Shown here in pieces: positions 1 through 64,000 of a stretch of 64,000 nucleotides of DNA. The notes beneath the pieces were generated by a model. That model did no database searches, was not told where the DNA came from, and was given only the letters and a program-made list of their open reading frames with translations. Both the position numbers and the translations under genes were made by a program. Positions within the stretch are counted from its first letter, which is position 1, and every line of letters begins with the position of its first letter. The DNA is from Peptostreptococcaceae bacterium pGA-8. Lineage in GTDB: Bacteria > Bacillota > Clostridia > Peptostreptococcales > Anaerovoracaceae. The stretch spans positions 62,001 to 126,000 of the forward strand of contig FONK01000002.1 in assembly GCA_900112915.1 (NCBI GenBank). The letters are read 5' to 3'.

Positions 1-1794
1 GGCTGGATTACTGCTGTTCTATATTTGGTTGGTGCCGGTTTTTCAGTGCTGGCAGGCTTCTTCGGCATGAAGGTTGCTACTCTTGGAAATGTGAGAACAG
101 CTTGGGCTGCTAAAGAAGCAGGAATGCCTAAGGCTCTTAAAATCGCTTTCAGAAGTGGTGCTGTAATGGGTCTTTGTGTATCAGGACTTGGTCTGCTGGG
201 TCTTGGTGTTGTATGTGTCGTACTTGATCTTGCTACTGTTGTTCAGTGCATTACAGGCTTTGGACTTGGTGCTTCATCGATGGCTCTATTTGGAAGAGTT
301 GGCGGTGGTATTTACACTAAGGCTGCAGACGTTGGTGCCGACCTTGTGGGTAAGGTTGAAGCCGGTATTCCTGAAGACGACCCAAGAAACCCTGCAGTTA
401 TTGCAGACAATGTAGGTGACAATGTAGGTGACGTTGCCGGAATGGGTTCAGACCTTTTCGAATCATATGTCGGTTCAATTATTTCTTCCATCACTCTTGC
501 TGCAGTTGCTGTTGTAAATCAACCAATGACTACAAACTTTTCTGAGTCTACAGCTGCCTTATTCCCATTAATCCTATCAGGTATCGGTATTATGGCATCT
601 GTAATCGGAATTTTAATGGTTAAGGGTAAGGATGGTTCAAATCCTGCTACCGCTTTAAATCTTGGTACATATGTAAGCGGTATAATCGTTATCATTGCTT
701 CTATCGTATTAAGTAAGCAGATGCTTGGTAGCCTTAACTATGCTTGGGCGATTATCTCCGGTCTTTTAGCCGGTATTGCTATCGGTAAAATCACTGAAAT
801 TTATACTTCAGCTGACTACAAACATGTTAAGAAGATTGCGGAACAGTCTCAGACAGGTGCTGCAACTACAATAATTAGTGGACTTGGTGTAGGTATGATG
901 TCCACATTCTGGCCAATTATTTTTATTGGTATAGGTATATTCGTTGCATTCCAGTTTGCCGGACTTTATGGAATCGGTCTTGCAGCTGTAGGTATGCTTT
1001 CAACTACAGGTATGACTGTTGCCGTTGACGCTTACGGTCCTGTGTCTGATAATGCCGGTGGTATTGCTGAAATGGCTGAGCTTCCGGAAGAAGTTAGAGA
1101 AATTACAGATAAGCTTGATTCAGTTGGTAATACAACTGCTGCTATTGGTAAAGGCTTTGCAATTGGCTCAGCTGCTCTTACAGCTTTAGCATTATTTGCT
1201 TCATATGCTACAGTTGCTAAGCTGGACATGGTAAGCTTACTTGACCCGATTGTTATTATCGGACTATTCATCGGAGCTATGCTACCGTTCCTATTCTCTG
1301 CTATGACAATGAATTCAGTAGGCAGAGCTGCTAATCAGATGATTGAAGAGGTTAGAAGACAGTTCAGAGAAGATTCCGGAATTATGGCAGGAACTTCAAA
1401 GCCTGATTATGCTAGATGTGTTGACATCTCAACCGGTGCCGCTCTTAAAGAAATGGTAGCTCCAGGCTTAATGGCAATTGTAGCTCCACTTGTTGTAGGA
1501 TTTGTTCTAGGTGCCGCTGCTCTTGCAGGAATGCTTGCAGGCGCACTTTCTGCAGGTGTACTTCTTGCAGTAATGATGGCTAATGCCGGTGGTGCTTGGG
1601 ATAATGCTAAGAAATTTATTGAAGTTGGTAATTACGGTGGAAAAGGATCCGATCCTCATAAAGCTGCTGTAGTTGGTGACACAGTAGGTGACCCATTCAA
1701 GGATACATCAGGACCTTCAATCAATATTCTTATTAAACTTATGACTATTGTTGCAGTGGTATTTGCTCCACTGTTCGGATCAGGCTTACTGTAA
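1..1794 (+). CDS. hppA: K+-dependent membrane-bound pyrophosphatase, 5' end cut by window
   Basis: This integral membrane enzyme couples hydrolysis of pyrophosphate to outward pumping of H+ or Na+. The frame is open from base 1, so the visible 597 residues lack roughly the first 70-100 of the usual 660-700. The pyrophosphate/Mg2+-binding segment lies at bases 328-470, with the [11 protein letters not shown] motif followed by the Asp/Asn-rich [12 protein letters not shown] repeat. A second Asp-rich block ([15 protein letters not shown]) lies near 1672-1716. The GNTTAA motif near 1126-1143 has Ala where K+-independent enzymes have Lys, which marks the K+-dependent class; many members of that class pump Na+. 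The pumped ion cannot be told from sequence alone. The gene ends at a strong terminator and is followed by an Na+/H+ antiporter. Codon choice looks strongly biased, as in highly expressed genes. Confidence 0.96.
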
Positions 1795-1822
1795 GTTGAT
1801 AATATTAAGATATGAAGTGAAA

Positions 1823-1853
1823 TGGGCACAGGCATTGCTTGTGTCCATTTTTT
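1823..1853 (+). terminator. Rho-independent terminator after hppA
   Basis: A stem of about 9-11 bp with two wobbles (GGGCACAGG against TTGTGTCC, 1824-1846) is followed by six T (1848-1853). It sits 29 nt after the hppA stop and only 16 nt before the next start codon, so the next gene must be read through it or use a promoter inside the hppA end. Confidence 0.85.
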
Positions 1854-1869
1854 CCAAATAGGAGATTTT

Positions 1870-3186
1870 ATGGAAAAAGGAAATTGGAAAGCCCTCTGTC
1901 CAATAGGAGTGTTTTTAGTTCTTTACTTAGGCTTGGGGATATTATTTGAATATGTTATGAAAATCCCAATGGGATTTTACAACATACCAATTGTCGTTTC
2001 ATTTTTATTAGCCTTACTTGTAGCTTTTTTACAAAACAGAGCTGTTAAGCTGGATGAAAAATTGACTATTATAGCCAAAGGTGTAGGCGATAAGAATATA
2101 GTTACTATGATTCTTATTTTTATGGCTGCGGGAATATTTGTTGGAGTAGTTGGGAGAGAAAGTGCAGAAAGTGTGGCATATTTCTTATTGTCGATTATTC
2201 CGCCGCAGTTTGCGGTTATTATGCTGTTTATAATAAGCTGTTTTGTATCACTGGCTATGGGGACATCGGTCGGTACAATTACGCTGATTACCCCTATTGC
2301 AGTAGCTGTGGCTAAGGGCTCAGGCTTTGACATTCCACTGTGTGTCGGAACCGTAATGGGTGGAGCTATGTTTGGAGATAATTTATCCTTTATCTCTGAT
2401 ACAACCATTGCAGCATGTAACGGACAGGGTTGTGCTATGCAGGATAAGTTTAAGGCAAATTTTGCAATAGCACTTCCGGCAGCATTGGTAACTTTGGCAA
2501 TTATATTTGCAAAGACCTTTGGAACTGATATCGGTGAGCCAATGAAAATGGAATATAATTTAGTTCAGATAATTCCATACTTACTGGTTCTGATAGGGGG
2601 AATTGTCGGCATTAACGTATTCATTGTTCTTATTATAGGTATACTTTCAGGCTCAGCTATAGTGCTGGCTACAGGAGCAACCAAGGCGACCGAGCTGTTG
2701 GCAAATATGGGTTCCGGGGCAGCCGGAATGTATGAAACTACCATGGTGGCAATTTTAGTTTCTGCAATATGTGCTTTGATACATAAATATGGTGGATTTA
2801 CGGCGCTTCTTGGATTCATTAGGAAGGTATTTAAGAGTAAGAATAATGTAAAGCTTGGAATGGGATTATTAGTAGGAGCTATGGATATTGCCACAGCCAA
2901 TAACACTGTTGCCATAGTAATGGCAAATCCTATTGCAAAAGAAATGGCTGACGAATTCGATATAACTCCACAGAACACGGCATCACTTCTAGATACATTT
3001 TCTTGTGTATTCCAAGGAATAATTCCCTATGGTGCTCAGATGCTTGTGGCTGTCTCCGCAGCTAATGAGTTAGGCGGAAATTTATCTGCATTCCAGGTTA
3101 TTCCTAATCTGTTTTATCCATTTGTACTTTTAATAAGCTCATTGGTATTCATATACTTTGTGCCGGAAAAGAAATGGAATAAATAG
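1870..3186 (+). CDS. nhaC: NhaC-family Na+/H+ antiporter
   Basis: A polytopic membrane protein of 438 residues with about ten to twelve hydrophobic segments. The family signature [15 protein letters not shown] lies about one third into the protein, and a second signature with MANPIAKEM and [16 protein letters not shown] lies near the C-terminus. Members exchange external H+ for internal Na+ or similar ion or carboxylate pairs. The ATG at 1870 is chosen because AGGAG at 1860-1864 lies 5 nt upstream; an in-frame ATG at 1822 would begin inside the terminator hairpin and has no binding site. The gene follows hppA and precedes a bidirectional terminator. The exact substrate is inferred; some NhaC homologues exchange malate/lactate or arginine/ornithine-like substrates. 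Confidence 0.88.
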
Positions 3187-3200
3187 GGGATAATATAGTA

Positions 3201-3254
3201 AAAAACAGGCTATCCACTTGAAAGCTTAGCTGCTCAATCGGGATAGCCTTTTTA
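3201..3254. terminator. Bidirectional terminator between nhaC and crt
   Basis: AGGCTATCC (3207-3215) and GGATAGCCT (3241-3249) form a 9-bp stem. The A run before it and the T run after it let it serve both convergent genes. Confidence 0.85.
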
Positions 3255-3281
3255 TTGCTATTTGATAAATTGTTATTGAAA

Positions 3282-4058
3282 CTACTTATTTTTAAATTCA
3301 GGAGCTCTCTTATTTAAGAATGCATCCATTCCTTCAGTCTTATCTTCAGAACCAAAGGCAGCAGTAAATGTTTCGATTTCGAACTTACTTGCTGATTTCA
3401 TATCCATATCGTATCCATGATTAATTGCAGCCTTAGCAGTTGCAACCGCAATAGGAGCCTTGGAAATGATCGTATTAGCTACTTTTTCAGCAGCCTCCAT
3501 TAAAGCTTCAGGTTCGGCAATTTGTTCAACCAGGCCGATTCTGTAAGCCTCATCAGCACCGATCATGTTTGCAGTCATGATGAGATATTTTGCCATTCCT
3601 TTGCCGACTAATCTTGATAATCTCTGTGTTCCGCCAAATCCGGGGATGATTCCAAGACCGACTTCCGGCTGACCGAATTTAGCCTTGGTTGAAGCTATTC
3701 TGATATCGCAAGCCATTGAAAGCTCACATCCGCCTCCAAGAGCAAAGCCATTAACAGCAGCTATAATCGGCTTTTCTATAGCTTCCATATAATTCATAAG
3801 CTTATGACCCAGTATCATCATATTTCTGCCTTCAAGAGCATTCATTTGACTCATCTGTGCAATGTCTGCACCGGCAACAAAGGCCTTTCCTTCACCGGTC
3901 AGGATGACACATCTTACAGCCTCATCTGCTTCAACCTTTGAGAATGCATCATAAAGCTCATTTAGGACATCCTCATTTAAAGCATTAAGTGCCTTAGGTC
4001 TGTCAATTGTAATGTAGCCAATAGCGTCTTTTACTTCAAATTTGATATTTTCGTACAT
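3282..4058 (-). CDS. crt: Enoyl-CoA hydratase / crotonase family protein
   Basis: A 258-residue crotonase-fold enzyme that hydrates short-chain enoyl-CoA, for example crotonyl-CoA with 3-hydroxybutyryl-CoA. The oxyanion-hole segment AGADIAQM is at residues 62-69 and the second oxyanion segment LGGG at 107-110. The two catalytic glutamates of hydratases are present: E112 in GGGCELS and E132 in GQPEVGLG. The start has AAAGGAG 7-8 nt upstream. In butyrate-forming clostridia crt is usually joined to bcd, etfAB, thl and hbd; none of these is adjacent here. A promoter of its own overlaps the end of thiT. The symbol rests on family resemblance; other enoyl-CoA substrates are possible. Confidence 0.88.
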   Translation of the reverse strand: MYENIKFEVKDAIGYITIDRPKALNALNEDVLNELYDAFSKVEADEAVRCVILTGEGKAFVAGADIAQMSQMNALEGRNMMILGHKLMNYMEAIEKPIIAAVNGFALGGGCELSMACDIRIASTKAKFGQPEVGLGIIPGFGGTQRLSRLVGKGMAKYLIMTANMIGADEAYRIGLVEQIAEPEALMEAAEKVANTIISKAPIAVATAKAAINHGYDMDMKSASKFEIETFTAAFGSEDKTEGMDAFLNKRAPEFKNK

Positions 4059-4098
4059 TTTTACTCTCCTTTATTAAGTAGAAACTATATTTGTTAAT

Positions 4099-4127
4099 AA
4101 TATAACATTTTATATTCGACTTTTCAA
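4099..4127 (-). promoter_or_regulatory. Sigma-A promoter for crt, overlapping the thiT stop
   Basis: On the minus strand TTGAAA (4122-4127), a 17-nt spacer and TATATT (4099-4104) match the housekeeping consensus. The -35 box lies in the last codons of thiT, so crt can be expressed apart from the thiamine genes. Confidence 0.65.
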
Positions 4128-4742
4128 CCTATAAAAAGCATTCTTTACCATCGGAAGGGAAATAATTATTACGGTTATGACACCTTCGGCAAAGATATAA
4201 GTGAAATTATACCATAAAGACCAAGTGACAGGGTTGAAGCCTTCAGGAGTATACTCTGCAAAGAATATTATTCCGGATAAAACAGCGCAGGCGTATCTTC
4301 CAATTATAGCTGTAATATATCCGATGGCAAGTCCATTTTTCATCTTGGAAAATATACCCGATAAACCTAGGGCACCAAAGGCGATGGGATAGTCCAAAAG
4401 CATTTGTGCAGGATGAATAACATATGGCCCGAATATTAAATTTAAAAGCCCCAGGCAAATTCCCGCTATAACACCTCGTCTAACGCCATAAAAATATCCT
4501 ACAATTACAATTGGCAGCATGCTGAATGCAGTAACTGAGCCGCCTTGAGGCATTTCAAATACCTTTATAAGCCCAAGCCCCACAGCCAGAGCTATCATGA
4601 GAGCTGAAACCGTCATAGCTTTAACATCTACTTTTTCCTTCCGCTCTTTTCCGGTCGGAATCAGAATAAGCAAAAAAATAATAGCAATAATAGCTACAAC
4701 TACAGCCTTACCAAGAGTTGATTCAAAAAAACTTTGTAACAT
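4110..4742 (-). CDS. thiT: Energy-coupled thiamine transporter substrate-binding subunit ThiT
   Basis: The S component of an ECF transporter for thiamine, about six membrane segments, 210 residues. The ThiT signature is clear: GPYVIHPAQMLLDYPIAF in the middle and a C-terminal YNFTYIFAE segment that corresponds to the thiamine-binding end. It needs the shared EcfA, EcfA' and EcfT energising module, which is not in this window. The ATG at 4742 is preceded by GGAGGT; a possible TTG start four codons upstream would overlap that site and is rejected. It lies directly after thiN, so uptake and phosphorylation of thiamine are encoded side by side. The N-terminal hydrophobic segment of about 25 residues before the core is longer than in some relatives. 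Confidence 0.93.
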   Translation of the reverse strand: MLQSFFESTLGKAVVVAIIAIIFLLILIPTGKERKEKVDVKAMTVSALMIALAVGLGLIKVFEMPQGGSVTAFSMLPIVIVGYFYGVRRGVIAGICLGLLNLIFGPYVIHPAQMLLDYPIAFGALGLSGIFSKMKNGLAIGYITAIIGRYACAVLSGIIFFAEYTPEGFNPVTWSLWYNFTYIFAEGVITVIIISLPMVKNAFYRLKSRI

Positions 4743-4827
4743 CGCAACCTCCAAATGTTTATTATTATATTTATTAAATCTTCATTCAGCATAATTTGAA
4801 AAGCAAGCTTTGTCAATTAATTATGGG

Positions 4828-5493
4828 CTAATCAGAAGATAAAACTGCAAGAACAAGACCGTCATCAAAGGAAATAATTCCATTCTCCTCTAAAATTTCA
4901 TTGCTCACTCCCAAGGTAGAATCAAAGGATAGAATAGCATTTTCCAAGGTGTATTTTGTTCCACTGACAAAAAAGCCGTAGGTCTTAGGTGTTAAACTGG
5001 AAAGACCGAGGTACTTGAAGGCTGCCTCTCTAGGAATAATATGTTTTCCGGGAGATAAGACCTGACATTTATTATGCCCGTCTATTATATAAATAGATGT
5101 GCCGTGATTTGAAAAATTTAGGGCATATTTAATAAGAATAGCTATATTACCCATTGTATGATCAAATCGACTATTAAGTCCTCCTAAGATGGTTATGGAC
5201 TTGGGATTCAGACTCATAGCATAGTCCAGAGCAGCCTCGGAGTCAGTCAAGTCCTTTTCTGTCGGAAGAATGGATATTTTGTCTGATATATCCGGCTTAT
5301 ACAATGAAGGCAGCTTAGCAGAGTCGAAATCCCCGATATACATATCTACTGATATGTCATTGCTTTCAGCATATAAGTAACCGGCATCAGCTGCTATGAT
5401 ATAATCGTAAGAATCGGTATCGCAAGAAATTACAGTTTCAGGATGAATTTTAGATGTTATTATTAAAATTTTATTAATTTGAAGTTTTTTCAT
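4828..5493 (-). CDS. thiN: Thiamine pyrophosphokinase
   Basis: Transfers pyrophosphate from ATP to thiamine, giving thiamine diphosphate directly. Visible motifs are AADAG near residue 35, GDFDS near 56, PTEKDLTDSEAA near 77 and GGLNSRFDHTMGN near 105, in the order of the family, followed by a beta-rich C-terminal half. The family is usually 210-220 residues; the ATG at 5493 gives 221. An in-frame ATG at 5514 would add seven residues; neither has a strong ribosome binding site, so the start is uncertain. Its partner thiT follows 85 nt downstream on the same strand. No thiamine pyrophosphate riboswitch was seen upstream of either gene. Confidence 0.93.
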   Translation of the reverse strand: MKKLQINKILIITSKIHPETVISCDTDSYDYIIAADAGYLYAESNDISVDMYIGDFDSAKLPSLYKPDISDKISILPTEKDLTDSEAALDYAMSLNPKSITILGGLNSRFDHTMGNIAILIKYALNFSNHGTSIYIIDGHNKCQVLSPGKHIIPREAAFKYLGLSSLTPKTYGFFVSGTKYTLENAILSFDSTLGVSNEILEENGIISFDDGLVLAVLSSD

Positions 5494-5514
5494 AAATTTA
5501 CCACATAAAAACAT

Positions 5515-5583
5515 TTGTTAATTTTTTTAATACATTATATAATAAAGTTGACAAATTTTAAATAGGTTTAAACTATTAGGAGG
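5515..5583. promoter_or_regulatory. Divergent promoter region of thiN and the DUF975-like gene
   Basis: On the minus strand TTTAAA, 17 nt and TATAAT (the -10 box at 5534-5539) can serve thiN. On the plus strand a perfect TTGACA (5548-5553) faces the next gene, though its -10 box is weak (AACTAT at 5571-5576 after 17 nt). GGAGG at about 5578-5583 is the ribosome binding site of that gene. The two promoters overlap, so they may compete for polymerase. Confidence 0.45.
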
Positions 5584-5589
5584 CAAGAT

Positions 5590-6693
5590 ATGAATAAAGA
5601 GCATGTAATTGTTGATGCACCGGCACATGTTATTAGAGAGATTGCACGACAAAAATTAAAAGATAATTGGAAGGGTTTTGTAATAGCGGTTTTTGTAGCT
5701 GAGCTTATTACATCAGTTATAGTTTCAATCCTTAAATTCCTTTTTCCATTAGATATTTCTGGTGTTTTAGGAAATGATATGGGCTATGGACTGCAGAACG
5801 AGAGTGCGGTATTCCTTTCAGCAATAAGGCAAGCGAATGCTGCTAACTCAAATTTCTCTGTTATTGCAAGCATTTACACCATAGCAGTAGCAGGAGCTGT
5901 AGCTCTGGGTATGGCTCACTTTACCTTAAGGTTTTTAAAGGATAAAAATACAGATATTGGAAATCTTTTCTTTGGATTTACCAATTATTTACCGGCATTG
6001 GGATTGTCTTTGCTTGAATCATTTATAATAACAATTCCGGCATTTATAATAGGTGGTATTATTGGGATTTTCATAGGTGTTGGATTGCTTAGCGGCAGCG
6101 GAATTGCAGGATTTCTGATAATAATTCTCATAATATGTTTTATGTCATATTTAGTATATGTTTCATTAGGTCTTGCTTTCTCGGAGTTTTTCCTGGCTGA
6201 TGATTTATCTGTTGGAGTCATAGGAGCAATTAAGTCAAGCTGGAAGCATATGAAAGGGAATAGACCGGGTTTATTCGGATTTTTACTGAGCTATTTTGGA
6301 TGGGCATTTTTAGCTATAATTGGCACCGGTTTTATCGGCCTGTTGATTCATCTGATTACCGGTGATGGACTGATCAACGTTATTTTAACCTCTGCCATTG
6401 CAACAATTCCTCTATACTTTTTCACTACCTACCTGAATGTGGGAAAGGGCGTATATTATAAGATGCTGGTGGGCAAGATAGTTTCCGAACAAAAATTTAC
6501 AGATATGACCTATTCCATCACAGAAGACGATACAGGCGCAGAGAAGGGGATAGATTCTGAAGACAACGGATTCGGGAAGACATCTGATGAAATCGTTGAT
6601 GCCGACAATGAAAATAAATCTGAAGCTGAAGCAATTGAACATGTTGAAGCGGAGACTGCTGAAGCTCTTGGAGAGGAAGAAAAGGCAGATTAA
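5590..6693 (+). CDS. DUF975-like integral membrane protein with acidic C-terminal tail
   Basis: Function unknown. The N-terminal 20 residues are polar, then about six hydrophobic segments are spread over residues 28-290: near 28-50, 92-115, 140-180, 185-205, 235-262 and 268-290. The layout, with an IREIARQKLKDNW-like lead-in and loops rich in Phe and Gly, resembles the DUF975 family of bacterial membrane proteins. The last 60 residues are very acidic, with many Glu and Asp, and look disordered and cytoplasmic. A strong AGGAGG site precedes the ATG. It stands alone between divergent thiN and a terminator shared with the convergent pseudouridine synthase gene. Confidence 0.75.
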   Translation: MNKEHVIVDAPAHVIREIARQKLKDNWKGFVIAVFVAELITSVIVSILKFLFPLDISGVLGNDMGYGLQNESAVFLSAIRQANAANSNFSVIASIYTIAVAGAVALGMAHFTLRFLKDKNTDIGNLFFGFTNYLPALGLSLLESFIITIPAFIIGGIIGIFIGVGLLSGSGIAGFLIIILIICFMSYLVYVSLGLAFSEFFLADDLSVGVIGAIKSSWKHMKGNRPGLFGFLLSYFGWAFLAIIGTGFIGLLIHLITGDGLINVILTSAIATIPLYFFTTYLNVGKGVYYKMLVGKIVSEQKFTDMTYSITEDDTGAEKGIDSEDNGFGKTSDEIVDADNENKSEAEAIEHVEAETAEALGEEEKAD

Positions 6694-6712
6694 ATAATTA
6701 AATAAGCGATAA

Positions 6713-6766
6713 GGAAAACAACCCTTGTATGGCAGTATATAAATTCTGCAAAAGGGTTGTTTCTCA
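6713..6766. terminator. Bidirectional terminator
   Basis: AACAACCCTT and AAGGGTTGTT form a 10-bp stem around a loop of about 24 nt, with an A-rich left side and T-rich right side. It can end transcripts from both convergent genes. Confidence 0.8.
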
Positions 6767-7675
6767 TTACAGGTTTCGTATCAGCTTTAGAGCTTGCTCT
6801 ATGTCATCCGGAAGCTTGGCTGTTATTTCTATAGGGCATTCACTTACAGGATGGACGAAGGATAATTTATATGCATGAAGAGCTTGTCTGTTTATAAGCA
6901 TACTACCGTCTCCACCATATAGAGAATCGCCAACAATCGGATATCCGATATGTGACAAATGAACACGTATTTGATGAGTACGACCGGTTTCCAGTCGCAA
7001 ATCCACCAAACTGTAGTCTTGTCCATCTTTTGTCATTCTATCAAGGACTGTGACATGGGTAATGGACGGAGAACCGCCGACAGGCATTACTGCACGATGA
7101 ATTGAGCCATCGTCGGGTCTTCCGATTGGTAAATCTATCGTAAACTTATCATCACTGACATTTCCCAAAACGAGAGCTTTATATCTCTTTTGTACGGACT
7201 TTTGACGCATCTGATTTGTGATATGATTTTGAGTGTATGAATTCTTCGCTACGATTAGGAGTCCTGAAGTGTCAGTATCAAGTCTATTGACAAAGCGAAT
7301 CTTATAGCTTTGATTATTATCAATCATATGCTTCATTATGCCATTTGCCAGGGTGTGACACGGACAGCCTCTGGTTGGATGGACTGTAACTCCAAATTGT
7401 TTGTTGATTATGAGAAGATCGTCATCCTCATAGCATATATCAAGGGGAATATTTTCAGGTGGAAAGTCACTCTTTTCATCAGGTAGGCTGATTGACACTA
7501 AATCACCGGTTTTCACCTTTTTCCATCCGGGAGTTTCTACGCCGTTAAGGCATAAGAGCTTGCCAAATTTAATTTTTGTTCTAAAACGAGATGAAAACTT
7601 AAATCTATGTCTTAAAATCCACCTTAATTCCTGTCCGTTATCTTCTTCAGTTGCAATATATTTAAATTTTGACAT
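6767..7675 (-). CDS. RluA-family RNA pseudouridine synthase
   Basis: Converts specific uridines in rRNA or tRNA to pseudouridine. The N-terminal 70 residues resemble an S4-like RNA-binding region, followed by the catalytic domain. The family motif NRLDTDTSG at residues 130-138 carries the expected catalytic Asp (D133); the usual His before Arg is replaced by Asn. Further conserved pieces are LETGRTHQIRVH near 228 and GDSLYGG near 252. The 302 residues fit RluD-like proteins. It is last in the minus-strand group pepF-nadK-this gene, an arrangement in which nadK is often followed by such a synthase in Firmicutes. The target position cannot be decided from sequence. Confidence 0.92.
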   Translation of the reverse strand: MSKFKYIATEEDNGQELRWILRHRFKFSSRFRTKIKFGKLLCLNGVETPGWKKVKTGDLVSISLPDEKSDFPPENIPLDICYEDDDLLIINKQFGVTVHPTRGCPCHTLANGIMKHMIDNNQSYKIRFVNRLDTDTSGLLIVAKNSYTQNHITNQMRQKSVQKRYKALVLGNVSDDKFTIDLPIGRPDDGSIHRAVMPVGGSPSITHVTVLDRMTKDGQDYSLVDLRLETGRTHQIRVHLSHIGYPIVGDSLYGGDGSMLINRQALHAYKLSFVHPVSECPIEITAKLPDDIEQALKLIRNL

Positions 7676-7728
7676 TAATTATTCCTATTCATGTTTTGTT
7701 CTGTTATATAGTATGTGACAAATTTGCT

Positions 7729-8535
7729 CTATAAAAACTTGGTTTTAACCTTATTCCAGAAATCATAATTTTCAAATCTAAGAAGATGAATTTCTTTATC
7801 CGAGAAGGTTACTTCTATTTCTGATACATGTTCATAAACCTTATAGTTACCGTCATATATAATCCTTAAAGCGCTGTCTTTGTCTTTCATATCGGGAACA
7901 ACACCCAGTGAAAGTCCGGAAGGCAGTAAGATGCTTGAAGTAAAAGCTCTATATGCTGTAGTGTTCATAGGTGCAATTGGAGTAACCTGCAATATATTCA
8001 GCCTCGGGTCTACAATAGATCCACCCAGAGAATAGTTATATGCAGTTGAGCCTGCAGGGGTGGCTATTAACAAACCGTCGCCTGAAAAGCGCTCGATAAA
8101 GCTGCCGCCAATGGAAATGTTTAGGTGGATGGAGTGAGTTGAGTTTCCCTTGATTGCCACTTCATTTAATCCAATATGGATGTGTTCCTTGTCATTTTCC
8201 ACAAGTCGCATTTTTACTGTGGTCAGCTTTTGAATAGAATATTTTCCTTGTTCAAAATTGAATATAAATTCATCCAGCTGTGATGGCATAATTTCTTGAA
8301 AAAATCCTAGATGGCCGGTATTGATGCCGATAATTGGTACCTGTGGGAAATCATAATTATGAATTGCCTGTAAGAAGGTACCGTCTCCACCGATTACTAC
8401 CATTAAATCAACCTCTCCGCTAAATGAATTGGCGATTGTATGTCCTGATTTATCCAGCTTAGCAAGAAGCTTTCTCTCCGTACGTCTTGAAGATGGAGTG
8501 CCATTGGCGTAAATAAAAATTTTCTTTTTATCCAT
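7729..8535 (-). CDS. nadK: NAD kinase
   Basis: Phosphorylates NAD+ to NADP+. The GGDGT motif is at residues 49-53. The second signature, with SGDGLLIATPAGSTAYNYS, is near 152-170, followed by the family's conserved block around VTPIAPMN. The length of 268 residues is normal for Gram-positive enzymes. AAAGGA lies 7 nt before the ATG. It sits between pepF and the pseudouridine synthase gene on the same strand. The minus-strand sequence just before it has an imperfect hairpin (TGAGC against GCTCA, about 8551-8575), too weak to call a terminator. Confidence 0.95.
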   Translation of the reverse strand: MDKKKIFIYANGTPSSRRTERKLLAKLDKSGHTIANSFSGEVDLMVVIGGDGTFLQAIHNYDFPQVPIIGINTGHLGFFQEIMPSQLDEFIFNFEQGKYSIQKLTTVKMRLVENDKEHIHIGLNEVAIKGNSTHSIHLNISIGGSFIERFSGDGLLIATPAGSTAYNYSLGGSIVDPRLNILQVTPIAPMNTTAYRAFTSSILLPSGLSLGVVPDMKDKDSALRIIYDGNYKVYEHVSEIEVTFSDKEIHLLRFENYDFWNKVKTKFL

Positions 8536-8596
8536 TTTGAAATCCTTTAAACCTGAGCATAATAATTAGGCTCACCTTTAACTTTTTTGTTATGTA

Positions 8597-10399
8597 TTAC
8601 TTTACAAGCTCTTCCAGCTTTCCAACTAAATCCTTAAATGTCTCCATTGCCAATCTGACAGGATCAGGCTTACTCATATCAACTCCTGCAATTTTCAACA
8701 AATCAACCGGGTCCATTGAGCTGCCGGACTTCAAGAACTTGATATAGTTTAATCTATCCTCATCGGTACCTTCGAGAATCTTCTTTGAAATAGCTGTTGC
8801 AGCTGAAAATCCTGTAGCATATTGATATACATAGAAGGAGCGATAGAAGTGAGGAATTCTGGACCATTCGTATTGAATCCACTCATCTTCAGAAAGGGCA
8901 TCGCCGAAATACTCGCTGTTAAGGTGGTTATATGTTTCATTTAGCCATCTGCTTGTAAGACCGATCCCGTCCATTGCTGCCTGATGAGCCAGCTGCTCAA
9001 ATTCAGCAAACATAGTTTGTCTAAATAGAGTAGTTCTGAATTCTTCAATATAGAAGTTAATTAGATATTTTTTCATTTCAATGTCGGTTTCTTTATTAAT
9101 CAAATGCTTAATTAATAAGGACTCGTTTACTGTAGAAGCTACTTCCGCAGTAAAAATTGAGTGATCACCGTAGGTAAAAGGCTGAGTGCTTCTTGTATAG
9201 TATGAATGCATTGAATGTCCCATTTCGTGAACCAGAGTAAATACATCCTTTAGAGTATCCGTATAATTCATAAGGATATACGGCATGCTGTCATAGGATC
9301 CGAAGCTATAGGCACCACTGGTTTTGCCTTGATTTTCATAAATATCAATCCAGCCGGCATCAACACCTTTTTGAACCTGTGCAATATATTCTGAACCGAG
9401 AGGGGCAAGACCTTCCTTCATCAGCTTAACAGCCTCATTAAAAGGAATTTCTCTCTTAGGAAGCTCTATCAAAGGTACATATACATCATACATTTTCAGC
9501 TCAGAAAGTCCTAAAATCCGTTTTCTGAGTTCAATATATCTGTGGAGAACCGGTAGATATTCATGTACGACAGAAATAAGATTATCGTAAACTTCTTCGG
9601 CAATATTTCCTCCGGATAGAGCCATTTGCCTAGGAGAATCATATTTTCTAATTCTGGCAGAAACTACATCTCCCTTTACATTAAAGCTATATGCCGTTGA
9701 AATAGTGTTAATAAGGCCCTTATATGTCTCATAGACCCGAGTATATGCAGCCTTACGGACTTCACGATTGTGAGATTCCATAAAAGTAATGTAATTACCA
9801 TGGGTCAATTCTGTAATATCGCCGTTTTCGTCTTCAATTTCCCCGAAGCTAATATCAGCATTATTCAGCATGTTGAAAATAGAGTGGGGCGCATCGGAAA
9901 TTTCACCGAACCGGGCTATTATATTTTCTTCCTGCTCACTTAATATGTGAGCTTTTTCCCTCAAAATAGTTGAAATGCTGAACTTGTACTGCTGAAGCTC
10001 AGGCTTATTATCGATGTACTCCATGACTTTATCTTCATCAGATTGAAGAATTTCAGGCACAAAGAATGCCATTGAAGCGGATAGCTTAGCAATGAGAGCT
10101 TGAACTCTGTCGAGCATGGCTTGGTGCCGGGATATTCTGTTATCCTCATCCAGCTTCATTCTCGAAAAAACGAAAGCCTTCTCGATTTTCTGCCATATTT
10201 CTTCACGAGATTTAAGCGCAATTTCAAAATTTTCAGCTGAAGAAGTGATACTTCCTTTTAACTTTACAAATTCCGCTGCTTTATTTTCTGCTATTTTTAA
10301 ATCTTCTTCCCAGAGTTGGTAAGAAGGATACATATCTTCAATTTTCCATTTGAAATCATCAGGCATTTCATTTCGATTTTTTAATTTTTTCATTCCCAT
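8597..10399 (-). CDS. pepF: Oligoendopeptidase F (M3 family zinc peptidase)
   Basis: A cytoplasmic metallopeptidase that cleaves medium-size oligopeptides. The zinc motif HEMGH is at residues 391-395, and the third ligand Glu is expected about 25 residues later in the EVASTVNE segment. The length of 600 residues is that of the family. The start at 10399 (MGMKKLK) is chosen because GGAGG lies 5 nt upstream; the frame stays open for 40 more codons upstream, but those would run across the murI leader and look unlike the family. It is the first gene of the minus-strand group and diverges from murI. Confidence 0.95.
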   Translation of the reverse strand: MGMKKLKNRNEMPDDFKWKIEDMYPSYQLWEEDLKIAENKAAEFVKLKGSITSSAENFEIALKSREEIWQKIEKAFVFSRMKLDEDNRISRHQAMLDRVQALIAKLSASMAFFVPEILQSDEDKVMEYIDNKPELQQYKFSISTILREKAHILSEQEENIIARFGEISDAPHSIFNMLNNADISFGEIEDENGDITELTHGNYITFMESHNREVRKAAYTRVYETYKGLINTISTAYSFNVKGDVVSARIRKYDSPRQMALSGGNIAEEVYDNLISVVHEYLPVLHRYIELRKRILGLSELKMYDVYVPLIELPKREIPFNEAVKLMKEGLAPLGSEYIAQVQKGVDAGWIDIYENQGKTSGAYSFGSYDSMPYILMNYTDTLKDVFTLVHEMGHSMHSYYTRSTQPFTYGDHSIFTAEVASTVNESLLIKHLINKETDIEMKKYLINFYIEEFRTTLFRQTMFAEFEQLAHQAAMDGIGLTSRWLNETYNHLNSEYFGDALSEDEWIQYEWSRIPHFYRSFYVYQYATGFSAATAISKKILEGTDEDRLNYIKFLKSGSSMDPVDLLKIAGVDMSKPDPVRLAMETFKDLVGKLEELVK

Positions 10400-10463
10400 T
10401 TTTACCTCCGTTGTAGTATAATAATATGATAAGTATAGCATATTTATCGGAGGATTAAAACAT
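10400..10463. promoter_or_regulatory. AT-rich divergent leader between pepF and murI
   Basis: The 64-nt gap carries a ribosome binding site at each end (GGAGG for murI at 10449-10453, GGAGGT for pepF near 10404-10409) and several TATA-like hexamers between them. No full -35/-10 pair is convincing for either side. Confidence 0.35.
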
Positions 10464-11276
10464 ATGGATAATAGACCAATAGGATTTTTTGATTCAGGAT
10501 TAGGTGGATTGACAAGCATTCCTCATTTGATGAAGAATCTGCCTAATGAGAGAATTATTTTTTTTGGCGATACGGCGAGAACTCCATACGGAAGTAAATC
10601 ACCCGAAACTATAAGACAATTCACCATGCAGATAGGAGAGTTTCTGGTTAAGCAGAATGTTAAAATGATAGTAATAGCCTGTAATACTATCAGCGCCACA
10701 TGTTTGACTGAATTAAGAGAGAAATATCCCCATATTCCGGTGGTGGGGGTTATATCCCCGACGGCACGAGTCGTAGCAAATTCCTGCTCAGAAGAGGATA
10801 AGGTAGGGATTATTGCAACTAAGGTTACCGTTGAAAGCAAGGCTTATGAAAATAAAATTCGTGAAAAAAATCCTAATATTAATACCGCCTCTAAAGCATG
10901 CCCGGCCTTCGTACCTTTAATTGAAGAAGGCATAATAGATAATGAAATAATGGATTTAACTATAAAATACTATCTGGATGATTTTATCGAAAAAGAGAAA
11001 ATCAATACTCTGGTCCTTGGATGCACCCATTACCCCCTAATTGGAGAAAATTTAGGTAAATTATACCCTGATATTAAAATCATAAATTCATCCAAAGAGG
11101 TGGTAGATGCAATTAAGATTGAGCTTGATAAGCGAGACGGTTTTGCAGAAGAAAATGACTTGGAGAACAGATTTTTTGCCAGTGACCTTTCTGAAAATTT
11201 TGTCATGATGATTAAGAAGATTTTGGGCAAAGAGGAAGTTTCTCTAAATATTCATTTTAAGAATTTAGATATTTAA
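10464..11276 (+). CDS. murI: Glutamate racemase
   Basis: Interconverts L- and D-glutamate to supply D-glutamate for peptidoglycan. The N-terminal motif GFFDSGLGGL is at 7-16. The two catalytic cysteines are visible: C73 in ACNTIS and C187 in GCTHYP, the latter followed by PLI. The length of 270 residues is normal. GGAGG lies 10 nt before the ATG. It is the first plus-strand gene of a long co-directed run; the next gene follows after 49 nt containing a small hairpin. Confidence 0.96.
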   Translation: MDNRPIGFFDSGLGGLTSIPHLMKNLPNERIIFFGDTARTPYGSKSPETIRQFTMQIGEFLVKQNVKMIVIACNTISATCLTELREKYPHIPVVGVISPTARVVANSCSEEDKVGIIATKVTVESKAYENKIREKNPNINTASKACPAFVPLIEEGIIDNEIMDLTIKYYLDDFIEKEKINTLVLGCTHYPLIGENLGKLYPDIKIINSSKEVVDAIKIELDKRDGFAEENDLENRFFASDLSENFVMMIKKILGKEEVSLNIHFKNLDI

Positions 11277-11281
11277 AATTT

Positions 11282-11309
11282 TAATGTTGGGATAAGAACT
11301 TCAACATTA
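11282..11309 (+). repeat. Small inverted repeat between murI and the acidic-protein gene
   Basis: TAATGTTG (11282-11289) and CAACATTA (11302-11309) can form an 8-bp hairpin with a 12-nt loop. No T run follows, so it is not a normal terminator; it could stabilise a 3' end or guide RNA processing. Confidence 0.45.
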
Positions 11310-11325
11310 GAGAAGGAAAGGAAAT

Positions 11326-11862
11326 ATGATGGATAAGGAACAATTTTATCAGCTTTTGGACATTGAATCCGGCGAAGATTTTATGTACTTCGAGAATTTT
11401 GCGGCGTTAATTGAATGTGATGAAGATGTTGATACTGATTGGATTTACGATATCTTACAGGATGTAGACAGCGATGTGTTTATTGAAATATGCAATGAAT
11501 TTTTCGATGACGTGGACAACTCAATTCCTGATGCAGAAACAGATTTGTTTACTTTACTGCTTACAATTAGAAGAGCCTTTATAGGTATGGCTAAGATTGA
11601 CGACGAGGAAGTTGAAAACGGACTGTTACTTCTGGCTGAAGAATTAAACAAATTTAGACAGTGGTACAGTGTTGATAGCCATGTGGAATGTAGAAATCAA
11701 GATACAAATCAGGTGAAGGATGCTACTCTTCGAGATGCTTTGGCCTTGGCAAGGATGGAGAAGCTCAGTGACGAATCCTATTTCTACGACTTTTCTGATG
11801 CCGTGAATTATAATATTGAAGAGTATGTAATGAACTTTGCAGACTTGGAGGATGAACTGTAA
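11326..11862 (+). CDS. Acidic protein of unknown function
   Basis: I do not recognise this 178-residue protein. It is strongly acidic throughout, rich in Asp and Glu with Phe, Tyr and Leu, and has no signal peptide or membrane segment. It reads as a helical cytoplasmic protein: residues 1-70 hold stretches such as DEDVDTDWIYD and FFDDVDNS, the middle (70-110) is a leucine-rich helix-like part, and the end (140-178) is again acidic and aromatic. Repeated AAGGA motifs lie 3-8 nt before two adjacent ATGs (11326 and 11329); either may start the protein. It ends 6 nt before rarD, so the two are probably co-transcribed. Codon use matches its neighbours. Confidence 0.7.
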   Translation: MMDKEQFYQLLDIESGEDFMYFENFAALIECDEDVDTDWIYDILQDVDSDVFIEICNEFFDDVDNSIPDAETDLFTLLLTIRRAFIGMAKIDDEEVENGLLLLAEELNKFRQWYSVDSHVECRNQDTNQVKDATLRDALALARMEKLSDESYFYDFSDAVNYNIEEYVMNFADLEDEL

Positions 11863-11868
11863 AATTTT

Positions 11869-12834
11869 ATGACTCAAATTAAGAATGAAAAAAAACGTTA
11901 TTTAAGCGGATTAATTGCAGCTCTAGGCTGCAGCATATTATGGGGATTTTTGCCCATTTACTGGCAAAGCCTTAAGCCTATTGACTCACAGGTTATAATA
12001 CTCTACCGAGTAGCTTTAATGGCTGTTTGCTGTTTTTTCCTGTCCGGAATTACTATTGGATTTAAAAACACATTAATGCCATTCGTTTCTGATAAGAAAC
12101 TCATTTTACAACACTTTATTGCAGGTCTTCTTATAACGGCAAATTGGAGCTTATATATTTGGGCAGTCAATGCAAATTATGTAATACAAACATGTATGGG
12201 CTATTTCCTGGAGCCGTTAATTGTATGTATCTTTGGTGTTGTTTTATACAAGGAAAGGGTAAATCGACACAAAAAAGTTGCACTGGCGTTGGCTGTTGCA
12301 GGTCTATGCGTAATGGTTGTAGGCTATGGTGAATTTCCGGCAATAGCTTTAGGATTGGCATTCTCCTTTGCAATATATGCAGCGATTAAGAAAAATGTTA
12401 AAACCTCGCCGCTTCAATCCTTATTTTACGAAACGATTTTTCTGTTGCCTATTGCTTTACTTTTTATCACAAAATTGGAGCTGGAGGGAAATGGAGCGTT
12501 GACATCAGGTATTAATACCAGGTTTATACTGCTGCTGTTCAGTGGCTTGTTAACAGCTTTACCTCTTGGACTCTTTGCTTTTGCGGCACCCAGATTACCG
12601 CTTATTACTCTAGGTCTAACTGAGTATTTATCGCCATCCATCAGCCTTGTCCTTGGAATTTTCATATTTAAAGAGCCCTTCGATGCAATTCAATTTTCGG
12701 CCTTTGTATTCATTTGGATTGGCCTTGTATTCTTTACCTTTGGAGAGGTTGTGGAAAATAGAGATAATAAAAGCACTTTGGACGCAGCTTCAGATGAGGG
12801 ATTAAAGGATTCAGAGGTGACTCCAATTGAATAA
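11869..12834 (+). CDS. rarD: RarD-type EamA-family permease
   Basis: A ten-segment membrane protein of the drug/metabolite transporter superfamily. The RarD branch is indicated by the N-terminal WGFLPIYWQ segment, NWSLYIWAVN near residue 97, LGYFLEP-like GYFLEPLI near 117, and the second-half PLGLFAFAAPRLPL and LTEYLSPSIS motifs. Hydrophobic segments are spaced regularly to about residue 300, then a charged tail of 25 residues. Substrate unknown. GGAGG in the end of the preceding gene is 17 nt upstream of the ATG, long for a ribosome binding site, so translation may be coupled to that gene. Confidence 0.88.
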   Translation: MTQIKNEKKRYLSGLIAALGCSILWGFLPIYWQSLKPIDSQVIILYRVALMAVCCFFLSGITIGFKNTLMPFVSDKKLILQHFIAGLLITANWSLYIWAVNANYVIQTCMGYFLEPLIVCIFGVVLYKERVNRHKKVALALAVAGLCVMVVGYGEFPAIALGLAFSFAIYAAIKKNVKTSPLQSLFYETIFLLPIALLFITKLELEGNGALTSGINTRFILLLFSGLLTALPLGLFAFAAPRLPLITLGLTEYLSPSISLVLGIFIFKEPFDAIQFSAFVFIWIGLVFFTFGEVVENRDNKSTLDAASDEGLKDSEVTPIE

Positions 12835-13894
12835 TAAGCTTAATTGGTTTAGCGTAGCCTTCATGTATGTTGGGGCTATAATAGGAGCCGGATTTGCCTC
12901 CGGCAGAGAGATATGGCAATTTTTTGGTGTTTTTCGGGAAAAAGCAATTTGGGGCATAGGCTTGGCAGCTGTTTTGTTGGTCTTATTAGGCATGATGATT
13001 TCCTATATCGCCGGAAGCTTGAATACATGTGATATGGGGAAAATTGTAGTACCCTTCGGAAATAAAAAAGCCGGTGATGTCATGGGATATTTTATGGCAT
13101 TTATCATCTATACGGTTATTATAACCATGTCATCTGCCGGAGGAGCCTTTGCATATGAACAATTTGGCATATCAAAAGCCATTGGCGGCCTGGTAATTGT
13201 TTTGATGGTTATTTTTACTGTGTTGGGTAATTTTGACAGGGTTTCAAAGGTATTTAGAATCGTAATGCCCCTATTGTTTATTGTTATTATAGCAGCTTCA
13301 ATTTTGGTAATCCTAAATCCTATAGAGCAGACTGCAGCGGTTGAACCGATCAAGCCGAGTCCGATGGCTCCTAATTTCATTTTTGCAGCCTTGGTATATA
13401 TAGCCTATAACAGTATAGGCACCATACCTATAATAGCTGAAACTGCTTTAAAAGCTAATTCTAAAAAGACTGCAATTTTGGGCAGCGGATTAGGAGGTTT
13501 GCTGCTTGCTGCAATGGCAATGCTGCTTATGTTTGCCCTTGCTAAGGATCCGGCGTTTTCTAATTCCTTAAGCCTGCCTATGCTGGGATTTTCAATGAGA
13601 CTTGGTAAAACCTTTAATTTAATCTATGCGGTTGTTTTGTTTTTTGCCATTTACTCTGCAGCTACAAGCACCTTTTACGGATATTCAACTAAATTAAAGC
13701 CGGGTAAGCATAAGCCCTATATAATTGTTATAACAGCATTGCTGGGATTTGTTTGCGGACTTTTAGGATTCAAGAGAATTGTTTCCTATATATTTCCCAT
13801 AGAGGGGTATATAGGATTTGTAATACTCATTATGATGATTATTAATTTTATTTACATATTTGGAAAGGAAAAGAAGATTTTTAATGGACGCTAG
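12827..13894 (+). CDS. YkvI-family membrane transporter
   Basis: A 355-residue integral membrane protein with about ten hydrophobic segments. The N-terminal VGAIIGAGFASGREIWQFF motif is typical of the YkvI family, which has a LeuT/APC-like fold and is suggested to move amino acids or related solutes; the substrate is not known. The TTG start at 12827 overlaps the last 8 nt of rarD and is supported by GAGGTGA 6 nt upstream; no ATG lies near. The end overlaps the next gene, so rarD, this gene and the MBL hydrolase form one translationally packed unit. Confidence 0.85.
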   Translation: MNNKLNWFSVAFMYVGAIIGAGFASGREIWQFFGVFREKAIWGIGLAAVLLVLLGMMISYIAGSLNTCDMGKIVVPFGNKKAGDVMGYFMAFIIYTVIITMSSAGGAFAYEQFGISKAIGGLVIVLMVIFTVLGNFDRVSKVFRIVMPLLFIVIIAASILVILNPIEQTAAVEPIKPSPMAPNFIFAALVYIAYNSIGTIPIIAETALKANSKKTAILGSGLGGLLLAAMAMLLMFALAKDPAFSNSLSLPMLGFSMRLGKTFNLIYAVVLFFAIYSAATSTFYGYSTKLKPGKHKPYIIVITALLGFVCGLLGFKRIVSYIFPIEGYIGFVILIMMIINFIYIFGKEKKIFNGR

Positions 13895-14813
13895 TTTTTC
13901 TGCTGATATATACATCAGTTTTCCGGAAAGAGACAGATTTGATTATCCACCATATATTGAAAGAGTAACCGGAGGCTATGGTGGTGAATCAATGTTAATT
14001 TTTGGAGATGAAAAGGCATGTATTTATGACTGCGGTATGGCGTATTGTCATGAAACCCTAATTGAAAACATTGAAAACGCCTTAGAAAAGCATGGCAAAA
14101 AAACCTTGGACTGTGTGATTATCTCTCACACCCATTATGATCACATCGGAGCCCTGCCATACATTATTAGACGATGGCCTCAGGTAGTGGTCTATGGTGC
14201 AGAAAAGGCCGTTTCCGTTTTTAAAAGCCAAGGTGCAAGGGATACCATGAAGCGACTGGGTAAAAGTGCGGCTGCTACCTTTGGCAACGGGGACGAAGAA
14301 ATCCTTGTAGATCCTTTGAGAGTAGATGTACCGGTTCGTGATGGTGATACAATAAGCCTTGGAAGTCTTGAAATTGAAGTTATAGAGACAAAAGGCCATA
14401 CTGATTGTTCCTTAACTTATCTTATAAAACCGTATAAGCTGATGATAGCTTCAGAAAGCACAGGTGTTTTAAGAAGCTCCAGGCTTATGCACAATGCCTT
14501 CATTAAAAGTTTTGCAATGAGTATTGAATCAGCTAAGAAGTTATCAGCCATGGACTATAATGATCTGATTATTCCTCATTTTGGAATAGTTCCGAGATCC
14601 TATGCAAAGGAACACTTTAATAAATACATAGAGTGCGCAGAAGCAGAGAAGCAGGAGATTTTAAAGTGGAGAGATGAAGGCTTAAGTCTGGAAGAAATAT
14701 ATAAGGCTTTTGAAGAAAAGTATTGGAATAAAAGCAGAAATGATGCACAGCCATATGAGGCTTTCGTTGAAAATTATGTGCATTCCATTGGTCATATTTT
14801 GAAAAATTATTAA
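13884..14813 (+). CDS. MBL-fold metallo-hydrolase
   Basis: A metallo-beta-lactamase-fold protein of 309 residues. The metal motif HTHYDH is near residues 83-88 of the chosen frame. A later His is in KGHTD near 171, and the final metal His is probably in IPHFG near 231. Together these suggest a two-metal hydrolase. The C-terminal 60 residues are helical and charged. No specific reaction can be assigned. The ATG at 13884 (MDASFSAD) is preferred over an in-frame TTG 24 nt upstream because AAAGGA and AGAAG precede it. It overlaps the YkvI-type gene by 11 nt. Confidence 0.82.
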   Translation: MDASFSADIYISFPERDRFDYPPYIERVTGGYGGESMLIFGDEKACIYDCGMAYCHETLIENIENALEKHGKKTLDCVIISHTHYDHIGALPYIIRRWPQVVVYGAEKAVSVFKSQGARDTMKRLGKSAAATFGNGDEEILVDPLRVDVPVRDGDTISLGSLEIEVIETKGHTDCSLTYLIKPYKLMIASESTGVLRSSRLMHNAFIKSFAMSIESAKKLSAMDYNDLIIPHFGIVPRSYAKEHFNKYIECAEAEKQEILKWRDEGLSLEEIYKAFEEKYWNKSRNDAQPYEAFVENYVHSIGHILKNY

Positions 14814-14824
14814 GGAGAATATAT

Positions 14825-16084
14825 TTGATAGAAGTAAGAAAATTATCACAGGGAATAAAAATAGTAATGGACCCTGTCTCTGAAGTAGAATCTGTAGCGA
14901 TAGGATTATGGGTGAGAACCGGAGCGGTAGACGAAGAAGATAAATATGCCGGAATCTCGCATTTTGTAGAGCATATGATGTTTAAGGGAACTGAAACCAG
15001 AACAGCCATGGATATAGCTGCGGATATAGATAAAATCGGTGGTCAAATCAATGCTTTTACCGGGAAAGAAGCTACATGCTACCATGTAAAGGTATTGTCC
15101 AGCAATTTTATTGCCGGAGTGGATGTTTTGTTGGACATGATTGAAAACTCTGTCTACGATAAGGTTGAAATGTCACGGGAAAGAAGGGTTATTGAAGAGG
15201 AAATAAAGATGACCCTGGATTCGCCGGAAGACTTGGCTCATGATGTTTCAACAGAACTTATTTTCAAGGGACAAACTCTTGGAAATTCTATTATAGGCAC
15301 GGCTACTAATCTGAAACGCATAAGCAGAAATGTAATGACAAGCTATGTGAAAAACAGGTATACTAAAGACAATATCGTTATTTCTGTTGCGGGAAAGTTT
15401 GATGCAGATGAAATTTGCCGGTATTTTCAAAACAGATTAGAAAAGCTTGAAGAAAAAAGCGTTGTTGTTTCAGAGCCGAAGGATGCTAAAGAATATAAAC
15501 CCGGGTTTAGGGTAATCAAAAAAGACATTGACCAGACTCATATATGCCTAGGTGTGCCGACAATAGCTTTAGATGATGAAAGCTACTATGGACTTATGGT
15601 ATTAAACAATGCCGTAGGAGGGACTATGAGTTCAAGGCTGTTTCAGAATATAAGAGAGACAAAGGGGCTTGCATATTCGGTTTTTTCCATGGCTACATCA
15701 TTTAGAGAGTCAGGATATTTCAAAATATATGCAGGGGTAGCCGGAGATAAGGTTAAGGCTGCTATTGACGGAATAAAGGAAGAGCTTGACAAGGTAGCGG
15801 AAAAATCCATCAGTTCAGATGAACTTCATTGGTCCGGAGAACAGCTCAAGGCCTCTTTTATTTTCGGACAGGAAAATATGGCGGCGAGGATGTTTACCAA
15901 TGGAAAGAACCTATTACTTATGGACAAGGTTCAGACCATGGAGGATATTATCGAAGCCTACGATAATGTGTCTATGGATGAAATTAATAGGATAAAAGAC
16001 CTGGTTTGTGATTTCAGCCGATACTCAGCAGTGGCCGTTACCGGAAATGCTAATTTAAATATTAAAAAGTATATGAGAGGATAG
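14825..16084 (+). CDS. M16-family zinc processing peptidase
   Basis: A zinc peptidase of the pitrilysin / mitochondrial processing peptidase type. The inverted zinc motif HFVEH is at residues 46-50, and the third ligand Glu lies in the VIEEEIKM block near 124-126. A second, inactive M16-like half follows, with QTHICLG near 238 and [18 protein letters not shown] near 275. The 419 residues match the YmxG/MlpA type found beside dut in many Firmicutes. The TTG at 14825 is the start: AAGGAG (14812-14817) is 7 nt upstream and overlaps the stop of the MBL gene. No signal peptide, so a cytoplasmic role is likely. Confidence 0.92.
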
Positions 16085-16086
16085 CT

Positions 16087-16515
16087 ATGGAAATTAAGAT
16101 AATCAGCAAAAGTGGTATTATTCCCAGATATGAAACTTCAGGTGCAGCAGGCTTCGATCTTGCAGCCTTCTTAGAAGAAGCTATTGTTTTGATGCCGGGA
16201 GAGAGGAAACTGGTACCCACAGGTTTATTTATGGCAGTTCCGGAAGGATATGAGGCTCAGGTTAGAGCAAGAAGCGGTCTTGCGATTAAACATGGAATAG
16301 GACTTGTTAATGGAATCGGAACGGTGGATTCCGATTATCGCGGTGAGCTGATGGTACCGCTAATAAATTGGGGCAGCGAGGAATTTACTATAAATAACGG
16401 CGACAGAATTGCTCAGGTTGTAATTAATAAATATGAAAAGGCTGAACTTATTCAGGTTTCTGCACTAGATGAAACTGAAAGAGGCAGTGGAGGCTTCGGA
16501 CATACAGGAGTATAA
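16087..16515 (+). CDS. dut: dUTP diphosphatase
   Basis: Hydrolyses dUTP to dUMP and pyrophosphate, limiting uracil in DNA. All five motifs of the trimeric family are present: GAAGFDLAA near 19, RARSGLA near 60, the catalytic [11 protein letters not shown] near 78, GDRIAQVVI near 104 and the flexible [10 protein letters not shown] arm at the C-terminus. The length of 142 residues is normal. It starts 3 nt after the M16 peptidase stop, with GAGG just upstream, and lies 5 nt before dgt. Confidence 0.97.
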
Positions 16516-16519
16516 AATA

Positions 16520-17530
16520 ATGTTTTTACGGGAAGATATTGAAAAAAGAGAGAAAACTATTCTGTCGGCAGTGGCAACCAAGTCTGCTGACTCTAAAGGA
16601 AGACTGGTTTTTGAAGAGCCTTGTTTATATAGGACGGAATTTCAGAGAGACAGAGATAGGATTATTCATTCAAAGGCCTTTAGACGGCTTATGCATAAAA
16701 CCCAGGTTTTCCTGGCACCTGAAGGTGATCACTACAGGACTAGACTTACTCACACTCTGGAGGTGTCACAAATTGCAAGAACTATATCGAGGATTTTAAA
16801 TTTAAATGAAGATCTGACTGAAGCTATTGCAATGGGTCATGACTTAGGCCACACCCCCTTTGGCCATAACGGAGAAATCGTTTTAAACTCAATCCACAAG
16901 GCTGGATTTCGTCATAATGAGCAGAGTCTCAGGGTTGTGGATTTAATTGAGTCTACTGAAAATCGCATAGGAATGAATTTGACCCGAGAGGTTAGAGACG
17001 GCATACTAAATCATACAGGGAAATTGCCGGCACAGACCCCTGAAGGCCAGGTTGTGAAAATAAGTGATAGAATTGCATATATAAATCATGATATCGACGA
17101 TGCTGTCAGAAGCGGAGTTCTAAGGATAGATGACCTTCCAAAACGACCTTTAGAGGTTTTTGGACGAAGTCACAGCCTCAGAATAAATGCAATGATAAAC
17201 AATGTTGTAAAAACCAGTGACGGCAAAGCTTTTGTTGCAATGGATGAGTTCCATAATGATGTGCTCTTAGAATTAAGAACCTTTATGTTCAAAAATGTTT
17301 ATAAAAGTGAAAAGGTTAAAAAAGCTGAAGATTTGGACAAGGTTGAAATGGTAGTAAAATCTTTGTATATTTACTTTTGTAAAAACTGGAACAAGCTGCC
17401 GAGGGAAATGGGAAGAATAATTGAATCCGATGGGATTGAAGTAGCTGTAAAGGACTATATTGCAGGTATGACGGATAGATTTGCCTTGAATCTGTATTCC
17501 GAATTATTTGTGCCGAAGGGATGGAAATAA
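16520..17530 (+). CDS. dgt: Deoxyguanosinetriphosphate triphosphohydrolase-like HD protein
   Basis: An HD-domain dNTP triphosphohydrolase of 336 residues that cuts dNTPs to the nucleoside and triphosphate. The metal ligands are seen as H78 in RLTHTLEV and H107-D108 in GHDLGHTPFGH, with a further Asp in KISDRIAYINHD. The ATG at 16520 is chosen since AGGAG lies 9 nt upstream; an earlier ATG at 16469 would overlap the essential C-terminal arm of dut in another frame and is less likely. The stop overlaps the dnaG start. The dut-dgt pair just before dnaG suggests a nucleotide-pool role. Confidence 0.93.
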   Translation: MFLREDIEKREKTILSAVATKSADSKGRLVFEEPCLYRTEFQRDRDRIIHSKAFRRLMHKTQVFLAPEGDHYRTRLTHTLEVSQIARTISRILNLNEDLTEAIAMGHDLGHTPFGHNGEIVLNSIHKAGFRHNEQSLRVVDLIESTENRIGMNLTREVRDGILNHTGKLPAQTPEGQVVKISDRIAYINHDIDDAVRSGVLRIDDLPKRPLEVFGRSHSLRINAMINNVVKTSDGKAFVAMDEFHNDVLLELRTFMFKNVYKSEKVKKAEDLDKVEMVVKSLYIYFCKNWNKLPREMGRIIESDGIEVAVKDYIAGMTDRFALNLYSELFVPKGWK

Positions 17531-19266
17531 TGGGATTTTCTTTTTCAAATGATACAATTGAAAAACTGAAAAATCAAATAGATATTGTGGACATAATTGG
17601 ACGCAGTGTAAGTCTTAAAAAGAAGGGGGCTAACTATAAAGGTCTTTGCCCTTTTCATGGTGAGAAAACTCCGTCCTTTGTAGTTTCACGGGACAAGCAA
17701 ATTTTTACCTGCTTTGGCTGTGGTGCATCCGGTGATGCCATTGAATTTGTAAAGCGATATTACAACTTAGATTTTTCTGAGGCTATTGAAAAAATAGCTG
17801 AGGAGGAGGGCATTACTTTAGAAAAAAGTCGCTATAATAGCAGTCTTGATGAGTATTATAGAGCCAATTCCATGGCTGCTAAGTTTTTCTTCAACTCTTT
17901 TATTAAGGGCCCTAATAAAGGTTTTTTGTATATGTCCAAACGCGGTATGACTCCGGCAACGATAAAAAAGTTTGGAATAGGGTATGCTGACGAAGAGTGG
18001 GACAGCCTATATAAACATTTGAAAAATAATGGAATTGAGGAAAAGATTATGCTTTCTCTGGGTTTAATTTCCTCAAGCAAGGGTAAAATCTATGATAGAT
18101 TTAGAAATCGAGTTATGTTTCCTATTATTAATACATCGGGAAAGGTAATCGGATTTGGAGGCAGGGCTCTGGATAATGACGGGGGAGCTAAGTATATTAA
18201 CTCTCCTGAAAATCCTATTTTCCATAAGAGCAATAATATGTTTGCTCTTAATTTTTCGCGTCAGTCTCTCAGAGATAAGGATTATTTAATAATAGTCGAG
18301 GGCTATATGGATGCAATTTCTCTATATCAAGCGGGAATAGAGAATGTAGCAGCGTCACTGGGTACAGCTCTGACTGAAAACCATGCAAAAATTTTAAAAA
18401 GGTATGTCAAAAAAGTAATTTTATCATATGATTCAGATAAAGCAGGCAGACAGGCAGCATATAAGGCTATCGATGTCCTCAGAAAAGAAAATCTGGATGT
18501 TAGGGTGTTAAATGTTGATCACGGGAAGGATCCTGATGAATACATTAAAGCCTTTGGCAAGGATCGATTTCTCGGTCTGATTGAAGGTGCAACGCCGGGC
18601 ATAGATTACCAGTTGGAATTTAAAGGACAGGGCTATGATTTAAACGTGCCTGAGGAAAAGATCGCTTACTTTAAAGAAATCAGTGATATTTTTAAGCTGA
18701 TGAGTCCTATTGAGAAAGACTTATATTCAAAAAAGCTGGGAAGCAGGTTAAATGTGTCGCCAATGGCTATTTTGAGCCAAGAGGTTGAAGAAACTAAAAA
18801 TGACAGAAGCCTCCATGAAAAGTCAGAAGAGGCTATCGTTGACATTACTCCTCTGGAAAAAACCTTGATTAAGATTATGATCATGAACAAGGATTATATT
18901 GAGAAGGCCAGAGAATACAGCGACTTGTTTAAGTCGGACTTGGGAAGAGAGCTTTATAGGCTGCTGCTTTTAGAGCTTGAAAGTGCAAGTGACTTTGTTG
19001 ATGATGTTAAGCTGAAAGACAGATTGGATCCAAGGGATGCAGCCCTCCTGGATGAGGTTTTGTTAAATGTAAATATCGTCGATGAGGAAGATGTATTTCG
19101 GGATTGCATAAAATCCTATAAGTTAGATTTACTTCATAGAAGACAAAAGCAGCTGATTGATTTAATCTCAATGGCAGACGAAGAAAGTGAAAATGTTGAG
19201 GCAATGCAGCGAGAACTTATTGAAATTCAAAAGAAAATTATTTTACAACAGGGGGAAGCTATTTAA
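17530..19266 (+). CDS. dnaG: DNA primase
   Basis: Makes RNA primers for DNA replication. The CHC2 zinc finger is at the N-terminus (C40, H43, C61, C64). The TOPRIM catalytic domain follows, with IVEGYMDA near 256 and SYDSDKAGR near 299. The C-terminal part is the helicase-binding domain. The length of 578 residues is normal. The ATG at 17530 shares one base with the dgt stop and has AAGGGA 6 nt upstream; the ATG at 17521 would put that site directly against the start. It ends at the first base of rpoD, forming the classic dnaG-rpoD operon. Confidence 0.97.
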
Positions 19267-20483
19267 TGAGCGAAATTAAAGAACAGAACAAGAAAAAAGC
19301 ACAAGAAAAGGATCAATTCTTAAAGGATCTGAATGTTTCTGAGCTGAATCCTGAGGAACTTAAAAATGAACTTATTTCAAGACTTTTAAAGAAGTCAAAG
19401 GAGAAGAAGAAATCCCTTACATATACGGATATGGCAGATTTTCTCGAAGAATTTGACATTGACAAGAACATCAGTGATGATATATATGAGAGTCTTCTAT
19501 CAAAGGGGGTAGAGATTACAAGTGAAAGTCAGCCTGAAGAGTTTACTGAAATTTTAGTTAATGACGAAGACCTTACCGATGAAGAAGAGGATGATGGCAT
19601 TGTAGTTACCGAGTCAGGCGAAATCGATATTGATGCTACACTGCCTAAGGGTATAACTGTAGATGATCCGGTTAGGATGTACCTAAAAGAAATCGGAAAG
19701 GTTCCCCTTCTCAATGCTGATGAAGAAATTGAATTGGCTATGAGAATGGAAGCAGGCGATGAGGATGCAAAACAGAGGCTTTGCGAGGCTAATTTACGAC
19801 TTGTGGTTAGTATTGCCAAGAGGTATGTCGGTCGAGGGATGCTATTCCTTGACTTGATTCAGGAAGGAAATCTTGGACTAATTAAGGCGGTGGATAAATT
19901 CGATTATAGAAAAGGCTATAAATTTTCCACTTATGCAACCTGGTGGATTAGACAGGCTATAACGCGTTCTATTGCTGATCAGGCCAGAACCATAAGAATT
20001 CCGGTTCATATGGTTGAAACTATCAATAAACTGATTAGAATTTCAAGGCAATTGCTTCAAACCTACGGCAGAGAGCCTTCTCCTGATGAAATTGCAAATG
20101 AGATGGGAATACCTGTAGAAAAGGTAAGAGAAATTCAAAAAATTGCCCTTGAGCCGGTATCTCTTGAGACACCAATCGGTGAAGAAGAGGACAGCCATCT
20201 GGGTGATTTTATCCCCGATGAAGATGTACCGTCGCCAGCTGAAGCAGCAGCCTTTTCAATGCTGAAGGAGCAGCTGCTGGAGGTTCTTGGAACCTTGACG
20301 GACAGGGAACAGAAAGTTTTGAAGTTGCGATTCGGTCTTGAAGACGGCAGAGCGAGAACTCTGGAAGAGGTTGGTAAGGAATTTGATGTTACCAGGGAGA
20401 GAATCAGACAGATTGAGGCTAAGGCTTTAAGAAAGCTTCGACATCCAAGCAGAAGCAAGAAGCTGAAGGACTATTTGGAGTAG
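19266..20483 (+). CDS. rpoD: Principal RNA polymerase sigma factor (sigma-70/SigA)
   Basis: The housekeeping sigma factor. Residues 1-120 are the charged, acidic region 1.1. Region 1.2 ([11 protein letters not shown]) is near 140. Region 2, with [28 protein letters not shown] and the -10-binding [15 protein letters not shown], spans about 178-240. Region 3 includes IRIPVHMVE near 245. Region 4 ends with [20 protein letters not shown]. The length of 405 residues fits Firmicute SigA. The promoters proposed elsewhere in this window fit its TTGACA/TATAAT preference. It overlaps dnaG by one base and is followed 2 nt later by trmK. Confidence 0.98.
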
Positions 20484-20485
20484 AC

Positions 20486-21157
20486 ATGAATTTAAGTAAT
20501 CGGCTTGATTATTTAGCTAATGAGATTGAAGTTGGAGAAGCCATGGTTGATATAGGATGCGACCATGGTTTTTTACCTATTTATTTAATAGAAAATAAAA
20601 TTTCACCTAAGGTTATTTTGTGTGATATAAGCAATGAATCTCTTAATAAAGCTAAAGAAAATTTTAATAGATTTTTACCGGAGTATACTCCGGATGCCAG
20701 ATGCGGTGACGGACTGAAGGTGGTGGAGACAGGAGAGGTGGAAGCTGTCGTCATTGCCGGAATGGGTGGGATTTTAATCTCAGAGATTTTAAGTGAGAAC
20801 ATTGATAAAACCCTTAGCTTTAAAAAACTGGTTCTCCAACCAAGGAGTCATATTGAGCATTTAAGAAGATGGCTTGCAGAAAACGGATTTTACATAGTTA
20901 AAGAAGGCTTGGTGAAGGAGGTTGATAATATTTGCGAAATTATTACTGCTATTCCGCTGAAGCCTTACCATTACATGTATCCTGTAAATTTAGTATATCA
21001 AAGAAATCCGTTGACGAAAGAATATCTATTGAGAGAATATCAAAAATACAAGGGCTTTATTAAATCAATTGAAGAGAAGTCAACCAAAGGAGAGAAATAT
21101 TTTCAATATGTTGAAATAATTCATTGGTTAGATTATCTCAATAATATGATGGAATAA
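20486..21157 (+). CDS. trmK: tRNA (adenine-22-N1)-methyltransferase
   Basis: A SAM-dependent methyltransferase for N1 of adenine 22 in bacterial tRNAs (YqfN/TrmK family). The SAM-binding motif VDIGCDHGFLPIYL is near residues 22-35 and the AGMGG motif near 90. The helical C-terminal part is typical. The 223 residues and position between rpoD and the nif3-like gene match the standard Firmicute arrangement. Confidence 0.94.
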   Translation: MNLSNRLDYLANEIEVGEAMVDIGCDHGFLPIYLIENKISPKVILCDISNESLNKAKENFNRFLPEYTPDARCGDGLKVVETGEVEAVVIAGMGGILISEILSENIDKTLSFKKLVLQPRSHIEHLRRWLAENGFYIVKEGLVKEVDNICEIITAIPLKPYHYMYPVNLVYQRNPLTKEYLLREYQKYKGFIKSIEEKSTKGEKYFQYVEIIHWLDYLNNMME

Positions 21158-21183
21158 GTGATTAATTCAACTAAGGAGTAGCA

Positions 21184-21963
21184 ATGGAGAAGAAAGATTT
21201 TTTTAAGCTGATTGATAAGCACATTCCTCTTTCAACCCAGGATGAATGGGATAATAGCGGACTTCAGCTTGACAATTTAAAAGCTGACATAGACAAGGTG
21301 TTGCTGTGCCTTGATGTCACCGGGGAGGTAATTGACGAAGCAAAGGAAGTAGGCGCCGATTTTATTGTTTCTCATCATCCTTTGCTGTTTTCAGGTCTAA
21401 AAACCATTGAAAATGAAAGTGTTCCCGGTAAGTTTATATTTGATTTAGCAGCAGCTGATATAGGTGTATATTCAATCCATACACCCTTTGATAAGGTTAA
21501 GGGAGGCAATAACGACTATTTCGGGAATCTTATGGGCTTTACTGAAATTGCCGACTTTACCTCAGCCAATGGGTTTTGCAAGTATGGGGATTTGAAAAAA
21601 GCAACAACAGGGCGAGAATTTTTAAAGGGGCTGAAGGAGATACCATATTTTAGCCAAATTAATATTACATATTCCGGAGACATAGATGACAGGATCAAAA
21701 GAGTGGGGTGGTGTACCGGCTCGGGAAGTGAATTTTATATGGAAGCAAAGGAAAATGGTTGTCAGATGTTTATTACCGGTGATGTTAAGCATCATGTTGC
21801 TTTAGATGCTCTGGAATCCGAGATAATTTTAGTGGATATGGGGCATTATGGTACAGAAAAGCTGTTCCCTGAAGCTTTTAAAAAAATTATGGAGGTTGAG
21901 GAAGAAAAATTACCTCAATTAATCAGTTCTAAACTTGATACAAATCCATTAAATGTGTTATAA
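21184..21963 (+). CDS. Nif3-like dinuclear metal-centre protein
   Basis: A NIF3/YqfO-family protein of 259 residues, the short form without the inserted PII-like domain. Metal-binding pieces are DNSGLQL near 20, SHHPLLF near 60, HTPFD near 100, and the C-terminal TGDVKHH and DMGHYGTE. These form a two-metal site in known structures. The biochemical role is not settled; some homologues are annotated as GTP cyclohydrolase I type 2, which is doubtful. AAGGAG lies just before the ATG. The stop codon overlaps the rnpB promoter. Confidence 0.92.
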   Translation: MEKKDFFKLIDKHIPLSTQDEWDNSGLQLDNLKADIDKVLLCLDVTGEVIDEAKEVGADFIVSHHPLLFSGLKTIENESVPGKFIFDLAAADIGVYSIHTPFDKVKGGNNDYFGNLMGFTEIADFTSANGFCKYGDLKKATTGREFLKGLKEIPYFSQINITYSGDIDDRIKRVGWCTGSGSEFYMEAKENGCQMFITGDVKHHVALDALESEIILVDMGHYGTEKLFPEAFKKIMEVEEEKLPQLISSKLDTNPLNVL

Positions 21964-21964
21964 T
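21935..21964 (+). promoter_or_regulatory. Promoter of rnpB
   Basis: TTGATA (21935-21940), an 18-nt spacer and TATAAT (21959-21964), preceded by a TGn extended -10 element. The predicted transcript start, about 21971, is exactly the first base of the RNase P RNA P1 helix. The -10 box overlaps the stop codon of the nif3-like gene. Confidence 0.8.
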
Positions 21965-21969
21965 TTTTT

Positions 21970-22312
21970 GGGGTAAGCCAGGCAGTCGCGTGTGAAAACA
22001 TGAGGAAAGTCCGGGCTCCGCAGGGTAAGGATGCCAGATAACGTCTGGCGTAGGTAACTATAGGGAAAGTGCAACAGAAACATTCCGCCGAAACGGGTAA
22101 TGCCGTGGTAAGGTTGAAATGGTGAGGTAAGAGCTCACCGGCATTATGGAGACATAATGGCCGTGTAAACCCCATCCGGAGCAAGGTCAAATAGGGCACA
22201 AAATATGGCGACCCGTCATAGCCCGGAAGGTAGACCGCATGAGCGTGCAGCGATGTTTACGCCTTAGATAGATGATTGCCAAATACAGAACCCGGCTTAT
22301 AGGCTTACCCAT
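21970..22312 (+). ncRNA. rnpB: RNase P RNA, bacterial class A
   Basis: Catalytic RNA that trims tRNA 5' ends. The P1 helix is GGGTAAGCC (21971-21979) paired with GGCTTACCC (22302-22310). The conserved core is present: GAGGAAAGTCCGGGCTCC near 22002, GTGCAACAGAAA near 22070, GGTAAGAGCTCACCG near 22125, GGAGCAAGGTCAAATAGGG near 22178, and the 3' ACAGAACCCGGCTTATAGG. The arrangement follows the ancestral type A form rather than the Bacillus type B. A T-rich run (22313-22327) follows. It fills the whole gap between the nif3-like gene and the MATE transporter. Confidence 0.97.
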
Positions 22313-22344
22313 CTTTTTTATTTTTTTGGAAAGGAACGAATATT

Positions 22345-23679
22345 TTGACAGGAGACAAAATGGGCACAATGCCCGTTGGAAAATTACTTATATCAATGGC
22401 ATGGCCGGCGATTTTCTCAATGACTATAAATGCCTTATATAACATTGTGGATAGTATATTTGTAGGTATGTTAAGCGAAGATGCTTTGGCATCAGTTTCT
22501 CTCGTGATGCCAATACAGATGTTAATGGTTTCTCTTGGAGTCGGAACAGGCATAGGCATAAATTCTCTTATTGCAAGAAGACTTGGAAGCAGGAGCTTTG
22601 AAGAAGCAAATAAAGCAGCAAGTACAGGAATAAGGCTTGTATTTTTTAATTACCTGGTTTTTGCAGTAATAGGGCTTTTCCTCTCAGGGAAATTTATAGG
22701 AATGTTTGCAACGGAAGGCCCTGTATTTGACCAAGGTGTAGTATATCTAAAATATATTTCTATTGGAGCATTTTTCATATTGATGCAGATGACCATAGAA
22801 AAAATTCTCCAATCGACGGGAAATATGATTGCACCTATGGCGATAAGCTTAACCGGTGCGGTAATAAATCTTATTTTAGATCCAATACTTATTTTCGGCA
22901 TCTTCGGATTACCGCGGCTTGAAATTGCAGGTGCGGCAATAGCAACGCTAATAGGACAGTTTTGTGCAATGTCTTTAGGCTTGTATATATTACTTAAAAA
23001 GGATCACGCTATATCAATTAAGATAAGGGGATTTAAATTTGAAAGCAAAATTATAAGGGATATATACAGCGTTGGGCTTCCAACAATTGTAATGCAGTCA
23101 ATTGCCTCAATTATGATTTTAGGATATAACTCAATTTTATCAAGCTCAGCTACGGCGATTGCTGTTCTTGGAATATACTTCAAGCTGCAGTCCTTTATAT
23201 TTATGCCTGTATTCGGCATGAATCAAGGCGCAATGCCGATTATGGGCTACAATTATGGGGCAAAAAACAAAGAACGTCTGATGGAAACATACAAAAAAGG
23301 CCTTTTAATTGCCGTTGTAATGATGGCCGTGGGAACTTTGATTTTTCACATCTTCCCACAGCAGCTTCTTCATATGTTCAGTGCATCAGATAATATGATT
23401 TCATTGGGAACAAGGGCTCTTAGAATAATAAGTCTATGCTTTATACCGGCTGCCTTCGGCATAATGACATCTACATTATTTCAAGCGACCGGATATGGCG
23501 TATACAGCCTGTACAGTGCCTTAATCAGGCAGCTTATAGGTATTTTACCTCTGGCATATTTTCTTATGCAATGGGGCGGAATCAATGCATCCTGGTTCTC
23601 CTTCCCTATAGCGGAAATTATTGGATTAGCATATTCGGCAGTAATGCTCAGATATCTTTATAATAAGGTCATAAAATGA
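22345..23679 (+). CDS. MATE-family efflux transporter
   Basis: A twelve-segment multidrug and toxic compound exporter, powered by Na+ or H+. It has two similar halves; the N-terminal MGTMPVGKLL and ALYNIVDSIFVG and the later GMNQGAMPIMGYNYGA are typical. The substrate is unknown. Two starts are possible: TTG 22345 with AAAGGAA 9 nt upstream, or ATG 22360 with AGGAG 5 nt upstream. Relatives often carry a few residues before the MGTMP motif, so the longer form is given. It begins shortly after the T-rich end of rnpB without clear room for a promoter. Its stop overlaps the next start by 4 nt. Confidence 0.9.
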   Translation: MTGDKMGTMPVGKLLISMAWPAIFSMTINALYNIVDSIFVGMLSEDALASVSLVMPIQMLMVSLGVGTGIGINSLIARRLGSRSFEEANKAASTGIRLVFFNYLVFAVIGLFLSGKFIGMFATEGPVFDQGVVYLKYISIGAFFILMQMTIEKILQSTGNMIAPMAISLTGAVINLILDPILIFGIFGLPRLEIAGAAIATLIGQFCAMSLGLYILLKKDHAISIKIRGFKFESKIIRDIYSVGLPTIVMQSIASIMILGYNSILSSSATAIAVLGIYFKLQSFIFMPVFGMNQGAMPIMGYNYGAKNKERLMETYKKGLLIAVVMMAVGTLIFHIFPQQLLHMFSASDNMISLGTRALRIISLCFIPAAFGIMTSTLFQATGYGVYSLYSALIRQLIGILPLAYFLMQWGGINASWFSFPIAEIIGLAYSAVMLRYLYNKVIK

Positions 23680-26600
23680 AACTAGGTATTGATATTGGAT
23701 CCACCACAGTAAAACTGGTCTTTGTGGATGAAAATAATAAAATAATTTATTCAAAATATGAGAGGCACATGTCCAATGTTTTTGAAAAGGTTAGGGAACT
23801 TCTTCTTGATCTCCACAAAAAACTTGGAAGCTATAATCTCTATCCTGTAATTACAGGTTCAGGAGGGCTTTCCCTTGCAAAAAAGCTGGCGGTTCCCTTT
23901 GAGCAAGAGGTTATATGCTGCAGCAATGCTGTAGAGACATTGATACCGGACACTGATGTGGCAATAGAGCTTGGTGGCGAGGATGCCAAGATAACCTTCT
24001 ACGGAAGCACTGTTGAACAGCGAATGAATGGGACCTGTGCCGGAGGTACAGGTGCATTTATCGATCAAATGGCTGTTTTGCTTAATACAGATGCAGCAGG
24101 CTTAAATGAAGCGGCAAAAAATTATAAAATGCTTTATCCTATTGCCGCAAGGTGCGGAGTTTTTGCAAAAACTGATATTCAGCCGTTGATAAACGAGGGA
24201 GCTTCCAGAGAAGACTTGGCTGCATCTATTTTTCAAGCAGTTGTAAATCAGACCATAAGCGGACTGGCTTGCGGACATCCTATTAGAGGGAAAATAGCTT
24301 TTTTAGGCGGGCCGTTGTATTTTTTGTCGGAGCTGAGAAAGCGTTTTATTGAAACACTTAATATTAATGAGGATGACATTATTTTTCCGGAAGAAGCAAA
24401 GTTTTTTGTTGCTATTGGAGCGGCTAACCTGGCTGAGGAGAAAAATCGTGGAGTCCCAATTAGACTTGAAGACATTATAATGCGTATTTCTAACACTGAA
24501 GGGGATAATGTCGGTGAGACCAAGCATATTAAGCCCTTATTCAACAATCAGGATGAGTATAATCAGTTTATGAATAGGCACAGTGGAAATCGTATTAAGC
24601 GTAAGGACATCAAAAAAGCCAAGGGTAGGACTTTTTTGGGAATCGATGCCGGGTCTACAACTACAAAGGCTACTCTCATAGATGAAGATAAATATTTACT
24701 CTATTCATTTTACAGCAGTAACGAGGGAAATCCTCTCGAAGTCGTTAAAAACATGATGAAAGAGCTGTACTCCCTTCTTCCATCATCTGCATATATTGCC
24801 AACTCATGCGTAACCGGATATGGTGAAGGTCTGATTAAGACAGCTTTCAAGGTAGACTTGGGGGAAATTGAGACAATGGCACATTACAAGGCTGCTGAGG
24901 AATTTTTACCGGGAGTTGAATTCATTCTGGATATTGGCGGTCAGGATATGAAATGCATGAAAATTAAAGATGGAGCCATTTACAATATCATGTTAAATGA
25001 GGCATGCTCATCCGGCTGCGGCTCTTTTTTAGAAACCTATGCAAAATCTTTAAATCTCGACACCAGAGCTTTTGCCGAGGAAGCTTTATTTGCTAAGAAT
25101 CCTGTGGATTTAGGAACACGATGTACGGTTTTTATGAATTCTAAGGTAAAGCAAGCTCAAAAAGAAGGAGCTACTGTAGGAGACATCAGTGCGGGGCTGT
25201 CATATTCCGTTATAAAAAACGCCCTCTACAAGGTTATTAAGCTTAGAAATACCGATGAAGCCGGCAACAAAATCGTCGTACAGGGGGGAACCTTCCTCAA
25301 TAACGCAGTGCTTCGTTCAATGGAAAATGTAATTGGAAAAAATGTTGTCAGGCCTGATATTTCCGGGCTTATGGGAGCATATGGCGCCGCATTGATTTCC
25401 AGAGAGGAATATATTGAAAATACCGAATCATCAATACTGTCAGAAAAGGCATTAGACAGCTTTAAGGTTAAACATTCAAGCGGGAGATGCAAGCAGTGTG
25501 AGAATAATTGCATTCTAACAATTAACTCTTTTGGCGACGGAAGCAAATTTATTACGGGAAATAGATGTGAAAAGGGAGCAGGAAATGCTCAGCATGAGAA
25601 TAGCCTGCCTAACATGTATTTCTATAAATTGCAAAGACTGTTTAAATACTATACACCGCTGTCTGATTTTGATGCAACTCGTGGAACCGTGGCAATTCCG
25701 AGGGTTTTGAACATGTATGAGAATTATCCGTTTTGGTTTACCTTCTTCACAGAGTTGAAATTTAAGGTTGTTCTTTCTCCGCAATCCAGCAAAGCTATAT
25801 ATGAAAGGGGAATTGATACTATTTCCTCTGATACAGCATGCTATCCGGCAAAGCTGGTCCACGGACATATTAAGTGGCTGGTGGATCAAGGGGAGCAGTG
25901 GATTTTTTATCCAAGCATAAACTATGAGAGAAGTGAAGATGTTTCAGCACCTAATCACTACAACTGTCCTATAGTTGCCACATATCCCGAAGTTATTGCC
26001 AATAATATGGATGAAATATTTGATGAGAATTTAGTTAAATTTTCTCATCCCTTCTTACCTTATGATAACGACAGACGCCTTGCTGAAGAGCTGGCAAAGC
26101 TTATGCTTGAATTCCATGTAAACAAGGATGAGGTGCATAAGGCTGTTATTAAGGCAAGACGTGAACAAAAAAGGTTTAAAGCTGATGTAGCCAAGCAGGG
26201 TGAATATGCTCTTAAATTCGCCAGAAGTCACGGAAAAAAATCCGTGGTAATTTGCGGAAGACCTTATCATTTGGATCCTGAAATAAATCATGGAATTGAT
26301 AAGCTGGTAACTTCAAATGACATGGTTGTCCTAACTGAAGACTCAGTTGCTCATATGGTTGATATAGAAAGACCTATACGGGTTTTGGATCAGTGGACCT
26401 ACCATTCCAGAATGTACAAAGCGGCTACCTTCGTCGGTAGAACAAAGGATGTTGAATTGATACAGCTAAACTCCTTTGGATGCGGTCTTGATGCAGTTAC
26501 AACAGATCAGGTTGAAGAAATTTGCAATAGAAACAATAAGCTTTATACCTTGCTAAAGATAGATGAAGGTTCTAATTTAGGTGCTGCAAAAATACGAATA

Positions 26601-27899
26601 AGATCTCTAAAGGCTGCCATCAATGAAAGAACAAAAAACAATATTATGGCGTCTCCTAAGGGTTCAGGCTTCCAAAGAATAGCATTTTCAGAATATATGA
26701 GAAAATACTATACCATATTGGTACCTCAAATGTCACCAATACATTTTCAGTATTTGGAGCCTGCATTAAATTCATGTGGCTATAACGCCAAGTTACTTCC
26801 TCCTGTAGATAAGAATTCTATAGAAGAAGGACTGAGATACATAAATAATGATGCGTGTTACCCTACGATTGTAACCTTGGGACAGATTATATCCGCTTTA
26901 AAGTCAGGAGAATATGATTTAAAAAATACCGCCATATTCATGTCTCAAACAGGTGGTGGTTGCAGAGCAAGTAATTATGTTTCTTTGCTTAGAAAAGCAC
27001 TTATCGATCTCGATATGAGAGAAATTCCTGTAGTATCATTTAACATTGCGGGCTTGGAAGAAAATCCGGGATTCAAGATAACACCTAAAATGGGATTTAG
27101 GATGGGCATTGGTGCAATTTATGGGGATCTTATGATGAGATTACTCTACAGAACCAGACCGTATGAAAAGGTTGCCGGCTCAGCAGAGGCTCTTATGGAA
27201 TCGTGGAAGGGTAGAATTGTCGATAATATAATCCATTTTAATCCCGGAACCTATAGAAACAATTTAAAATCCATTGTTAAAGAGTTTGATGAATTACCGA
27301 GAATAGATGCTGTAAAACCTAAAGTTGGCATCGTTGGAGAGATCTTGGTTAAATATCATCCGAATGCCAATAATAATATTGTTGATATTATTGAGGAGGA
27401 AGGTGGAGAAGCGGTTGTTCCCGATTTCATTGACTTCTTCCTTTACGGTATGTATAGCAAAAAATTCAATTACGAAACCTTGTCAGGGACATATTCACAG
27501 TACAAAATAAATCAAATTGCTATAAAGGCAATTGAATGGCTGCGAAAGCCTATGCGTGAAGCCCTGGAGGTAAGCCATAACTTCACACCTCCTGCGTACA
27601 TTGAGGAAACTGCCCATGAGGCGTCTAAAGTGCTTTCTCTCGGAAACCAGTGTGGAGAGGGATGGCTTTTGACCGGGGAAATGATGGAGCTTATAAATAG
27701 TGGTGTAAATAATATACTATGTCTTCAACCCTTTGGTTGTTTGCCAAATCATGTTACAGGAAAGGGCGTTCTAAAGACATTGAGAAATTTAAATCCAAAG
27801 GCCAATATTACGGCTATTGACTATGATCCGGGTGCAAGCGATGTAAATCAGCTTAATCGAATAAAACTGATGATGGCTACAGCTCATAAAAATATTTGA
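23676..27899 (+). CDS. Giant 2-hydroxyacyl-CoA dehydratase activase-like protein
   Basis: A 1407-residue multidomain protein of the BcrAD/BadFG/HgdC superfamily. Domain 1 (1-255) is an ASKHA ATPase with GIDIGSTTVK and the [4Fe-4S] ligands C121 (GTCAGGTG) and C160 (ARCGVF). Domain 2 (about 315-590) repeats this with GIDAGSTTTK, EACSSGCGSF and TRCTVF. A DUF2229-like region follows (about 640-870, with IPRVLNMYENYPFW). The C-terminal half (1005-1407) resembles the dehydratase component HgdB and has many cysteines. Known small activases energise an electron for radical dehydratases; what these large forms serve is not known. No separate dehydratase subunits are adjacent. It overlaps the MATE gene by 4 nt, so the two are probably one transcript. 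Confidence 0.92.
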   Translation: MKLGIDIGSTTVKLVFVDENNKIIYSKYERHMSNVFEKVRELLLDLHKKLGSYNLYPVITGSGGLSLAKKLAVPFEQEVICCSNAVETLIPDTDVAIELGGEDAKITFYGSTVEQRMNGTCAGGTGAFIDQMAVLLNTDAAGLNEAAKNYKMLYPIAARCGVFAKTDIQPLINEGASREDLAASIFQAVVNQTISGLACGHPIRGKIAFLGGPLYFLSELRKRFIETLNINEDDIIFPEEAKFFVAIGAANLAEEKNRGVPIRLEDIIMRISNTEGDNVGETKHIKPLFNNQDEYNQFMNRHSGNRIKRKDIKKAKGRTFLGIDAGSTTTKATLIDEDKYLLYSFYSSNEGNPLEVVKNMMKELYSLLPSSAYIANSCVTGYGEGLIKTAFKVDLGEIETMAHYKAAEEFLPGVEFILDIGGQDMKCMKIKDGAIYNIMLNEACSSGCGSFLETYAKSLNLDTRAFAEEALFAKNPVDLGTRCTVFMNSKVKQAQKEGATVGDISAGLSYSVIKNALYKVIKLRNTDEAGNKIVVQGGTFLNNAVLRSMENVIGKNVVRPDISGLMGAYGAALISREEYIENTESSILSEKALDSFKVKHSSGRCKQCENNCILTINSFGDGSKFITGNRCEKGAGNAQHENSLPNMYFYKLQRLFKYYTPLSDFDATRGTVAIPRVLNMYENYPFWFTFFTELKFKVVLSPQSSKAIYERGIDTISSDTACYPAKLVHGHIKWLVDQGEQWIFYPSINYERSEDVSAPNHYNCPIVATYPEVIANNMDEIFDENLVKFSHPFLPYDNDRRLAEELAKLMLEFHVNKDEVHKAVIKARREQKRFKADVAKQGEYALKFARSHGKKSVVICGRPYHLDPEINHGIDKLVTSNDMVVLTEDSVAHMVDIERPIRVLDQWTYHSRMYKAATFVGRTKDVELIQLNSFGCGLDAVTTDQVEEICNRNNKLYTLLKIDEGSNLGAAKIRIRSLKAAINERTKNNIMASPKGSGFQRIAFSEYMRKYYTILVPQMSPIHFQYLEPALNSCGYNAKLLPPVDKNSIEEGLRYINNDACYPTIVTLGQIISALKSGEYDLKNTAIFMSQTGGGCRASNYVSLLRKALIDLDMREIPVVSFNIAGLEENPGFKITPKMGFRMGIGAIYGDLMMRLLYRTRPYEKVAGSAEALMESWKGRIVDNIIHFNPGTYRNNLKSIVKEFDELPRIDAVKPKVGIVGEILVKYHPNANNNIVDIIEEEGGEAVVPDFIDFFLYGMYSKKFNYETLSGTYSQYKINQIAIKAIEWLRKPMREALEVSHNFTPPAYIEETAHEASKVLSLGNQCGEGWLLTGEMMELINSGVNNILCLQPFGCLPNHVTGKGVLKTLRNLNPKANITAIDYDPGASDVNQLNRIKLMMATAHKNI

Positions 27900-27924
27900 A
27901 ATAAGCATGATAGTATTGTATAAT
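27896..27924 (+). promoter_or_regulatory. Strong sigma-A promoter for yebC
   Basis: TTGAAA (27896-27901), a 17-nt spacer and a perfect TATAAT (27919-27924). The -35 box covers the stop codon of the activase-like gene. AAGGAGGT at 27949-27956 is the strong ribosome binding site of yebC. Confidence 0.8.
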
Positions 27925-27962
27925 AATACTGATGAAAATGAATTAATTAAGGAGGTGTCTAA

Positions 27963-28688
27963 GTGGGTAGACACGGGACGATAGCAGGAAGAAAGGCAGC
28001 ACAGGATTCAAAAAGAGCAGCAATGTTCACAAAGTATGCCAAGGCGATTACAGTTGCTGCAAAGGATGGCGGAGATCCTGAATACAACTCGGGATTAAGA
28101 CTTGCAATTGAAAAAGCAAAGGCAATCAGTATGCCTAATGACAATATTCAAAGAGCCATTAAAAAGGGTACAGGCGAGCTGGGTGGAGCCTCTTATGAGG
28201 AATTAACCTTTGAAGGATATGGTGCCGGTGGAGTTGCAGTAATAGTTGACTGCCTAACTGATAATTCCAATAGAACCACATCCTTTGTGAGATCAACCTT
28301 TGATAAGCATGGCGGAAATTTAGGAACACCGGGATGCGTGTCCTATATGTTCTCACGAAAAGGCTTTATAGCCATTGAAAAAACCGAGGAGATTGTCGAA
28401 GACGATTTGATGGAAACTGCTCTTGAAGCAGGGGCCGAAGATATGAATACTACTGAGGACAGCTTTGAGGTGATAACCGAACCTCAGGCTTTTGCAGAAG
28501 TTCTGGAAGCTATAACCAATGCGGGATATGAGACTTTTGAAGCAGATATAGAATATCTTCCATCTATGGAGTCAACTCCGGGAGAATTTGATATTCCTAA
28601 GCTAAGGAAGATGATAGACATCCTTGAAGATAATGACGATATTCAAAAAGTACATACAAATTGCGGTGTAGATCTTTACGCTGAATAA
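27963..28688 (+). CDS. yebC: YebC/PmpR/TACO1-family protein
   Basis: A conserved three-domain protein of 241 residues. The start MGRHGTIAGRKAAQD and the motifs MPNDNIQRAIKKGTG and EGYGAGGVAVIV are diagnostic. The family is annotated as a transcriptional regulator, and the mitochondrial TACO1 and some bacterial members act in translation of difficult sequences, so the role is not fixed. The GTG start at 27963 has AAGGAGGT 6 nt upstream. The gene has its own promoter and its end contains the promoter of the 6S RNA. Confidence 0.95.
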   Translation: MGRHGTIAGRKAAQDSKRAAMFTKYAKAITVAAKDGGDPEYNSGLRLAIEKAKAISMPNDNIQRAIKKGTGELGGASYEELTFEGYGAGGVAVIVDCLTDNSNRTTSFVRSTFDKHGGNLGTPGCVSYMFSRKGFIAIEKTEEIVEDDLMETALEAGAEDMNTTEDSFEVITEPQAFAEVLEAITNAGYETFEADIEYLPSMESTPGEFDIPKLRKMIDILEDNDDIQKVHTNCGVDLYAE

Positions 28689-28689
28689 T
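28661..28689 (+). promoter_or_regulatory. Predicted promoter of the 6S RNA
   Basis: TTGCGG (28661-28666), a 17-nt spacer and AATAAT (28684-28689), in the end of yebC. It predicts a transcript start near 28696, at the 5' strand of the outer 6S helix. Confidence 0.5.
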
Positions 28690-28694
28690 TTGTT

Positions 28695-28877
28695 GAAACA
28701 AGCCTAGAGCCTTCGTTAAGGAACCATAATTGAACCTACACTACTTAAAAGGGAATTTGCGTTCATTTGCAGATGCTGTGCCCGGATTTGTCAGGGATTG
28801 CAGAAACAAAGACAGAATACCCACCTATCATTCGATAGGCATCAATTATATCCTGACGGGGTTTTCTGGGTTTTTTT
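28695..28877 (+). ncRNA. ssrS: 6S RNA
   Basis: Regulatory RNA that mimics an open promoter and holds the SigA-RNA polymerase holoenzyme. I infer it from the fold, read by hand. Outer helices pair 28703-28709 with 28864-28870 and 28711-28717 with 28855-28861. The closing stem pairs AGGA and ATAATTGA (28719-28733) with TCAATTAT and TCCT (28842-28854). A large central bubble follows, whose 3' side holds a small hairpin (CCTATC-ATTC-GATAGG, 28824-28839), as in Firmicute 6S RNAs. The apical arm pairs GGG/CCC, ATT/AAT, TTTG/CAAA, CTG/CAG and CCC/GGG. Seven T (28871-28877) end it. The stretch has no coding frame. Confidence 0.82.
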
Positions 28878-28890
28878 ATAGGTGAAATTT

Positions 28891-31485
28891 ATGAAAAAAA
28901 TTATTGTAATAGACGGCAACAGTTTAATAAATCGAGCATACTTTGCAATGCAGAGACCTATGATTACAAAGAAAGGCATATATACCCAGGGAATATATGG
29001 CTTTTTAAATATGCTATTTAAGATTTTAGATGATTATAAGCCGACTCATATGGCTGTTGCCTGGGATATGAAAAGCCCAACCTTCAGGCACAGGTCCTTT
29101 GCCGAATACAAAGCCGGAAGAAAGTCTATGCCTATGGAATTAGCTATGGAAATACCAATAATGAAGGATATTTTAACGGCTATGAATATTTCTAATTTAG
29201 AATGTGAAGGCTATGAAGCGGATGATATAATTGGAACAATTGCGAAAACTGCTGAAGCTGAGGGATTAGACACACTCATTATAACAGGAGATAAGGATGC
29301 ACTGCAGCTGGCTACAGATACGACCAAGGTTCTGATTACTAAAAAAGGAATTACTGAATTTAAGCTTTATGACAGAGCTGCAATTATAGAAGAATATTCT
29401 CTTACCCCTACACAATTTATTGATTTAAAGGGTTTAATGGGTGATAAGTCTGATAACATTCCGGGCATTCCGGGTGTAGGTCAGGTTACAGGAATTAAGC
29501 TTTTAACTGAATTCGGCTCAATGGAAAACCTTTTAGCCAATTCTGAAGCTATAAAAAATGCGAAGCTGAAGACAAAGGTGCAGGATTATGAGATGCAGGC
29601 TGCTATGAGCAAAAAACTGGCAACCATTTTCACCGAAGTGCCAATTGATGAAAAAATAGAAGATTTTAAATTAAACGGCTTTGACAATGACCGATTATTG
29701 GAGCTTTTTAAAGATCTTGAGTTCAAGTCATTCATAAAAAGACTTGATATTTCCAATAACAAGGCAGAAATTGTGTTAAATAAACCGGATATTTTCATCG
29801 GAAGCTTTCAGGCGGCTGTAAAGGAAATTGAAAATTTAAGTGACGAGGAGAGCTTATATATTAAGCTTGTCTGTCGAACAAGTCATGTTGAAATACCTAT
29901 GATTGAGGCACTTGCTTTATCTACGAGGGATAGATGCTTTGTATTTGACCAACCCTTGTTTATGGGTGAAATTTTTCGGCTTTTGAAGAAAAAAAGGTTT
30001 AAGTTTAAGGGATTTGCAATTAAACCATATCTGTATGCTTTAGCTATAAATAACCTTGGAACTTTTTCCGCTAAGGCTGATGTTGAAATTGGTGAATATG
30101 TTTTAAACCCTTCAAGAAGCAAGTATGAATTTTCTTCAATCGCAATGGATAGGCTTAATATAGACTATTCAACTGAAGACTTTGACGATTTAAACAATAT
30201 AGACACATATTTTGCTGCAATTGCCGCCATAGAGGAACTTCAGCGTAAAGAGCTTAAATCAGAAAATCTATGGGATTTATATGAAAATATAGAAATGCCA
30301 TTGGTTGAAGTCTTGGTTGATATGGAAGCCACAGGGATAAAAACTGAAGTAGATATCCTTAAGAAGCTTGGAAAAGAAAACGAGATAGAAATAGCTAAGC
30401 TGGAAGCAGAAATTTATGAAATTGCAGGAGAAAAGTTTAATGTAAATTCGCCTCAACAGCTAGGCAACATATTGTTTGAAAAAATGGAGCTTCCTTTTGG
30501 AAAGAAAAACAAAACAGGATATTCAACCAATGTGGATGTACTTGAAAAGCTCAAGGAGCATACTCCTATAGCTGAGAAAATTTTGGAATATAGGGGGTTA
30601 ACTAAGCTAAACAGCACCTATGTTTCCGGACTGTCAAGTTTAATTTCCGACGATGGAAGAATTAGACCCCATTTTATGCAAACTGTTGCTGCAACAGGCA
30701 GAATAAGCTGTGTAGAACCGAATTTACAAAACATACCTGTTAAGACCAAAATAGGCCGTGAAATTCGAAAAGCTTTTGTAGCTGATGAAGGGAAGGTTTT
30801 GGTTGGTGCTGATTATTCTCAAATTGAACTCAGGGTACTAGCTCATTTGTCCGGTGATGAAAACTTAAAGAATGCCTTTAATAGCGGAAGGGACATTCAC
30901 AAAATGACAGCTTCAAAGGTGTTTAATCTGCCTTTAGAGGATGTTACATCCCTGGACAGATCCAAGGCTAAGGCAATAAACTTTGGAGTTATATACGGCA
31001 TGAGCGGGTTTGGACTTTCTGAAGAGCTGGGAATTTCAATAAAAGCAGCAGAAAATTACATCAAAGACTATTTTTCAAAATATGCCGCTGTAAAAGAATA
31101 TATGGATAATGAAATTGCAAAATGCAAGAATTTGGGGTACACTTTAACTCTGATGGGAAGAAGGAGATTTGTGCCTGAAATTTCAGCATCCAATTATATG
31201 ACCAGGCAATTCGGAGAAAGATTGGCCATGAATACTCCAATTCAAGGATCTGCAGCAGATATTATAAAAATGGCTATGATTAAGGTTCATGATAGATTAA
31301 AGAAGGAATTGCCAAGTGCAAAACTGATTTTGCAAATTCACGACGAGCTTATAATTGAAGGGAACAAAGAAGATGCCGGCAAGATTGAAAGCCTGCTAAG
31401 AGAGTCGATGGAGAGTGCGACTCTTTTGTCAGTAAAGCTGGAGTGTAATGTTGCCACATCTCAATCTTGGTTTGATTTAAAATGA
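28891..31485 (+). CDS. polA: DNA polymerase I
   Basis: Fills gaps and removes RNA primers. The N-terminal 290 residues are the 5'-3' exonuclease, with DGNSLINRAY, YEADDIIGT, ITGDKDALQL and GDKSDNIPGIPGVG. The middle domain lacks the DEDD carboxylates of a proofreading exonuclease. The polymerase domain has motif A (GADYSQIELRVLAH), motif B (RSKAKAINFGVIYGMS) and motif C (QIHDELI). The length is 864 residues. The ATG at 28891 is chosen because AGGTGA lies 5 nt before it; a GTG three codons upstream overlaps that site. The gene starts 13 nt after the 6S RNA T run and ends overlapping coaE by 4 nt. Confidence 0.97.
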   Translation: MKKIIVIDGNSLINRAYFAMQRPMITKKGIYTQGIYGFLNMLFKILDDYKPTHMAVAWDMKSPTFRHRSFAEYKAGRKSMPMELAMEIPIMKDILTAMNISNLECEGYEADDIIGTIAKTAEAEGLDTLIITGDKDALQLATDTTKVLITKKGITEFKLYDRAAIIEEYSLTPTQFIDLKGLMGDKSDNIPGIPGVGQVTGIKLLTEFGSMENLLANSEAIKNAKLKTKVQDYEMQAAMSKKLATIFTEVPIDEKIEDFKLNGFDNDRLLELFKDLEFKSFIKRLDISNNKAEIVLNKPDIFIGSFQAAVKEIENLSDEESLYIKLVCRTSHVEIPMIEALALSTRDRCFVFDQPLFMGEIFRLLKKKRFKFKGFAIKPYLYALAINNLGTFSAKADVEIGEYVLNPSRSKYEFSSIAMDRLNIDYSTEDFDDLNNIDTYFAAIAAIEELQRKELKSENLWDLYENIEMPLVEVLVDMEATGIKTEVDILKKLGKENEIEIAKLEAEIYEIAGEKFNVNSPQQLGNILFEKMELPFGKKNKTGYSTNVDVLEKLKEHTPIAEKILEYRGLTKLNSTYVSGLSSLISDDGRIRPHFMQTVAATGRISCVEPNLQNIPVKTKIGREIRKAFVADEGKVLVGADYSQIELRVLAHLSGDENLKNAFNSGRDIHKMTASKVFNLPLEDVTSLDRSKAKAINFGVIYGMSGFGLSEELGISIKAAENYIKDYFSKYAAVKEYMDNEIAKCKNLGYTLTLMGRRRFVPEISASNYMTRQFGERLAMNTPIQGSAADIIKMAMIKVHDRLKKELPSAKLILQIHDELIIEGNKEDAGKIESLLRESMESATLLSVKLECNVATSQSWFDLK

Positions 31486-32084
31486 TAATAATAGGAATAA
31501 CCGGTGGAATAGGCTCCGGAAAATCTACAGTGTCAGGGTATTTATCGGGCCTTGGTTATACCGTAATTGATGCGGATAAGATATCAAGGGAAATAACTGA
31601 GAATGACAATAATGCTTTGCTGGAAATCCGCAGGGCTTTTGGAGTTGATGTTTTCAACAGCGATGATACGCTAAATAGAAAGGCCTTAGCAAATATAGTA
31701 TTTTCTGAGTCCTCTAAGAAGAGGATTTTAGAGGAGATTGTTATCTCAAGGGCAGAGGCAATTATCAAAGAGAAAATTTCGGCTCTTAAGGCTTCATGTA
31801 GTGAAAAAAAAGCTGTATTTTTAGATGCTCCGCTTTTACTTGAAACCGGTATGAACAGACTTACAGACAAGGTGTGGCTTTGTGATGCCTTGGACGAGAT
31901 TAGAATTCAACGGGTAATGAGCAGGGATGGTTTAAAACGAGAAGAAATTATAGCGAGGATGAAAAATCAAATGTCCCGTGAAGAAAAAATAAAATTTGCC
32001 GATGATGTAATTGAAAACAATCTTGGAAGAGAGGAGTTGCTTTCCAATATAGAAAGACTGTTGAGTAAATATGATCTTAAATAA
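31482..32084 (+). CDS. coaE: Dephospho-CoA kinase
   Basis: Phosphorylates the 3' hydroxyl of dephospho-CoA in the last step of coenzyme A synthesis. The P-loop GGIGSGKST is at residues 8-16. DADKIS near 30 and DAPLLLETGM near 111 are the substrate-binding pieces. The 200 residues are normal. The ATG overlaps the polA stop (ATGA), as in many Firmicutes where coaE follows polA. Confidence 0.96.
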   Translation: MIIIGITGGIGSGKSTVSGYLSGLGYTVIDADKISREITENDNNALLEIRRAFGVDVFNSDDTLNRKALANIVFSESSKKRILEEIVISRAEAIIKEKISALKASCSEKKAVFLDAPLLLETGMNRLTDKVWLCDALDEIRIQRVMSRDGLKREEIIARMKNQMSREEKIKFADDVIENNLGREELLSNIERLLSKYDLK

Positions 32085-33699
32085 ACGAAAGAAGAATAGG
32101 TTTACATCCACAATAGATTTTTTGCACAATAATATAATGGTTGTTATTGTGGTGTTTGTGGTTATCATAGGCATTGCCGCTACGGTTTATATATTGCAGG
32201 GAAAAGGCTCAGGCACAAAAAACAGTGGAGATGAGACAAAATATGTAGCGGATAATACAATCAGCTTTGCCATCCCCACGCCTAATGATTTAAATGTACT
32301 GACTACCAAGGAAAACGATGTCTACTATATTTGGCCTCTTATATATTCAAGCATGTTTAAGTTCGATGAAAATTTAACTGCAAAAGAGGATTTGGTTGAT
32401 TCATATAGTACCGACAGCTCCGCCGGAACTGTGACAATTAAACTGAAGGATGCTGTTTTTTCAAACGGAGAGCCGGTTTTATCAACACATGTAAGAACTA
32501 CTGTAAATACGATAAAGGCAATCGGCAGCGACGGACCCTTTTATTCATATGCTTCCAAAATAAAAAATATCTCTTTAGATGGAGACAGAGATTTGACTGT
32601 TTTTTTTGAATCTCCATCCGATGCAAGTATGAATAATCTGGTTTTTCCTATAATTTATGATGCAGATAAGGATTCCTTCGGAGATAGATTCAGCATAGGT
32701 TCAGGACAGTATAGCTATAATTCTATGGATACAACCAACGGAATCAGTTTGATTCCAAATGAAAAGTTTTATGGTGAAAAGGGTAAAAGCAATATTCAAT
32801 TTAAATTTGTGCAGGATAAAAACGCCATTGAGGGACTCATGGGAATGGGAACGGTAACCTGCTTTTTAGATGACGGAAACATAACAAGTATTGAAGCCGG
32901 TACTGATAAGCTTAACTATGATAAAGTCCCGTCGTCAAGTGTTGAGTTTATCGGATTTAATTTCAGAAATAATTTGTTAAGCAAAAAATACATTCGAAAA
33001 GCCATTGCTCAGGGAATAGATACGGATGCATTAAGCGAAGATTATTTAGGTGGCTTGACAGAGGATGTAGGCACTTTGTATTTCCCCAATTATTTAGGCG
33101 AAGCCAATGAGCCGAAAATTAAATATGAGCCTTCTAAGGGTGTAATATTACTTGAAAAAAACGGGTATGAGTTTGATGAAAAAAGTAAGCTTTTAAAGGA
33201 TAAGGACGGGGCTGCGCTGTCTTTTGGAATACTGGTAAATAATAATAATAAATCCAGGGTTGATATGGCAGAGGCTATAAAAGCCAACCTAAATAAATTA
33301 GGAATTTCAGCTTATGTGGATGCGGTTTCTTCCGACGACTATTTTTCAAGGATTAGTGAAGGAAATTTTGACCTGTATATAGGAGGAATATCCATGGATC
33401 CTCGATTTGATTTAAGAAAAATGTTTGACAAATCAGGTCCAATCGGTTATTCTAATATGGATGTGGTTAATGCCATTTATGCAATGGAAACATGCATTAA
33501 GACTGAAGAAAGAATAAAGCTGTATAAGAGCGTTAAAGAAGCTTTAGTTGATGATGTAGCATTTTATCCTATTGGATATAAGCAGGTTGGATTTATTTCG
33601 GGCAAGAAGTTTCATCATAAAAATTTACCGACATTTTATGATAAGTATCTTTATGCTGGAACATGGACTTGGGAAAGACCTGAGGGGGTATCTAAATAA
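32071..33699 (+). CDS. Membrane-anchored family 5 substrate-binding protein
   Basis: Resembles OppA/DppA-type solute-binding proteins of peptide and nickel ABC transporters. After a basic N-terminus (MILNKRKKNR) there is one hydrophobic segment at about residues 22-43, then a long extracellular part. There is no lipobox cysteine, so the protein should be held by a transmembrane helix rather than a lipid. Family features in the 542 residues include SFAIPTPNDLNVL near 68, the long two-lobe region, and RKAIAQGIDTDALSEDY near 308. No permease or ATPase genes lie nearby, so the partner and ligand are unknown. It overlaps coaE by 14 nt and is followed by tRNA genes. Confidence 0.85.
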   Translation: MILNKRKKNRFTSTIDFLHNNIMVVIVVFVVIIGIAATVYILQGKGSGTKNSGDETKYVADNTISFAIPTPNDLNVLTTKENDVYYIWPLIYSSMFKFDENLTAKEDLVDSYSTDSSAGTVTIKLKDAVFSNGEPVLSTHVRTTVNTIKAIGSDGPFYSYASKIKNISLDGDRDLTVFFESPSDASMNNLVFPIIYDADKDSFGDRFSIGSGQYSYNSMDTTNGISLIPNEKFYGEKGKSNIQFKFVQDKNAIEGLMGMGTVTCFLDDGNITSIEAGTDKLNYDKVPSSSVEFIGFNFRNNLLSKKYIRKAIAQGIDTDALSEDYLGGLTEDVGTLYFPNYLGEANEPKIKYEPSKGVILLEKNGYEFDEKSKLLKDKDGAALSFGILVNNNNKSRVDMAEAIKANLNKLGISAYVDAVSSDDYFSRISEGNFDLYIGGISMDPRFDLRKMFDKSGPIGYSNMDVVNAIYAMETCIKTEERIKLYKSVKEALVDDVAFYPIGYKQVGFISGKKFHHKNLPTFYDKYLYAGTWTWERPEGVSK

Positions 33700-33703
33700 A
33701 CCG

Positions 33704-33722
33704 ATTTAACCATGAGTTAAAT
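33704..33722 (+). repeat. AT-rich hairpin just before the tRNA-Leu pair
   Basis: ATTTAAC (33704-33710) and GTTAAAT (33716-33722) make a 7-bp stem with the loop CATGA, one base before the first tRNA. There is no T run, so a processing site is more likely than a terminator. Confidence 0.4.
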
Positions 33723-33723
33723 T

Positions 33724-33805
33724 GCGGTCGTGGCGGAATGGCAGACGCGCACGCTTGAGGGGCGTGTGGGCAACCGTGCTGGTTCGAGTCCAGTCGACCG
33801 CACCA
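33724..33805 (+). tRNA. tRNA-Leu (anticodon GAG)
   Basis: The acceptor stem is GCGGTCG paired with CGACCGC, followed by discriminator A and an encoded CCA (33803-33805). The anticodon stem CACGC/GCGTG closes the loop TTGAGGG, giving GAG for CUC/CUU codons. A long variable arm and GGTTCGAGTCC T arm fit a class II leucine tRNA. Confidence 0.95.
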
Positions 33806-33811
33806 ATATTT

Positions 33812-33898
33812 GCCGGCGTGATGGAATTGGCAGACGTGCAGGATTCAAAATCCTGTGGTGGCAACACCGTATGGGTTCGACCCCCATCGCCGGCACCA
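33812..33898 (+). tRNA. tRNA-Leu (anticodon CAA)
   Basis: The acceptor stem is GCCGGCG paired with CGCCGGC, then A and an encoded CCA. The anticodon stem CAGGA/TCCTG closes TTCAAAA, giving CAA for UUG. The variable arm GTGGTGGCAACACC is long, as in tRNA-Leu. Six T follow directly at 33899-33904 and may end the transcript. Confidence 0.95.
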
Positions 33899-33902
33899 TT
33901 TT

Positions 33903-33931
33903 TTGATAATGAACATAATAATAAATATAAT
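33903..33931 (+). promoter_or_regulatory. Sigma-A promoter for yajC
   Basis: TTGATA (33903-33908), a 17-nt spacer and TATAAT (33926-33931). The -35 box starts inside the T run that follows the second tRNA. GGAGG at 33941-33945 is the ribosome binding site. Confidence 0.75.
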
Positions 33932-33950
33932 ATAAATGCAGGAGGCCGTT

Positions 33951-34376
33951 ATGAATGGAAATTTAGGTTTAAATATTGCTTTTCTAGTAGTGTTCTTGGG
34001 AGTTATGTACTTCCTTTTAATCAGACCGCAGAGAAAAAAGGAAAAGACTATTACTGAAATGAGAAATAATATTCAGGTTGGCGATGAAATTATTACAATA
34101 GGCGGTATATGCGGTAAGGTTGTTAAGACTAAGGATGAAACCATTGTAATTATGGTTGGAGCTGACAGAGTTAAGTTTGAGCTTATGAGATGGTCTGTAT
34201 CTTCTGTTGTTTCAAAGTCCAAATCTGCAAAGAGCGCAGTTTCACAGGATAATGATGAAAATAAAAAAATCGTTCCTAAGAGACTTAAGAAAGCGGAAGC
34301 CGATACAGAGAAAGCAGAAGCAAAAGTTGATGCAGAAACAGATGCAATTGCAGCTGAAGAAGCTAAATATGAATAA
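33951..34376 (+). CDS. yajC: Preprotein translocase accessory subunit YajC
   Basis: A small single-span membrane protein that associates with SecDF and the SecYEG channel. A hydrophobic segment at about residues 5-22 is followed by LIRPQRKKEK, the family signature, and the conserved QVGDEIITIGGICGKV near 45. The last 50 residues are a charged Lys/Glu/Ala-rich tail, longer than in many relatives (141 residues in all). The ATG at 33951 lies 5 nt after GGAGG. A terminator separates it from secDF. Confidence 0.93.
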   Translation: MNGNLGLNIAFLVVFLGVMYFLLIRPQRKKEKTITEMRNNIQVGDEIITIGGICGKVVKTKDETIVIMVGADRVKFELMRWSVSSVVSKSKSAKSAVSQDNDENKKIVPKRLKKAEADTEKAEAKVDAETDAIAAEEAKYE

Positions 34377-34392
34377 GAAAATTTGATTTTTA

Positions 34393-34423
34393 AATAAGTC
34401 TCCCTCAGAGGCTTATTTTTTAT
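34393..34423 (+). terminator. Rho-independent terminator after yajC
   Basis: AATAAGTCTC and GAGGCTTATT form a 10-bp stem with a CCTCA loop, followed by a T run. It divides yajC from secDF, which usually lie in one transcript. Confidence 0.85.
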
Positions 34424-34455
34424 TGGTAAAATGGCTAATTTTAAGTCATTTTCCC

Positions 34456-34527
34456 TTGATGAAAGTGAATAAAAGTAGTAGAATATACTGTGAATAAAAT
34501 CGCCTATAGTGGCATTTTTGATATAAT
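34456..34527 (+). promoter_or_regulatory. Two candidate promoters for secDF
   Basis: The first is TTGATG (34456-34461), a 17-nt spacer and TAGAAT (34479-34484). The second is an extended -10 box, TGATATAAT (34519-34527), without a clear -35. Both lie between the yajC terminator and secDF. Confidence 0.55.
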
Positions 34528-34554
34528 TATTTTACAGAAGGTGAGAAGAAAACT

Positions 34555-36783
34555 ATGAATTCAAAATTGAGAAAAGTTTTAGGAGTACTTATTGTGGTGG
34601 TAGTACTTGCCGGATGGTATATTTCAGTATTCGGAGCAGGTCCTTTAAAAACTATTAAAGACTCAATGAAATTTGGCCTTGATATTAATGGCGGCGTGTA
34701 TGTAGTCATGGAAGCTGACACAAAGGCTACAGGTTCCGAGCTAAAGGCCCTTATGGAGCAAACCAGAGAAGTACTTAACAACCGTGTAAACGCGATGGGC
34801 ATTTCTGAAGCAACAGTAGTTTTAGAGGGAAAGAAAAGATTAAGAATTGAGATGCCGGGTGTAAAGGATGCTGAACAGGCCATTGAACAAATCGGCAAAA
34901 CAGCACAGCTTAGATTTGTTTTAGCTGACGGTTCTACTGTTCTGACAGGTGAAAATGTTAAAGACGCATCCATTGATACCGACAATGAACATGGCGGGTA
35001 TAAAATTAATCTGAAATTTGACAGTACAGGTGCCAAGCTTTTTGAAGAGGCAACAAAAAAGGCAATGGAAGGAAATGTTACATCGGCAATTGATGGAATG
35101 TCACCAAATCAAATCGCAATTATTCTGGATGACAAGGTCGTAACAAACCCTCAGGTTCAAAATGTTATAAGCAATGGAAGCTGTGAAATCACCAGCTCCA
35201 AGGGTGGTTATTCTAAAGAAGAAGCATCCACTACAGCTGCATTAATCCGTGGAGGTGCATTACCATTATCATTAAACGAAGTTACCTCTTCAGTTCAGAC
35301 CGCAACAATTGGAGAAAACGCTTTAAATAAGAGCGTAATTGCCGGATTAATCGGACTTGCAGGTGTATTCCTGTTAATGATATTAATGTATAAGCTGCTT
35401 GGCCTAGTTGCTAATATCGCACTTTTGCTGTATGTGCTAATTGATATTTGGGCAATGGCTGCGATTGGAGGAGTTTTAACTTTGCCGGGAATTGCAGGTA
35501 TTATACTTTCCATAGGTATGGCCGTAGACGCCAATGTTATTATTTTCTCTAGAATTAAGGAGGAAATTTCTCACGGCAAGAGCATCAGAGTTGCAGTGGA
35601 TCAAGGGTTTAAACACGCATTGACAACAGTTCTTGATGCTCAAATTACTACTTTAATTGCAACGATTGTATTATACGAAATCGGATCAACTACTGTTAAG
35701 GGCTTTGCCCTAACACTGATGCTTGGTATTATTGCAAGTATCTTTACAGCCGTAGTTATAACTCAGATCTTTGTAGGAATTATTGCTGAAAGTAAAACCT
35801 TCTCTAAAAACAAGCACTTTGGCGTAGATGAAGAAGGGAACCCAAGAAAGCTGATTCATAAGCAGTTTAAATTTATTGAGAACAGAAAGGTGTTCTTTGC
35901 AATAAGCGCAATTGTGATAGTTGTAGGAATTGGATTTGCTGCATTAAGAGGTTTTAATTACGGTATAGACTTTACCGGCGGAACCATGATGGAATTCGAC
36001 ATGGGCAAAAAAGTGGAGACAGCTCAGATTGAAAAAGCCATTGAAAAATATAAGTTGAATCCAACCGTCATATTCTCCGGTACCAAAGAAACACATGTGC
36101 AGATTAAGACTATCAAAGCTCTTGACCACAAAGAAAGAGGAGAGATAATAGATTCTGTTAAAGAGGCATTCGGTTTGGATGATAAGGCTGTTTTGGCTTC
36201 AGAAGAGTTTGGACCGACAATCGGTAGAGAGCTAAAGACCAATGCTGTTAAATCAGTTGTTATTGCGGCCATAGGAATGTTAATATACATTATTTTCAGA
36301 TTTAAATCCTGGAAATTTGGAGTATCCTCTATTGCCGGTGTACTTCACGATGTTTTGGTTGTATTAGCTTTCTATGCAATTTTCGGAATAACCATCAACA
36401 ACCCGTTTATTGCGGGCATCTTGACGGTAGTCGGTTATTCTATAAACGACACTATAGTAATATTTGATAGAATTAGAGAAAACAAACACTTATACAGAAA
36501 AGAGTCAATTATTAATACTTTAAATATAAGTATTAATCAGACTCTTGACAGATCGGTTATGACCTCCCTTACCACTATTGTTTGCATGATTCCGCTTTTC
36601 TTTATGGTTTCATCATCAATAAGGGAATTCGTTCTCCCTCTTATGGTAGGTGTACTGGTTGGAACTTATTCATCAATATTCCTTTGCAGTCCATTGCTTT
36701 ATGAGTTTACAAAGAAGGACGAAATGTCAAAATATATGACAAAGGCAAACTTGGCTAAAGGGCAGAAGAAAAACACAAAATAA
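34555..36783 (+). CDS. secDF: Fused protein-export membrane protein SecDF
   Basis: Uses the ion gradient to help pull secreted proteins through SecYEG. One 742-residue chain holds both halves. The SecD part starts with a membrane segment and GLDINGGVYVVMEAD near 42, has an extracytoplasmic domain, and six membrane segments with LPGIAGIILSIGMAVDANV near 318. The SecF part begins near 430, with GIDFTGGTMMEF and a second six-segment bundle with VGYSINDTIVIFDRIREN. AAGGTGA precedes the ATG. Fusion of the two subunits is known in Bacillus and some clostridia. Confidence 0.95.
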   Translation: MNSKLRKVLGVLIVVVVLAGWYISVFGAGPLKTIKDSMKFGLDINGGVYVVMEADTKATGSELKALMEQTREVLNNRVNAMGISEATVVLEGKKRLRIEMPGVKDAEQAIEQIGKTAQLRFVLADGSTVLTGENVKDASIDTDNEHGGYKINLKFDSTGAKLFEEATKKAMEGNVTSAIDGMSPNQIAIILDDKVVTNPQVQNVISNGSCEITSSKGGYSKEEASTTAALIRGGALPLSLNEVTSSVQTATIGENALNKSVIAGLIGLAGVFLLMILMYKLLGLVANIALLLYVLIDIWAMAAIGGVLTLPGIAGIILSIGMAVDANVIIFSRIKEEISHGKSIRVAVDQGFKHALTTVLDAQITTLIATIVLYEIGSTTVKGFALTLMLGIIASIFTAVVITQIFVGIIAESKTFSKNKHFGVDEEGNPRKLIHKQFKFIENRKVFFAISAIVIVVGIGFAALRGFNYGIDFTGGTMMEFDMGKKVETAQIEKAIEKYKLNPTVIFSGTKETHVQIKTIKALDHKERGEIIDSVKEAFGLDDKAVLASEEFGPTIGRELKTNAVKSVVIAAIGMLIYIIFRFKSWKFGVSSIAGVLHDVLVVLAFYAIFGITINNPFIAGILTVVGYSINDTIVIFDRIRENKHLYRKESIINTLNISINQTLDRSVMTSLTTIVCMIPLFFMVSSSIREFVLPLMVGVLVGTYSSIFLCSPLLYEFTKKDEMSKYMTKANLAKGQKKNTK

Positions 36784-36813
36784 AAATTCAATTTAGGCGG
36801 GCAGGAATAATCT

Positions 36814-39000
36814 ATGAAATCCAGAGAAGAATACTTAGATCTCTTATTAGAAATAAACAGCGGCTATGACAGGCTGCTCATAGGTAAAGCCCTGGATTTA
36901 GCTACAACACTTCACAAGGGACAGGCAAGAAAAAGCGGAGAGCCATATATCGTACACCCTATGGCGGTAGCGATAATTTTGGCTGAACTGGGTATGGATG
37001 ACGCCACTTTAATCAGCGGACTCCTCCATGATGTGGTTGAAGATACAGACTATACCAGAGAAGAGCTGATTGAAGGCTTCGGTGAAGAAGTTGCTCTATT
37101 GGTTGATGGTGTTACTAAATTAGGTGCTATTAAATTTGACTCAAAGGAAGAAGCTCAGGCAGAAAATCTGAGAAAAATGTTTCTGGCAATGTCAAAGGAT
37201 ATTCGCGTGCTGATAATTAAGCTTGCTGATAGACTTCATAATATGAGGACTATTGAGTTTATGAAGCCGGAAAAAATTATTGAAAAGTCACGAGAGACCT
37301 TGGATATATATGCGCCTTTAGCAAGTAGGCTTGGGATATATGCTGTAAAGTTTGAGTTGGAGGATCTGGCGCTAAAGTATCTTCATCCGGTTGAATATGC
37401 TACACTTCACAACGAAATTGAACTTAAAAAAACCCAAAGAGAAGATTTCATAAATCAGGTTATGGATGAAATTAGAGAATCTATGGCGGATATGAATATA
37501 AATTATGAAATAATGGGGAGATCCAAGCATATTTACAGCGTTTATAAGAAAATGGTGATTCAGCATAAGCAAATTGGAGAAATCTTTGATCTGACTGCAA
37601 TTCGAATTATCGTTGAAAATGTAAGAGAATGCTATGCCGTTTTAGGTCTGGTTCACACTATGTGGAAGCCGATTCCCGGGAGATTTAAAGATTATATTGC
37701 AATGCCTAAGGTAAATATGTATCAGTCTATCCATACCACTGTAATTGGCGATTCCGGTGAACCTTTTGAAATTCAAATTCGAACCTATGAAATGCATCGA
37801 GTTGCTGAATATGGTATCGCTGCTCATTGGAAATATAAAGAAGGTAAAACCGACAACAAAGATTCCAAGGATGAAATGAAGCTGGCTTGGCTCAGACAAA
37901 CCCTGGAGTGGCAAAAGGATTTAAATGATCCTAAAGAGTTTATGGAAACCTTAAAGATGGACTTATTTTCATCTCAGGTTTTTGTTTTCACTCCTAAAGG
38001 AGAGGTCATAGATCTTCCGGTAGATTCAACACCATTGGACTTTGCGTTTAAAATCCATACGGATGTAGGATGTAAATGTGTTGGGGCTAAGGTAAATGGA
38101 AAAATGGTAACGATTGACCATGTCCTTTCAAATGGAGACATTGTTGAAATTGTAACATCATCAAATTCCAGCGGTCCCAGCGTTGATTGGTTGAAAATAG
38201 CAAAAAGCTCCTCAGCTCGAAATAAAATTAAACAATGGCTGAAAAGAGAAAACAAAGAAGATGATGTGGCAAAGGGCAAGGAGGCTCTCGAGAAGTATTT
38301 AAAGAAAAGAAACTACGATCCGCAACTTGTGGCTAAGGCCGGTTATATCACTAAAGCTATGAAAGCTTTAAACTATGCTAATGCCGGAGAAATGTATGCA
38401 CAGATTGGTAAGGGTGGCACCGTGATGAGCAAATTTGCCAACCTTATAATCAAGTACTACACTGATGAGATGAATCCGGAAATTAGCCGAGAGGATGAAA
38501 TCAAAGCTTTAAATAAGGAAGACAAGAGACCTAAACGAGCTAAGGAAACTCCCGGAATAATTGTAAAGGGTGCTGACAACTTAATGATTAGAGTATCGAG
38601 ATGCTGTAATCCTGTACCGGGAGACAATATAATCGGATTCATCACGAAAGGCAGAGGAATCTCCGTGCACAGGGCAGATTGTTCAAATATGGTTAATTTG
38701 CCGGAAGAAGAAAAGGCCAGGTTTATTGAAGTTGAGTGGGAAGACTTAAAAGCAAGCAAATCATACGATGCAGATATTTGTGTAATTGCATCGGATAGGA
38801 AAGGAATTTTCTCAGATATATCAAGAACCTGTGAAGATATGGATGTTCATATTGCCGGTGTAAATGCAAAAACCGGGAAGGATGAAACCCTTAATATCAC
38901 CTTGACCCTATCAATCTCCAGCACTCAACAAATTAATAAAATACAGAGAACCTTGAGGAATGTAGCAGGCGTACTAAATGTATATAGAGCAAGATCATAG
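36814..39000 (+). CDS. relA: Bifunctional (p)ppGpp synthetase/hydrolase
   Basis: Controls the stringent response by making and degrading (p)ppGpp. The hydrolase HD domain has H49, H72 and D73 (GLLHDVVEDT), so hydrolysis is probably active. The synthetase domain, with GRFKDYIAMPKVNMYQSIHTT near 290, follows. Then come TGS (VFTPKGEVIDLP near 390), a helical and zinc-finger region with RCCNPVPGD, and a C-terminal ACT domain. The length of 728 residues is that of a long Rel enzyme. It starts 30 nt after secDF; recJ and apt, which often lie between these genes in Firmicutes, are missing. Confidence 0.97.
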   Translation: MKSREEYLDLLLEINSGYDRLLIGKALDLATTLHKGQARKSGEPYIVHPMAVAIILAELGMDDATLISGLLHDVVEDTDYTREELIEGFGEEVALLVDGVTKLGAIKFDSKEEAQAENLRKMFLAMSKDIRVLIIKLADRLHNMRTIEFMKPEKIIEKSRETLDIYAPLASRLGIYAVKFELEDLALKYLHPVEYATLHNEIELKKTQREDFINQVMDEIRESMADMNINYEIMGRSKHIYSVYKKMVIQHKQIGEIFDLTAIRIIVENVRECYAVLGLVHTMWKPIPGRFKDYIAMPKVNMYQSIHTTVIGDSGEPFEIQIRTYEMHRVAEYGIAAHWKYKEGKTDNKDSKDEMKLAWLRQTLEWQKDLNDPKEFMETLKMDLFSSQVFVFTPKGEVIDLPVDSTPLDFAFKIHTDVGCKCVGAKVNGKMVTIDHVLSNGDIVEIVTSSNSSGPSVDWLKIAKSSSARNKIKQWLKRENKEDDVAKGKEALEKYLKKRNYDPQLVAKAGYITKAMKALNYANAGEMYAQIGKGGTVMSKFANLIIKYYTDEMNPEISREDEIKALNKEDKRPKRAKETPGIIVKGADNLMIRVSRCCNPVPGDNIIGFITKGRGISVHRADCSNMVNLPEEEKARFIEVEWEDLKASKSYDADICVIASDRKGIFSDISRTCEDMDVHIAGVNAKTGKDETLNITLTLSISSTQQINKIQRTLRNVAGVLNVYRARS

Positions 39001-39037
39001 TAAGGCTTGTGATATAAATTTAAAAATGGAATAGAAA

Positions 39038-39655
39038 ATGGAAATATACAAATTTTTAACATCACCTATACAAGTAAATACCTATTTGGTGTGGGACGAT
39101 AACAACAAAGGATTTATTGTAGATCCGGGTGGATATGATAAAAGACTTACAATTAAAGCTGAAGAACTTGGTATTGATATAGAATATATCGTACTTACAC
39201 ATGGCCATGGAGATCATATTGGTGGCGTGGCGGGATTTAAAGAAGATTTCCCAAATGCCAAAGTTGTTGCTTATTACTTAGAGCAGGAGATGTTAAATGA
39301 TGAGAGATTAAATTCCAGTATAGACATCTTCGGCTACGGAATATCTCTTGATGCAGACATCTATGTAAAGGATAACGAAGAGCTGAAGGTTGGGGACATG
39401 AATCTTTTGTTCATATTTACACCGGGTCATACAAAGGGAGGAATGTCAATTTTAGTTGAAAATTACTTATTCAGCGGAGATACACTATTCAGGCAGTCAA
39501 TTGGCAGAACCGATTTTTATGGTGGAAGCTTCGAAGTCTTGGCTAAATCAATCAGAGAAAGATTATATACCTTGCCGGATGAAACGGTTGTATTGCCCGG
39601 GCATATGGATGAGACAACAATAGGTTTAGAAAAACGAGGCAATCCTTTTGTATAA
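39038..39655 (+). CDS. MBL-fold hydrolase of glyoxalase II type
   Basis: A small (205 residues) metallo-beta-lactamase-fold protein similar to YqgX/GloC-like hydroxyacylglutathione hydrolases. The metal motif THGHGDHIGG is near residues 54-63. Further ligands are expected in TPGHTKGG, FSGDTLF and LPGHMDET. It ends overlapping hemZ by 8 nt. Glutathione is unlikely in this type of organism, so another thioester may be the substrate. Confidence 0.88.
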   Translation: MEIYKFLTSPIQVNTYLVWDDNNKGFIVDPGGYDKRLTIKAEELGIDIEYIVLTHGHGDHIGGVAGFKEDFPNAKVVAYYLEQEMLNDERLNSSIDIFGYGISLDADIYVKDNEELKVGDMNLLFIFTPGHTKGGMSILVENYLFSGDTLFRQSIGRTDFYGGSFEVLAKSIRERLYTLPDETVVLPGHMDETTIGLEKRGNPFV

Positions 39656-41000
39656 AATTGAAATTCGTGACTTTGAAAAAAAGTATTTAATCGAGGAAAT
39701 GATTAAAATCTTTTTGAGGCCGGATGAATACCGACTCACCGATGAAGATGCGGATATTATCTTTAATGTCGGGAGTAGTCAGGATAAGAATCTTATAAAG
39801 CGGGAAGTCTATAATAAGCTATCAGCTTTAGTAAAGGAGCTACCACCTTGGGGTATTTTGACGGGCATCAGACCTGTAAAGCTTTGGGGCGAGACCTTTG
39901 AAAGCTTAAAAAATCGTGACTTGGCCAGAAAATATATGCGGGAAACCTATTTGATTCAAGAGGAAAAACTTGATTTAATAGAGAATATATATGATTACCA
40001 AATTAAAGCCTGTGGCTATGCACGAGAAGATAGAGTTTCCGTTTATATTGGAATTCCATTTTGTCCTACCAGGTGTTTATACTGCTCTTTTGTATCAAAT
40101 CAAAAATCGGATTCTGAGATTGAAAGATATTTCATCGCCTTATTGAAAGAAATAAGAGCAGTCGGGAGCATGCTCAAGGCTTCGGGAAAGAGCGTGGAAA
40201 GCTTATATATAGGCGGGGGAACGCCTACGAGTTTGAATGCAAAACAGTTGGATACCCTGCTTAGCACTGTTCACAAGAGCTTTCCTATGGAAGAGTGTCT
40301 TGAAATAACCGTTGAAGGCGGGAGACCTGATACGATTAATTATGATAAGTTATCAGCATTAAAAGATAACAAGGTAGACCGTATTAGTATAAATCCTCAA
40401 ACTATGAAGAATGAAACTTTAGATATTATCGGAAGATCTCATAGCGTGGAAATGATTATAAATGCCTTTGAGCTTGCTCATACAATAGGCTTTAAATCTA
40501 TAAACGGTGATTTAATAGCAGGCTTACCTTTAGAAACTACAGAAGATTTTAAGTCATCGATTGAGAGGCTGCATGCTTTGGGACCTGACAACATTACAGT
40601 ACATTGCTTAGCTGTGAAAAGAGCTTCAAGACTTGTCGATGTAGATAAAGATTATCACTATAAGCAGTCAAGAGTTGTAGACAGCATGCTAAAGACAGGC
40701 AGGGAATTACTAAGCTCCGAAGGATATAAACCATATTACCTGTATCGACAAAAGCATATGGCCGGCGCTTTTGAAAATACAGGATATTGCCTTGATGATA
40801 AAATTGGTATTTATAATATACGCATAATGGATGAGCACATGGATATCGTATCTTTGGGAGCAGGCGGAATAAGCAAAGCCTATTATCCTGAAGAAAATAG
40901 ATTGGAAAGAATTCCTAACGTTTCAAACTATGAGGAATATATAAATCGAGTAGATGAAATGATTGAGAGAAAACGTAAAGGTATGTTTGATAGGAGGTAA
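39648..41000 (+). CDS. hemZ: Oxygen-independent coproporphyrinogen dehydrogenase HemZ-like radical SAM protein
   Basis: A radical SAM enzyme of the HemN/HemZ group. The iron-sulfur motif is C139, C143 and C146 in CPTRCLYCSF, followed by the family's YIGGGTPTSL near 186. The N-terminal 130 residues with WGILTGIRPVKLW are the HemZ extension. The 450 residues fit. HemZ would decarboxylate coproporphyrinogen III in heme formation, but no other heme gene is in the window, so another radical SAM role is possible. The TTG start at 39648 has GAGG about 9 nt upstream and overlaps the MBL gene. Confidence 0.85.
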   Translation: MYKIEIRDFEKKYLIEEMIKIFLRPDEYRLTDEDADIIFNVGSSQDKNLIKREVYNKLSALVKELPPWGILTGIRPVKLWGETFESLKNRDLARKYMRETYLIQEEKLDLIENIYDYQIKACGYAREDRVSVYIGIPFCPTRCLYCSFVSNQKSDSEIERYFIALLKEIRAVGSMLKASGKSVESLYIGGGTPTSLNAKQLDTLLSTVHKSFPMEECLEITVEGGRPDTINYDKLSALKDNKVDRISINPQTMKNETLDIIGRSHSVEMIINAFELAHTIGFKSINGDLIAGLPLETTEDFKSSIERLHALGPDNITVHCLAVKRASRLVDVDKDYHYKQSRVVDSMLKTGRELLSSEGYKPYYLYRQKHMAGAFENTGYCLDDKIGIYNIRIMDEHMDIVSLGAGGISKAYYPEENRLERIPNVSNYEEYINRVDEMIERKRKGMFDRR

Positions 41001-41002
41001 TT

Positions 41003-42253
41003 ATGTTAACGAACGCACCAAAGGGCACAAAAGATACTTTGCCGGCCAACATCTATAAGTGGCACTATGTTGAGTCTAAATTTGCTGAAATTTGCAAAAA
41101 ATTTGGGTTCAATGAGATAAGAACGCCTATTTTCGAGCATACTGAATTGTTTACACGAGGTGTAGGCGATACTACAGATATTGTACAAAAAGAAATGTAC
41201 ACCTTTAAAGATCTGGGTGATAGAAGTATTACACTTAAGCCTGAAGGAACATCACCATCGGCAAGGGCATTTATAGAGCACAAGCAATATGCAGAAATTC
41301 AGCCTACCAAGTATTATTATGTCACTCCATGCTTCAGATACGAGAAACCCCAGTCAGGAAGACTGAGACAGTTCCACCAATTTGGAATAGAAATCTTTGG
41401 AACCGGTAATATGATGGCTGATTCAGAGGTTATTTGTCTTGCCAATGATTTTTTACAGGAGATGGGCATCGATAATATCGAGTTGAGAATCAATAGCGTA
41501 GGATGTCCTACTTGCAGAAAAAAGCATAGAGAAGCTCTTAAACAATTTCTTGAACCTAAATATGACGCTCTGTGTGACACATGTAAGGTCAGATATGATA
41601 AAAACCCAATGAGAATTTTAGATTGTAAGTCTCCGGTTTGCCAAGAATTAGTGCAGGGAGCACCGCTTATGATTGATTACCTTTGTGATGACTGTAAGGA
41701 ATCCTTTGAACAGCTGAAGCAAAATTTAGATTCTATGGGAATTTCCTATGTAATAGACCCTAAAATTGTAAGAGGCTTAGACTATTACACGAAGACAGCT
41801 TTTGAATTTGTAACCTCAAGCATAGGCGCACAGGGAACTGTTTGCGGCGGCGGAAGATATGACCACCTTATTGAAGAAATTGGTGGTCCGCCAATTCCGG
41901 GCGTAGGGTTTGGATTAGGAATTGAACGACTTCTAATGCTTATGGAAGCCAATAATTCTGAAATACCTACACCTGAGCCGATAAAGGCGTTTATTGTATT
42001 TATTGGTGAGGAAGCGAAATTCTTTAGCCAGAAGCTGTTGCGTGATCTTAGAAAGGCCGGAATTAAAGCTGAAATGGATATTCATGCCAGAAATGTGAAA
42101 GGACAGTTTAAATATGCTGATAGACTTGGTGCTGAATATACAATTGTAATTGGTGAAAATGAAATATCTGAAGGAAGTGTTTCTATGAAAGAAATGGCAA
42201 CTTCCACTCAGAAGAAGGTTAAAATTGACGATTTGATTTTAGAATTAAAATAA
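41003..42253 (+). CDS. hisS: Histidyl-tRNA synthetase
   Basis: Class II synthetase charging tRNA-His. Motif 2 (PCFRYEKPQSGRLRQFHQFG) is near residues 110-130, and the HisA signature VRGLDYYTKTAFEF near 255. Four CxxC-like pairs at about 172-235 (CPTC, CDTC, CKSPVC, CDDC) suggest a zinc-bound insertion, common in clostridial HisRS. The anticodon-binding domain forms the last 90 residues. GGAGGT precedes the ATG. No T-box leader is seen; it is read from within the hemZ-aspS cluster. Confidence 0.96.
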   Translation: MLTNAPKGTKDTLPANIYKWHYVESKFAEICKKFGFNEIRTPIFEHTELFTRGVGDTTDIVQKEMYTFKDLGDRSITLKPEGTSPSARAFIEHKQYAEIQPTKYYYVTPCFRYEKPQSGRLRQFHQFGIEIFGTGNMMADSEVICLANDFLQEMGIDNIELRINSVGCPTCRKKHREALKQFLEPKYDALCDTCKVRYDKNPMRILDCKSPVCQELVQGAPLMIDYLCDDCKESFEQLKQNLDSMGISYVIDPKIVRGLDYYTKTAFEFVTSSIGAQGTVCGGGRYDHLIEEIGGPPIPGVGFGLGIERLLMLMEANNSEIPTPEPIKAFIVFIGEEAKFFSQKLLRDLRKAGIKAEMDIHARNVKGQFKYADRLGAEYTIVIGENEISEGSVSMKEMATSTQKKVKIDDLILELK

Positions 42254-42283
42254 ATATATTAAAAATTAGCAAGGTAGATAAAT

Positions 42284-44062
42284 ATGTCAAAACTATTAAA
42301 AAGAACTCATATGTGTGGTCAACTAAGGCTGAACAATTTAGATGAAGAGGTAATTCTCAACGGGTGGGTTTCAAAACAGAGAAATTTAGGTGGCCTGATT
42401 TTTGTGGATTTGCGTGACAAAACAGGAATTACGCAGGTCACCTTTGACGAGAGCTGTCCAAAGGAGTTATTAGAAAAGGCTTCAACTCTTAGAAGCGAGT
42501 TTGTTGTTGGAATAAAAGGTCGAGTCGTAGGACGTTCATCAGTTAACAACAATATACCTACAGGTGAAATTGAAGTAATAGCAAAGGAGCTGGAAATTTA
42601 TACAAAGGCGGAGACTCCTCCTATCTATATTAAGGATGACGATCAGGTTGATGATAATCTTAGACTTAAGTATAGATACCTGGATCTGAGGAAGCAGAAA
42701 ATGCAGAACAATCTTATGTTTAGACATAAAATTGCAAAGTGTGCAAGAGATTATTTTGATGAAAACGGCTTCGTCGAGGTTGAGACTCCCATGCTTATTA
42801 AACCGACACCGGAAGGTGCCAGGGATTATCTTGTTCCCAGCAGAGTAAATGTCGGTAAGTTCTATGCTCTTCCCCAGTCACCGCAAATGTTTAAACAGCT
42901 TTTAATGGTAGGTGGAACTGACAGGTACATGCAAATCGTTAAATGCTTCAGAGACGAAGATCTGAGAGCGGATAGACAGCCTGAATTCACACAGATTGAC
43001 TTGGAGATGTCCTTTGTGGATGCTGATGATGTGATGGCTATGCAGGAAGGCTTTCTTAAAAAGCTGTTCAAAGAGGTGATGAGCATAGATTTGTTTACAC
43101 CGTTTCCTAGAATGACATATAAGGAAGCCATGTCAAGATATGGTTCTGATAAACCGGACACAAGGTTTGGCTTTGAGCTGAGAGATATTGCGGAAGCAAT
43201 AAAAGACACGGAATTTAAAGTCTTTGCAGATGCATTAAATGAAGAGGGACATTCTGTTAGAGGCATTTCCATAGATGGCGGTTCTGATAAGTATAGCCGA
43301 AAGGATATTGACAGACTTACGGATAGGGCAAAGCAATACGGTGTTAAAGGTTTGGTGTGGATTAGAGTAACTGATGACGGCTATAATTCATCGGTTAATA
43401 AGTTTTTTGACGCAAGCGATCTTGAGAAAATAGCTAAGGTTTTCGACAGCAAGTCCGGAGATTTAATTTTAATTGCGTCAGGTAAAGATAAGGTAGTATT
43501 TGACAGCTTAGGCTTTCTGAGGAGACATATTGCCGGAGAAATGGGACTTCTTGATGACAACCGATACAACTTCCTTTGGATTGTCGACTTCCCACTCTTT
43601 GAAGAAGACGAAGAGGGCAAGCTTAAAGCAATGCATCACCCATTTACCAAGCCTAAGGATGAGGATGCGTTTCTTTTGTCGGAAAAACCTAAAGAAGTAT
43701 GTGCCGATGCCTATGACATTGTTTTAAACGGGGTTGAGCTCGGTGGCGGAAGCATTAGAATTCATGATGAAAAAATGCAGGCCGATATGTTTAAGGCTCT
43801 CGGTCTAAGCGATGAAGAGTGCCAAGAAAAATTCGGATTTTTAATTGAAGCCTTTAAGTATGGAGCACCTCCCCACGGAGGACTTGCATATGGTCTTGAT
43901 AGACTTGTAATGCTACTTTCCGATCAGCATAGTATCAGGGATGTCATTGCCTTCCCTAAGAATCAAAATGCTCAGTGTATGGTTAGTGAAGCTCCCGGAC
44001 CGGCTCCTTCTGCACAGCTGGCAGAGCTTGCTTTAGAGGTCGTTGCTACAAAAAATGAGTAG
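42284..44062 (+). CDS. aspS: Aspartyl-tRNA synthetase
   Basis: Class II synthetase of the bacterial type, 592 residues. The N-terminal OB fold binds the anticodon (HMCGQLRLNN onward). Motif 1 (FVEVETPMLIKPTPEGARDY) is near 165, motif 2 (CFRDEDLRADRQPEFTQID) near 218, the inserted GAD domain spans about 290-400, and motif 3 (GLAYGLDRLVMLL) is near 530. Whether it charges tRNA-Asn as well cannot be told. It follows hisS by 30 nt, the usual pair in Firmicutes, and overlaps nadD by 8 nt. Confidence 0.96.
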   Translation: MSKLLKRTHMCGQLRLNNLDEEVILNGWVSKQRNLGGLIFVDLRDKTGITQVTFDESCPKELLEKASTLRSEFVVGIKGRVVGRSSVNNNIPTGEIEVIAKELEIYTKAETPPIYIKDDDQVDDNLRLKYRYLDLRKQKMQNNLMFRHKIAKCARDYFDENGFVEVETPMLIKPTPEGARDYLVPSRVNVGKFYALPQSPQMFKQLLMVGGTDRYMQIVKCFRDEDLRADRQPEFTQIDLEMSFVDADDVMAMQEGFLKKLFKEVMSIDLFTPFPRMTYKEAMSRYGSDKPDTRFGFELRDIAEAIKDTEFKVFADALNEEGHSVRGISIDGGSDKYSRKDIDRLTDRAKQYGVKGLVWIRVTDDGYNSSVNKFFDASDLEKIAKVFDSKSGDLILIASGKDKVVFDSLGFLRRHIAGEMGLLDDNRYNFLWIVDFPLFEEDEEGKLKAMHHPFTKPKDEDAFLLSEKPKEVCADAYDIVLNGVELGGGSIRIHDEKMQADMFKALGLSDEECQEKFGFLIEAFKYGAPPHGGLAYGLDRLVMLLSDQHSIRDVIAFPKNQNAQCMVSEAPGPAPSAQLAELALEVVATKNE

Positions 44063-44657
44063 GCTTGGTATTTTAGGAGGGACTTTTGATCCCTTTCATA
44101 AGGGGCATGAATCAATTGGTCTACATGCATTGGAAGAGGGGGATTTGGATTACCTGTATCTTCTGCCGGCTAATGTATCTCCATTTAAAATTGGCAAAAA
44201 AATGGCTCCGGAAGAGGATAGAATCGCCATGCTGAAGGCTTATTGCCGCAGCAGAGAGGAATTTCAACTATCCACCTTAGAAATCGACACTGATAAGGTG
44301 TCATACACCTATGAAACTATGGAGCAGTTGAAAACCTTAAGACCTGATGATGAATTATTTTTTATCATGGGTACAGATTCATTTTTATCCCTTGAAAAAT
44401 GGTACAAAGGAAAAGAATTGCTGGAAAGTACATCGATTATCGTTGGGAAAAGAAACGGAATTAATGATGATGACCTGGAAAAGCTTGTTCAGCATTATGA
44501 GAAAGCCTACAATGCAGATATTTTGATAATGAAAAATTCTATTTTAGAAATTTCATCAACAGAAATTAAGAAAAATATTTCTAAGGGAGAATCCATAGGG
44601 CATTTGGTGCCGAAGGTAATTGAAGAATATATTGAAAAATATGGACTATACCGTTAA
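44055..44657 (+). CDS. nadD: Nicotinate-nucleotide adenylyltransferase
   Basis: Joins AMP to nicotinate mononucleotide in NAD synthesis. The nucleotidyltransferase motif GGTFDPFHKGH is at residues 7-17. The C-terminal signature ISSTEIKKNI is near 174. The chosen ATG at 44055 gives 200 residues and overlaps the aspS stop; a TTG four codons earlier would sit only 2 nt from the AGAGGT site. yqeK follows with an overlap. Confidence 0.95.
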   Translation: MSRLGILGGTFDPFHKGHESIGLHALEEGDLDYLYLLPANVSPFKIGKKMAPEEDRIAMLKAYCRSREEFQLSTLEIDTDKVSYTYETMEQLKTLRPDDELFFIMGTDSFLSLEKWYKGKELLESTSIIVGKRNGINDDDLEKLVQHYEKAYNADILIMKNSILEISSTEIKKNISKGESIGHLVPKVIEEYIEKYGLYR

Positions 44658-45228
44658 AAATAATATTGAAAAGTATATAAGGGAAAACTTAAAAGAAAGT
44701 CGATTGAAGCATACCTACGGTGTGGCAAAAATAGCAGTTGAGTTATCCGAGCTTTATGGCAGCTCCGTTGAAAAGGCTGAAATTGCAGCACTTTGTCATG
44801 ACATGTTTAAAAATATTTCAATAGAAGCTGCCAATGAGCTGGTAAAAAAATATGAGCTGAACGAATCTGTTTATTTAGACAACTTAAACCTATCTCATAG
44901 CAAATTAGCCGAAATTGCAGCGAGGGAAAGATTTGGGATAGATGACAGGGATATACTGAATGCAATCAGCTACCATACCACAGGAAGATTTGGTATGTCT
45001 ACATTGGAAAAAATCATTTTTGTAGCTGACGGCATTGAATATGGTAGAAACTATCCGGGAATCGACGAAATTAGAAAAAAAGCTTTTGAAAATCTTGACG
45101 AAGCATGCCTAATGCTCCTGGAACATACACGAGATTACTTAGTTTCACAGGGTGTAAGCTGCCATGAAGATTCTTTAAAGGGTATAGAATATTTTAATAA
45201 ATTATTGAATAGGAGAAATAATGGATAA
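44641..45228 (+). CDS. yqeK: YqeK-type HD-domain hydrolase
   Basis: An HD-domain protein of 195 residues. Relatives split diadenosine tetraphosphate symmetrically. Metal ligands are visible in RLKHTYGVA, CHDMFKN and the SYHTTGR and ADGIEYGR segments. The ATG at 44641 is preferred; a TTG seven codons earlier has a GAAGG site only 2 nt away. It overlaps the end of nadD by 17 nt and the next gene by 8 nt. The nadD-yqeK-rsfS order is standard in Firmicutes. Confidence 0.92.
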   Translation: MDYTVKNNIEKYIRENLKESRLKHTYGVAKIAVELSELYGSSVEKAEIAALCHDMFKNISIEAANELVKKYELNESVYLDNLNLSHSKLAEIAARERFGIDDRDILNAISYHTTGRFGMSTLEKIIFVADGIEYGRNYPGIDEIRKKAFENLDEACLMLLEHTRDYLVSQGVSCHEDSLKGIEYFNKLLNRRNNG

Positions 45229-45565
45229 TTTAAAGATGGCATTAAAGGTTGCTAAGTTTTTAGATGATAAGAAAGCTCAGGATGTAATCGTTTTGGATAT
45301 TGCAAACAAATCATCCTTTGCAGATTATATGGTGTTGGCAAAAGGCGGTTCTATGAGACAGATTGTCGCCCTAGTTGATGGAGCGGAGGATGTATTTGCA
45401 GCCGACGGAATTATGCCTAAAAACGTAGAAGGAAAGCAATCCTCAGACTGGATTCTTGTAGATTATGGTGATGTATTAATCAACGTATTTACAAAGGATG
45501 CAAGAGATAATTATAAGATTGAAAAGGTGTGGGGAGATTGCCCGACACTTTCATATAAGGAGTAG
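45221..45565 (+). CDS. rsfS: Ribosomal silencing factor RsfS
   Basis: Binds ribosomal protein L14 and blocks joining of the subunits when nutrients fall. The 114 residues carry the family's DVIVLDIANKSSFADYMVLA near 21 and SSDWILVDYGDVLINVF near 78. TAGGAGA lies just before the ATG. It lies between yqeK and leuS, its usual place. Confidence 0.95.
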   Translation: MDNLKMALKVAKFLDDKKAQDVIVLDIANKSSFADYMVLAKGGSMRQIVALVDGAEDVFAADGIMPKNVEGKQSSDWILVDYGDVLINVFTKDARDNYKIEKVWGDCPTLSYKE

Positions 45566-45568
45566 AGA

Positions 45569-48040
45569 ATGGAAGAAAGATATCAATTTTCCAATATTGA
45601 AAGCAAATGGCAAAAATATTGGAAGGAAAACAAAGTTTTTAAGACCACGGAAGATTCAAGTGAAGAAAAATATTATGTGCTGGAAATGTTTCCTTACCCA
45701 TCAGGTAAGTTACATATGGGGCATGTTAGAAATTACTCTATTGGCGATGTAATAGCCAGAGTAAAGGCAATGCAGGGGTTCAATGTATTGCACCCTATGG
45801 GCTTCGACTCTTTTGGTCTGCCGGCAGAAAATGCTGCAATAAAAAACGGAGTTGAACCGAGTAAATGGACTTGGGAAAACATTGCAGAAATGAAGGTTCA
45901 GCTGGACAGGTTAGGAATTTCTTATGATTGGGATAGAGAGGTTCAAACCTGCAATCCCGAATACTATAAGTGGATGCAGTGGATTTTTATTCAGATGTAT
46001 AAAAAAGGCCTTGCATATAAAAAAGAAAATCCTGTTAATTGGTGTCCCAGCTGCCAAACTGTTTTGGCAAATGAGCAGGTCGTTGATGGTGCATGCGAGC
46101 GATGTAAGACGATTGTCGGTAAGAAGAACTTATCTCAATGGTATTTCAAAATAACAGACTACGCAGATAGACTGCTCAATAATATTGATACCTTGGAAGG
46201 ATGGCCTTCTAAAGTTAAAACCATGCAAAAAAATTGGATTGGGAAGTCTGTCGGTGCAGAAATAGATTTTGCCATTGAAGACTTTGACGAAAATCTGAGA
46301 GTTTTCACCACCAGGGCAGATACTGTTTTTGGTGTTACATGTATGGTTTTGGCTCCTGAGCATCCATTTGTAAAGGAATTGGTTAAGGGCAGAGAGGAAG
46401 AAAAGGCTGTTGATGAGTATATTGAGAAGGTTCAACACCTTACCGATATTGAGAGATCCTCAACGGTAGCTGAAAAAACAGGGGTTTTTACAGGCAGATA
46501 TTGCATTAATCCACTTACAGGGAAAAAGGTTCCAATTTTCATTTCGGACTATGTATTAATGGGATATGGTACAGGGGCTATTATGGTTGTACCGGCTCAT
46601 GACCAAAGAGACTTTGAATTTGCCAAAAAATTCAATCTAGAGATAATTCCCGTTGTTCAGCCGGAGGATGAAACCATTGATGTAAATAACTTGAAAGAAA
46701 GCTTTACCGCTGAAGGTAAAATGATTAATTCCGGGCAGTTTAACGGACTTGATAACAAAGAGGCTATTAAACAGGTTATCGCTTATATAGAAGATAAGGG
46801 CATCGGCAAAAGTACAGTTAATTTCAGACTTAGAGACTGGCTGATTTCCCGGCAGAGATATTGGGGAACTCCAATTCCTATGATTAATTGTCCTAAATGC
46901 GGATGGGTGCCTGAAAGTGAAGAAAATCTACCGGTGCTCCTGCCTAAGGATGTTGAATTCACAGGCAAAGGCGAGTCCCCATTGGCAACTTCCGGAACCT
47001 TCGGAAAATGCACATGTCCGGTGTGTGGCGGTGAAGCAAGCCGTGAACTTGACACCATGGATACCTTCTTAGATTCTTCATGGTATTTCTTACGCTATTG
47101 TGACCCCCATAACACTGAAAAAGCCTTTGATAAGGAAAAGGTTGATTATTGGATGGATGTTGACCAATATATTGGTGGCGTGGAGCATGCCATTTTACAT
47201 CTTTTATATTCAAGATTTTTCCAGATGGTATTGTCTGATTTAGGATTGGTTACAAAGGAAGAGCCATTTAAGAATTTGCTTACTCAGGGAATGGTTAATA
47301 AAGACGGCAAAAAGATGAGCAAATCAATAGGAAACGTAGTTAGCCCTGATGAGATAATCAAAAAATACGGTGCTGATACTGCCAGACTATTTATCTTGTT
47401 TGCAGCTCCGCCGGAAAAAGAGTTGGACTGGTCCGATGCGGGAGTGGAGGGAAGCTATAGATTCTTAAACAGAGTTTATAGACTGGTTTATGAGTTCGTA
47501 AATAAAGGAATTCCTGAAGGTGATGAATTTAGAACCTCTACAAAGGCAGATAAGGCTTTAAATCTGGTTTTGAACAGTGCTATAAAAAAAGTAACTGAGG
47601 ATGTGGCCGGAAGATTTAACTTCAATACTGCAATCAGTTCCATAATGGAGCTGGTAAACGAGCTGTATAAATATAAAGAATTGCCGGATGCAGACATGGG
47701 ATTGATGAAGCACGGTATATTTAATTTGGTTATACTTCTATCACCATTTACACCACACTTGTGTGAAGAACTTTGGGAAAATCTTGGCAATGATATAGAT
47801 TTAACTGAGGTTTCATGGCCCTCATTTGATGAAAAGGCTTTAATTACAGACGAGGTTGAAATTGTAGTTCAGATAAATGGCAAGATTAAAGAAAAATTAT
47901 TATTGGAAAATGGATTGTCAAGAGAAGCAATGCAGGAAGCTGTTTTATCAAATAATGCTATCAAAACAATTACCAAGGATTTAACCATTGTCAAGGTTAT
48001 TGTTGTACCTAATAAACTTGTCAACCTGGTTGTTAAATAA
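45569..48040 (+). CDS. leuS: Leucyl-tRNA synthetase
   Basis: Class I synthetase, 823 residues, of the bacterial form with editing domain. HMGH is at 49-52 in [15 protein letters not shown] and the KMSKS loop (KKMSKSIGN) near 580. A CP1 editing domain lies at about 225-415. Zinc-binding Cys pairs are seen in NWCPSC...CERC and in NCPKC...CPVC. The C-terminal part has the anticodon-binding helices. No T-box precedes it; it starts 3 nt after rsfS. Confidence 0.97.
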
Positions 48041-48051
48041 GAAGGTGAATC

Positions 48052-49743
48052 ATGGCATTTAAAAATAATAAAAATAGACGTGCAGAGGAATTTCTAAAGA
48101 TTATTCCAATTGGAGGCCTTAAGGAAATCGGGAAGAACATGACCCTTTTAGAATACAATGGTCAAATTATAATTGTGGATTGCGGACTTTCTTTTCCTGA
48201 AGATGAAATGCTCGGAATAGACATTGTAATTCCGGACTTTGATTATTTGATACAGAATTCGGAAAAAATCAAAGGCCTTATTGTTACTCACGGTCACGAA
48301 GACCATATAGGAGCAATTCCTTACTTGCTTAAGGAACTGTCAGTTGAACTTTACGGAACAAAGCTTTCCTTAGGGCTGGTGAGCAATAAACTCAAGGAGC
48401 ATAAGCTTTCATGTATTGCAAATGTAATTGAAGCAGGGCAAAAATTCTCCATTGGAGACTTTGAAATTGAAGCTGTAAGAGCTACTCATTCCATTGCAGA
48501 TGCAGTATCCTATTACATAAAGACACCGGCTGCAACAGTGTTCCATACAGGAGATTTTAAAATCGACTTTACGCCAATTGATGGAGATCCTATGGATTTA
48601 AGCAGACTTGCCGATATCGGAAGAAAAGGTGTCGACATTATGCTTGCTGACAGCACCAACGCTTTAAGACCGGGATTTACAAAGTCGGAGCAGCTTGTAG
48701 GCGAAACTCTTGATGGAATAATCAGAGAAGCTGAAAGCAGAATCATTATTGCTACATTTTCCTCAAATGTTCACAGAGTACAAAAAATCGTTGAGCTTGC
48801 AGTAAAATACGGCAGGAAGGTTACTGTCTCCGGAAGAAGCATGGAAAACGTTGTGAGGCTGGCATCGGAGCTCGGATATTTAAACATTCCTGAAGGAGCC
48901 TATGTTGATCTTAAAAAGGCAAAAAATATTCCTGATAAAGAGCTTGTTATTATAACTACAGGCAGCCAGGGAGAGCCTATGGCTGCATTGTCAAGAATGG
49001 CTAATGATGAGCATCGAAATGTTAAGCTGAAAAAAGGTGATATGGTAATATTTTCATCAACACCGGTTCCCGGCAACGAAAAAACCGTATCAGGAGTAGT
49101 TAATACTCTTTATGAAAAAGGCGTTAAAGTTATTTATCATGATATTGCGGATATTCATGTGTCCGGACATGCGTGTCAGGAAGAATTAAAAATTATGCAT
49201 TCTTTGATAAAACCAAAGATGTTTATGCCGGTTCATGGAGAATATAGACATTTGGTAAAGCATTCTCAAATTGCAGAAGAGCTGGGCATGAAGAATGAAA
49301 ATATATTCTTCCTTTCCAACGGAGATCAGCTGTCAGTTAACAAAAGAGGCGCAAAAAAGTTTGCAAATGTGGCAAAGGCTGATGATATTTTAGTAGATGG
49401 TCTAGGTGTTGGAGATGTAGGCAATGCGGTCTTAAAAGAAAGAAAACAGCTGTCAGAAGCCGGACTTATGGTAATTGCTGTCGGATTTGATCCCGGCACC
49501 GGGTATATTTTCCATGGTCCGGAAATAATTACAAAGGGATTTGTTTATGTAAAAGAAAATGAAAAGCTGCTTTCTGAAACTAGAGATAAGGCTCTTGAAA
49601 TCATAGAAAAAACTTTAATGACGAACCCGCGTGCAGATGTAAATGCTGTAAGCAACGCCTTAAGAGAACAGCTTAGAAGCTTCATCTTCCTTAAGACTAA
49701 GCGTAGTCCGATAATAATCCCCGTTTTCATAGATTACGAATAA
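48052..49743 (+). CDS. rnj: Ribonuclease J
   Basis: A metallo-beta-lactamase/beta-CASP RNase with 5'-3' exonuclease and endonuclease activity, central to mRNA decay in Firmicutes. Metal ligands are H80, H82, D84 and H85 in VTHGHEDHIGA. Later pieces are FHTGDFKID near 164, ADSTNA near 198, the beta-CASP TTGSQGEP near 302 and VHVSGHA-like HVSGHA near 370. The length of 563 residues is normal. It starts 11 nt after leuS. Confidence 0.96.
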   Translation: MAFKNNKNRRAEEFLKIIPIGGLKEIGKNMTLLEYNGQIIIVDCGLSFPEDEMLGIDIVIPDFDYLIQNSEKIKGLIVTHGHEDHIGAIPYLLKELSVELYGTKLSLGLVSNKLKEHKLSCIANVIEAGQKFSIGDFEIEAVRATHSIADAVSYYIKTPAATVFHTGDFKIDFTPIDGDPMDLSRLADIGRKGVDIMLADSTNALRPGFTKSEQLVGETLDGIIREAESRIIIATFSSNVHRVQKIVELAVKYGRKVTVSGRSMENVVRLASELGYLNIPEGAYVDLKKAKNIPDKELVIITTGSQGEPMAALSRMANDEHRNVKLKKGDMVIFSSTPVPGNEKTVSGVVNTLYEKGVKVIYHDIADIHVSGHACQEELKIMHSLIKPKMFMPVHGEYRHLVKHSQIAEELGMKNENIFFLSNGDQLSVNKRGAKKFANVAKADDILVDGLGVGDVGNAVLKERKQLSEAGLMVIAVGFDPGTGYIFHGPEIITKGFVYVKENEKLLSETRDKALEIIEKTLMTNPRADVNAVSNALREQLRSFIFLKTKRSPIIIPVFIDYE

Positions 49744-49769
49744 TAAATTTTTCAAAGAAAGAGGTAAGT

Positions 49770-50108
49770 ATGAACGTATATGATCAGGCTCACGGCTTGG
49801 CAAAAGCCATTAAAGAGTCAGAAGAATTCAAACAATATCAGCAGAAAAAAGAATTAATCGATAAAAATCCGGAGCTTTCTAAGGTTATCGCTGATTTTCA
49901 AAATAAACAATTGGAAATTCAAACAAAGCAGCTGACCGGACAGGAGATTCCCGAAGATGCAAATCAGCAGATACAGAACCTATACCAGATTATCATAAAG
50001 GATCCTGTCGCTGCAGAATACCTACAAGCAGAGATGAGGTTTTCAATTATGATGAATGATGTTTATAAGATACTCGGAGAAGTAATGGGTATTGGCAATA
50101 TTGCATAA
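49770..50108 (+). CDS. ylbF: YlbF/YmcA-family protein
   Basis: A small helical protein of 112 residues (Com_YlbF family). In Bacillus, YlbF, YmcA and YaaT form a complex that steers RNase Y cleavage. The Gln-rich YQQKKELIDKNPELSKVIADF and a second helix near 85-100 are typical. It follows rnj by 26 nt, which suits a role in RNA decay, but that link is inference. The end overlaps the efp promoter. Confidence 0.85.
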   Translation: MNVYDQAHGLAKAIKESEEFKQYQQKKELIDKNPELSKVIADFQNKQLEIQTKQLTGQEIPEDANQQIQNLYQIIIKDPVAAEYLQAEMRFSIMMNDVYKILGEVMGIGNIA

Positions 50109-50120
50109 ATTTGATATAAT
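50092..50120 (+). promoter_or_regulatory. Strong promoter for efp
   Basis: TTGGCA (50092-50097), a 17-nt spacer and TATAAT (50115-50120), with a TGn extended -10 element. The -35 box lies inside the end of ylbF. Confidence 0.8.
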
Positions 50121-50168
50121 GTTACGATGAATTAGAACAAAATATTTAAGTGAAAGAGAGATATAAAG

Positions 50169-50729
50169 ATGATAACAGCAGGTGATTTTAGAAAAGGTGT
50201 TACTTTTGAAATCAATGGAGAACCACATGTAGTATTAGACTTCCAGCATGTTAAGCCGGGAAAGGGTGCAGCCTTCGTGAGAACTAAGTACAGAAACATC
50301 CTTACAGGTGCAACAAGAGAAGAGGCCTTTAACCCGAGTGATAAATTCCCTAAGGCACATATTGAAACTAAGGTAATGCAATACTTGTATAATGATGGAG
50401 AGCTATATTACTTCATGGATATGGAATCCTTTGAGCAGATTCCAATTGGCTCCGATAAGGTTGAGGATGCAATTAAATACCTTAGAGAAAATGATGAAGC
50501 AACAATTAAGTTCTACAAGAATAATCCGTTCTTAGTTGAAGCACCTAACTTTGTCGACCTTGAAGTTATCGACACCGAGCCCGGTGTTAAAGGTGATACG
50601 GCTACGAATGTTACAAAGGCTGCCACTGTTGAAACAGGCGCAATCATTCAGGTTCCGATTTTCATTGAAACCGGAGAGAAGATTCAAATTGACACTAGAA
50701 GCGGTGAATATCTGGGAAGATCTAAATAA
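50169..50729 (+). CDS. efp: Elongation factor P
   Basis: Helps ribosomes pass polyproline stretches. The 186 residues hold the three beta-barrel domains. The loop tip GK at residues 31-32 (KPGKGAAF) places Lys32 where a modification is attached in other bacteria. The C-terminal [16 protein letters not shown] is diagnostic. It has its own promoter and ends at a hairpin terminator. Codon use is strongly biased, fitting high expression. Confidence 0.97.
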
Positions 50730-50740
50730 GTAAATAAACA

Positions 50741-50767
50741 CAAGGGACGTATTATGCGTCCTTTTGT
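50741..50767 (+). terminator. Terminator after efp
   Basis: AAGGGACG (50742-50749) and CGTCCTTT (50757-50764) form an 8-bp stem. The T run is only four long, so some read-through into mltG is likely. Confidence 0.6.
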
Positions 50768-50782
50768 GGCAATTGAGGTGCT

Positions 50783-51835
50783 ATGAAGAAGAAAAACAAT
50801 AAACTGGTTAAAATTTTTGCAGGTTTGTTAGCTATATGCATTATAGGTGCAGCTTCCGGTTATTTTTGGATTAATTCCTGGGGAGCAGCATATAATGAAA
50901 AGGATACAACCACCAAAGTAGTTGAAATACCGACAGGTTCTTCACCCGGTGATATTGGTACAATTTTAGAAAAAGAGGGCATTATTGCCAACGGAACCAA
51001 ATTTAAATATTTTTCAAAAATTAAAGGTTTTGATAGTAAATTTCTTGCAGGCAACTACAGTGTATCGCCTTCGATGACAATGGAAGAAATTTGTAATATA
51101 ATCGCTTCAGGCAAAATTTCCAGTTCTACATTTACAATACCTGAGGGATACAATATCAAGCAGATTGGAAAAGCCTTGGAAGATAATGGGTATGTTACTC
51201 AAAAAGAATTTCTGGATGCAGCAACAAATGAAACCTTCGAATATGACTTTCTTAAGGATGCTGTAGCCGGGGAAAACCATCTTGAAGGCTATCTATACCC
51301 TGATACATATGAAATTCCGTCAGGAGCCAATGCAAAAGATATAATTAAAATTTTCCTGGATAATTTTCAATTGAAATTTAAAAAGGAATTTTATGCTAAG
51401 GCTGAAAAAAAGGGCAAAACTATAAATGAGATTATGACAATTGCTTCCATAATAGAAAGAGAAGCAAGAAAAGAAAATGAGAGGAAGACCATTTCCAGTG
51501 TGATATATAACAGGCTTGAAGCCGGAATGCCTCTTCAAATGTGTTCTACAATCCAATATCTTTTAGGTAGCCAAAAGGAGATGCTATCCTATGATGACTT
51601 GGCAATTGAAAGTCCATATAATACATATAAGAACCAAGGCCTTCCACCGGGACCAATTGGTGCCCCCGGAATTAAAAGCATAGAGGCTGCTTTAAATCCT
51701 GAAAAGACGAACTATCTATATTTTGTTGTAAGTCCTAAGCTGGATGGCAGTCATAATTTTTCATCAGACTATGAAAAGTTTGAAAAAGATAAGGAAGCAT
51801 ACAATAAAGCTTATGAAGAGCAATATAACAAATGA
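50783..51835 (+). CDS. mltG: Endolytic murein transglycosylase MltG
   Basis: A membrane-anchored enzyme that cuts growing glycan strands and sets their length. A hydrophobic anchor is at residues 10-30. A LysM-like segment (VEIPTGSSPGDIGTIL) follows. The catalytic Glu is E225 in ASIIEREA, and the YceG signature ISSVIYNRLEAGMPLQ and PYNTYKNQGLPPGPI lie beyond. The 350 residues are normal. GAGGTG lies just upstream. The end overlaps trmR by 23 nt. Confidence 0.95.
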   Translation: MKKKNNKLVKIFAGLLAICIIGAASGYFWINSWGAAYNEKDTTTKVVEIPTGSSPGDIGTILEKEGIIANGTKFKYFSKIKGFDSKFLAGNYSVSPSMTMEEICNIIASGKISSSTFTIPEGYNIKQIGKALEDNGYVTQKEFLDAATNETFEYDFLKDAVAGENHLEGYLYPDTYEIPSGANAKDIIKIFLDNFQLKFKKEFYAKAEKKGKTINEIMTIASIIEREARKENERKTISSVIYNRLEAGMPLQMCSTIQYLLGSQKEMLSYDDLAIESPYNTYKNQGLPPGPIGAPGIKSIEAALNPEKTNYLYFVVSPKLDGSHNFSSDYEKFEKDKEAYNKAYEEQYNK

Positions 51836-52466
51836 TAAGGTCATTGACTATATAAATAGCTATTATAAGCCGTTAAATCACCGACTTTTGGAACTTAGGG
51901 AAGCCGGTGAAGCTAATAATGTGCCTATTATAATGAGAGAGACTGAAAGTTTCTTGTCCTTTCTTTTGGAAGTAAAGAAACCGAAGAAAATACTGGAAAT
52001 AGGAACGGCTATCGGCTATTCAGCGGCATTTTTTGCAGTTAAGTGCCCCGATGCTGAGGTTTTAACTATTGAAAAGAAGCCTGAGATGGCTGAAATAGCC
52101 ATAAAAAATATAGAAAATTTAAATTTAGAAAATAGAATTAGAGTTCTGAAGGGGGATGGCGAAGATATGTTAAAGGATTTTCATGATCCCATGTTTGACT
52201 TTATATTCATTGATGCTGCCAAAAGCCATTATGAACGATTTTTTAAGGCTGCATGTAAAGCGGCAGTAGATGAAGCAATTATAGTTTCAGACAATGTGCT
52301 TCAGCATGGTATGACGGTATCAAATGAGTATGATGTATATGATAAGCATAGAACCAATATTAGACAGATGAGAGCATTCGTGGATTTCCTGGATACCTAC
52401 GGAGGAACAACCGGCTTGCTTTCCCAGGGAGATGGACTTGCACTAACGATAGTAAGGAAAAATTAA
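51813..52466 (+). CDS. trmR: tRNA 5-hydroxyuridine methyltransferase
   Basis: A SAM-dependent O-methyltransferase of 217 residues, the length of Bacillus TrmR (YrrM), which methylates 5-hydroxyuridine at the tRNA wobble position to 5-methoxyuridine. The SAM motif ILEIGTAIGYSA is near 51 and the metal-site segment FIFIDAAKSHY near 117. The start at 51813 (MKSNITND) is chosen by length; an earlier in-frame ATG at 51744 would lie deep in mltG. The mltG-trmR-trhP order is that of Bacillus yrrL-yrrM-yrrN/O, which supports the assignment. Confidence 0.88.
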   Translation: MKSNITNDKVIDYINSYYKPLNHRLLELREAGEANNVPIIMRETESFLSFLLEVKKPKKILEIGTAIGYSAAFFAVKCPDAEVLTIEKKPEMAEIAIKNIENLNLENRIRVLKGDGEDMLKDFHDPMFDFIFIDAAKSHYERFFKAACKAAVDEAIIVSDNVLQHGMTVSNEYDVYDKHRTNIRQMRAFVDFLDTYGGTTGLLSQGDGLALTIVRKN

Positions 52467-53692
52467 TGAAGAGAGATATAGAACTTTTAGCACCGGCAGG
52501 AGACTTGGAAAAGCTCAAGACTGCTATAATATATGGTGCTGATGCTGTGTACTTCGGCGGCGAAATGTTCAGCTTAAGAGCCGGTGCCGGAAATCTTACA
52601 GTGGAGGAAATAAAGGAAGGGGTAGATTTCGCTCATTCCTTTGGTAAAAAAGCATATTTAACGGTAAACATATTTGCACATAATGAAGATATCGTACCCT
52701 TTATGGACTATCTTGAAAAAATAAAGGATATAGACATAGACGCATTTATAGTGTCCGACCCGGGAATTATGTCGATGATAAAAGATGTAATTCCGGATTG
52801 CGAAATTCATCTTAGCACACAGGCTAATATGACAAATTATGTTACAGCAAATTTTTGGTATAAACAGGGAGTTAAACGTCTGGTTCTTGCAAGGGAGTTA
52901 ACCTTAGGCGAGGTTAAAAAAGTCAGAGATTCAATACCTGAAGATATGGATATTGAAGCCTTCGTTCAGGGTGCGATGTGTATATCATACTCCGGTAGAT
53001 GTCTTCTCAGTAATTTTATGATAGAAAGAGATGCCAATAGAGGCTGCTGTGCTCATCCTTGCAGATGGAAATACTCCTTAGTGGAAGAAAAACGACCTGG
53101 TGAGTATTATCCAATCGAAGAAGACGAACGTGGAACCTATATTCTGAATTCCAGGGATTTATGTATGATTGAACATATTCCCGACATTATAAAATCAGGG
53201 ATAACATCTTTAAAAATAGAAGGGCGTATGAAAAGCGTCTTCTATGTGGCTACAGTAATTCATGCCTATAGACGTGCTCTTGATGCTTTTTTGTCTGATG
53301 AAGATAATTACGAGTTTGACCAAAAATGGATGGACGAGTTATTAAAGGTCAGCCATAGAGAATTTACGACAGGCTTCTACTATGACAAGCCTACAAATAA
53401 GGATCAAAATTATCAGACCAGCGCATACACTCGTGAGTACACCTTTGTCGGTGTGGTTAGAGGCTGCCTCGAGGATGGATATGTTTATGTAGAGCAGCGA
53501 AATAAAATGTCTTTAGGGGATGAAATTGAGTGTTTTGGACCTGATATGGACTTCAAAGTCTTTAGGCTGGAGGAAATGATGGATTTAGAATCTCTAACAC
53601 AGCTTGAAACGGCACCACATCCACAACAGAGGTTAAAAATGAAGATCCCATTTGAGGTTAAGTCCAACTACATTTTGCGCAAGAAAAAATAA
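52466..53692 (+). CDS. trhP: U32-family tRNA hydroxylation protein
   Basis: A U32 peptidase-like protein of 408 residues, corresponding to Bacillus YrrO/TrhP2, which hydroxylates U34 of tRNA using prephenate. The N-terminal ELLAPAGDLEKLKTA is the family start. The cysteines in GAMCISYSGRC and RGCCAHPC are arranged as for an iron-sulfur cluster, followed by SLKIEGRMKS near 250. The shorter partner TrhP1 is not beside it. It overlaps the trmR stop by one base. Confidence 0.9.
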   Translation: MKRDIELLAPAGDLEKLKTAIIYGADAVYFGGEMFSLRAGAGNLTVEEIKEGVDFAHSFGKKAYLTVNIFAHNEDIVPFMDYLEKIKDIDIDAFIVSDPGIMSMIKDVIPDCEIHLSTQANMTNYVTANFWYKQGVKRLVLARELTLGEVKKVRDSIPEDMDIEAFVQGAMCISYSGRCLLSNFMIERDANRGCCAHPCRWKYSLVEEKRPGEYYPIEEDERGTYILNSRDLCMIEHIPDIIKSGITSLKIEGRMKSVFYVATVIHAYRRALDAFLSDEDNYEFDQKWMDELLKVSHREFTTGFYYDKPTNKDQNYQTSAYTREYTFVGVVRGCLEDGYVYVEQRNKMSLGDEIECFGPDMDFKVFRLEEMMDLESLTQLETAPHPQQRLKMKIPFEVKSNYILRKKK

Positions 53693-53702
53693 GGAGAATT
53701 AA

Positions 53703-54995
53703 ATGAATTCCGACCAAAGTAGCTTTTATATAATGCTAGGTCTAATAGCCATATTAATAGTATTTTATGGCTTCAATACGGCCTGTGCCATTGCTATGGA
53801 CAAGGCCAGTAAAAGTAAAATTAAAAATTCAGCTGAAGAAGAGAAGCATAAAAATTTTGAATTAGCATTAGCATTAATGGAAAAACCGTTAAAATATATC
53901 TTTCCGTTGAAGTTAATAAATCTTATCATTGTAATAGGCGGTACGGCATATATTTGGGTGATAGGATATATGCCGTATGCCATAACAGGCTTTTTTGTCG
54001 CTGTATTAATACTGTTCGGTGAACTTTTTCCGTGGAAGGTAGCTCTTCAGCATAGAGAGGGGATAACCTTGAAATGGGCCAAATATATAAAGCTTATATC
54101 TATACTTACACTTCCCGTGTTTCTTCTGGCTAAATTTATTGTAAACATATTTTTAGCGGCATTTAGGCAATCAACAGAAGTCAATGACGGAGCATTTTCT
54201 GAAGAAGAAGTTATGTCAATGCTGGATGAGGGTAAGAAAAGTGGCGTTTTAAAAGAAGAAGGCCATAAGATGATAAACAGTATCTTCAACTTTGATGATG
54301 AGTTGGCCTATGAAATCATGACACCTAGAACAGATGTATTTGCCATAGACATTGCTGAACCAGTGTCAACATATATAGATAAGCTTATGGAAATGAAGTA
54401 TTCCAGAATACCTGTCTACGAGGACGACTATGATAATATTATAGGTATACTTCATATAAAGGACTTCTTAATTAAAGCCAGAGAATCCGGATTTGACAAG
54501 GTGGACATTAAAGCGATTCTGAGGAAGCCTTATTTTGTACCGGATACGAAGAATATTGATGCGTTATTTCTGGAACTGCAGAAGGGCAAGCAACACATTG
54601 CTGTCCTAATTGACGAATACGGCGGATTTTCCGGAATTGTAACTGTAGAGGACATAATTGAAGAAATTGTCGGAGATATTGACGATGAATTCGATGATGA
54701 AGCACATGTAATAGAAAAGATTGATGATGCTAATTATACTGTAGATGGAAATGTTTCTCTCAGCGATTTATCCGGCGAAACTAATATTAATCTTACATCT
54801 GAAAGCAGTGAAACCATAGGCGGATTTATAATTGACATATTAGGAGAAATTCCTGATGAAAATGCAATTAACAAGCGAGTTGAATACGAGAACTATGTAT
54901 TTACAATTCTGTCTGTCAAGGATAGAAGAATCGAGAAGGTCTTAGTTCATGTGGAACTTGCAAATCCTGCCGATGAACATCCTGAAGAAAACTAG
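53703..54995 (+). CDS. CNNM/CorC-type membrane protein with CBS pair
   Basis: A hemolysin-family (HlyC/CorC) protein of 430 residues. The N-terminal DUF21 domain has three to four membrane segments (about 9-30, 72-90, 95-115, 135-155). A cytoplasmic CBS pair follows (DVFAIDIAEPVSTYIDKL to about 345, with IDEYGGFSGIVTVEDI). The C-terminal CorC_HlyC domain ends the protein. Relatives are linked to Mg2+ or Co2+ efflux. It stands between trhP and the asp23-nusB group. Confidence 0.9.
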   Translation: MNSDQSSFYIMLGLIAILIVFYGFNTACAIAMDKASKSKIKNSAEEEKHKNFELALALMEKPLKYIFPLKLINLIIVIGGTAYIWVIGYMPYAITGFFVAVLILFGELFPWKVALQHREGITLKWAKYIKLISILTLPVFLLAKFIVNIFLAAFRQSTEVNDGAFSEEEVMSMLDEGKKSGVLKEEGHKMINSIFNFDDELAYEIMTPRTDVFAIDIAEPVSTYIDKLMEMKYSRIPVYEDDYDNIIGILHIKDFLIKARESGFDKVDIKAILRKPYFVPDTKNIDALFLELQKGKQHIAVLIDEYGGFSGIVTVEDIIEEIVGDIDDEFDDEAHVIEKIDDANYTVDGNVSLSDLSGETNINLTSESSETIGGFIIDILGEIPDENAINKRVEYENYVFTILSVKDRRIEKVLVHVELANPADEHPEEN

Positions 54996-55006
54996 AGAGG
55001 TTTGCA

Positions 55007-55357
55007 ATGACACAAAATGACAAGGAACAAAGCAAAGCTACAGATGGTGATATTGTCGATTGTGTAGTTCGTGCTACAGCTAAAATTAAGGACTTCGCAG
55101 CTTTTAGCGGAAATATTACCGATAATATTTCAAAAAATATTTTAGGAATAGAGCCGGCCGGTAAAGGCATAAAAATAGATAGAGACGACGAAGGTATAAA
55201 AATAGATCTCTATATTATCGTGAACTTTGGAGCTAAGATTCCTCAGCTAGCTTGGGAAATCCAAAAAAAAGTCAAAAACCAAGTGGAAAAGAAAACCGGC
55301 ATAAATGTTAAGATAGTTAATATTCATGTTCAAAGTGTAAGCATGTCAGGAGAATGA
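55007..55357 (+). CDS. Asp23/Gls24-family protein
   Basis: A small protein of 116 residues of the alkaline-shock / envelope-stress Asp23 family. The family pattern is seen in GIKIDLYIIVNFGAKIPQLA and the final VNIHVQSVSM strand. An Asp23 protein just before nusB is common in clostridia, so it may be involved in the same operon function, which is unknown. It ends 3 nt before nusB. Confidence 0.88.
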   Translation: MTQNDKEQSKATDGDIVDCVVRATAKIKDFAAFSGNITDNISKNILGIEPAGKGIKIDRDDEGIKIDLYIIVNFGAKIPQLAWEIQKKVKNQVEKKTGINVKIVNIHVQSVSMSGE

Positions 55358-55360
55358 TAA

Positions 55361-55780
55361 ATGGGAGCATATACCAAGATCAAAACAAGAAAAGAAGCCA
55401 GAGAAATTATGATGCAGACAATATTTCAAATGGATGCTCAAAAAAGCTTCAATATCAAAGACGAATTTTTGCAGGGTAAGACTGTTGAAAAAGAACATGC
55501 CTATTGTAGAAATCTTTTAGAAAACATCAGCACTAATATCACTAAGATAGACCAGCTTATTGATGAGTCAAGCAACGGTTGGTCTATTCCCAGACTGGCA
55601 AAAACCGATTTAGCAATCTTAAGGCTTGCAATAACCGAACTCTTATATTTTGATGATATTTCCGGTGCCATAACAATTAACGAAGCTGTGGAATTGGCTA
55701 AAAAATATGGTACTGACAGTTCCCCAAAGTTTATAAATGCAGTTCTCGGAACAGCTTATTCCAAGATTAACGAAAAGTGA
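55361..55780 (+). CDS. nusB: Transcription antitermination factor NusB
   Basis: Binds boxA RNA with ribosomal protein S10 and keeps rRNA transcription going. The 139 residues hold the all-helical fold, with REIMMQTIFQMD near 15, WSIPRLAKTDLAILRLAITELLY near 73, and the C-terminal INEAVELAKKYGTDSSPKFINAVL signature. It leads the nusB-tsaD-like-xseA-xseB-ispA-dxs-tlyA run. Confidence 0.95.
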   Translation: MGAYTKIKTRKEAREIMMQTIFQMDAQKSFNIKDEFLQGKTVEKEHAYCRNLLENISTNITKIDQLIDESSNGWSIPRLAKTDLAILRLAITELLYFDDISGAITINEAVELAKKYGTDSSPKFINAVLGTAYSKINEK

Positions 55781-55804
55781 GAGCTTATTTAGAGCTGAAG
55801 CCTT

Positions 55805-56782
55805 ATGAAAAACATTTACATAGGAATTGATACAAGCAATTATAAGACATCTGTAGCCGCCGTTGATGAACAAGGCACAATTATCGCCAATTTTTCAAAG
55901 CTGCTTCCGGTGCCTATGGGAGCCCGCGGACTGAGACAGTCTGACGCACTCTATCACCATATCGATACCTTGCCTAAAGCATTGGAGTCAGTTTTTGATG
56001 AGCTTAAAAACTGTGATGACGAGTATGACATAAAGGCCGTTTCCGTTTCTACAAGACCCAGGGATATGGAAGGATCTTACATGCCGGTTTTTAAAGGCGG
56101 ATATCTTGCGGCCAAATCCATTTCAGAGAGCCTGCGTGTCCCTCTATTTGAATTTTCTCACCAAGATGGACACATAATGGCAGGAAGGTTTTTAACCTCC
56201 TTAAAAGCTAAAAATCGCTTTATAGGTTTTCATTTTTCAGGGGGTACAACAGAAGCTCTGCTAATTGAGAATGATAAAATACAATTAATTGGCGGAACAA
56301 AGGATATTTCCTTCGGCCAGCTAATTGACAGATTAGGAGTAAAACAAGGTCTGGGATTTCCTGCAGGAGCAGAGATGGATATAATTGCACTGAATAATGA
56401 TAATGTCCGGTCATCGCCTCTTCCCCAAATAAAGGTCAATGGCTTATCTTTTAATATTTCCGGAATAGAAACAAGTGTTTTGAATAATAAAAACAATTAT
56501 CCTAAGGAGGATATAATTAAATGGACATTTATTGAAATTGCCCATGCAATATGTAATTTAATTGAGAATGCAGGAAAGCTCTACGATGAAAAAGACATCC
56601 TTTTGGTAGGAGGTGTTTCATCCAGCTTATTTATAAGAAGCATTATTGAAGAAAAGCTTTCTAAAAAATATAACCTTTATTTCCCTGAACCCATGTTGTG
56701 CAGTGACAATGCTATCGGCATTGCAATGCTCGGAAAGGAGCGGTATGGCAAGACAAGCTGTAACTGTAACGGCACTAAATAA
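55805..56782 (+). CDS. Divergent TsaD-like (Kae1/YgjD superfamily) protein
   Basis: An ASKHA-fold protein of 325 residues related to TsaD, the enzyme that makes t6A on tRNA. The ATPase start GIDTSNYKTSVA is at 7-18. The metal histidines H119 and H123 (HQDGH) remain, but the usual HxEGH reads HQDGH, and the SGGHT loop reads FSGGTTE (144-150). DISFGQLIDRLGV and the last metal Asp in CSDNAIGIA are kept. It is too divergent to be the housekeeping TsaD, so a paralogue is inferred. Similar genes called O-sialoglycoprotein endopeptidase sit near nusB-xseA in other clostridia. The end overlaps xseA by 38 nt. Confidence 0.82.
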   Translation: MKNIYIGIDTSNYKTSVAAVDEQGTIIANFSKLLPVPMGARGLRQSDALYHHIDTLPKALESVFDELKNCDDEYDIKAVSVSTRPRDMEGSYMPVFKGGYLAAKSISESLRVPLFEFSHQDGHIMAGRFLTSLKAKNRFIGFHFSGGTTEALLIENDKIQLIGGTKDISFGQLIDRLGVKQGLGFPAGAEMDIIALNNDNVRSSPLPQIKVNGLSFNISGIETSVLNNKNNYPKEDIIKWTFIEIAHAICNLIENAGKLYDEKDILLVGGVSSSLFIRSIIEEKLSKKYNLYFPEPMLCSDNAIGIAMLGKERYGKTSCNCNGTK

Positions 56783-57902
56783 TTATATCAATAGAGTTTT
56801 AAAAAGCGATCCATATCTTTCCAATATTAAAGTAATTGGAGAAATTACCGGTCTAAAGTATCACTCTTCAGGCCATGTGTATTTTTCAATTGTAGACAAA
56901 GAAAGCAAAATAAGCTGTTTTTTACCTAAATCCTTAAAGGATTCCATGAGCTTTATTTTAAAAGATGGCATGGAGGTTGTAATATCAGGCTTTATAAATG
57001 TCTATGAAAGAGGCGGAACCTATTCGATTTTTGTAAAGGAAATTAAGCCTGAAGGAGAGGGAAGTCTTGCAATGGCCTTTGAAGCTATTAAGCAGAAGCT
57101 TGCAGATGAAGGCCTCTTCGCTCCGGAAAAGAAGAAGGAAATACCTAAATTTCCTAAAAATATAGGAATTGTAACTTCTGAAACCGGTGCAGCTATTGAG
57201 GATATTCTTAAAACCATAAAAAAGAAAAACGATAAGGTTAATATAGTTCTTTTCCCGGCCTTAGTCCAGGGGCAATATGCTGCAATTGACATAGCGGAGA
57301 AAATAGCCATAGCATGTAACTACCAACCCAAATTGGATGTGTTGATAGTTGGCAGAGGCGGGGGTTCTGTTGAGGATTTATGGCCTTTTAACGAAGAAGT
57401 TGTTGCTAAAGCTATCTACAATGCTGATGTTCCGATTATTTCCTCTGTAGGGCATGAGATAGATTTTACAATATCGGATCTTGTTGCAGATGTGAGAGCA
57501 GCGACACCGACTGCTGCCGCAGAAATTGCAGCCTATGACTCTTTTGCTCTTGCAGAAAATTTAAAAGGCCTTAAGAATACACTTCTCGATAGACTGATTT
57601 CCAAGAGTCAATTGGCCGCATCCAAGTTGGAGCTTACATATAAGCTTATAAACATGGAAATTGATAGTAAATTGCAATCTTTAAATCATAGGGTTGAAAA
57701 AAGTAGGATTAACCTGGAAGAAAACAACCCTTCAGGTATTTTTAATAAAGGCTATGGTGCTGCTCTTGATAAAAACGGGGGAATAATAGATTCGGTTGCT
57801 AAATTAAATTTAAATGATGAAATTATCCTTAAATTGAAGGATGGAAGTGCCAAATGCAAGGTGTTGGAGAAACTCCAAGGAGGTAGAAATAATGACCTTT
57901 GA
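56745..57902 (+). CDS. xseA: Exodeoxyribonuclease VII large subunit
   Basis: Degrades single-stranded DNA with the small subunit XseB. The N-terminal OB fold (VTALNNYINRVL, HVYFSIVDKES) is followed by the catalytic domain with GIVTSETGAA near 143, VGRGGGSVEDLWPFN near 202 and SSVGHEIDFTI near 235. A coiled-coil part ends it. The start at 56745 (MARQAVTV) has AAGGAG 4 nt upstream, inside the end of the TsaD-like gene; starts further upstream lack family similarity. Length 385 residues. Confidence 0.95.
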   Translation: MARQAVTVTALNNYINRVLKSDPYLSNIKVIGEITGLKYHSSGHVYFSIVDKESKISCFLPKSLKDSMSFILKDGMEVVISGFINVYERGGTYSIFVKEIKPEGEGSLAMAFEAIKQKLADEGLFAPEKKKEIPKFPKNIGIVTSETGAAIEDILKTIKKKNDKVNIVLFPALVQGQYAAIDIAEKIAIACNYQPKLDVLIVGRGGGSVEDLWPFNEEVVAKAIYNADVPIISSVGHEIDFTISDLVADVRAATPTAAAEIAAYDSFALAENLKGLKNTLLDRLISKSQLAASKLELTYKLINMEIDSKLQSLNHRVEKSRINLEENNPSGIFNKGYGAALDKNGGIIDSVAKLNLNDEIILKLKDGSAKCKVLEKLQGGRNNDL

Positions 57903-58065
57903 AGAAAACTTGAATATGCTGGAAGAAATCGCGGAAAAGATTAAGGATCCTAAGACCGGCTTAGAAGATTCTATTTCCTGCTATGAAAAAGGAATGGAAA
58001 AATATAAGGAATGCGTAGAACTGCTTGATAAAGCAAACCAAAAAATTATGGTTTTTAGGGGGTAA
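57892..58065 (+). CDS. xseB: Exodeoxyribonuclease VII small subunit
   Basis: A helical protein of 57 residues that binds XseA. The family signature is FEENLNMLEEIAEKI followed by LEDSISCYEKGMEKYKEC. The start at 57892 has AAGGAGGT 7 nt upstream and overlaps the end of xseA by 11 nt. It ends 2 nt before ispA. It is slightly shorter than the usual 65-80 residues. Confidence 0.93.
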   Translation: MTFEENLNMLEEIAEKIKDPKTGLEDSISCYEKGMEKYKECVELLDKANQKIMVFRG

Positions 58066-58067
58066 TT

Positions 58068-58961
58068 ATGAAAGAAAGCTATCAGGAATATAAGGACATA
58101 ATAGACGATTTTTTGTTGGATTATATCCCTCAAATCGACAATAAGAGTAATGTTCTTTATGAATCAATAGCATATAGCCTGAAGGCTGGAGGAAAACGCC
58201 TGAGACCGGTTCTTTTACTGGCAGCCTGCGAGTTTGCCGGAGGAACAATAAAGGATGCCCTGCCTTATGCCTGTGCCCTTGAGTATATTCATACTTATTC
58301 ATTAATTCACGATGACTTACCGGCTATGGACGATGATGACTATAGAAGGGGGCTTTTGACAAATCATAAGGTCTTTGGAGATGCCATTGCCATTTTAGCC
58401 GGTGATGGGCTTCTTACCACTGCTTTTGAGGTTATGAATAAGGATATGTATCTATATTTTGATAATCTTGAGCAGCTTAAGAAGAGAATAAATGCCTCTT
58501 ATATAATAGCAAAGAATGCAGGTGTTCAAGGTATGGTAGCCGGTCAGGCTTCTGATATGGAGGTAGAGGCTAAGGACTGCTCGTCTGAAATGATTGAATA
58601 TATACATCTGAACAAAACAGGGGCTCTCATAGTTGCTGCAGTGAAAGCCGGACTTTATATAGCCAGCTCAGATAATGAAAAAATGCAGGATATGACTGCG
58701 TATGCAGAAAATCTGGGGTTGGCATATCAAATTGCTGATGACATTTTAGATGTTAAAGGAAATGCAGAAGAACTGGGAAAAGCAACCGGCGCCGATGCAA
58801 ATAGACATAAGATTACTTATGTCTCTAAAAATGGTCTTGAGGAATCTGAAGCTAAGCTTAAATACTTTACCGATAACGCTGTTGCAGCTATTGAAAAGTA
58901 TTATGACAATGCTGAATTTTTCAGAGATTTAGTTTTAGATTTATCAAAGAGAAATAAATAA
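58068..58961 (+). CDS. ispA: Farnesyl diphosphate synthase (short-chain polyprenyl synthetase)
   Basis: Condenses isoprenyl diphosphates for undecaprenyl carrier and quinone side chains. The first Asp-rich motif is at 82-88 (HDDLPAMDDDD), the second at about 224 (DDILD). GGKRLRP near 41 binds pyrophosphate. The length of 297 residues is normal. It follows xseB and precedes dxs, as in Bacillus. Confidence 0.94.
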   Translation: MKESYQEYKDIIDDFLLDYIPQIDNKSNVLYESIAYSLKAGGKRLRPVLLLAACEFAGGTIKDALPYACALEYIHTYSLIHDDLPAMDDDDYRRGLLTNHKVFGDAIAILAGDGLLTTAFEVMNKDMYLYFDNLEQLKKRINASYIIAKNAGVQGMVAGQASDMEVEAKDCSSEMIEYIHLNKTGALIVAAVKAGLYIASSDNEKMQDMTAYAENLGLAYQIADDILDVKGNAEELGKATGADANRHKITYVSKNGLEESEAKLKYFTDNAVAAIEKYYDNAEFFRDLVLDLSKRNK

Positions 58962-58980
58962 TAGCGGGACAATTGTTAAG

Positions 58981-60819
58981 ATGAAAAAAAATATACTGGA
59001 ATATAATTTCCCCATGGATTTGAAGGCCATGACCGTCTCTGAAATGGAACTTTTATCCTACGGGATACGAGACTTTCTGTTAGATAATATTTCTAAAACA
59101 GGAGGTCATTTGGCACCTAATTTAGGGGTTGTTGAGCTTACTATGGCTATACACAAAGTCTTTGATTCTCCAAAGGATAAGATTATTTGGGATGTCGGAC
59201 ATCAGTCCTATGTACACAAGATTCTTACCGGCAGAGGACGGAACTTCGATACGCTAAGACAGTTTCAAGGAATGAGCGGTTTTCCTAAGCAAAAGGAAAG
59301 CGTTCACGACATATTTGATACAGGTCATAGCAGTACCTCGATTTCCATAGCGGCAGGTATGGCTGCTGCACGAGATATAAAAAAAGAAAGCTATGATGTT
59401 ATTGCTGTAATCGGAGATGGTTCAATGACAGGAGGGCTGGCCTTTGAGGCACTGAATAATCTAGGGGCTTCAGGATCTAAGGCCATAGTGATTTTAAATG
59501 ACAACGGAATGTCAATTTCCCCTAATATAGGCGGTTTATCACAGCACTTAGGGAAGTTGAGACTGTCAAAGCCATACTTAAACACAAAAAGAATCTTAAA
59601 AGGCGTATCCAATGTGCCTTTATTAGGCGACAAGCTCTATTCCGGAATGAGGGGGTTTAAGGAACACCTTAAATATGCATTAATCTCAGGGGGAGTTATA
59701 TTTGAAGAGCTTGGATTTACTTATTTAGGCCCTGTAGACGGACATAACTTGGAAGATTTGTTAGAAATTTTTCAATCCGCAAAACGAATCAATGGTCCGG
59801 TTTTTATACATGTTATGACTAAAAAAGGCAAGGGGTACATAAATGCTGAAAAGGAGCCAAACAAATTTCATGGAATCGGCCCCTTTGATAAAGAAAGCGG
59901 CGCCACTGTAGCCTCATCCGGTATTTCCTACTCTAAGGTTGCAGGAGATGCAGTCCTGGAAATGGCAAAAGAACATTCCGATATAGTGACAATTTCTGCT
60001 GCCATGTGCGATGCCACCGGTTTAGGACCATTTTCAAAAGAGCTGCCAAAGCGATTTTTTGATGTAGGTATAGCAGAAAGTCACGGCGTTACTTTTGCCG
60101 CCGGCCTTGCCAACGGGGGCATGAAACCATTTGTTTTTATATATTCTACATTTTTGCAACGTGCCTTTGATCAAATAATAGAGGACGTCTGTCTTATGAA
60201 CCTCTCTGTAGTATTTGCCATTGACAGGGCAGGTGTGGTAGGTGCTGATGGTGAAACTCACCACGGGCTTTATGATTTAGCATATTTATCAACTATGCCC
60301 AATATGACAATATTGTCTCCTTCTGATGGAAATCAGCTAAAAAACGCACTAAGGCATGCCTATGAGATAAATGGTCCCGTTGCAATTAGATATCCGAGAG
60401 GAACCTGCTCTTTCCAATCGGAATATGCCGACGCCGGCTTCGACAACAAGAGAATTGCCTATGGTAGCGATGTTGAAATTATTCCTCTGGGACCGGCCCT
60501 TAACAAGGCTTTAGAGGTAAAAGCTTTACTGGAGGAAAAGGGAAAATCTGTTGGTATTTTGTCTATGCAGAAAATGAAGCCTCTTGATACATCCTTGATT
60601 AATTCTGAAGCTAAACTTCTTGTAACTATTGAAGATGCGACAATTTCTAACGGCTTCGGGGAAAACCTGGTTTTCAAAATCAGAAGTAATAAGAGGATTA
60701 TTAACTTTGCCTGGCCTGATGAATTTATATCTCATGGAGACATAAAAAGTCTGGAGCAGAGATATGGTTTGGATTCTGCTACAATTGCAGAAAGGATATG
60801 TGATAACCTTGAAAAATAG
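58981..60819 (+). CDS. dxs: 1-Deoxy-D-xylulose-5-phosphate synthase
   Basis: First enzyme of the methylerythritol phosphate isoprenoid route; a thiamine diphosphate enzyme. The cofactor motif starts with GDGS at 145-148 and ends with NDNGMSIS. DVGHQSYVHK near 71 and GIAESHGVTFAAG near 361 are conserved. The length of 612 residues is normal. There is no good ribosome binding site; a weak TTAAG precedes the ATG, so coupling to ispA is possible. It overlaps tlyA by 11 nt. Confidence 0.96.
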   Translation: MKKNILEYNFPMDLKAMTVSEMELLSYGIRDFLLDNISKTGGHLAPNLGVVELTMAIHKVFDSPKDKIIWDVGHQSYVHKILTGRGRNFDTLRQFQGMSGFPKQKESVHDIFDTGHSSTSISIAAGMAAARDIKKESYDVIAVIGDGSMTGGLAFEALNNLGASGSKAIVILNDNGMSISPNIGGLSQHLGKLRLSKPYLNTKRILKGVSNVPLLGDKLYSGMRGFKEHLKYALISGGVIFEELGFTYLGPVDGHNLEDLLEIFQSAKRINGPVFIHVMTKKGKGYINAEKEPNKFHGIGPFDKESGATVASSGISYSKVAGDAVLEMAKEHSDIVTISAAMCDATGLGPFSKELPKRFFDVGIAESHGVTFAAGLANGGMKPFVFIYSTFLQRAFDQIIEDVCLMNLSVVFAIDRAGVVGADGETHHGLYDLAYLSTMPNMTILSPSDGNQLKNALRHAYEINGPVAIRYPRGTCSFQSEYADAGFDNKRIAYGSDVEIIPLGPALNKALEVKALLEEKGKSVGILSMQKMKPLDTSLINSEAKLLVTIEDATISNGFGENLVFKIRSNKRIINFAWPDEFISHGDIKSLEQRYGLDSATIAERICDNLEK

Positions 60820-61606
60820 ACTTGACATAATATTGGTAGAAAAAGGCTTATTCACTTCAAGAGAAAGAGCTAAGGCGGCAATAATGGCAGGAACTGTATT
60901 TGTTGACGGTCAAAAAGAAGATAAGCCCGGTACTCAAGTAAGCTCGAACCAAGACTTTTTTGTAAAAGAAAATCCCTGTCCTTATGTTAGTAGAGGAGGG
61001 CTTAAACTGGAAAAGTCAATTAAAGAATGGTCTCTGGATTTAAGGGGAAAAATTGCCATGGATATTGGAGCCTCAACCGGGGGATTTACCGATTGTATGC
61101 TTATAAATGGAGCTTCCAAGGTTTATGCCGTTGATGTAGGATATGGTCAGCTTGATTGGAAACTTCGAAACGATTCAAGAGTATGTAATATGGAAAAGTG
61201 CAATATCAGGTACCTGAATTTAGATGATATTGCCGAGCCGATTGATTTTGTAAGTATTGATGTTTCTTTTATTTCTTTAAAGCACGTATTCCCGGTTGTG
61301 AGCAAGCTTCTATCTGAGGATGGAATGGCTGTAGCTCTTGTAAAGCCTCAGTTTGAAGCCGGAAGAGAGCAGGTTGGTAAAAAAGGAATTGTCAGAGATA
61401 AGGCTGTTCATAAAGAAGTAATTGAGAAGGTTATAGAGTATGCACTTGAGAATGATCTACATCCGGTTGGCCTTACATTTTCTCCGGTTACCGGAGCAAA
61501 AGGCAACATAGAATTTCTTTTGTGTGTAGCAAAAAAAGAATATTTGAGTTATAATAGTGAGTGTATTGATAAGGTCGTTGAAGACTCTCATGGAGAGTTG
61601 AAATAA
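60809..61606 (+). CDS. tlyA: TlyA-family rRNA methyltransferase
   Basis: An FtsJ-like 2'-O-methyltransferase with an N-terminal S4 RNA-binding domain (LDIILVEKGLFTSRERAKAA). The SAM motif AMDIGASTGGFTDCML is near residue 84, and KPQFEAGREQVGKKG near 184. The length is 265 residues from the TTG at 60809, which follows GTGAT by 5 nt; an ATG at 60764 would add 15 residues within dxs. The target in other bacteria is rRNA, but some homologues have been called hemolysins. Confidence 0.9.
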   Translation: MKNRLDIILVEKGLFTSRERAKAAIMAGTVFVDGQKEDKPGTQVSSNQDFFVKENPCPYVSRGGLKLEKSIKEWSLDLRGKIAMDIGASTGGFTDCMLINGASKVYAVDVGYGQLDWKLRNDSRVCNMEKCNIRYLNLDDIAEPIDFVSIDVSFISLKHVFPVVSKLLSEDGMAVALVKPQFEAGREQVGKKGIVRDKAVHKEVIEKVIEYALENDLHPVGLTFSPVTGAKGNIEFLLCVAKKEYLSYNSECIDKVVEDSHGELK

Positions 61607-61636
61607 TTTTTATTTTTTAGGACAAGGAGATATAAA

Positions 61637-62827
61637 ATGAAATTATCCGAAAAAGTAGGTGCAATGCAATTTTCACCAATTAGAAAGTTTAACCCAATTG
61701 CTCAGAAGGCTAAGGATGCAGGAAAGAAAGTTTATCACTTAAACATCGGTCAGCCTGATGTTGAAACTCCTGATGTATTCATGGATGCAATCAGAACTTA
61801 TGAAAACAAAGTAATTGCATACGCAGAATCAGGTGGATTGCCAATTTTACAGGAATCTGTAATCGATTACTTCAAGCAGTATGACATTAACTTCGAAAAG
61901 AAGGACATCATTGTAACTGCCGGCGGTTCAGAAGCTTTAACAATGACTTTTATCTCTCTTTTGAATCCTGGAGATGAAGTTCTTATTGCAGAACCTTTCT
62001 ATACAAACTATCATACCTTTGCAACTACTGCCGGTGGTAAAGTTGTTCCTATTACAACTAAGGCGGAAGAAGGCTATCACTATGCTAAGAGAGAACAAAT
62101 TGAAGCGAAGATTACAGACAGAACTAAGGCTATTGTTTGTATCACTCCGGGCAATCCTACGGGAACAGTTTTGACTCTTGATGAAATGAAGCTTATCGGT
62201 GAAATCGCAAAAGAGCATGACCTTTGGATAATTGCAGACGAGGTATATAGAGAATTTGCATATGACGATCGCAAGGTTACTTCATTCGCTATGCTTCCTG
62301 AATATGCCGATAGAGTAATTGTCATTGACTCGGTTTCAAAGAGATTCTCTGCTTGTGGAGCCAGAATCGGTCTTCTTATTTCTAAGAATGAAGAATTTAT
62401 GTCAAATGTTATGAAGGTTGCACAGGGAAGACTTTGTGTTTCAACGGTCGACCAGGTGGGTGCTGCTGCATTGTTTAAGCTTCCAATGTCATACTATGAC
62501 GAGGTTAAGGCTGAATACTGCGGCAGAAGAGATGTTGTGTATGAGGAATTGATGAAGATTCCGGGTGTTGTTTGCCAGAAGCCGGGCGGTGCATTCTATA
62601 TGACTGCAAAACTTCCTGTTGACAATGTGGAAGACTTCTTGATCTTCTTGTTGAGTGAATTTGATGACAATGGTGAAACCGTTATGTTCGCACCTGCAGA
62701 AGGCTTCTATGCTACTCCGGGCCTGGGAAAAGATGAAATGAGAATAGCATATGTTCTAAACCAGGCAGATATGAGAAGAGGCGTTGAGCTTATTAGACTT
62801 GGTATTGAAGCATATAACAAAAGATAA
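61637..62827 (+). CDS. Class I/II PLP-dependent aminotransferase
   Basis: A fold-type I aminotransferase of 396 residues, likely acting on aspartate or aromatic/other amino acids. Cofactor residues are N173 (PGNPTG), D201 and Y204 (ADEVYR), K235 (SVSKRFSACGARIG) and R243. NIGQPDVETP near 36 is the N-terminal signature. The substrate cannot be assigned. It follows tlyA, where argR or recN is common in spore formers. Codon use looks strongly biased, suggesting high expression. AAGGAG precedes the ATG. Confidence 0.9.
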   Translation: MKLSEKVGAMQFSPIRKFNPIAQKAKDAGKKVYHLNIGQPDVETPDVFMDAIRTYENKVIAYAESGGLPILQESVIDYFKQYDINFEKKDIIVTAGGSEALTMTFISLLNPGDEVLIAEPFYTNYHTFATTAGGKVVPITTKAEEGYHYAKREQIEAKITDRTKAIVCITPGNPTGTVLTLDEMKLIGEIAKEHDLWIIADEVYREFAYDDRKVTSFAMLPEYADRVIVIDSVSKRFSACGARIGLLISKNEEFMSNVMKVAQGRLCVSTVDQVGAAALFKLPMSYYDEVKAEYCGRRDVVYEELMKIPGVVCQKPGGAFYMTAKLPVDNVEDFLIFLLSEFDDNGETVMFAPAEGFYATPGLGKDEMRIAYVLNQADMRRGVELIRLGIEAYNKR

Positions 62828-62845
62828 AAAGGAGATATACATTTT

Positions 62846-64000
62846 ATGAAATTATCCCCAATGATGGAGCAATACAATGAAATAAAGAAAGAATACAGTG
62901 ATTGCATTCTTTTCTTTAGGCTGGGCGATTTTTATGAAATGTTTTTCCAAGATGCACTTACTGCATCAAAGGCTTTAGAGCTTACCCTAACAGGTAGAAA
63001 TTGTGGATTAGAGGAAAAGGCACCCATGTGTGGAGTGCCTTTTCATTCTGCCGATAATTATATAGCACGCTTGGTTGAAAAGGGGTTTAAGGTTGCAATC
63101 TGCGAACAGGTTGAAGACCCTGCTGTAGCCAAGGGAATTGTAAAAAGAGAAGTGATAAAGGTTATTACTCCGGGTACGGTAACATCAGAAGCCATGCTTA
63201 GAGATGATGAAAATAACTATTTGGCTTCTCTTTATTATGATGGAAGAGTTATGGCTTTATCCTATGCTGATATTTCCACAGGAGAGCTTGCCGTAACAGA
63301 AGAAGCCGTATATGAAAATATCATATATGATTTTATCAGTGAATTGATAAAAATCGGGGCCAAAGAAATTATTGCAAATAAATTATTTCAAGAAGAATTT
63401 GAAGAGAATAATTTGCTAAAGGGTGCTGATTTAAGAATAGAATATAAGGATGATATTTATTTCAATTATGAGAGCGGTATAAATACTGTTAAGAGTCAAT
63501 TTAATATAAGGACTCTCAGTTCAATAGGTTTAGATAACGCAAATGGTGCAGTCTCCTCACTGGGAGGACTTCTTTCTTATCTTATTGAAACTCAAAAAAC
63601 AGCATTAAAGCAGCTCATTAAATGCAATACATATAAAATGGGAAAACACATGTCTCTTGATCGGACCACTTTGAGAAATTTAGAGATTACGGAGACATTA
63701 TTTGATAAAAATGTTAAAGGCTCATTACTGGGAATTCTAAATAAAACCCATACGGCCATGGGATCCAGAATGCTTAGAAAATGGCTTAGCCGGCCTTTAA
63801 ACAATTGTGCAGAAATTAATCTGCGATTAGATTTTATAGAGGAGCTATATAATAATCCTCTGCTTTTAAATGATATTAGAGAAGCTCTAAAGGGAATATA
63901 TGATTTTCAAAGACTGACGGGAAGAATTGCATCCGGAAATGCCAATGGCAGGGATTTACTTGCATTGAAGGCTTCAGTGGAACATATTCCCAATATAAAG
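62846..64000 (+). CDS. mutS: DNA mismatch repair protein MutS, 3' end cut by window
   Basis: The first 385 residues of MutS, which finds mismatched bases. The mismatch-reading motif is F29-Y30-E31 (LGDFYEMFF). The connector and core lever domains follow, with CGVPFHSADNY near 67, VITPGTV near 111 and SLDRTTLRNLEIT near 270; the ATPase part lies past the window. The frame is open to the last base without a stop. AAGGAG (62829-62834) is 11 nt before the ATG. It follows the aminotransferase after 18 nt. Confidence 0.96.
   Translation, partial: MKLSPMMEQYNEIKKEYSDCILFFRLGDFYEMFFQDALTASKALELTLTGRNCGLEEKAPMCGVPFHSADNYIARLVEKGFKVAICEQVEDPAVAKGIVKREVIKVITPGTVTSEAMLRDDENNYLASLYYDGRVMALSYADISTGELAVTEEAVYENIIYDFISELIKIGAKEIIANKLFQEEFEENNLLKGADLRIEYKDDIYFNYESGINTVKSQFNIRTLSSIGLDNANGAVSSLGGLLSYLIETQKTALKQLIKCNTYKMGKHMSLDRTTLRNLEITETLFDKNVKGSLLGILNKTHTAMGSRMLRKWLSRPLNNCAEINLRLDFIEELYNNPLLLNDIREALKGIYDFQRLTGRIASGNANGRDLLALKASVEHIPNIK

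Follow-up and report, generated by a model that had tools for sequence, protein, structure and literature searches.

What transcribes a 6S RNA gene that is lodged between two protein genes, and what transcribes the DNA polymerase gene that begins directly behind it? 6S RNA restrains RNA polymerase and has to be abundant, and its genes are usually pictured as independent units, each under a strong promoter. In the window, by which we mean the whole 64,000-nucleotide stretch of DNA analysed here, the 6S gene occupies the 202-nt gap between the end of yebC (28688) and the ATG of polA (28891).

27963 to 28688, plus strand: yebC (TACO1/YebC family), 241 aa; open reading frame, Pfam PF01709 (3.5e-56) and PF20772.
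28698 to 28876, plus strand: 6S RNA (RF00013); cmscan match, fold, and paired changes among relatives.
28891 to 31485, plus strand: polA, DNA polymerase I, 864 aa; open reading frame, Pfam DNA_pol_A (PF00476, 1.2e-156), PF02739 and PF01367.

The end of polA overlaps the next open reading frame, at 31482.

A 6S RNA at this position had been proposed by a sequence-only reading of the locus. The Rfam covariance model bears this out with a full-length cmscan match at 28698-28876 (+), covering model positions 1-187 of 187 with an E value of 3e-10 and scoring 63.6 bits against the curated gathering cut-off of 46.4. The RNA from 28695 to 28878 folds better than 200/200 dinucleotide shuffles (z -3.28), and its predicted fold comprises a closing stem, a central bubble (5' side about 28734-28750) and a hairpin on the 3' side at 28824-28839, in agreement with the helices, the wide bubble and the 3'-side hairpin drawn in that reading. 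The fold and a 22-sequence consensus both display the 6S architecture of closing stem, central bubble and apical stem-loop within about 180 nt, and 15 of the 37 consensus pairs carry two-sided, pair-keeping changes in the alignment of 22 relatives. Two elements are located at the bubble.

28733 to 28740, plus strand: AACCTACA, the strand entering the central bubble, identical in 22/22 aligned sequences.
28824 to 28839, plus strand: small hairpin on the bubble's 3' side, CCTATC/GATAGG, present in the MFE and centroid folds.

The segment AACCTACA is likely the pRNA template, and the CCTATC/GATAGG hairpin is largely conserved among the 22 aligned sequences. The idea of two 6S genes in one genome was dropped, because a search with RF00013 down to E 10 found no second 6S gene in the window's genome. 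The 6S RNA itself is ordinary; it is its transcriptional setting that is unusual.

This setting was compared in two sets of loci from the window's family. The first contains 110 loci (the best 30 plus 80 selected) from 134 genomes with an RF00013 match, after removal of L002, a duplicate of L052. The second contains 93 loci from genomes new relative to the first, taken from 20 hand-picked genomes and from the best-ranked matches to R1, a model built on 22 sequences from tight or polA-adjacent loci; it retains three poorly matching loci, L279-L281. R1 finds a match in 310/349 genomes, and its ranking may favour the tight or polA-adjacent layout because it was built from such loci. The 63 genomes lacking an Rfam match are not counted as absences, since the stricter-filter Rfam search missed the window's own genome too. 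We call a locus tight when yebC stops at most 20 nt before 6S and far when the distance exceeds 60 nt.

The spacing between yebC and 6S is directly observed. In the window, the yebC stop codon occupies 28686-28688 and the 6S model starts 9 nt on; across the 43 tight loci the stop lies 2-19 nt before the 6S closing stem, and 3-9 nt before it in 32 of them. Behind 6S, polA follows within 120 nt in 35/203 same-family loci (14/110 in the first set, 21/93 in the second). The junction had been called unusual; the gene-order comparison shows that the tight 6S-polA arrangement is real and that it is not unique to this genome. Within the window's genus, all five genomes among the R1 matches keep yebC at most 11 nt before 6S and polA at most 113 nt after it. 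Neither gene was found near 6S, with flanks of about 1.5 kb, in 30 loci of other families in the order, so the tight yebC-6S layout is a trait of the window's family and 6S-polA adjacency one of parts of it. By a tree of 79 YebC rows, 7 changes are needed for the tight layout and 6 for 6S-polA adjacency. A PolA-based search of named genomes gave seven distant loci, and the Lachnospiraceae-annotated L112 had no Rfam match over the cut-off (8.6 kb).

Where would transcription of 6S start? Two promoter-like sequences come into question, and both were found with the same sigma-A-like scorer (hand-set weights for -35 and -10, spacer of 15-19 nt, bonus for an extended -10).

27896 to 27924, plus strand: sigma-A-like yebC promoter TTGAAA-17-TATAAT, the proposed driver of yebC, 6S and, in part, polA; score 12.54, p 0.010 against dinucleotide shuffles.
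28661 to 28689, plus strand: best candidate 6S promoter TTGCGG-17-AATAAT, inside the end of yebC; score 6.46, p 0.27.

For 6S, the -10 was allowed to lie anywhere between 28 nt upstream of the 6S model start and 3 nt inside it, dinucleotide shuffles served as the null, and a promoter was called at p<0.05. On this scale the best site directly upstream of the window's 6S is at shuffle level. Its -10 element reads GAA-TAA-T, that is, the last codon and the stop of yebC, and is not kept in the same-genus loci L032 and L033. The deficit extends to the tight layout as a whole. In the first set (109 loci scored, L055 having too little upstream sequence), a 6S promoter was detected in 1/17 tight loci, as opposed to 24/39 far loci (Fisher 1e-4) and 17/26 loci in which yebC was not found; other families of the order gave 26/30. 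Applied unchanged to the second set, the test returned 2/26 tight loci, against 14/20 far loci (p 2e-5) and 14/19 without a detected yebC. Loci with 21-60 nt between the genes differed between the sets, with 11/27 in the first and 4/28 in the second. Taken together, 3/43 tight loci have a 6S promoter at p<0.05, which is about the chance rate, and the statistical absence of such a promoter from the tight layout is thus directly supported. Independent pairs on the YebC tree point in the expected direction (2.9 versus 0.1) without reaching significance (median p 0.25). Since the scorer recognizes only sigma-A-like sites by hand-set weights and detects a promoter in only 62-74% of far and no-yebC loci, an atypical promoter could be missed.

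The sequence-only reading had taken a 6S promoter as the source of transcription and had polA read through from it across the terminator. As regards that source, the claim does not hold in this form: none is detectable for the window's 6S, whose candidate remains at p 0.27 with a -10 that is unconserved in the genus, and the tight loci do not rise above chance. A promoter inside the yebC end nevertheless retains some points in its favour, because TTGCGG-17-AATAAT lies at a suitable distance from 6S, better matches exist in the three tight exceptions (L069, p 0.020; L190, p 0.005; L275, p 0.020), and 6S genes in looser layouts mostly have a promoter. In addition, yebC has just before its stop codon a weak terminator-like hairpin (28664-28683, plus strand, poor tail AATAATTTGT), which could separate yebC transcription from that of 6S and so exclude yebC transcripts; a stricter hairpin rule finds no terminator site at the yebC end in 43/43 tight loci, the window included. 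Overall, we regard a 6S promoter at this place as unlikely. A promoter deeper inside yebC was also considered and rejected: when the last 65 codons were compared with synonymous shuffles, only one of the 17 tight loci (L069) had one.

An alternative-sigma promoter, for instance a stationary-phase one, could be buried in the yebC end and be invisible to a sigma-A scan. The abundance expected of 6S RNA would suit such a promoter, but the upstream nucleotides of 14 loci, compared by eye, vary beyond the constraint imposed by the YebC peptide, and sigma-A-like sites are found at those 6S genes of the family that have a looser placement. We consider this explanation improbable.

The strong promoter sequence in front of yebC is, by comparison, a plain observation. 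The scorer used for 6S finds a yebC promoter in 13/17 tight loci, so it can see promoters in the genomes that have the tight layout. The nearest strong promoter being that of yebC, a yebC-6S-polA unit is more likely than a unit starting at a 6S promoter. On the other hand, the yebC promoter is no stronger in tight loci than in the others (Mann-Whitney p 0.81; 76 of the 83 loci having yebC included), which counts against a yebC-driven 6S, as an abundant RNA would need to be supplied.

The 3' end of 6S determines what could reach polA. The junction proved to be arranged as the earlier reading had it: the T run at 28871-28877 is followed 3 nt later by the ribosome binding site of polA, which starts at 28880, and by the ATG at 28891.

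28855 to 28877, plus strand: 3' arm of the closing stem, pairing with the 5' arm, plus the U7 run (28871-28877); putative self-terminator.
28880 to 28884, plus strand: polA ribosome binding site, AGGTG; seen in the sequence.

That polA begins directly after the 6S terminator is correct as to T run and spacing; one refinement concerns the hairpin. There is no good local GC-rich hairpin before the T run and no plus-strand terminator is listed there; the fold of 28840-28878 is not above shuffles (z 0.60), and even the best local fold before the T run, 28820-28878, is equalled by 28/200 shuffles (z -1.10). By the stricter hairpin rule, 6/43 tight loci have a local hairpin within the 3'-terminal 60 nt of 6S. 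The main stem abutting U7 is instead the long-range closing stem of 6S, so that, if the U run is a terminator, the 6S RNA would be its own terminator hairpin. The U run itself is clearly retained: at least five T are found at the 6S 3' end in 31/35 polA-adjacent loci, in 16/19 loci with a tight yebC and polA next, and in 86/110 (first set) and 66/93 (second set) family loci, against a background of 238 in 10150 random 18-nt stretches of family loci (2.3%). Loci of other families in the order have it in 9/30. An upstream transcript heading for polA must thus cross a likely terminator in most polA-adjacent loci. In read-through RNA, a hairpin that would mask the start codon of polA is visible in the fold; it was discarded because the stretch folds no better than shuffles (z -0.17).

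As to polA, the sequence-only reading had seen no room for a separate promoter. Indeed, no promoter-like site above shuffles occurs within 160 nt before polA in the window, and in the first set such a site is found at only 1/14 polA-adjacent loci. The reading of polA by read-through is plausible to this extent, its origin at a 6S promoter being the less likely part. However, the missing promoter does not point specifically to a 6S-polA connection, and we rejected it as evidence of one: where polA lies away from 6S in the same family, a promoter is found in 5/25 cases and absent in 20/25 (locus L158 was grouped by hand in this control), which makes its absence here a weak argument. Close downstream genes other than polA likewise have no promoter in 12/16 loci, and a distant downstream gene has one in 8/28. 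From these promoter scans, polA in the window's family appears to rely on transcription from upstream whatever its location.

Such observations also suit another explanation, small-genome gene packing, in which any upstream promoter serves polA and 6S does not regulate it. The gene behind 6S varies among the 110 loci of the first set, as packing would allow: a formate/nitrite transporter cluster and polA each occur 14 times, an FTHFS cluster and an OPT-like cluster 10 times each, an FTCD_C cluster 6 times and a CDP-alcohol transferase cluster 5 times. Against mere packing stand the retention of the U run before polA and the conserved order in the genus. Packing without regulation is, in our view, possible if somewhat doubtful; it is compatible with a yebC-6S-polA unit, and regulation is the sole difference between the two.

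Based on the above data, we propose, with moderate confidence, that 6S terminates its own synthesis at the 3' end of the yebC message and is freed from it by processing, and that polA is fed by partial read-through. RNA polymerase would initiate at the yebC promoter, copy yebC and reach 6S just past the stop codon. The closing stem and the U run would then stop most transcripts and leave 6S as the folded 3' terminus of the yebC mRNA, from which 5' processing would free the RNA. Some polymerases would cross the U run and go on to transcribe polA, the ribosome binding site of which follows almost at once. We infer co-transcription, closing-stem termination, 5' processing and read-through alike from the sequence; on this footing, 6S is probably cut out of the yebC message with some transcription continuing into polA.

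In an extension of this mechanism, an attenuator that responds to translation would decide between a brake on RNA polymerase, in the form of 6S, and a repair polymerase. On reaching the yebC stop codon, a ribosome would sit on the 5' arm of the closing stem, the very stem that would also stop transcription. With busy ribosomes, the stem would be blocked and the polymerase would continue into polA; starvation would allow the stem to form, releasing 6S and lowering polA. We hold this to be very improbable.

The promoter deficit of tight loci, replicated in the second set, suggests that one family can make 6S as the processed 3' end of a protein-gene message. If this is true, the supply of 6S would be set by yebC transcription, and perhaps by yebC translation, and not by a dedicated promoter. 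Why 6S genes so often join protein genes (ygfA, purK, polA, one-carbon genes) now becomes comparatively testable. In the open-access literature we found no paper naming 6S RNA and yebC together, and in passages of three of the ten papers naming 6S RNA and polA, polA either adjoins a different small RNA or has no connection with 6S.

Known 6S genes offer several partial parallels. E. coli 6S has promoters of its own, unlike the window's 6S, for which none is detectable. Cyanobacterial 6Sa also has its own promoter, and a joint purK-6Sa transcript was reportedly described in 1997. According to the accessible sections of the respective paper, E. coli 6S RNA is co-transcribed with ygfA (PMC2848244); as in ssrS-ygfA, a protein gene follows 6S in the window, here polA, with yebC placed before. 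In the part of the report at hand, ssrSB of B. thuringiensis is promoterless, is co-transcribed with ssrSA as a precursor and may be processed (PMC7726162). The window's 6S resembles ssrSB, so described, in having no detectable promoter of its own, but its leading gene is the protein gene yebC and not another 6S RNA such as ssrSA. Cyanobacterial 6Sa/SsaA (Yfr7) is placed directly downstream of purK in the available passages of PMC1242208, and thus directly behind a protein gene, as 6S is behind yebC in the window. Lactic acid bacteria, as covered by excerpts of PMC8414754, have rarA upstream and uspA downstream of 6S in a neighbourhood conserved at the family level, with a TATAAT -10 in all Weissella candidates; conservation at the family level is shared with the window's layout, and the neighbours differ (rarA/uspA versus yebC/polA). 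What is new is the placement of 6S together with its missing promoter, within the known habit of 6S of joining protein genes.

Genes other than polA also begin very close behind 6S RNA, so that close spacing on its 3' side is a general feature of the 203 same-family loci. With start codons as chosen by script, a gene starts no more than 40 nt behind 6S RNA in 28 of the 110 first-set loci, genes other than polA included. Within the window, the ORF behind polA begins before polA ends, with 4 nt (31482-31485) common to both, and because of this overlap polA itself seems to head an operon; this second ORF encodes a P-loop protein that we identify, by eye, as probably coaE. On the 5' side, the end of yebC (28660-28683, + strand) has the potential to fold into a hairpin, behind which stands a poor AATAATTTGT tail. 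Under a stricter rule, no yebC-end hairpin of this kind was found in any of the 43 tight loci over both same-family sets, the window's own included, in which the yebC stop lies no more than 20 nt before 6S RNA.

The window also carries other RNA genes, the first located 6.7 kb upstream of 6S RNA and the others behind the polA region:

21970-22315, + strand, RNase P RNA, class A (RF00010; 266.7 bits)
33724-33895, + strand, two tRNA genes with 9 nt between them

The next gene after 6S RNA belongs to a one-carbon cluster in 30 of the 110 same-family loci (for example, those labeled L003, L006, and L009, and their relatives). A formate/nitrite transporter cluster lies directly 3' of 6S RNA in 14/110 loci, a formate-THF ligase cluster in 10/110, and an FTCD_C cyclodeaminase cluster in 6/110, these identities being assigned by Pfam on a single member per cluster. 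None of these three was found downstream of 6S RNA in the 30 loci from other families of the order. The one-carbon genes may constitute a single inherited gene block. Their position 3' of 6S RNA resembles the arrangement in E. coli, where ygfA lies behind 6S RNA.
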